Positions 1 through 24,271 of a stretch of DNA of 24,271 bases are shown one piece after another. Made by a program: the position numbers and the translations under genes. The first letter of the stretch is position 1. Each line of letters starts with the position of its first letter. The DNA comes from Candidatus Rokuibacteriota bacterium (GTDB lineage: Bacteria > Methylomirabilota > Methylomirabilia > Rokubacteriales > JACPHL01), in NCBI GenBank assembly GCA_016188625.1, contig JACPHL010000018.1:1-24271 (forward strand), written 5' to 3'. The notes below the pieces were generated by a model. That model did not search any database, was not told where the DNA came from, and saw nothing but the letters and a program-made list of their open reading frames with translations.

Positions 1-2
1 CA

Positions 3-278
3 CCCCCGGACCGCGCGGTCTGGCAGGACCCACGCTCGGTTGAGTATGTCCGGGGTGACATCACGCCTCGACGAAAGATGCTGGTGGACGTCGTGAAGAA
101 CATCCTGCCGGGCCGCACTCGAGCTGAGATCGAGGAGATCCCCGGGCCCTCACTCGAGACGTCCTACTTCAAGAGCACCGGCCGCGACCTGATTTACGGG
201 CTCGGGCCACAGCGGGACTCCTATTTCTCGATCGATTCAGAATGGCTGCTCACATATCAAACAAGAAAGGAGATAGTC
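3..278 (+). CDS. C-terminal part of an unknown protein, running in frame into osmC
   Basis: The reading frame is open from the window edge, so the true start lies upstream. The visible 92 codons include an LPGRTRAEIEEIPGPS-like stretch, then GRDLIYGLGP and DSYFSIDSEWLLTY. I recognise this as the general layout of small uncharacterised proteins in which a helical 'PGxTRAEVExLLGPP' segment is followed by a beta strand ending in 'IDSEWLL'; BamE/SmpA-like proteins have a similar arrangement, but I cannot assign the family. Oddly, no stop codon separates it from the OsmC gene: the frame passes straight through the OsmC Shine-Dalgarno and ATG. Related proteins that I recall usually continue some residues past the SEWLL strand, so the native C-terminus may have been lost. 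Function unknown. Confidence 0.5.
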
Positions 279-794
279 ATGTCCATCACTCACATTCGGC
301 AATCCATTGAGAATGTCATCAAGTACCTGTCCGAGCATCCCGGCGAGTGCCGCTATACCGATAAAGCCGCTACTGCAGTCCTTGAAGAAGGACTCCGGTG
401 CCGAGCCGACGGGCCAAGCGGCGCTACACTGATTAGTGATATGCCGAAGGCCATTGGTGGCGGAGGGTTAGCGCCTTCGCCCGGTTGGTTGTTACGTGCA
501 GCCCTCGCCAACTGCGACACCACCGTCATTGCCATGCGCGCCGCACAATTGGGCGTGACACTTTCAACGCTTGAAGTGACCGTTGATAGTGAGTCAGATG
601 ACCGCGGCCTACTGGGAATGGACAACACGATCTCTGCCGGGCCGCTCGGCGTTCGCACTCGTGTTCGTATCGGAGCAGATGGCGTAACACCAGCACGCCT
701 GCGGGAGATTGTTGAATGGGCGGAAGCTCACTCCCCTGTAGGTGATGCGATCCGTAGGGCCATCCCTTCAGAGGTGGAGGTTGAAATCGCTTGA
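279..794 (+). CDS. OsmC family protein (peroxide/organic hydroperoxide reductase fold), one cysteine missing
   Basis: This 171-residue protein has the OsmC/Ohr fold pattern: the central helix with PSPGWLLRAALANCDTT and AAQLGVTLSTLEVTV, and a C-terminal helix with AEAHSPVGDAIRRA. OsmC and Ohr proteins reduce organic hydroperoxides with two cysteines. Here the first (peroxidatic) Cys is present in LANCDTT, but the position that is usually Cys (CPV/CPI) is Ser in HSPVGD. The protein is therefore probably an OsmC-like subfamily member without classical two-Cys chemistry, of unknown substrate. I chose the ATG at 279 because AAAGGAGA (266-273) lies at ideal distance and the OsmC fold starts there; the frame stays open upstream. 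Its base composition is much less GC-rich than the housekeeping genes after 3.2 kb. Confidence 0.85.
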   Translation: MSITHIRQSIENVIKYLSEHPGECRYTDKAATAVLEEGLRCRADGPSGATLISDMPKAIGGGGLAPSPGWLLRAALANCDTTVIAMRAAQLGVTLSTLEVTVDSESDDRGLLGMDNTISAGPLGVRTRVRIGADGVTPARLREIVEWAEAHSPVGDAIRRAIPSEVEVEIA

Positions 795-916
795 CGCTCG
801 TGGAGGTGAGCATAATTGCAGTGAGTTCATAAACTGGTACGCGGCCAGCCCTGCATGCAGCCCACGCGGGACAAACGCCTCGGCCTCGCAAACGTTCGGG
901 TAACTGAGGTGAGGAG

Positions 917-1477
917 ATGCCACGATACAGGCGGTATCGGCTCGCAAAGCTCGATATCAGTGCGCTAGGCGAACGGCCCGCTGCCTGGACCTTCACGCGA
1001 GACCCCGTCAGTGGCACCGAATACACCTACCGCGTAGTCGACACGAATTTCCGCACCCGCAACGGCTGGGAGTTCCTTGTGCGGGTGCCGAAGGGGCCCG
1101 ATGACCGGATCGAAGTCCGTCCTCGTGCGGCCCCCAACTTGAAGGCCTGGGTCGGCCTGGAACGTCGGTCGATCACCTTGACGCGGGCCCGACGGGCCGG
1201 TTACCGCGGATGGTACTACTGCCAGGTCTCGCTCGCGGATCCCACCAGCGAGAGGACCAAAGACGTTGTCCATGGCCCGGAGCGCGACAGTTTGCCATCC
1301 TGGTTCGACGATCTTCGTTCGCGGATTCGACTCAAGAAGACCGTCCGGGCGACAAAGGCACACGACGGGGATCAGCTCGTTGTCATCGCGCGTCCGGACG
1401 AGCATGACGTGATGATCGGCGTGTTCTTTGCAACGAAGGTGTGGGTCCTGAAGGAGCGCGTATCATTACAAGCGTGA
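917..1477 (+). CDS. Hypothetical protein (186 aa), unrecognised
   Basis: I do not recognise this protein. It is soluble-looking, with no signal peptide or membrane segment, and is rich in Arg and charged residues. It appears mostly beta-stranded in the first 110 residues, with one Cys in GWYYCQVSLAD. A charged segment with SWFDDLRSRIRLKKTVR follows, and the hydrophobic end contains MIGVFFATKVWVLKERV. The start is supported by GAGGT at 906-910 placed 6 nt before the ATG. It stands alone between osmC and an SRPBCC gene, with about 120 and 100 nt of non-coding sequence on either side, so it need not share an operon with them. Codon use is less GC-biased than in the rest of the window, as for its neighbours. 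Confidence 0.6.
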   Translation: MPRYRRYRLAKLDISALGERPAAWTFTRDPVSGTEYTYRVVDTNFRTRNGWEFLVRVPKGPDDRIEVRPRAAPNLKAWVGLERRSITLTRARRAGYRGWYYCQVSLADPTSERTKDVVHGPERDSLPSWFDDLRSRIRLKKTVRATKAHDGDQLVVIARPDEHDVMIGVFFATKVWVLKERVSLQA

Positions 1478-1577
1478 TCGATCTCGTGTCCGTCGAGAAG
1501 GCCGGAGTACGCCCGTATGTATCGGTAAGGCGTCTAAGCTCGAACCAGCGGTCGTGGCGTTCTGAGAGAATGTCAGG

Positions 1578-1979
1578 ATGACTTCAATTCTGAGATCCAA
1601 GACTCTGAGTATCTCCATCGAGCGTCCGGTCGGGGAGGTATATGGGTTCGTCTCAAACCCTGAGAATCTCCCCAAATGGGCCAGGGGGCTTGGTAGGTCG
1701 GTGAGAAAGTCGGATGCTGATTGGATCGTGGACACGCCGCAGGGGCCGATGAAAGTCAGGTTTGTCGAAAGGAACGACTTTGGAGTGCTGGATCATTATG
1801 TAAGTCCGGCACCCGGGGTTGAGGTCTACGCTCCCATGCGCGTTCTAGCAAACGGGTCCGGAAGTGAGGTGATCTTCACCCTGTTTCGGTTACCCGACAT
1901 GTCGGATCAGAAGTATGCCGAGGATGTCGGATTGGTAGAGCAGGATCTCAGGACCCTGAAAGAGATCCTGGAGCGGTGA
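1578..1979 (+). CDS. SRPBCC (START-like) family protein
   Basis: The 133-residue protein has the SRPBCC/polyketide-cyclase pattern: an N-terminal strand (KTLSISIERPVGEVYGFVSN), the short helix with PENLPKWARGLG, a curved sheet of alternating strands (WIVDTPQGPMKVRFVER, FGVLDHYVSP, SGSEVIFTLFRLP), and a long C-terminal helix (VEQDLRTLKEILER). Such proteins form a hydrophobic pocket that binds lipids or other small ligands, or act as enzymes; the ligand cannot be read from sequence. Length is typical of the family (about 130-150). No strong ribosome-binding site is visible before the ATG; AGG at 1574-1576 is too close to be a good one. It is transcribed in the same direction as its neighbours but separated by about 100 nt on each side. 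Confidence 0.75.
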   Translation: MTSILRSKTLSISIERPVGEVYGFVSNPENLPKWARGLGRSVRKSDADWIVDTPQGPMKVRFVERNDFGVLDHYVSPAPGVEVYAPMRVLANGSGSEVIFTLFRLPDMSDQKYAEDVGLVEQDLRTLKEILER

Positions 1980-2088
1980 TTCCTCGTGGGCACAGAGCGT
2001 CGCCTCACGGCGCGCTCGAGAGGGGGACGCGCCAAAAGCGCAGCGCGCCACTCGGCGGGACCGCTGGGCAGCGCGTTGGAGGCATAGC

Positions 2089-2460
2089 ATGGCGCTCGTC
2101 GCTTTCGTCCTCAGCCTCTTCGTCGCCGTCCTGGGCGCGATTGGCGTCGTCTCGCCGACACGACTTCTCGCCGTCGTTCGGCGGTTCGAGACCTCGGTCG
2201 GGCTCTACGCGGCGGCCGGGCTTCGCCTCGTCCTGGGCGTGGCGCTCTTCCTCGCAGCCCCGCCCTCGCGCGCGCCCGAGGCCGTGCGCATCCTGGGCGT
2301 CCTCATCTTCGTGTCGGGTCTCATCACGCCCTTGTTCGGGCTGGCGCGGTTTCGCAGGCTCCTCGATTGGTGGTCGGCGCGAGGCCCTGCCTTCATGCGC
2401 GCCTGGGCGGGCTTCGCCCTCGTCTTCGGTCTCTGGCTGGCCTATGCCGTCACCCCCTGA
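2089..2460 (+). CDS. Small integral membrane protein, unknown function
   Basis: This 123-residue protein is almost entirely hydrophobic. Probable membrane segments lie at about residues 2-22 (ALVAFVLSLFVAVLGAIGVV), 38-58 (YAAAGLRLVLGVALFLAA), 67-87 (VRILGVLIFVSGLITPLFGL) and 103-121 (AWAGFALVFGLWLAYAV), joined by short Arg-rich loops such as RRFETS and ARFRRLLDWW. The four-helix layout is common among uncharacterised small membrane proteins; I cannot name a family. The ATG is preceded by GGAGG at 2078-2082 with 6 nt spacing, which fixes the start. The gene is more GC-rich than its immediate neighbours and uses codons like the core genes after 3.2 kb. An overlapping 186-codon frame starting at 1976 is only a GC-rich shadow. 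Confidence 0.65.
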   Translation: MALVAFVLSLFVAVLGAIGVVSPTRLLAVVRRFETSVGLYAAAGLRLVLGVALFLAAPPSRAPEAVRILGVLIFVSGLITPLFGLARFRRLLDWWSARGPAFMRAWAGFALVFGLWLAYAVTP

Positions 2461-2575
2461 GATGGGGGTCTTCAAGGAAATCGTGTGGGTGAGGCCTGCC
2501 GCCGGGGGTTCCCGCTCGCTCAACGGGCTCGCCTAGGTGGCGGGATGGCCAGGCCCCGGAGGAGGCCGACGGGTG

Positions 2576-2584
2576 TGGTAGGAT
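2576..2584 (+). promoter_or_regulatory. Candidate extended -10 promoter of the toxin-antitoxin operon
   Basis: TGGTAGGAT reads as an extended -10 element (TGn plus TAGGAT at 2579-2584), which would start transcription near 2591, about 55 nt before the toxin start codon. No good -35 is visible, as expected for an extended -10 promoter. This is inference from sequence only. Confidence 0.3.
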
Positions 2585-2646
2585 AAGGGCGGGCCCTGCC
2601 ATGACCGGAAGCCAGCTCAACCTCCAGCTGAACGGAACGACTGTCG

Positions 2647-2946
2647 TTGCCCTACCGGATTGAGTACTCGCCGGATGCGGAGGATCACTTGCGAAGGCTC
2701 ACGGTCAGGCAGCAACGGATCGTTCTTGACGCCGTAGACAGACAATTGGCGCATCAGCCGACGGTCGAGACCAGAAATCGGAGGCCCATGCGTCCGAATC
2801 CGGTAGCGCCCTGGGAGCTGCGCATCGGCAATCTTCGCGTATACTATGACGTGGAGGCCAAGCCTGAACCCGTGGTGTATGTCCGGGCCGTCGGAGTCAA
2901 GTTGCGCCATCGGGTTCGCATCGGAGGGGAAGTGATCGAACTATGA
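2647..2946 (+). CDS. Type II toxin, RelE/ParE superfamily
   Basis: The 99-residue protein begins YRIEYSPDAEDHLRRLTVRQ and continues with a basic helix (RNRRPMRPNPVAPW), then ELRIGNLRVYYDVE and VVYVRAVGVKLRHRVRIGGE. This is the RelE/ParE order: strand, two helices, then the antiparallel sheet with conserved W-E-L-R-I-G and R-V-Y-Y. RelE members cut mRNA on the ribosome and ParE members poison gyrase; the sequence does not settle which. The only suitable start is TTG at 2647 (CTG at 2641 is possible) with a weak GGAA upstream, so translation is probably inefficient. The gene's TGA overlaps the antitoxin ATG (ATGA). Toxin-first order is the less common arrangement, as in higBA. Confidence 0.75.
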   Translation: MPYRIEYSPDAEDHLRRLTVRQQRIVLDAVDRQLAHQPTVETRNRRPMRPNPVAPWELRIGNLRVYYDVEAKPEPVVYVRAVGVKLRHRVRIGGEVIEL

Positions 2947-3218
2947 AGACGCTGGAACTGGCGAAGGCGACCGCCCCGCTAGCGGATTACGCCCGCGACG
3001 TGAAAAAGGGGCCGGTGGTCCTGACATCCGGCGGCAGGCCTGTCGCCGCGCTCGTGGCCGTCGAGAATGCGGACCTCGAAACGGTGGCGCTGAGCAACCA
3101 CCCTCGGTTTCTAGCCCTCATTGAGCGCTCACGGGCGCGCCAGAAGTCGGAGGGGGGCATCTCCAGCGAGGAGATGCGTCGCCGGCTAGGATTGAAGCGC
3201 GCCACGCGCCGGCGGTAG
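2943..3218 (+). CDS. Type II antitoxin, Phd/YefM family
   Basis: The 91-residue protein has the Phd/YefM N-terminal DNA-binding fold: a short strand and helix (MKTLELAKATAPLADYARDV), then the diagnostic GPVVLTSGGRPVAALVAVE hairpin, in which these proteins carry 'P-hydrophobic-x-hydrophobic-T-x-x-G-x-P-hydrophobic-A'. The C-terminal half (residues 45-91) is charged and helical, as expected for the disordered tail that wraps and neutralises the toxin. Its ATG overlaps the toxin stop by 4 bp (ATGA), so translation of the two is coupled; GGAGGGG lies about 11 nt upstream. Antitoxins of this class usually repress their own operon together with the toxin. Chromosomal position just before alaS, at the edge of a lower-GC segment, fits a transferred module. 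Confidence 0.8.
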   Translation: MKTLELAKATAPLADYARDVKKGPVVLTSGGRPVAALVAVENADLETVALSNHPRFLALIERSRARQKSEGGISSEEMRRRLGLKRATRRR

Positions 3219-3263
3219 TTGCTCGAAAAGGAAGGCCGGCGATCGCCGTAGCTTAGCAAGCAC

Positions 3264-5166
3264 ATGACCGGAAACGAGCTTCGACAGCGGTTTCTCGATT
3301 ACTTCGCCAGGAACGGCCACGCCGTCGTGCCGTCCTCGCCCCTGGTCCCGGCCGCAGACCCCACCCTGCTCTTCACCAACGCGGGGATGGTCCAGTTCAA
3401 GGCGGTCTTCCTCGGGGAGGAGCGGCGGGAGTACGTCCGGGCGACGACCTGCCAGAAGTGCGTCCGCGCCGGGGGGAAGCACAACGACCTCGAGATCGTG
3501 GGGCGGACCGCCCGCCACCACACCTTCTTCGAGATGCTCGGTAACTTCTCCTTCGGCGACTACGGCAAGGCCGAGGCGATCGCCTTCGCCTGGGAGTTCC
3601 TCACCAAGGACCTCGGCCTCCCCCCCGCGAAGCTCTGGGCGACCGTCTTCCAGGACGACGACGAGGCCGCGGCCCTCTGGCAGGGGATCGCCGGCCTGCC
3701 CGCCGAGCGGATCGTCCGGATGGGGGAGAAGGACAACTTCTGGGCCATGGGCGACACCGGCCCCTGCGGCCCCTGCTCGGAGATCGTCATCGACCAGGGG
3801 CCCGGGCCCTGGGCGTGCGGGCGGCCGACCTGCGGGGTCGGGTGCGAGTGCGACCGCTACCTCGAGCTGTGGAACCTGGTCTTCATGCAGTTCAACCGCG
3901 ACGCCTCGGGCCAGCTCACCCCGCTCCCGCGCCTGTCGGTGGACACCGGGATGGGGCTCGAGCGGACCGCCGCGGTCCTCCAGGGGGTCCCCTCGAACTT
4001 CCTCACCGACCTCGTCCGCCCCCTCGTCGGGCGCGTGGAGGCGCTCTCGGGGCGTCGCTACGGCGCCCGCGAGGCCGACGATATCTCCATGCGCGTCATC
4101 GCCGACCACGCCCGGGCCACGAGCTTCCTGATCGCCGACGGGGTCTACCCCTCGAACGAATGGCGGGGTTACGTCCTCCGCCGGATCCTCCGGCGCGCCC
4201 TCCGCCACGGCCGCCTCCTCGGGATCCAGGAGCCGTTCCTCCACGGGCTGGTGGACACGGTCGTCCAGCTCATGGGCGAGCCCTACCCGGAGCTGGTCGA
4301 GCGCCAGGCCATGATCACCGAGACGATCCGCCAGGAGGAGGAGCGCTTCGAGGAGACCCTGGACCGGGGCCTGGAGAAGATCGAGGAGTTCGTCGCCGAC
4401 TACCCGGAGGTCGAGGAGAAGGTCGTTCCCGGGCGGTTCCTCTTCACCCTCTACGACACCCATGGCTTCCCGGTGGACCTCGCCCAGGAGGTCCTCACCG
4501 AGCGCGGCTTCAGCGTCACCGAGGAGAGCCTGGCCGAGTTCGACCGCGAGATGGCCGAGCAGCGGGAGCGGGCGCGCGCCGGCGCGGCCTTCGGGGGCGA
4601 AGAGGAGGGCTCGCCCCTCTACCAGGAACTGGCCCGTGGGATCCCGTCCGTGGACTTCCTGGGGTACGAGAGCCTGGCCGCCCCGGCCCGGCTCCTCGTC
4701 ATGGTCGCCGACGGGCGCAGGGTCCGGGCGGCGGCGGCGGGGATGGAGGTGGAGGCGATCCTGGACCGGACCCCCTGCTACGCCGAGTCGGGCGGCCAGG
4801 TCGGCGACCGCGGCCACCTCGTCGCCCGGGAGGGGCGGGGGGAGATCCTGGACACCTACTTCCGCGGCCCGGCCCTCATCGTCCACCGGCTCCGGGTGAC
4901 GGCCGGGGGGTTGCGGGAAGGGGAGGAGGTCGCGGTCTCGGTCGAGGCGCCGCGCCGCGAAGCCCTCCGCCTCAACCACACCGGCACCCACCTCCTCCAC
5001 GCCGCGCTCCGGCGCGTCCTGGGCCGCCACGTGACCCAGGCCGGCTCGCTGGTCGCCCCCGACCGGCTCCGGTTCGACTTCACGCACCCGAGCCAGGTGC
5101 GGGACCCCGAGGTCCAGGAGATCGAGGACCTGGTGAACGAGAAGGTCCGCGAGACCCTGACCGTGG
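3264..5166 (+). CDS. alaS: Alanine--tRNA ligase, N-terminal part (gene broken by deletion/frameshift)
   Basis: AlaRS charges tRNA-Ala in the cytoplasm and hydrolyses mischarged Ser/Gly-tRNA. This frame encodes the class II catalytic core, the tRNA-binding domain and the first half of the editing domain. Landmarks are HTFFEMLGNFSFGDYGK (about residues 86-102), the GDTGPCGPCSE loop, motif 3 DTGMGLER (227-234), and the first editing zinc motif H572-x3-H576 (HTGTHLLHA). The frame is AlaRS-like up to NEKVRETLTV, then becomes nonsense. The matching sequence resumes in the next frame at 5167 with FGEKYG. In E. coli AlaRS about 17-18 residues lie between these two points, so roughly 50 nt, not a multiple of three, are absent. 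The start ATG matches the usual AlaRS N-terminus; no strong Shine-Dalgarno is seen. The open frame continuing to 6548 is accidental. Confidence 0.9.
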
Positions 5167-5868
5167 TTCGGGGAGAAGTACGGCCGGCGGGTCCGGGTGG
5201 TGAAGATCGCCGACTTCAGCGTCGAGCTCTGCGGGGGGACCCACCTCGACCACACCGGGCAGATCGGGCTCTTCAAGATCGTCTCCGAGGGGGCGGTGGC
5301 GGCCGGGGTCCGCCGGGTGGAGGCCCTGACCGGGACGGCCGCGCTCCGGCACGTGGGGCACGAGGAGCAGGTCCTCCGCGAGACCGCCGACCTCCTCTCC
5401 GTCCCGCCCCGGGAGGTCCCGCGGCGGGTCGCCAGGCTCCTCGAGGAGGCGCGGGCCCTCGAGAAGCAGCTCCAGGCCCTGGAGGGGCGCCTCGCCCACG
5501 TCCGGGCCGCCGAGCTGGTGGCGAAGGCCAGGGAGGTCTCGGGGGTCGCCGTCGTCGCGGCGCGCCTCGACGGGCTGGACCAGGACGCGCTCCGCGCGGT
5601 CGTGGACTCGATCCGCGAGCGGCTCGGCTCGGGGGTGATCTGCCTCGGGGGCGTGGTGGACGGCAAGGTCGCGCTCGTTTCCGCGGTGACCCGCGACCTG
5701 ACCGGCCGTTTCCACGCGGGCCGGCTCATCCAGGAGGTGGCCCGCGACGTGGGCGGCGGCGGCGGCGGGCGGCCCGAGCTGGCCCAGGCCGGCGGCAAGG
5801 ACCCCGCGCGGCTCGACCAGGCCCTCCAGGGCGTCTACGACTGGGTCGCGCGCCAGGCGGGGGGCTGA
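5167..5868 (+). CDS. alaS: Alanine--tRNA ligase, C-terminal part (second half of the broken gene)
   Basis: This is the rest of alaS in the +1 frame relative to the first part. It opens with FGEKYGRRVRVVKIADFSVE, then the second editing zinc motif CGGTH at 5230-5244, then HTGQIGLFKIVSEGAVAAGVRRVEALTG. The C-Ala region follows: a coiled coil (ARLLEEARALEKQLQALEGRLAHV) and the DHHA1-type glycine-rich end (GGGGGGRPELAQAGGKDP). Both halves together plus the missing segment give about 885 residues, the normal AlaRS size. An internal ATG-like start at 5197 would make a separate 223-residue piece, but it would lack everything needed for charging. Because alaS is normally essential and single-copy, assembly error is as likely as true inactivation. 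Its stop (TGA 5866-5868) overlaps the ATG of the lipoprotein gene. Confidence 0.9.
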   Translation, partial: FGEKYGRRVRVVKIADFSVELCGGTHLDHTGQIGLFKIVSEGAVAAGVRRVEALTGTAALRHVGHEEQVLRETADLLSVPPREVPRRVARLLEEARALEKQLQALEGRLAHVRAAELVAKAREVSGVAVVAARLDGLDQDALRAVVDSIRERLGSGVICLGGVVDGKVALVSAVTRDLTGRFHAGRLIQEVARDVGGGGGGRPELAQAGGKDPARLDQALQGVYDWVARQAGG

Positions 5869-6548
5869 TGCGGCGCCAGGCCCGACTCGCCCCGTGGCTG
5901 CTCGCCCCCGCGCTCCTCGCCGGCTGCGCGGCCGTCAGGATCGTCTCGGTCGCAGCCCCCGACGTGGTGCTCGACCCCAGGACCGGGAGCGTGACCGCGG
6001 CCGCGGAAGGGGTCTCGGTCACGGTCCGCCCCTCGGCCTGGCGCGGCTCGCCCTTCTACCTCGAGGACTACGTCACCCCCTTTCACATGACCCTCTGGAA
6101 CGCCACCCCGCAGCCCGTCTCCCTCACCTACGCTGACCTCCGCCTCTACGACCAGGATCGCGTCCAGAGCACCGCGCTGGCCCCGGCCGAGGTGGTCACC
6201 ATCCTCCGGGGGGGGCGGTACGGGGTCGGCATCGGGCTGGCCGCCGGCGAGGGGACCGCGGAGGTCCAGCTCGCCTTTCACTGGCGCCGCTTCCACCACC
6301 CCTTCTTCTACGATCCCTTCTTCTACGACCCCTGGTGGTACGCGCCGCCGCCGCCCCGCCTGGACGAGATCTTCACCGAGGCCTTCCCCGCGGGGACCGT
6401 CCATCCCGGCGCGCGCGTCCAGGGGTTCGTCTACTTCCCCCGCCTCGGCCGCGGGGCCCGATCCCTGGCCCTCGAGGTCCACTACCGGCTCGGGGACGCG
6501 CCCCGCGTCCTGACGCTCCCCTTCGCGGTCCAGCGCGACCCCGCTTAG
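5868..6548 (+). CDS. Predicted lipoprotein with tandem aromatic motif, unknown function
   Basis: The 226-residue product starts with a lipoprotein signal (MRRQARLAPWLLAPALLAGC); the lipobox LAGC puts the lipidated Cys at residue 20, so the protein should be anchored in an outer or inner membrane. The rest looks like a beta-rich periplasmic domain (VTVRPSAWRGSPFYLEDYVTPFH, TLWNATPQPVSLTYADLRLYD), reminiscent of proteins with an immunoglobulin-like fold, but I do not recognise a named family. Residues 145-158 hold the repeat PFFYD-PFFYD-PWWY. The start is fixed by overlap with the alaS stop (TGATG) and by the signal peptide. It lies in the frame that would be read through from the broken first part of alaS, but that is chance. 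DedA follows 5 nt after the stop, suggesting one transcript. Confidence 0.75.
   Translation: MRRQARLAPWLLAPALLAGCAAVRIVSVAAPDVVLDPRTGSVTAAAEGVSVTVRPSAWRGSPFYLEDYVTPFHMTLWNATPQPVSLTYADLRLYDQDRVQSTALAPAEVVTILRGGRYGVGIGLAAGEGTAEVQLAFHWRRFHHPFFYDPFFYDPWWYAPPPPRLDEIFTEAFPAGTVHPGARVQGFVYFPRLGRGARSLALEVHYRLGDAPRVLTLPFAVQRDPA
6300..6329 (+). repeat. 15-bp tandem repeat inside the lipoprotein gene
   Basis: Two copies of CCCTTCTTCTACGAY (6300-6314 and 6315-6329) differ only in the last base and encode Pro-Phe-Phe-Tyr-Asp twice, followed by Pro-Trp-Trp-Tyr. Such a short in-frame repeat can change copy number by slippage. Confidence 0.8.
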
Positions 6549-6553
6549 GCCGC

Positions 6554-7171
6554 GTGGACCTCGAGCAGCTCGCCGAGTTCCTCCTCAACCCCAACGTCCC
6601 GCGGCTCTGGCTCTACGCCGCCCTCTTCCTCGGCACGGTCATGGAGAGCTTCTTCCCGCCCTGGCCGAGCGACGTGGTGACCCTCTACTGCGCCTTCCAG
6701 GCCGGCCGGGGTCGCCTCGACCCGGCCGTGGTCTTCGTCCTGGCCTCCCTGGGGAGTCAGGCGGGGGTCATGGGCGGCTACTGGGTGGGCCGGCGCTGGG
6801 GGCGCGCCCTCCTGGTGGAGCGCCCGACCCGGCTCCTCCCCACCGAGCGGCTCGCCCGGCTCGAGGGGTGGTTCGCGCGCTACGGCGCCGCGGCCGTCCT
6901 CGTCTCGCGCTTCTTCCCCGGCGTCCGGGCCCTCGTCACCCCCGCCGCGGGGCTCGCCGGGCTCGGGGCCTGGCGAGTCGGGGTCTTCGCGGCGATCGCC
7001 GTCCTCATCTGGAACGGCTTCGTCTTCGGGATCGGGATGGCGGCGGGCGCCCGCTTCGACTGGGCCCGGCAGGTCCTGGCCACCTACAACAGCGTGGCCC
7101 TGGCGCTCCTGCTGGCCGGGCTGGCCGCCTGGGTGATCGTCGCCCTCATCCGGCGCCGCCGCCCCGCCTAA
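6554..7171 (+). CDS. DedA family membrane protein (SNARE-associated/VTT domain)
   Basis: DedA/VTT proteins are inner-membrane proteins needed for envelope integrity; some members flip undecaprenyl phosphate or phosphatidylethanolamine across the membrane. Visible family marks are the re-entrant loop ESFFPPWPSD (residues 31-40), GGYWVGRRWGR (74-84), and the signature RFFPGVR (119-125) followed by PAAGLAG. Hydrophobic segments follow to the end, which is a basic tail (RRRRPA). Length is 205 residues, normal for the family. The start is GTG at 6554, chosen because the DedA N-terminus (VDLEQLAEFLLNPNVPRLWLY) begins there, only 5 nt after the lipoprotein stop; the open frame upstream to 6335 is a shadow. 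Coupling with an upstream lipoprotein suggests a shared envelope role, but this is inference. Confidence 0.85.
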   Translation: MDLEQLAEFLLNPNVPRLWLYAALFLGTVMESFFPPWPSDVVTLYCAFQAGRGRLDPAVVFVLASLGSQAGVMGGYWVGRRWGRALLVERPTRLLPTERLARLEGWFARYGAAAVLVSRFFPGVRALVTPAAGLAGLGAWRVGVFAAIAVLIWNGFVFGIGMAAGARFDWARQVLATYNSVALALLLAGLAAWVIVALIRRRRPA

Positions 7172-7290
7172 GGACCGCTGGGGCCCCCCCGATTCAGCGG
7201 CCTCCCGGGCCCCCTGGGGAGGCCTCAGCCCCTCGCTCCACACGCTCCGCGGCGCACCCGTCTGTGGCTCGCCGGGCGGGGCCCCTCCTG

Positions 7291-7338
7291 GTCGTGTTCC
7301 GCTCGCGAGCCGGCTTCCCCACCCGGCTCGCTCACGAC
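7291..7338. terminator. Imperfect hairpin between convergent genes, possible bidirectional terminator
   Basis: The gap 7172-7415 between the convergent DedA and rlmI genes holds GCGAGCCGG (7305-7313) and its exact complement CCGGCTCGC (7323-7331) around a 9-nt loop. It is flanked by a second paired set, GTCGTG (7291-7296) and CACGAC (7333-7338). No T-run follows on either strand, so intrinsic termination is uncertain; a REP-like or RNA-stabilising element is equally possible. Confidence 0.4.
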
Positions 7339-7415
7339 GGGGACCCGCGCCGCTCCGCTTAACGTTCCGCTCGGGGCCGCCGCCTCCCGCCAAGGGGCCC
7401 ATCCTCAGCCAGCGG

Positions 7416-8591
7416 CTATTCGATGACCTCCAGGAGCAGCCCCTTCAGGTAGCGCGTTTCCGGGACCGTCAGGAGCACGGGGTGATCCCGCGCCTGGGTG
7501 AGGGCGGCGAGGAGCCGGGCCGTCACGCCCGCGTCGGCCGCCGCGGCGTGCAGGGTCTCCTCGAAGAGGGCGGGGCTGACGTGGTGGGAGCAGGAGAACG
7601 TCGCCAGGAGCCCGCCGGGGCGGAGGCAGCGGAAGGCCCGGAGGTTGATCTCCTTGTAGCCGCGGACCGCCGACTCCAGGGCGCTCTTCCGGCGGGTGAA
7701 GGGGGGCGGGTCGAGGATGATGAGGTCGAAGCGCCGCCCGTCGCGCTCGAGGCGGCGGAGGAGATCGAAGGCGTTGGCGGCCTCGACCTCGAGCCGGTCC
7801 GCGAAACCGTTGGCCTCGGCGTGGCGGCGGGCCCGGGCGAGGGCGTCGGCCGAGGTGTCCACGGCCAGGGCAGCCCGCGCCCCTCTCGCGAGCGCCCAGC
7901 AGGCGAAGGCCCCGGTGTAGCAGAAGGCGTCGAGGACCTCCCGCCCGGCCGCCCGGGCGGCGACGGCCTCGCGGTTCTCCCGCTGGTCCAGGTAGAAGCC
8001 CGTCTTCTGCCCGGCCTCGAGATCGACCGTGAAGCGGAGCGGGCCCTCGCGGATCTCCACCTCCCGGACCCCCGACCCCCGCACCCAGCCGCTCGCCCCC
8101 TCGAGCCCCTCGATCCGGGCCGCCGCCGGGTCGGCCCGCCGGTAGACGCCCCGGACGCCGAGGACGGCCTCCACGGCCTCGGCCAGGACTTCGGCCTGGC
8201 GCTCCATCCCCCGGGTCAGGCAGGCGAGGACCGCATACTCCCCGTAGCGGTCCACGATGAGCCCCGGGAGGCGGTCGGCCTCGCTGAAGACCGCCCGCGT
8301 CGCGTCGCCGTCGAGCCCGAGCTGCCGGCGGTAGGCCCAGGCGGCCTCGAGGCGGCGGCGGAAGAAGGCCGGGTCGATCGGCTCGTCCTGGCGGGTGAGG
8401 AGCCGGCAGACGATCTGGGCCCGGGGGTTGTAGAAGCCGCGGCCGAGGAAGGTCCCCTCCCAGTCCAGGACCGTGACCGCCTCGTCCGGGCGATGGGGCC
8501 CGACCAGCTCGGCGACCTCGCTCCGGTAGACCCAGGGGTGGCCGGCCAGGATCCGGCCCTCCCGGTGGCGCCGAAGGATCAGCCGCGCCAC
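7416..8591 (-). CDS. rlmI: Class I SAM-dependent rRNA (cytosine-C5) methyltransferase, RlmI family
   Basis: RlmI-type enzymes put a methyl group on C5 of a cytosine in 23S rRNA (C1962 in E. coli). The 391-residue protein has the expected order: an N-terminal PUA domain containing GHPWVYRSEV (residues 17-26), a linking EEHD-like domain (residues 70-200) with GFYLDQRENR, then the Rossmann fold with SAM motif I VLDAFCYTGAFA (219-230), DPPPF (294-298), and the catalytic cysteine motif CSHHV (334-338). I chose GTG at 8591 because VARLILRRHREGRILAGHPW matches the usual RlmI N-terminus; the frame is open far upstream but that is a shadow of the preceding gene. It overlaps the upstream methyltransferase by 13 nt, so it is the last gene of the leftward polyamine operon. 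The exact target base is inferred from family membership. Confidence 0.88.
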   Translation of the reverse strand: MARLILRRHREGRILAGHPWVYRSEVAELVGPHRPDEAVTVLDWEGTFLGRGFYNPRAQIVCRLLTRQDEPIDPAFFRRRLEAAWAYRRQLGLDGDATRAVFSEADRLPGLIVDRYGEYAVLACLTRGMERQAEVLAEAVEAVLGVRGVYRRADPAAARIEGLEGASGWVRGSGVREVEIREGPLRFTVDLEAGQKTGFYLDQRENREAVAARAAGREVLDAFCYTGAFACWALARGARAALAVDTSADALARARRHAEANGFADRLEVEAANAFDLLRRLERDGRRFDLIILDPPPFTRRKSALESAVRGYKEINLRAFRCLRPGGLLATFSCSHHVSPALFEETLHAAAADAGVTARLLAALTQARDHPVLLTVPETRYLKGLLLEVIE

Positions 8592-9382
8592 TCCCGGGGG
8601 GCCGATGAGACGCGGCGCAGGACGGCGACGATCATCAGCGGGCGCTTCGTGTCCTCCAGCCGGCGGTGCAGGTGGAAGTTCGGATGCCACGCGGCCAGCT
8701 CGAAGGCGCCGTTCAGCTGGATGAGCGCCCGGAGCTCCTGGGGGAAGACGACCCGCGTCGGGTAGCGCTGGCGGATGATCCTCCGCCGGCCCCCGTCTCG
8801 CACGTCCAGGGTGATCTCTTCCCGGCAGACCTGGCTCACCTCGTCGATGTCCAGCATCGTCCGGAAGACCACCCGGACTGTGATGCGCCCCTGCCGTCGC
8901 GTCCAGCTCCACCGGGTCGCCGGGTGCGCCCAGTTGTTGGGGATCATGCGGTCGAAGATGTAGAGGCCGCCAGGGCGGAGGGCGCGGGCGACCGCCCGGA
9001 AGTGGCTCAGGATCTGCTCGTTGGTGAGCAGATGGCCCTGCGAGTCCTGCAGGCAGATGGCGGCGTCGGAAGGCCGGTCGAAACGGAAATCCGCCATATC
9101 GGCCTGGACGAGAGAGGGGGTCAGGCCGCTCCTCGCGGCTCGGCCCTTCACGTAGGCGAGGTTCGCCGCCGAGAGGTCCAGGCCGGTCACCTCGTAGCCG
9201 CGCCTGGCCAGCCGGAGGAGGTGTTGGCCGGTGCCGCAGGCGATGTCCAGCACCCGCCGGATACGGCTGTCGCCGTACCGCTTGAAGCACGCCTCGAGGA
9301 AATCGCACTCCTGCTTCCGCAGGACGTTGAAGGCGATGTCGTAGTACCTCGGGTGGTCGTAGGAGGAGGAGGCCGTCGCCAT
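8579..9382 (-). CDS. Class I SAM-dependent methyltransferase, unknown substrate
   Basis: The 267-residue protein is a small-molecule type methyltransferase. After an N-terminal helix (SSYDHPRYYDIAFN, common in this group as the substrate-side lid), it has motif I VLDIACGTGQHLLRLA (residues 44-59) and motif II EVTGLDLSAANL. QADMADFRF and AICLQDSQGHLL follow, then ALRPGGLYIFD. The C-terminal half carries an inserted antiparallel sheet (WSWTRRQGRITVRVVF, REEITLDVRDGG) typical of methyltransferases acting on small molecules rather than RNA. The ATG at 9382 lies one nucleotide after the agmatinase stop (TGAGATG), so the two are translationally coupled; the frame upstream to 9601 is a shadow. Position between speB and rlmI invites the idea of a polyamine or amine substrate, but nothing in the protein shows this. 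Confidence 0.82.
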   Translation of the reverse strand: MATASSSYDHPRYYDIAFNVLRKQECDFLEACFKRYGDSRIRRVLDIACGTGQHLLRLARRGYEVTGLDLSAANLAYVKGRAARSGLTPSLVQADMADFRFDRPSDAAICLQDSQGHLLTNEQILSHFRAVARALRPGGLYIFDRMIPNNWAHPATRWSWTRRQGRITVRVVFRTMLDIDEVSQVCREEITLDVRDGGRRRIIRQRYPTRVVFPQELRALIQLNGAFELAAWHPNFHLHRRLEDTKRPLMIVAVLRRVSSAPREWRG

Positions 9383-9383
9383 C

Positions 9384-10247
9384 TCACCCGCCCCACCACG
9401 CCAGGATCGCCTCGCGGACGATCCCGGCCGCGATGATCCCGGTGCGCCCCGACGGGTCGTGGGGTGGCGAGACCTCCACCAGGTCGAACCCGACGACCCG
9501 CAGGCTCCCGAGGAGGCGGATCGCCTCCACCAGCTCGCCCACGGCGAGCCCGCCGGGCTCGGGGGAGCCGGTCCCGGGGGCCACCGCCGGGTCGAGGACA
9601 TCGATGTCGAGGGTGACGTAGACCGGCCGGCCGGCCAGCTCGGCGGCCACCCACCGGACCGCCTCGAGGACGGGGCGCTCGGTGGCCGGGTAGAAGTGGG
9701 GGCCGCGGCGCGCGAACTCCTCCCGCGACCCGGTGCGCATCCCGATCTGGTAGACCCGCTCGGGCGGGATCACCTCCATCACCCGGGCCAGGGCCGAGGC
9801 GTAGTTCAGGGGCTCGCCGAGGAACTCCGCGCGGGTGTCGGGGTGGGCGTCGAGCTGGACGACCCGGAGGTCCGGGTGGCGCGGGGCGAGGACCTGGAGG
9901 ATGGGGACGGTCACGGTGTGGTCACCGCCGAGGAAGACCTGGCGCTGCTCGGGATCGAGCGCGGCCTCGAGCTGGCCCCGGATCGCCTCGAGGGCCTCCC
10001 GGACCGACCCCCCGGGGACGTGGACGTCGCCGGCGTCGGCCAGGGCCAGGTCCTCGAGATCCAGGCCCAGGGCCGGGGAGTAGGTCTCGATGGAGTCGGA
10101 GTCGCGCCGGATCCGGGCCGGGCCGAGGTAGGCGCCCTTGCGGAGGTTGACGCGCCCCTCGAAGGGGATGCCGTAGAGGGCGACGGCGGCCCGGGCGGGG
10201 TCCCGGGTGCAGGCGATGAAGGGGGGACGCGCCGGCAGGAGGCCCAT
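9384..10247 (-). CDS. speB: Agmatinase / N1-aminopropylagmatine ureohydrolase (arginase family)
   Basis: Arginase-family ureohydrolases use two manganese ions to remove urea from a guanidine. The 287-residue protein keeps the metal ligands: GGDH (H110), DAHPD (D133, H135, D137) and DIDVLDP (D214, D216), plus PGTGSPEPGGL. The His that in agmatinases follows about 12-14 residues after DAHxD (SHA/THG) is Tyr here (NYASA, Y149). The neighbours pdaD, speD and speE make agmatine hydrolysis to putrescine, or N1-aminopropylagmatine hydrolysis to spermidine as in Thermus thermophilus, the likely reactions; the sequence does not decide. The start ATG at 10247 is the only Met near the family's N-terminus, 20 nt after the pdaD stop; the upstream open frame is a shadow. 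Member of the run pdaD-speB-methyltransferase-rlmI. Confidence 0.88.
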   Translation of the reverse strand: MGLLPARPPFIACTRDPARAAVALYGIPFEGRVNLRKGAYLGPARIRRDSDSIETYSPALGLDLEDLALADAGDVHVPGGSVREALEAIRGQLEAALDPEQRQVFLGGDHTVTVPILQVLAPRHPDLRVVQLDAHPDTRAEFLGEPLNYASALARVMEVIPPERVYQIGMRTGSREEFARRGPHFYPATERPVLEAVRWVAAELAGRPVYVTLDIDVLDPAVAPGTGSPEPGGLAVGELVEAIRLLGSLRVVGFDLVEVSPPHDPSGRTGIIAAGIVREAILAWWGG

Positions 10248-10267
10248 CGCCAGGGCGCCCGGCGGGC

Positions 10268-10753
10268 CTACAGGAGGTCGTCCTCCGAGAGGAGGGCCAC
10301 GGCGGCCACCGCGCACCCGATCCGCTCCACCCGGTGCTCGACCCCGAAGACGCGGACCTCGCCGAGGGGCTCCCCGCGGGTCCGGAAGGCCGCCTCGATC
10401 ATCCGCCGGATCATCCGCTCCGCGACCTCGCGGGGGGCCTTGTCCGAGTACTCCATGATGACCCCGGGCCTGGCGGGGTCCTCGGGGAGGCCGTAGCCGA
10501 CCGCGGCCGAGATGATCTCCCCCTCCACCCGGCCGGTCTGGGAGGCGTAGGCGGTGGGGACGATCGCCCCCGGCCTGATCTTGGGCATCTCCGCGAGGAG
10601 GTCCACGTCGGGCGGGATGATGCTGGTGACCTTCACCAGGTTCACGTTGCCGATGCCGGCGGCGAGGAGGGCGTTGTCGAGCGCGTTCAGGGCGGTGAAG
10701 CCCTCCGCGTGGCCGACGGCGACCGCCACCTTCGTCACCTTCTTCCAGGGCAT
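10268..10753 (-). CDS. pdaD: Pyruvoyl-dependent arginine decarboxylase (PvlArgDC)
   Basis: The enzyme decarboxylates arginine to agmatine with a pyruvoyl group made by self-cleavage, not PLP. The 161-residue proenzyme shows VKVTSIIPP at residues 40-48. Cleavage should fall between Thr43 and Ser44, which would become the pyruvoyl group (Ser52/Ser53 in the Methanocaldococcus jannaschii enzyme). The conserved acidic residue sits in GVIMEYSD (E101), matching the general acid region of that enzyme. TAYASQTG and the C-terminal GCAVAAVALL also fit the family, and length is normal. A near-perfect AAGGAGGT (10760-10767) stands 6 nt before the ATG, so this first gene of the leftward operon should be translated strongly. 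Its promoter mirrors that of speD. It supplies agmatine to the ureohydrolase and/or the aminopropyltransferase. Confidence 0.92.
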   Translation of the reverse strand: MPWKKVTKVAVAVGHAEGFTALNALDNALLAAGIGNVNLVKVTSIIPPDVDLLAEMPKIRPGAIVPTAYASQTGRVEGEIISAAVGYGLPEDPARPGVIMEYSDKAPREVAERMIRRMIEAAFRTRGEPLGEVRVFGVEHRVERIGCAVAAVALLSEDDLL

Positions 10754-10809
10754 CCCCCCACCTCCTTGGCTCCGGTGCGGGAGCGGGATCTCGGACGCGA
10801 TTCGAGTGC

Positions 10810-10837
10810 ATCATACCGGCCGCGATCGAAAAAGCAA
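10810..10837 (-). promoter_or_regulatory. Promoter of the leftward pdaD operon
   Basis: On the minus strand, TTGCTT (10832-10837) is followed after 16 nt by TATGAT (10810-10815). Transcription should start near 10803, giving a leader of about 50 nt before the pdaD ATG. The -10 lies inside the left copy of a 15-bp repeated element. The region is AT-rich in an otherwise very GC-rich sequence, which supports a real promoter. Confidence 0.7.
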
Positions 10838-10850
10838 GATGATTTTTTGC

Positions 10851-10878
10851 TTGCAATCGCCCTTTCGTGGCCTATAAT
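10851..10878 (+). promoter_or_regulatory. Promoter of the rightward speD-speE-maf operon
   Basis: TTGCAA (10851-10856) is followed after 16 nt by a perfect TATAAT (10873-10878). Transcription should start near 10885, giving a leader of about 48 nt before the speD TTG codon. The -10 lies inside the right copy of the 15-bp element. Spacing and leader length mirror those of the pdaD promoter. Confidence 0.75.
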
Positions 10879-10932
10879 GCACTCGAAAAAATTCTGCAGC
10901 GACGTTGGAGGTGAGAAAGGGGGCTGATCACA

Positions 10933-11361
10933 TTGAATGCCTTGGGGCGTCACCTGCTGTTGGAGCTGTACGAGTGTAACGCCGAGGTCCTCAACAGCCT
11001 CGGCACCATCAAGTCGGCCCTCGTGGAGGCGGCGCGCCGCGCCGAGGCCACCATCATCGACGTCGTCTTCCACGAGTTCAACCCCTTCGGGATCTCGGGC
11101 GTGGTGGTCATCGCCGAGTCCCACCTCTCCATCCACACCTGGCCCGAGCACCGCTACGCGGCCGTGGACATCTTCAGCTGTGGGGAAGCCCTCAAGCCCG
11201 CCGAGGCCGCCGCCTACCTCGTGGAGCAGCTCGGGGCCGAGCGCGCCTCCTGCGTGGAGGTCAAGCGCGGCGTCTTTCCCCGGGTGTCGAGCCCCCTGAA
11301 GTCGAGCGGAGAGGGTCCCGCCTCCTATGGTCCATCCCAAGAACTACAAGTGGTTTTTTGA
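10933..11361 (+). CDS. speD: S-adenosylmethionine decarboxylase proenzyme, prokaryotic class 1B type
   Basis: SpeD makes decarboxylated SAM, the aminopropyl donor for spermidine, using a self-generated pyruvoyl group. The 142-residue protein starts MNALGRHLLLELYECNAEVL, the standard N-terminus, and has the self-cleavage site AESHLSIHTWPE. Ser63, His68 and Cys83 (DIFSCGEALKP) fall at the same numbers as the catalytic residues of the Thermotoga maritima enzyme. The start is TTG at 10933, with AAAGGGGG (10916-10923) 9 nt upstream. An out-of-frame ATG begins at 10937 (TTGAATG) but yields only a shadow. The C-terminus is extended by roughly 20 residues and overlaps speE by 35 nt, implying coupled translation. 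First gene of speD-speE-maf. Confidence 0.93.
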   Translation: MNALGRHLLLELYECNAEVLNSLGTIKSALVEAARRAEATIIDVVFHEFNPFGISGVVVIAESHLSIHTWPEHRYAAVDIFSCGEALKPAEAAAYLVEQLGAERASCVEVKRGVFPRVSSPLKSSGEGPASYGPSQELQVVF

Positions 11362-12244
11362 GGTCACGACCCCCGTCGAGGGGCACTTCCACGCCGTCGT
11401 CCGCACCATCTTCTCCCTCCAGTCGAAGTACCAGGAGATGGAGATCCTCGAGACGGCGAGCTACGGCAAGTGCCTGGTCCTGGACGGGCGGATCCAGTCC
11501 AGCGTGGAGGACGAGTTCATCTACCACGAGGCCCTCGTCCACCCCGCGCTCCTGACCCATCCCGGGCCCCGGTCGGCCCTCGTGGTGGGCGGCGGGGAGG
11601 GCGCCACGCTGCGGGAGGTCCTCCGCTACGGCTCTATCCGCCGCGCCGTCATGGTGGACATCGACGAGGCGGTCGTCGAGGCCTGCAAGCGCCTGCTCCC
11701 CGAGCTCCACCGGAGCGCCTTCTCCGACCCCCGGGCGGAGGTCCGCTACGAGGACGCCCGGGCCTACCTGGAGCGGACGCCGGAGCGGTTCGACTGCGCG
11801 GTCATCGACCTCACCGAGCCGTTGGAGGAGGGACCGGCCTGCCTCCTCTTCACCCGGGAGTTCTACCAGATCGTCGCGGACCGCCTCACCGAGGACGGGA
11901 CCCTCACCCTCCAGGCGGGGATGACCAAGGTGAACGAGCTCGGCTTCTTCACCGCCCTCTGCCGGACGCTGGCGGAGGTCTTCCCCGTGGTCGCCCCTTA
12001 CCAGACCTTCGTCCCCTGCTTCGGGACGCCGTGGGGCTTCGCCTGCGCCTCCAAGGGGAGCGATCCCCGGGCCCTGTCGCCCGAGACGGTGGACGCCCGG
12101 ATCGCCGAGCGGATCGGGGGGGAGCTGCTCTACTGGGACGGTCAGGCCCACCGGCACGCCTTCAGCCTCCCCAGGTTCCTCCGCCGGGCGCTCGAGGGCC
12201 AGGAGCGCGTCATCACCGACGCGCGCCCGATGATCGTGGCCTGA
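11327..12244 (+). CDS. speE: Polyamine aminopropyltransferase (spermidine synthase family)
   Basis: The enzyme transfers the aminopropyl group of decarboxylated SAM to putrescine (giving spermidine) or, in some thermophiles, to agmatine. The 305-residue protein carries the family pattern: SYGKCLVLDGRIQSSVEDEF (residues 45-64), YHEALVHPAL, VVGGGEGATLREVL (86-99), the SAM-ribose acid in VDIDEAVVEACK (110-121), YEDARAYL, and IDLTEPLEEGPACLLF. Two pocket positions differ from classical spermidine synthases: GGGEG in place of GGGDG, and DLTEP in place of DxSDP/DxTDP, so two Asp are Glu while Asp161 remains. This could alter substrate length preference. No strong ribosome site precedes the ATG; it lies inside the end of speD, which suggests coupling. 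maf follows 40 nt downstream. Confidence 0.9.
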   Translation: MVHPKNYKWFFEVTTPVEGHFHAVVRTIFSLQSKYQEMEILETASYGKCLVLDGRIQSSVEDEFIYHEALVHPALLTHPGPRSALVVGGGEGATLREVLRYGSIRRAVMVDIDEAVVEACKRLLPELHRSAFSDPRAEVRYEDARAYLERTPERFDCAVIDLTEPLEEGPACLLFTREFYQIVADRLTEDGTLTLQAGMTKVNELGFFTALCRTLAEVFPVVAPYQTFVPCFGTPWGFACASKGSDPRALSPETVDARIAERIGGELLYWDGQAHRHAFSLPRFLRRALEGQERVITDARPMIVA

Positions 12245-12284
12245 CGGCCGCCCCGGCCGCGCGGCCCCGACCCGCCCTCCCGTC

Positions 12285-12878
12285 GTGCGGCTCATCCTCG
12301 CCTCCGCCTCCCCCCGTCGCCGGGAGCTGCTGGCCACCCTCGGCTGCCCCTTCGAGGTCGTCCCGAGCGGGGTGGCGGAGGCGCTCGCCGCCGAGCCCGA
12401 TCCCCGGCGGGGCGCCGAGACCCTCGCCCTCGCCAAGGCGCGCGAGGTGGCCCGGCGCGAGCCCGACGCCCTCGTCCTCGGCGCCGATACCGTGGTGGTC
12501 CTGGACGGCCGGCCCCTCGGCAAGCCCGGCTCCCCCGCCGAGGCGCGCGCCTTCCTCCGGGCCCTGGCCGGGCGGTCCCACGAGGTGATCACCGCCGTGG
12601 CGCTCGTCGAGGCCGGGCGCGAGACGGTCGAGAGCGTGCGCTCCCGGGTCCGGATGCGGGGGTACGCCGAGGCGGAGATCGAGGCCTACCTCGCCACGGG
12701 CGAGCCGTACGACAAGGCCGGCGGCTACGCGGTCCAGGGCGAGGGGCGGCGGCTGGTCGCGGAGGTGGAGGGGTGCTACACCAACGTCGTGGGGCTCCCC
12801 CTCAGCACCACGGCGCGCCTGCTGGCCTCGCGCGGGATCCCGGTCAGGGCGCCGGCGGCGCCTCCCCGAGCGCCGTGA
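12285..12878 (+). CDS. maf: Maf family nucleotide pyrophosphatase
   Basis: Maf proteins hydrolyse dTTP/UTP or modified nucleotides to monophosphates, acting as house-cleaning enzymes; in Bacillus Maf also affects septum formation. The 197-residue protein shows the substrate loop ILASASPRRRELL (residues 4-16), the metal-site GADTVVVLDGRPLGKP (67-82), and EPYDKAGGYAVQGEG (143-157), all hallmarks of the family; the Y-D-K-A-G-x-Y-x-x-Q motif holds the catalytic Asp. The start is GTG at 12285, directly at the family's N-terminus (MRLILASASPRRR). It is the last gene of the rightward operon. Its 3' end overlaps the 3' end of the convergent NMT1-type gene by 35 nt (12844-12878). Confidence 0.9.
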   Translation: MRLILASASPRRRELLATLGCPFEVVPSGVAEALAAEPDPRRGAETLALAKAREVARREPDALVLGADTVVVLDGRPLGKPGSPAEARAFLRALAGRSHEVITAVALVEAGRETVESVRSRVRMRGYAEAEIEAYLATGEPYDKAGGYAVQGEGRRLVAEVEGCYTNVVGLPLSTTARLLASRGIPVRAPAAPPRAP

Positions 12879-13356
12879 GGGCCTGGCGCAGGGGGTCGAG
12901 CGCCAGGAGGTCGCCCGGGCGGACCCGGACCGAGGCCGGCAGCGGGCTCGCGCCGCGCAGGATCGAGAGCGTGGAGGTCATCCCCTCGGGGGTCGCCAGG
13001 GCGTCGGCGGGGTAGAGGGCCCGGACGGCGGCGAGCTGGGCGAGGAACTCCTCCCGGTCGCCGACGAGGCGGGCCGGGAGCCGGTCGGCGACTGCCTCCG
13101 GGGGGGCGCGGCGGAGCCAGGCGAGGGCCCGAACCAGGGCCCGGGTCAGCGGGACGAGCCGGTCGCCCAGCGCCTCGAGGTCGGCCTTCCGGACGAAGAG
13201 ACCGGCCTCGTAGAAGGCGCCGCCGAGCGCCTGGCGGGCGACCTCGGGGTCGCGGAGGTCCAGCAGGAGGCTCGCATGGCCCTGGCGGAGGAGCCGGCCG
13301 GTCCACGGCTCGAGGGTGATCGCCGCCTCCAGCTCGCCCGCGGCGAGCTGGCTCGC
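12844..13356 (-). CDS. NMT1/THI5-like ABC substrate-binding protein, C-terminal part (second half of frameshifted gene)
   Basis: Read from 13356 leftward, the frame gives ASQLAAGELEAAITLEPWTG, RLLRQGHASLLLDLRDPEVA, then ALGGAFYEAGLFVRKADLEA, RALVRALAWLRRAPPEAVAD, LATPEGMTSTLSILRGASPL, and stops at TGA 12844-12846. This is the second lobe of a periplasmic binding protein: the 'LEPW' hinge strand that contacts ligand, the lysine-bearing FVRKADLEA helix, and the paired helices at the end. There is no independent start codon with a ribosome site, so it belongs to the same gene as 13359-13805. Together they make about 320 codons, a little short for the family. The last 35 nt overlap the end of maf on the opposite strand. 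Confidence 0.75.
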   Translation of the reverse strand, partial: ASQLAAGELEAAITLEPWTGRLLRQGHASLLLDLRDPEVARQALGGAFYEAGLFVRKADLEALGDRLVPLTRALVRALAWLRRAPPEAVADRLPARLVGDREEFLAQLAAVRALYPADALATPEGMTSTLSILRGASPLPASVRVRPGDLLALDPLRQALTALGEAPPAP

Positions 13357-13361
13357 GGGCG
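13335..13361. repeat. Perfect inverted repeat at the frameshift point
   Basis: CGCCCGCG (13335-13342) and CGCGGGCG (13354-13361) are exact complements. Within them GCGAGC (13343-13348) and GCTCGC (13351-13356) form an alternative tighter hairpin. The frame break of the substrate-binding protein gene falls in the right arm, so the structure may have caused a polymerase or assembly deletion. Confidence 0.6.
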
Positions 13362-13805
13362 GCGGAGGAGGTGGATCGCGAGGTGATGAACCGAGGTGCC
13401 GGGCCCCGGGATGGCGATCCGCTTGCCCCGGAGGTCGGCGACCGTGGCGATCGTCTCCCGGTGCCGGGCCGAGACCAGGAGCGCGGCGGGGGGCGAGAGC
13501 GCCGTGAGCGCGACCAGGGCGAGCGGCGTCCCGCGCCCCCAGCCGAGGCGGACGGCCTGATCCACCGAGGTCGCGGCCACCTCGGCGTCCCCCTCGCGGA
13601 GGGCGGCCACCGCGCTCCCCTCGCCCTTGACGCGCCGGAGCGTGACCCGCACCCCCTCGGCCTCGAAGGTCCCGAGGGCCTCGGCGACGTAGAGCGGCAG
13701 GTAGGACGGCTCGGTCGGCGGGCCGGCGACCGCCACCGTGAGCGGGGCCGGCTCGGCGGCGAGGAGGGCGGCCGAGAGGAGCCAGGCGATCACGGCCATC
13801 GGCAT
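13359..13805 (-). CDS. NMT1/THI5-like ABC substrate-binding protein, N-terminal part (frameshifted)
   Basis: These periplasmic proteins bind nitrate, sulfonates, thiamine precursors or similar ligands for an ABC importer. This frame encodes a signal peptide (MPMAVIAWLLSAALLAAEPA), then the first lobe: LTVAVAGPPTEPSYLPLYVAEALG, FEAEGVRVTLRRVKG, AALREGDAEVAATSVDQAV and VADLRGKRIAIPGPGTSVHHLAIHLLRR. After LLRR the frame turns to nonsense, and the sense sequence resumes in another frame at 13356. A typical family member has a dozen or more residues (AGLxPxDVxVVxLP) between these points, so a short stretch is probably missing as well as the frame being shifted. ATG at 13805 and a second Met at 13799 are both possible starts. 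No permease or ATPase gene lies nearby. Confidence 0.75.
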
Positions 13806-13846
13806 CGCAGGGGCATCGGATGAAGCTGAGGGCGGTCAGGAGCGGG

Positions 13847-14557
13847 ATGGAGCACGCCGCCCGGGCGCCGGCCCGCGGGCCCCGCCGTCGTCGCCGTCGC
13901 CGCCTCGTCGGGCTCTACCAGGCCCTCCGGGACGCCTTCGGCCCCCAGCACTGGTGGCCGGCCCGCAGCGCCTTCGAGGTCGTCGTCGGGGCGATCCTCA
14001 CCCAGAACACGGCCTGGGCCAACGTCGAGCGTGCCATCGCCAACCTGAGGGCGGCCGGCGCGCTCTCCCCGCAGGCCCTGCGGGACCTGTCGCTCCCCGA
14101 GCTGGCGCGCCTGGTGCGCCCCTCGGGCTACTTCAACATCAAGGCGCGGCGGCTCCGGGCCTTCATCGAGCACCTCTGGCGGCGCCACGACGGCGACCTC
14201 CGCCGGATGCTCCGCCAGCCGGCCGACCGCCTCCGGGCGGAGCTGCTGGCCATCCCGGGGATCGGTCCCGAGACCGCGGACTCGATCCTCCTGTACGCCG
14301 CCGGCCGGCCGGTCTTCGTCGTGGACGCCTACACGCGCAGGATCCTGGCCCGCCACCGACTGGTCTCCCCGCGGATCGACTACGAGGCCCTCCGGGCCCT
14401 CTACGAGGCCCACCTCCCCCACGACCCCGCCCTCTTCAACGAGTACCACGCCCTCCTCGTCCGGGTCGGGAAGGAGTTCTGCCGCGCCCGGCCCCGCTGC
14501 GAGGCCTGCCCGCTCCGCTTCGACCTCCGGGGGCGGCCGCCGCGTCGGCCTCCCTGA
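13847..14557 (+). CDS. Endonuclease III family DNA glycosylase lacking the catalytic lysine
   Basis: The protein is a helix-hairpin-helix base-excision glycosylase: FEVVVGAILTQNTAWANVER (residues 43-62), the hairpin IPGIGPETADSILLYA (136-151), the catalytic Asp in FVVDAYTRR (D160), and a C-terminal cysteine cluster CRARPRCEAC. In endonuclease III the hairpin has Lys (GVGRKTA), which gives lyase activity; here Glu142 takes its place, as in MagIII-like monofunctional alkylbase glycosylases. The cluster shows only three Cys (C-x5-C-x2-C), one fewer than the usual four for [4Fe-4S]. I prefer ATG 13847 (236 residues) because AGGAG (13838-13842) precedes it; ATG 13820 would add nine residues. Its stop abuts the murG stop on the other strand (TGA/TCA, 14555-14560). 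Confidence 0.82.
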   Translation: MEHAARAPARGPRRRRRRRLVGLYQALRDAFGPQHWWPARSAFEVVVGAILTQNTAWANVERAIANLRAAGALSPQALRDLSLPELARLVRPSGYFNIKARRLRAFIEHLWRRHDGDLRRMLRQPADRLRAELLAIPGIGPETADSILLYAAGRPVFVVDAYTRRILARHRLVSPRIDYEALRALYEAHLPHDPALFNEYHALLVRVGKEFCRARPRCEACPLRFDLRGRPPRRPP

Positions 14558-15679
14558 TCATCGAGCCCGCGTGAGCTCCAGGATCAGCTCGACGAGCCGC
14601 TCCGCGGCGTCCGGGCGCGCCAGGGTCCGGGCCTGCTCCCCCATCGCCTTGAGCCGGGCCGGGTCGGCGAGGAGCCCGAGGACCGTCTCGGCGAGCTGCT
14701 GGGCCGAGAGCTCGGCATCCGGCAGGAGGACGGCGGCGCCGGCCTCGACCAGGAGCCGCGCGTTGGCGGTCTGCTCGTCGTCGCGCGCCCCGGGGAGCGG
14801 GATCAGAACAGTGGGGAGGCCGAGGTGGCAGAGCTCGTTCACCGTGCCGGCCCCCGCGCGCCCGACCACGAGGCTCGCCGCCGCGTAGATGTCGGCGAGC
14901 GCCTCCCCCACGAAGGGAAGGAGCCGGTAGCGCCCCTGGAGCGCCGCCGGGAGCGCCCCGGCCTGGACGCGGAGCCAGCCGCGGTCGTCGTAGACGTTCT
15001 CCCCGCACTGGTGGACGAGCTGGCAGGCGCCGAGGAGCCGCGGCAGGGCGGCCCCGACCGCCCGGTTGATCCGGTGGGCGCCCTGGGCCCCGCCGGTGAC
15101 GTAGACGACCGGGAGCGCCGGGTCGAGGCCGAGGCGCGCGGCGGCCCCGCCCCGCTCGGCCCGGGCGAGCTCGGGGCGCAGCGGGTTCCCCGTGACCACC
15201 ACCTTCTCCCGGGGGAAGTGGGGGGCCGAGGCCGGGAAGGTCACGGCGACCCGCCGGGCGAGCCGGGCGGCGAACCGGTTGGCGAGCCCCGAGACCGCGG
15301 TCTGCTCGTGGACGAGGAGCGGACGGCGGAGGAGCCACGCCGCCACCGCCGTCGGGACCGCCACGAACCCGCCGGTGGAGACCACGACGTCGGGCGAAAA
15401 GTGCCGGAGGGCCCCGAGGGCCTGGATCAGGCCGGCCGGGACGCGGACGAGGAGATCGACCAGGTTCTGGGCGCTCCACGCCCGGCGGAGCTTGCCGGTG
15501 GCGATGGTGCGGTAGGGGATCCCCGCGGCCGGCGCGCGCTCGGCCTCGAGGCCGTGGCGGCTCCCGACCCAGAGGAGCGCGAGGTCCTCGCCGAGGCGCC
15601 GGCGGAGGGCGGCGGCGATGGCGAGGCCGGCGGAGGTGTGCCCGCCGGTCCCGCCCCCGGCGATGACGACCCTCAGCAT
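14558..15679 (-). CDS. murG: UDP-GlcNAc:lipid I N-acetylglucosaminyltransferase MurG
   Basis: MurG adds GlcNAc to lipid I, making lipid II at the inner face of the membrane. The 373-residue protein is a GT-B glycosyltransferase: VVIAGGGTGGHTSAGLAIA (residues 4-22) is the first glycine loop, VVSTGGFVAVPTAVAAW the second, and HEQTAVSGLANRFAARLA, TGNPLRPE and VTGGAQGAHRIN follow. The UDP-GlcNAc site is GAGTVNELCHLGLPTVLIPL with the ribose-binding Glu. GGHTSAG and HEQTAVSG differ from the E. coli forms (GGHIFPA, HEQNGIAG), so this is a divergent subfamily. A related sugar-transferase role cannot be excluded, but ddl directly upstream (13 nt) supports a cell-wall function. ATG at 15679 is the natural start; no strong ribosome site is seen. 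Confidence 0.86.
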   Translation of the reverse strand: MLRVVIAGGGTGGHTSAGLAIAAALRRRLGEDLALLWVGSRHGLEAERAPAAGIPYRTIATGKLRRAWSAQNLVDLLVRVPAGLIQALGALRHFSPDVVVSTGGFVAVPTAVAAWLLRRPLLVHEQTAVSGLANRFAARLARRVAVTFPASAPHFPREKVVVTGNPLRPELARAERGGAAARLGLDPALPVVYVTGGAQGAHRINRAVGAALPRLLGACQLVHQCGENVYDDRGWLRVQAGALPAALQGRYRLLPFVGEALADIYAAASLVVGRAGAGTVNELCHLGLPTVLIPLPGARDDEQTANARLLVEAGAAVLLPDAELSAQQLAETVLGLLADPARLKAMGEQARTLARPDAAERLVELILELTRAR

Positions 15680-15692
15680 CGATCGGCTGCGC

Positions 15693-16781
15693 TCATCGAC
15701 CGTGCTCGCGCCGGGACCTCTCGGCGTGGCGCTCCAGGCCGAGCTCGATCAGCCGGTCGATCAGCCCGGGGTAGGGGAGCCCCGAGGCCTCCCAGAGGCG
15801 CGGGTAGGCCGAGGTCTCGGTGAAGCCGGGGATGGTGTTGATCTCGTTCACCCAGATCTGCTCCCCCTCGAGGAAGAAGTCCACCCGCGCCATCCCGGCG
15901 CCGTCGATCGCCCGGAAGGCGCGCACGGCCAGGCGGCGGAACGCCTCGGCGAGCTGCTCCGGGAGCGGGGCCGGGATGACGAGCCGGGTGAGCCCCGGAG
16001 TGTACTTGGCCTCGTAGTCGTACCACTCCTTCCCCGGGATCACCTCGCCGGGGACCGAGGCCTCGGGGTGGTCGTTGCCCAGCACGCTCACCTCGATCTC
16101 CCGACCGGCCGCGGCCCGCTCGACCAGGAGCTTCCGGTCGTAGCGCGCGGCCTCGGCGACCGCCGCCGCCAGGTCCTCCGGCGCCTTCACCTTGCTGATC
16201 CCGAGGCTCGAGCCGAGGTTCGAGGGCTTGACGAAGCAGGGGTAGCCGATCTCGGCGGCGACGCGGGCCGCCGCGCCCTCCGGGTCCGCCTCCCACTCGT
16301 GCCGGAGGAGGATCAGGTGCTCGATCACGGGGAGGCCGTGGGCCCGGAAGAGGGTCTTCATGACCGCCTTGTCCATCCCCACGGCCGAGGCCATGACGCC
16401 GGCGCCGACGTAGGGGAGGTCCGCCAGCTCCAGCAGCCCCTGGACGGTCCCGTCCTCGCCGTAGGGACCGTGGAGGAGCGGGAAGACCACGTCGAGCTGC
16501 TCGGCCAGCCCGGCCGGGAGCCCGCCGGGCTCGGCCTTCACCAGGGCCGAGCCGGCCTCGGCGACCGCCGGCGGGAGCGCCAGCTGGACCCCCGAGGCCC
16601 CGGCGAGGGCCCGGAGCGGGTCGCCGCCCACCACCCAGCGCCCGTCCTTGCCGATCCCGATCGGGACGACCTCGTAGCGGCGCCGGTCGATGGCGGCGAG
16701 GACCGAGGCGGCCGAGGCGAGCGAGATCTCGTGCTCGCCGGAGCGCCCCCCGAAGATCAGCCCGACGCGGAGCCGCCTCAC
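15693..16781 (-). CDS. ddl: D-alanine--D-alanine ligase
   Basis: Ddl joins two D-Ala with ATP to make the terminal dipeptide of the peptidoglycan stem peptide. The 362-residue protein shows the N-terminal VGLIFGGRSGEHEISLASA, LLHGPYGEDGTVQGLLELAD, GMDKAVMKTLF, the ATP-grasp strand CFVKPSNLGSSLGISKV, and the metal-site WVNEINTIPGFTETSAYP, followed by the substrate loop helix LWEASGLPYPGLIDRLIELG. Spacing and motifs fit Ddl and not the VanA-type lactate ligases, though specificity needs testing. I chose GTG at 16781, which overlaps the rarA stop by 4 bp (GTGA) and begins 5 residues before the conserved strand; ATG at 16817 would extend it by 12 residues into rarA. It is the middle gene of rarA-ddl-murG. 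Confidence 0.92.
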   Translation of the reverse strand: MRRLRVGLIFGGRSGEHEISLASAASVLAAIDRRRYEVVPIGIGKDGRWVVGGDPLRALAGASGVQLALPPAVAEAGSALVKAEPGGLPAGLAEQLDVVFPLLHGPYGEDGTVQGLLELADLPYVGAGVMASAVGMDKAVMKTLFRAHGLPVIEHLILLRHEWEADPEGAAARVAAEIGYPCFVKPSNLGSSLGISKVKAPEDLAAAVAEAARYDRKLLVERAAAGREIEVSVLGNDHPEASVPGEVIPGKEWYDYEAKYTPGLTRLVIPAPLPEQLAEAFRRLAVRAFRAIDGAGMARVDFFLEGEQIWVNEINTIPGFTETSAYPRLWEASGLPYPGLIDRLIELGLERHAERSRREHGR

Positions 16782-18121
16782 GGGCCGCCCCGGCGCGAGG
16801 CCCGCCACCGGCGCCACTGCTCGAGGCGCCGGGCGATCTCCGCCTCATAGCCGCGGTCGGTCGGGCGGTAGTAGGTCCGGCCGCGGAGCGCCTCGGGGAG
16901 GTGCGCCTGCTCCACCAGGGCCTCCGGGGCGTCGTGGGCGTACTGGTAGCCCTTGCCGTAGCCGAGGTCGGCCATGAGCGGCGTCGGGGCGTTCCGCAGG
17001 TGGAGGGGGACGGGCTCCGCCGGCCGGGCGTGGACGTCCTCGCGGGCGGCGTCGAAGGCGGTGTAGACGGCGTTGGACTTCGGGGCGCAGGCCAGGTAGA
17101 CGGCCGCCTGGGCCAGGGCGAGCTCTCCTTCCGGGGAGCCGAGGAAGTGGAAGGCGTCGCGGGCCGCGAGGGTGACGCCGAGGGCCTGGGGGTCGGCGTT
17201 CCCGACGTCCTCGGAGGCGAAGCGGACCAGCCGCCGGGCGATGTAGAGCGGGTCCTCGCCGGCCTCGAGCATCCGGGCGAGCCAGTAGAGCGCCCCGTCC
17301 GGGTCCGAGTCGCGGAGCGACTTGTGGAGGGCGCTGATCAGGTTGTAGTGCTCCTCGCCGGATTTGTCGTAGAGGAGGGCCTTCCGCTGGACCGCCTCCC
17401 GGACCAGCTCGGGCGCGACCCGGCGGCGCCCCTTCGCGTCCGGGGCGGCCAGCATCACGGCCAGCTCCAGGATGTTCAGCGCGCTCCGGCCGTCCCCCTC
17501 GGCGAGGCGGGCGATCAGGCCGAGGACCTCGGGCTCGAGCTCGATGGGGAGGTCGCCGAGCCCCCGCTCCCGGTCGCCGAGGGCGCGCTGGAGGATCCGG
17601 ACGAGGTCGGCCTCGCCGAGCCGCTCCAGCACGTAGACCCGGCAGCGGGAGAGGAGCGCCGAGATCACCTCGAAGGAGGGGTTCTCGGTGGTGGCGCCGA
17701 CCAGGACGATGGTGCCGCGCTCGACGTGGGGGAGGAAGGCGTCCTGCTGCGCCTTGTTGAAGCGGTGGATCTCGTCCACGAACAGGATGGTCCGGCGCCG
17801 GTGGAGGGCGAGCTGCTCCTCGGCCTCCTTGATCACCTGGCGGATCTCCTTCACCCCGGAGAGGACCGCCGAGAAGGCGACGAAGTGGGCCTTCGTGGCC
17901 CGGGCGAGGAGGTGGGCGAGGGTGGTCTTCCCGGAGCCGGGCGGCCCCCAGAGGAGCATGGAGTGGAGGTCGCCGGACTCGATCGCGGCGCGGAGGACGC
18001 GACCGGGGCCGAGGAGGTGCGCCTGGCCGACGAACTCGTCCAGGCTCCCGGGGCGCATCCGCTCCGCCAAGGGCGCCGCGCCCCGCCGGACCTCCTCCGC
18101 GGCCGCCTCGAAGAGCTCCAT
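16778..18121 (-). CDS. rarA: Replication-associated recombination protein A, AAA+ ATPase (RarA/MgsA)
   Basis: RarA (MgsA, Mgs1/WRNIP1 homologue) is an AAA+ ATPase acting at stalled replication forks and interacting with SSB. The 447-residue protein has LAERMRPGSLDEFVGQAHLL at the N-terminus, Walker A GPPGSGKT (59-66), Walker B ILFVDEIHRF (112-121) with the typical NKAQQDAFLP, sensor 1 GATTENPSFE, and the arginine finger region ALLSRCRVY. The C-terminal tetramer domain contains YNLISALHKSLRDSDPDGAL and the PLMADLGYGKGYQYAHD signature. Start choice: ATG 18121 gives the usual short N-terminus; GTG 18127 and TTG 18124 are also in frame. A TATAAT box at 18128-18133 would put transcription start on the ATG itself. 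Its stop overlaps ddl by 4 bp. Confidence 0.92.
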   Translation of the reverse strand: MELFEAAAEEVRRGAAPLAERMRPGSLDEFVGQAHLLGPGRVLRAAIESGDLHSMLLWGPPGSGKTTLAHLLARATKAHFVAFSAVLSGVKEIRQVIKEAEEQLALHRRRTILFVDEIHRFNKAQQDAFLPHVERGTIVLVGATTENPSFEVISALLSRCRVYVLERLGEADLVRILQRALGDRERGLGDLPIELEPEVLGLIARLAEGDGRSALNILELAVMLAAPDAKGRRRVAPELVREAVQRKALLYDKSGEEHYNLISALHKSLRDSDPDGALYWLARMLEAGEDPLYIARRLVRFASEDVGNADPQALGVTLAARDAFHFLGSPEGELALAQAAVYLACAPKSNAVYTAFDAAREDVHARPAEPVPLHLRNAPTPLMADLGYGKGYQYAHDAPEALVEQAHLPEALRGRTYYRPTDRGYEAEIARRLEQWRRWRASRRGGP

Positions 18122-18127
18122 CAACAC

Positions 18128-18133
18128 ATTATA
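18128..18133 (-). promoter_or_regulatory. TATAAT box directly before rarA, possible leaderless promoter
   Basis: A perfect TATAAT on the minus strand ends 7 nt before position 18121, the A of the preferred rarA ATG, so transcription could begin at the start codon. No -35 is visible because a G/C hairpin lies there, which weakens the call. Confidence 0.35.
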
Positions 18134-18137
18134 ACTC

Positions 18138-18217
18138 GGAGGGGGGCTCCGCCCCCCTTCCGACGGCCCTGGGCAAAGCCCACCTTTCGCCAGTCCGGCT
18201 GCGCCGCTGGCGAAAGG
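18138..18217. terminator. Two hairpins in the NMO-rarA gap
   Basis: The first is GGGGGGC (18141-18147), a TCC loop, and GCCCCCC (18151-18157), extendable by a few pairs. The second is CCTTTCGCCAG (18183-18193) and its exact 11-bp complement CTGGCGAAAGG (18207-18217), with a nested CGGC/GCCG pair inside. They lie after the stop of the nitronate monooxygenase gene on the minus strand and before rarA, so they may terminate the upstream operon or be a REP-like repeat. No clear T-run follows. Confidence 0.5.
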
Positions 18218-18258
18218 CTTCGGGGCCTGCCTCCCCCCAACAGCCTACCTCGACGTCC

Positions 18259-19254
18259 CTACCCTTCGAGGAGGTGGGCGAGGCGGGCGCGGATGATCCG
18301 CTCGGCCTCCTCCACCAGCTCCCGGACGATCTCGCCGGCGGGGCGGATCTCCCGGATCGCCCCGACCCCCTGGCCGGCGTAGAGGGCCATCGCCTCGACC
18401 TCCCCCTCGGTATGGGTCGTGGGGCAGGCAGGCGAAAAGGCCGGGATCTCCAGGACGCGGTCGCCGATCCGCATCCGGGCGACCGGGCCCTCGCCCGGAC
18501 GGGCGCGGCCCTCTGCCACCGGCGTCCTGAGGACCCGGTGCGGCGCGTCGGGCCAGCCCACGGAGAAGCGCTCGGTCCTGAGGGTGTCGCCGTCCCGCGC
18601 CACGAGGAGCCGCTGCTTGTAGGTCGGATGGGCCTCCGACTCCTCGGAGGCGACGAAGCGCGTCCCCACCCACACGCCTTCGGCCCCGAGCGCGAGCGCC
18701 GCGACCACCCCCCGGCCGTCCACGATCCCGCCCGCCGCCACGACCGGCGTGGGGGCGACCGCGTCCACGACCCGGGGGACCAGGGCGAGGCCGCCGGCAT
18801 CGCCCATCAGATGGCCGCCCGCCTCCGCGCCCTGGGCGACGATCACGTCCACCCCCGCCTCCACGGCCCGGACCGCCTCGGCCACGCTCCCGACCTGCTG
18901 GAGGACCATGATCCCCTCCGCGCGCGCCCGCTCGATGTAGGGGGCCGGGTCGGCGAAGGCGAGCGACAGGACCGGGACGCGCTCGGCGACGCAGACCGCG
19001 ACCTGGGCCTCGAACTCCTCCGGGGTGACGACCGCCGGGACCAGGTTGACCCCGAAGGGGCGGTCGGTCAGCTCCCGCACCCGGCGAATCTGGGCCCGGA
19101 TGAAGTCGGGCGGCATCCGGATCATCCCCAGCACCCCGAGCCCCCCGGCCCCGGAGACGGCGGCCGCCAGCCCGGCGCGGGCGACCCCGCCCATCCCGGC
19201 CTGGAGGATCGGGTACTGGATCCCGAGGAAGTGGGTGAGGCGCGTGGCGATCAT
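18259..19254 (-). CDS. Nitronate monooxygenase family flavoprotein (2-nitropropane dioxygenase-like)
   Basis: These FMN enzymes oxidise alkyl nitronates; relatives include the enoyl-ACP reductase FabK. The 331-residue TIM barrel shows FLGIQYPILQAGMGGVARAG (residues 9-28), GLGVLGMIRMPPD, FGVNL, VIVAQGAEAGGH (137-148) with the His that acts as catalytic base in nitronate monooxygenases, and the phosphate-binding AAGGIVDGRGVVAALALGAEGVWVGTRF (173-200). FabK normally differs in the QGxEAGGH region and metal site, but I cannot exclude another oxidoreductase role. ATG at 19254 has GGAGGAGA just upstream, a strong site. It lies 30 nt downstream of an MFS transporter gene, so the pair probably imports (or exports) and transforms one compound. 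Followed by two hairpins. Confidence 0.85.
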   Translation of the reverse strand: MIATRLTHFLGIQYPILQAGMGGVARAGLAAAVSGAGGLGVLGMIRMPPDFIRAQIRRVRELTDRPFGVNLVPAVVTPEEFEAQVAVCVAERVPVLSLAFADPAPYIERARAEGIMVLQQVGSVAEAVRAVEAGVDVIVAQGAEAGGHLMGDAGGLALVPRVVDAVAPTPVVAAGGIVDGRGVVAALALGAEGVWVGTRFVASEESEAHPTYKQRLLVARDGDTLRTERFSVGWPDAPHRVLRTPVAEGRARPGEGPVARMRIGDRVLEIPAFSPACPTTHTEGEVEAMALYAGQGVGAIREIRPAGEIVRELVEEAERIIRARLAHLLEG

Positions 19255-19284
19255 GGGTCTCCTCCGGGGGTCTCGAGATCCGCC

Positions 19285-20523
19285 TCAGGCGGTCAGAGGC
19301 GCGGTGAGGGGCGGGACCGGCTCCTCGCGGATCGCCCAGCTCATGGCCGCGGCCGCGACGCAGAGGACGGCCGCAGCCAGGAAGAAGAGGGCGTAGCCGC
19401 CCGCGAGGTCGTGGACCAGCCCGCCCGCGTAGGAGCCCATGGCCGAGCCGATCTGGTGGCTGAGGGAGACGAGGCCGATCACGGTCCCGCCGGAGCGGCG
19501 GCCGAACAGGGTGGTGGAGAGGGCCGTGGTCGGCGGCACGGTGGCGAAGTCCACCAGGCCGAAGGCCACCGCGAAGGCAAAGAGGAGGATCGGCTCCCGG
19601 ACGAAGGGGAGGGCGATCAGGGTGACGGCCCGGCCGGCGTAGACCCAGCCCAGCACCCACTTGTGCCCCCAGCGGTCCGAGACCGCGCCGGCGGAGAGCG
19701 TCCCCAGGACGTTGAAGACCCCCAGGACGCCGAAGGCCGTCGCCGCGGTGACGGTGTCGATGTGGACGTCCTCGGCGTAGGGGATGAGGTGTGGGTCGAT
19801 GAGCCCGGCGGTCGTGACCCCGCAGACCCAGAAGCTCCCCATCAGCCACCAGAAGTTCCGCTGCCGGGCGAGGCTCGAGAGCGGCTGGGGCCGCCCGGCC
19901 GCGCGATCCCGCGCCACCCGGGCCTCGGCGCTCCCCGGCGGGTCGTCCCGGAGGAAGAGGAAGACGATCGGGACGGCGATCGCGAGCACCGCAGCGCCGC
20001 TCCAGCCGAAGGCCGCCCGCCACCCCGTCACCTGCATCAGGGCCGCGACCCCGGGGACCAGGGCGAGCTGGCCCGCGGCGGCCCCGGCCATGACGATCCC
20101 GACGGCGAGGGCCCTGCGGTGCTTGATCCAGCGGGCCACGGCGACCGCGCCGGTCACGTTGGAGACCCCGGCGACCGCGCCGGTCAGGGCGAGACCGAAG
20201 ACGAGATAGGCCTGCCAGAGGCTCTGGATGTAGCCGACCGCGATCGCGGCGGCGCCGAGGAGCGCCAGGCTCCCGGTGAAGACCGCCCGCGGCCCGTAGC
20301 GGTCGGCCCAGCGTCCGGCCAGCGGCTGGGCCAGGCCGTAGGCGAGGAGCCCGAGCGAGGCCGTGAGGCTCACCGCGGCGCGGTCCCAGCCGAACTCCCC
20401 CTCCCAGGGGTGGACCAGGAGGCCGATGGTGGAGCGGAGCCCCATCCCCACGGCCAGGGCGAAGAAGGCCAGGCCGACGACGACCCAGGCGTACGGCGGC
20501 TCCCCTTCCCGTGCGTTACCCAC
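19285..20523 (-). CDS. MFS transporter (12 membrane segments), monocarboxylate/OFA-like
   Basis: The 412-residue protein has about twelve hydrophobic segments in two halves joined by a charged loop near residues 170-200 (FLRDDPPGSAEARVARDRAA). The major-facilitator loop 2-3 signature is GRWADRYGPRAV (residues 70-81), and its partner in the second half is GAVSDRWGHKWVLG. The overall pattern (PYAWVVVGLAFFALAVGMGLR at the start, GWDRAAVSLTASLGLLAYG) resembles monocarboxylate/oxalate-formate type MFS carriers, so an organic acid substrate is plausible but unproven. The start is GTG at 20523, with AGAGGA 7 nt upstream. It is the first gene of a two-gene leftward unit with the nitronate monooxygenase and is divergent from the TPR genes. 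Confidence 0.85.
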   Translation of the reverse strand: MGNAREGEPPYAWVVVGLAFFALAVGMGLRSTIGLLVHPWEGEFGWDRAAVSLTASLGLLAYGLAQPLAGRWADRYGPRAVFTGSLALLGAAAIAVGYIQSLWQAYLVFGLALTGAVAGVSNVTGAVAVARWIKHRRALAVGIVMAGAAAGQLALVPGVAALMQVTGWRAAFGWSGAAVLAIAVPIVFLFLRDDPPGSAEARVARDRAAGRPQPLSSLARQRNFWWLMGSFWVCGVTTAGLIDPHLIPYAEDVHIDTVTAATAFGVLGVFNVLGTLSAGAVSDRWGHKWVLGWVYAGRAVTLIALPFVREPILLFAFAVAFGLVDFATVPPTTALSTTLFGRRSGGTVIGLVSLSHQIGSAMGSYAGGLVHDLAGGYALFFLAAAVLCVAAAAMSWAIREEPVPPLTAPLTA

Positions 20524-20618
20524 GCGAGTTCCTCTCAGGTCGAAGAGGTGTTCACGTCCACGTCAGGTTGCGGCTCAGCGAAGCCGGGCGGCAACGGGGT
20601 CACCTCGGCGTGAGGCCC

Positions 20619-20627
20619 ATTGTAGCA
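20619..20627 (-). promoter_or_regulatory. Candidate extended -10 promoter of the MFS-NMO operon
   Basis: On the minus strand TGCTACAAT forms an extended -10 (TGn plus TACAAT). Transcription would begin near 20612, about 90 nt before the MFS GTG codon. No good -35 is present. The rest of the gap 20524-20744 holds small hairpins at 20639-20652 and 20667-20683, upstream of both promoters. Confidence 0.4.
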
Positions 20628-20703
20628 TTTGAGCGCCCGACGGTCCGCCGTCACGGCGTCCGCTGGCGCTCCTGACGGGAGCGATCGGCTCCCCCGGCGC
20701 GCC

Positions 20704-20732
20704 TTGACCTGGCGCGAGCCGCATGGTATTGC
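20704..20732 (+). promoter_or_regulatory. Candidate promoter of the TPR operon, near-leaderless
   Basis: TTGACC (20704-20709), a 17-nt spacer, and TATTGC (20727-20732) preceded by TGG, an extended -10. Transcription would begin near 20739, only about 6 nt before the ATG at 20745, and no Shine-Dalgarno is present there. The -10 is weak, so this is a moderate guess. Confidence 0.4.
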
Positions 20733-20744
20733 TGGAATGATTCG

Positions 20745-22151
20745 ATGAGATGGTTACTTCGCTCGGCAGGGGCCCTCGTCCTCTCCCTCCTCCTTCTGCT
20801 GGTCTTCCCGGATCTCTCGTCCGCGTCCGTACCCGCCCCGGACCGGCTCTGGATCGTGGGGTCGCGGGCGTTCGAGGACACCCTGTACGCCCTCGCCCAC
20901 CGCGAGCTGGGCCGCTTCCTCGAGGCCTTTCCCGACGACCCCCGCCGCGGCGACGCCCTCTTCCTCCGGGCCAAGGCGGCCTTCGCGCTCGGGCGCTACG
21001 CCGAGGCCCTCGGCGAGTTCGAGGCCGCCGAGTTCGTCCCGCTGACCCTCTTCACCCCCGGCGAGCCGATCTACTGGCAGGGCGAGGCCCTCTTCAAGCT
21101 CAGGCGCTTCGCCGAGGCCCAGGAGCGCTACGCCCGGTTCGTCCGCGCCTATCCGACCTCGTCCCTGGCGGACGACGCCCTCTACGCCCGGGGGTGGTGC
21201 GCGCTCGAGCTGGGCTGGCTCGACGAGGCGCTGGGGAGCTTCCGGAAGCTCCTGGCCGACTGGCCCGAGAGCCCGCTGGCCCCGTCGGCGGCCTACGCCC
21301 TCGTCCGGGAGCTCGCCCACGCCGGACGCTGGAAGGAGGCCCTCCCGGTCCTGGAGACCTATGCGACCCGGTACCCCGGCAGCCCCTGGCTCGGCGAGAT
21401 CCGCTACCTCCGCGGGGTCGCCGAGGTCGAGGTGGGGGAGGTCGGGGCAGGGATCAAGACCCTCCGCCGCTTCCTGGAACAGCACCAGGGCCACGAGGTC
21501 GCCCCGAACGCCCGCTGGCTCCTGGCCGAGAGCCTGGCGAGGGAGAAGAAGGAGCGGGAGGCGATGGCGCAGTACCGCCAGCTCGCGGACGACTTCCCCC
21601 GGCACCCCCTGGCCAGCCGGGCCCTCTTCCAGGCCGGGGAGCTGGCGCGGCGGCTCGGCCTGGCCAAGGACGCCGAGGGGGCCTGGGAAGCGCTCCGGTC
21701 GGGGTATCCCGACGATCCCCTGACCGTCCGCGCCGGGCTCCAGATGGCGGACTTCTACTTCAAGCGCCGCCTCTGGGCGCGGGCCCTGGAGACGGCGCAG
21801 GGGCTCGTCGATGGGCCGGCGGAGGTGGGCCTCGAGGCGGCGCTCCTGGCCGGCGAGAGCGCCCTGAAGCTCGGACGCCAGCCGACGGCGCGCACGGCCT
21901 TCGAGGCGGCGCTGACCCGGGCCGTCCCCGGCTCGCCCGAGGCCTTTCGGGCCCGGGCCGGGCTCGCCCTCGTGCACGAGGCGACCGGCGAGCTCGCCAA
22001 GGCTCGTGAGGCGTACCAGGCCATCGTCGAGGAGGCGGACGATCAGGAGCTGGTGCGCTGGGCCAAGGCCCGCCTGGCCGGCGTCCGGGCCCAGGAGAAG
22101 AAGCTCGAGAAGCCGCCGCACAAGGCCGCCCCGCCGGGGAGACCCAAGTGA
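20745..22151 (+). CDS. Exported tetratricopeptide-repeat protein
   Basis: The 468-residue protein has a signal peptide (MRWLLRSAGALVLSLLLLLV, cleavage probably after the SSAS around residue 28). It is followed by a long run of TPR-type helix pairs, e.g. GDALFLRAKAAFALGRYAEA, PIYWQGEALFKLRRFAEAQE, DDALYARGWCALELGWLDEA and PNARWLLAESLAREKKEREA. The repeats are of the BamD/YbgF-like kind (alternating 'F/Y-P-x-S/H-P-L-A' turns), which in other bacteria mediate periplasmic protein-protein contacts, as in outer-membrane assembly or the Tol-Pal system. The specific partner is unknown. The end is basic and Pro-rich (KKLEKPPHKAAPPGRPK). Its stop overlaps the GTG start of the next TPR gene (GTGA), so the two are co-translated and probably work together. 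The start is the only one before the signal peptide. Confidence 0.8.
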   Translation: MRWLLRSAGALVLSLLLLLVFPDLSSASVPAPDRLWIVGSRAFEDTLYALAHRELGRFLEAFPDDPRRGDALFLRAKAAFALGRYAEALGEFEAAEFVPLTLFTPGEPIYWQGEALFKLRRFAEAQERYARFVRAYPTSSLADDALYARGWCALELGWLDEALGSFRKLLADWPESPLAPSAAYALVRELAHAGRWKEALPVLETYATRYPGSPWLGEIRYLRGVAEVEVGEVGAGIKTLRRFLEQHQGHEVAPNARWLLAESLAREKKEREAMAQYRQLADDFPRHPLASRALFQAGELARRLGLAKDAEGAWEALRSGYPDDPLTVRAGLQMADFYFKRRLWARALETAQGLVDGPAEVGLEAALLAGESALKLGRQPTARTAFEAALTRAVPGSPEAFRARAGLALVHEATGELAKAREAYQAIVEEADDQELVRWAKARLAGVRAQEKKLEKPPHKAAPPGRPK

Positions 22152-24271
22152 GCGCGGGCCTCGCGCTCCTCCTCGTGCTCGGCTGGCTCGCCACGGCCGC
22201 GGCCGCGCCCCCGGCCCCGCTCCCCCTCGAGCTCACGCCGCCCCCGCTCCAGTTCGAGGTCCACCCGCCCAAGCTCGCGCTCGACAGACCGCCGCTCGTC
22301 CCCCCCACGCCGCCGCCCCTGACCCTCGCCCTCGGCGAGCCGGGTTGGGGTGGGCTGCCGCCCTGGCGCACGCGCCTGGTCAAGCCCCTGCCGAGCGAGC
22401 CGCCGCCGGGACAGCTGGCCTGCTTCACGAGCTTCTTGGGCGGGCCTCAGGCGCTCTACGACTGCGGGCGCTTGCAGTTCCAGCAGGGGCTGCCCAGGGG
22501 CGACCTCCGGGAGGCCCGCGTCGCCTTCGAGAATCTCCTCCGGAACGCGCCGACCCATCCGCTCGCCCCCGCGGCCCGCTACTGGCTCGGGGAGATCGCC
22601 TTCCGTCGCGATCCGCTCGATCGGGTCGCCCGCGAGGAGTTCGAGACGGCCCTCCGGGCCGGCCTCGCGGGGGAGCTGGCGGCCCACGCGCGCCTCGGCA
22701 TCGCCTGGGGGAGCCTGCTCGGCAGCGAGCCCGGCCGCGCCCAGGCGCCCCTCGATGAGATCCTCGGCGGCCCGACCGCCGGGCTCGAGCCAACGGCGCG
22801 CTTCCTCCTGGCCCTCGCCCACCTCTTCCAGGGGCGCCCGGCCGAGGCCCGCCCCCTCCTCGCCGAGCTGGCCGCGGGGCGGCAGCCGTCGCCGCTGGCC
22901 GAGGAGGTCCGCTTCTGGGAGGGCCAGGCCCTCCTCGAGCTGGGGGAGCGCGAGCCGGCACGTCTGGTCCTCGAGCGGTTCCTCGCCGCCGCGCCGCCGA
23001 ACCACCCGCTCCTGATCGAGGCGATCGTCGCCACGGGCTGGCTCGTCCTCGGGCAGGGCGGGGCGCAGGAGGCGATCCAGAAGCTCCTCTGGGCCGAGGC
23101 GATCAGCCCGCCAGCGGGGACCACCCTCCCGGCGATCCGCGCCGGGCTGGCGCGGGCCTACCTCGAGCTCGGGGACTGGCCGCGGGCGCGGGAGAAGGCG
23201 CGCCAGCTCGCCCGGGACGCCTCGCGGTCGCCGCTCCTGGTGCCGACCTATCTCCGGCTGGCCGACGCGGCCGCCCGCGGCGGGCTCCTCGCCGAGGCCG
23301 TAGAGGTTCACCAGGAGATCCTCGGTTTCCACCCCAGGCCACCCCGGCCGGTGGAGCGGTACGCGACCTATCGGGCGGCCGAGGTCCTCGAGGAGCTGGG
23401 GCGCACCCCCGAGGCCTCCCGCCGCTACCGGGACCTGGCCGACTCCGGGGACGGGGCGGTCGCGCAGCGGGCGCGCTACCGGCTCGGCCTCCTGGCGCTT
23501 CGGGCCCGACAGTACGCCCCCGCGCGGCTCGAGGGGGAGCGCCTCCTGCGCGACGGCGTCGAGGGCGACCTCGAGGAGGGGGCGTGGCTCCTGGTCGCCG
23601 AGGCCGCCGCCTCGGTCGGGGACCTCGGGCGCACGGCCGAGGCGCTTCGGCATCACCTCCGCCGGTTCCCGGACTCCCCTCCGAGTCCGGCCGCGCACGC
23701 GAGCCTCGCCTTCGCCCTCGAACGGCTGGGCGAGCCCGGAGAGGCCCTCCGGCTCTGGGAGGCCGCGGCGGCAAGCGGGGATCGGGCGCTGACGGGCACG
23801 GCGCTCCTCGCCGTCGCCGACCTAGCGACCCGGCGGGGCGACCGGGACCGGGCGATCGAGGCCCTGGGGCGGTTCCTGGTCGAGCTCTCCGGCGACCCCC
23901 TGGCCGAGGTGGCGGGACTCACCCGCGCCGTCCTCCTCCTGCGGGCGGAGAGGTTCGGGGAGGCTGCCGCCCAGCTGCGGGCGCTCCTCGTGAGGTTCCC
24001 TCTGACTCTCCGGCAGGGGGAGATCCGCCGCGCCCTGGGGCTCGCGCTCTTCCGCCAGCAGCGCTTCGAGGAGGCGCTCGCCGAGTTCCGGCAGGCCGGA
24101 CGGCTCTCCCCCACCGGCGACCCCGAGGTCTGGTATGCCGCCGGGCTCGCGGCGCTCCACCTCGGCCGGCTGGCCGAGGCCGAGGAGGCCTTCAACCGGG
24201 CCCGGCGGACGGCGCCCCGCCCGCTCGACCTCGCCGCCGAGTACGGCCTGGCGGTGGCCGCCCTGGGGCAG
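22148..24271 (+). CDS. Large exported TPR protein, 3' end beyond the window
   Basis: This frame starts with GTG at 22148, overlapping the previous stop, and stays open for 708 codons to the window end, so the protein is longer. It has a signal peptide (MSAGLALLLVLGWLATAAAA), then an unusually Pro-rich linker (residues 21-88, with PPPLQFEVHPPK and PPLVPPTPPPLTL). Two cysteines at 92 and 106 (QLACFTSF, LYDCGRLQF) may form a disulfide. At least a dozen TPR-like helix pairs follow, e.g. APAARYWLGEIAFRRDPLDR, AVAQRARYRLGLLALRARQY, AAHASLAFALERLGEPGEAL and PEVWYAAGLAALHLGRLAEA. It is probably a periplasmic scaffold that acts with the upstream TPR protein. Codon use is the same as for its neighbours. 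No function can be named; it should be completed from flanking sequence. Confidence 0.85.
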   Translation, partial: MSAGLALLLVLGWLATAAAAPPAPLPLELTPPPLQFEVHPPKLALDRPPLVPPTPPPLTLALGEPGWGGLPPWRTRLVKPLPSEPPPGQLACFTSFLGGPQALYDCGRLQFQQGLPRGDLREARVAFENLLRNAPTHPLAPAARYWLGEIAFRRDPLDRVAREEFETALRAGLAGELAAHARLGIAWGSLLGSEPGRAQAPLDEILGGPTAGLEPTARFLLALAHLFQGRPAEARPLLAELAAGRQPSPLAEEVRFWEGQALLELGEREPARLVLERFLAAAPPNHPLLIEAIVATGWLVLGQGGAQEAIQKLLWAEAISPPAGTTLPAIRAGLARAYLELGDWPRAREKARQLARDASRSPLLVPTYLRLADAAARGGLLAEAVEVHQEILGFHPRPPRPVERYATYRAAEVLEELGRTPEASRRYRDLADSGDGAVAQRARYRLGLLALRARQYAPARLEGERLLRDGVEGDLEEGAWLLVAEAAASVGDLGRTAEALRHHLRRFPDSPPSPAAHASLAFALERLGEPGEALRLWEAAAASGDRALTGTALLAVADLATRRGDRDRAIEALGRFLVELSGDPLAEVAGLTRAVLLLRAERFGEAAAQLRALLVRFPLTLRQGEIRRALGLALFRQQRFEEALAEFRQAGRLSPTGDPEVWYAAGLAALHLGRLAEAEEAFNRARRTAPRPLDLAAEYGLAVAALGQ

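Follow-up and report, generated by a model that had tools for sequence, protein, structure and literature searches.

Two divergent polyamine operons of a Rokubacteria genome (a soil or groundwater bacterium), argDC-agmatinase and speD-speE, are preceded by two predicted promoters of like design, and the conserved signal of this pair is a block at the -35 element. The eye-catching part of the region, a 15-bp inverted repeat at the two -10/start sites, is its private, non-conserved part. The original prediction, which was made on the window (the whole analysed stretch of 24,271 nucleotides), was correct in its observation and misplaced in its emphasis. We think it probable that a sigma-70-type promoter pair has been kept phylum-wide and co-expresses both halves of spermidine synthesis, possibly with a regulator at the -35 block.

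On the minus strand, argDC (10268..10753) encodes a pyruvoyl-dependent arginine decarboxylase (NCBIfam TIGR00286, 139 bits against a cut-off of 107), and the next gene in its operon encodes a speB-type agmatinase (9384..10247; NCBIfam TIGR01230, 227 bits against a cut-off of 174; Pfam PF00491) whose start, by reading, is probably ATG 10247. On the plus strand, speD (10933..11361) encodes S-adenosylmethionine decarboxylase (Pfam PF02675, E 3.4e-41) and speE (11327..12244) encodes a polyamine aminopropyltransferase (NCBIfam PRK00811, 278 bits against a cut-off of 260). The intergenic gap between the argDC ATG at 10753 and the speD TTG at 10933 is 179 bp. This TTG is the true start of speD, as fixed by homologues. 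Read by alignment, the start codon of speD is TTG, or GTG in some genomes, across the phylum, and the keeping of such a weak start codon so widely suggests translational control. Elsewhere in the window, positions 78-794 encode an OsmC-like protein with a weak, sub-cut-off match to an OsmC-related (seleno)protein model. The closest relatives of the window's genome belong to other families and have ArgDC proteins about 65-70% identical to that of the window; the best ArgDC matches among named records are also Rokubacteria, with 70% identity. In our genome set the window's genome is the sole member of its family (f1).

The consensus scan placed the speD promoter at TTGCAA (10851-10856, plus strand), a 16-nt spacer and TATAAT (10873..10878, plus strand), with a score of 10/12. 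The -35 hexamer lies within CTTGCAAT (10850..10857, plus strand), the conserved -35 block, which came from comparison across genomes and was scored as the -35. A run of T's directly 5' of the -35 (10843..10848, plus strand) resembles an UP element and is kept in 48 speD promoters and in 20 more from other orders. The argDC promoter, TTGCTT (10832..10837, minus strand, with CTTGC at 10838-10834), a 16-nt spacer and TATGAT (10810..10815, minus strand), was read by eye and is absent from the consensus-scan list; relatives carry CTTGC(A/G)T and TAnnnT in the same places. The hexamers of both promoters stand at the 16-18 nt spacing of sigma-70-type promoters, and leaders of about 47-50 nt would lead from the putative start sites to the argDC ATG and the speD TTG. 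The original prediction had described mirror-image promoters of one design, with a TTGC-type -35, a 16-nt spacer, TATRAT and leaders of about 50 nt, and all of this can be read in the sequence. After each -10 follows GCACTCGAA as the predicted discriminator/start region, at 10801..10809 (minus strand) for argDC and at 10879..10887 (plus strand) for speD, and together with the -10 elements these form the left and right arms of the 15-bp inverted repeat. The two CTTGC blocks are themselves inverted and 11 bp apart, as GCAAG-N11-CTTGC (10834-10838 / 10850-10854). No Rfam structured RNA leader scored above its gathering score in the window, and relatives gave only chance matches far below threshold.

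Homologous loci show the same divergent design. The part that they share consists of the T-run, CTTGC(A/G)(A/T)T as the -35, a spacer of 16-17 nt and TAnnnT. Divergent argDC and speD with CTTGC -35 elements were found in nearly all members of the order Rokubacteriales that have both genes. Column information was 2 bits in the 48 speD promoters at CTTGCA, at the T behind it and at four positions of the T-run, and in the 46 argDC promoters at CTTGC. The arrangement persists in genera g2 and g7 (L163-L166, L174-L181), in which argDC was not found and the agmatinase gene is the first behind the divergent promoter. These two genera keep agmatinase and seemingly lack the pyruvoyl arginine decarboxylase.

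In Rokubacteria genomes the block is also nearly confined to this promoter pair. The pattern TTTTTTCTTGCAAT-N15-19-TAnnnT had a single occurrence in each of 36 genomes out of 59 and none in the reversed control; when 30 such loci were fetched, 29 continued into the start of speD and the remaining one ended at a contig edge. A looser pattern, CTTGCRWT-N14-17-TAnnnTG, was present in 56/59 genomes, for the most part as the two divergent promoters of the polyamine locus. At the other CTTGCRWT matches read in the order, the T-run was absent and the contexts were mixed. Within Rokubacteriales the T-run with CTTGCRWT stands at both promoters and is rare elsewhere in the genome. The canonical promoters of the window's genome have the form TTGACA-N16-18-TAnnnT (129 against 0 in the control). 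Since the ordinary -35 there is TTGACA, the TTGCAA of speD is atypical in its own genome.

Beyond the order, the T-run, CTTGCA(A/T)T and TATAA precede every one of the 20 speD genes read from the class's other orders, whose SpeD proteins are 50-60% identical to the window's SpeD. The argDC block of other orders is weaker (CTTGCGG, without the T-run). At four NC10 argDC loci the divergent gene is not speD; CTTGC -35 elements stand on both sides in three of them and none was found in the fourth. The divergent neighbour of NC10 argDC (L117, L124, L131, L140) is a small frame resembling a membrane protein (MTLHGAVWVWGG...). Outside the phylum, the block was found at no speD in 24 genomes with argDC, by a pattern that also misses NC10 (e.g. 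G114). A looser pattern, applied to 299 genomes around G109 including Bacillota loci, matched 20 genomes, and none of the 20 loci fetched adjoins speD. Two Bacillota speD promoters have TTGACT, and the T-run with a CTTGCA -35 also occurs at Bacillota promoters of non-polyamine genes.

We propose that argDC and agmatinase would convert arginine to agmatine and then to putrescine, that speD and speE would supply decarboxylated SAM and aminopropyl transfer, and that the two halves would be made together. The promoters would share by descent the upstream block and not GCACTCGAA: a T-run acting as UP element and CTTGC(A/G)(A/T)T, followed after 16-17 nt by TAnnnT. Both are most likely promoters of the housekeeping sigma factor, kept as a pair so that putrescine and decarboxylated SAM are made in balance, and the block may be held constant by RNA polymerase together with a putative DNA-binding regulator that reads it. 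Because both -35 elements depart from TTGACA in like manner and are almost restricted to one pathway, an added regulator at the -35 is plausible. In the window, the spacing of GCAAG-N11-CTTGC would allow one bound complex to cover both -35 elements. In genomes of family f2 the two -35 elements lie from 37 to more than 700 bp apart, so that bridging by one complex is not general. The argDC -35 of the window, TTGCTT and not TTGCAT, and the weaker argDC block of other orders also count against this proposal.

A simpler explanation, with a little less than an even chance in our judgement, is that both promoters are merely ordinary and strong, with no regulator dedicated to them: the T-run would be an UP element, TTGCAA would be tolerated, and the conservation would reflect steady, balanced expression of essential enzymes. 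The spacing and hexamers do fit the housekeeping sigma factor, and as the T-run with CTTGCA stands at unrelated Bacillota genes, plain recognition by the polymerase may suffice. But the housekeeping -35 of the window's genome is TTGACA by the count given above, and the near-invariance of CTTGCAAT at one locus through the phylum is more than promoter strength needs. A bolder proposal goes the other way. Methylomirabilota (Rokubacteria and NC10) would have a two-promoter spermidine regulon, in which a putative dedicated factor binds the T-run and CTTGCAAT overlapping the -35, and to which the window's lineage would add a second operator, GCACTCGAA, at the two starts; taken as a whole we regard it as rather doubtful.

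Sigma-70 promoters with UP elements likewise have hexamers 16-17 nt apart and an AT-rich run just 5' of the -35; here the -35 is CTTGC(A/G)(A/T)T instead of TTGACA, and it is kept at one pathway across the phylum. A shared regulator of divergent promoters is a general arrangement, and the present locus resembles it in having two divergent operons of the same pathway with oppositely oriented like elements. It differs in that the apparent shared 15-mer is not conserved, and in that distances of up to several hundred bp separate the f2 promoters. In E. coli, PuuR-type repression acts on the promoters of polyamine genes; a regulator at the present locus, should there be one, would be alike in this level of control, and we claim no similarity of sites.

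The inverted repeat is real. TATGATGCACTCGAA (minus strand, 10815-10801) and TATAATGCACTCGAA (plus strand, 10873-10887) match at 14 of 15 positions in opposite orientation, as had been predicted, and a repeat search of the 179-bp intergenic region returned exactly one inverted repeat, 10801-10815 / 10873-10887, with 15 nt and 93% identity. The TATRAT part matches because both arms are -10 elements, and the surprise of the repeat therefore rests on the nine bases behind it. Given the base frequencies behind the -10 of 30 canonical promoters in the window's genome, 9/9 identity there has a probability of 8e-6. Among 600 Markov resamples of the intergenic sequence, one produced a 15-mer inverted repeat as good as 14/15, and TATRATGCACTCGAA with up to 3 mismatches was found twice in the window against 0.06 expected; the example had been chosen by eye in the original prediction, which bears on these estimates. 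A coincidence at this locus is unlikely, as had also been said there. The repeat may be a local operator, a set of matched discriminators tuning both promoters alike, or an accident.

In the model of the original prediction, one dedicated repressor, probably responsive to polyamines, covers both starts and has GCACTCGAA after each -10 as its operator. The match of 14/15 at a functional position, unlikely by chance, speaks for it. So does the distribution in the window's own genome, where GCACTCGAA is no genome-wide discriminator and has its sole intergenic copies at the promoter pair; the 10 further copies all lie within long open frames, and the whole 15-mer has only two relatives with 2 mismatches. 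A wider GCACTCGAA regulon in the genome was rejected on account of these 10 copies. A genome-wide start-region consensus behind GCACTCGAA was rejected as well, since 30 TTGACA promoters gave none; TATAATGC is mildly enriched in the genome (11 against 3 in the control), and its sites have no tRNA or rRNA context.

Conservation of GCACTCGAA beyond the -10 in homologous loci, whose lack the original prediction had named as refuting it, was absent. At the polyamine locus, none of the 94 further phylum genomes carries TATRATGCACTCGAA with up to 1 mismatch, and two stray 1-mismatch matches in these genomes lie on contigs other than that of the polyamine locus. Nor do the two promoters covary in their start regions. 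Over 42 loci, a pair agreed on average with its own partner at 3.67 of 9 positions against 3.58 for permuted partners (p 0.30; 0.47 with a shift of +-1 allowed); the window has the only strong pair, 9/9, and the next best own pair reaches 6. Concerted evolution of the two start regions was ruled out by the same comparison. Judged on these genomes, the 15-mer and its GCACTCGAA pair appear private to the window's lineage. The repressor-operator proposal is quite unlikely on this evidence; moreover, GCACTCGAA itself has no dyad, unlike many operators. The compared genomes all come from families other than the window's, which would leave room for a family-specific operator. Of the wider claim that one regulator switches both operons, the co-expressed unit found support in the conserved divergent promoters of like design and their nearly exclusive block, whereas GCACTCGAA as its shared element did not.

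The repeat might instead be a mutational by-product, in which template switching between the opposed -10 regions copied one arm to the other and left no regulatory role. The identity is limited to the -10 plus nine bases (the promoter spacers, counted by eye, match at 5/16 positions, like unrelated sequence), and the repeat is not conserved in relatives, both of which agree with such an event. The exact placement of the arms at the functional sites of the two promoters speaks against it, as does the lack of an ancestral intermediate; we consider this origin possible, though somewhat doubtful. Discriminator effects on stringent promoters are established in E. coli, and identical bases from -6 to +3 might give both promoters equal open-complex stability and the same response to ppGpp or the initiating nucleotide without any binding protein. 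GC-rich bases do follow both -10 elements. Still, the match occurs only in the window's genome, the discriminators of relatives' promoter pairs differ, and nine identical bases would be left unexplained, which makes this explanation improbable too.

The speD leaders of family f2 have a further feature. In 36 f2 genomes (L007-L029, L152-L189) the leader is about 120-160 nt long and holds a 6-8 bp hairpin, GCGACGC...GCGTCGC, then AGGAGAGGTGCGGTAGATG, then a short reading frame. Standard pairs occur in at least 35 of the 36 sequences at each of six hairpin positions, with compensatory changes (several pair types at one position; G-U/G-C or A-U/G-C at others), and the hairpin has no Rfam match. 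The upstream frame has 8-12 codons, the consensus MxGSxKGGPLD* and its own Shine-Dalgarno site (e.g. L166). In 33/36 genomes its frame is the one ending in a TGA that overlaps the TTG or GTG start of speD (two stop slightly earlier), in 3/36 it is joined in frame to speD, and no genome uses the third frame. From this layout, the frame is a candidate for a translationally coupled SpeD leader peptide. The window's own speD leader has neither the hairpin nor the upstream frame. A plant class of polyamine-responsive upstream frames is described for S-adenosylmethionine decarboxylase (PMC3426882). The f2 frame is like such eukaryotic frames in logic only. In the open-licence literature we found no paper on polyamine promoters of Rokubacteria or on a bacterial speD leader peptide.

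Gene control in uncultured Rokubacteria is, to our knowledge, almost unknown. The speD block stays nearly unchanged while SpeD itself falls to 50-60% identity, and this offers a concrete starting point for testing how they keep the two spermidine precursors in balance. The hairpin and the coupled frame of 8-12 codons before speD in f2 would be a second candidate layer of control.
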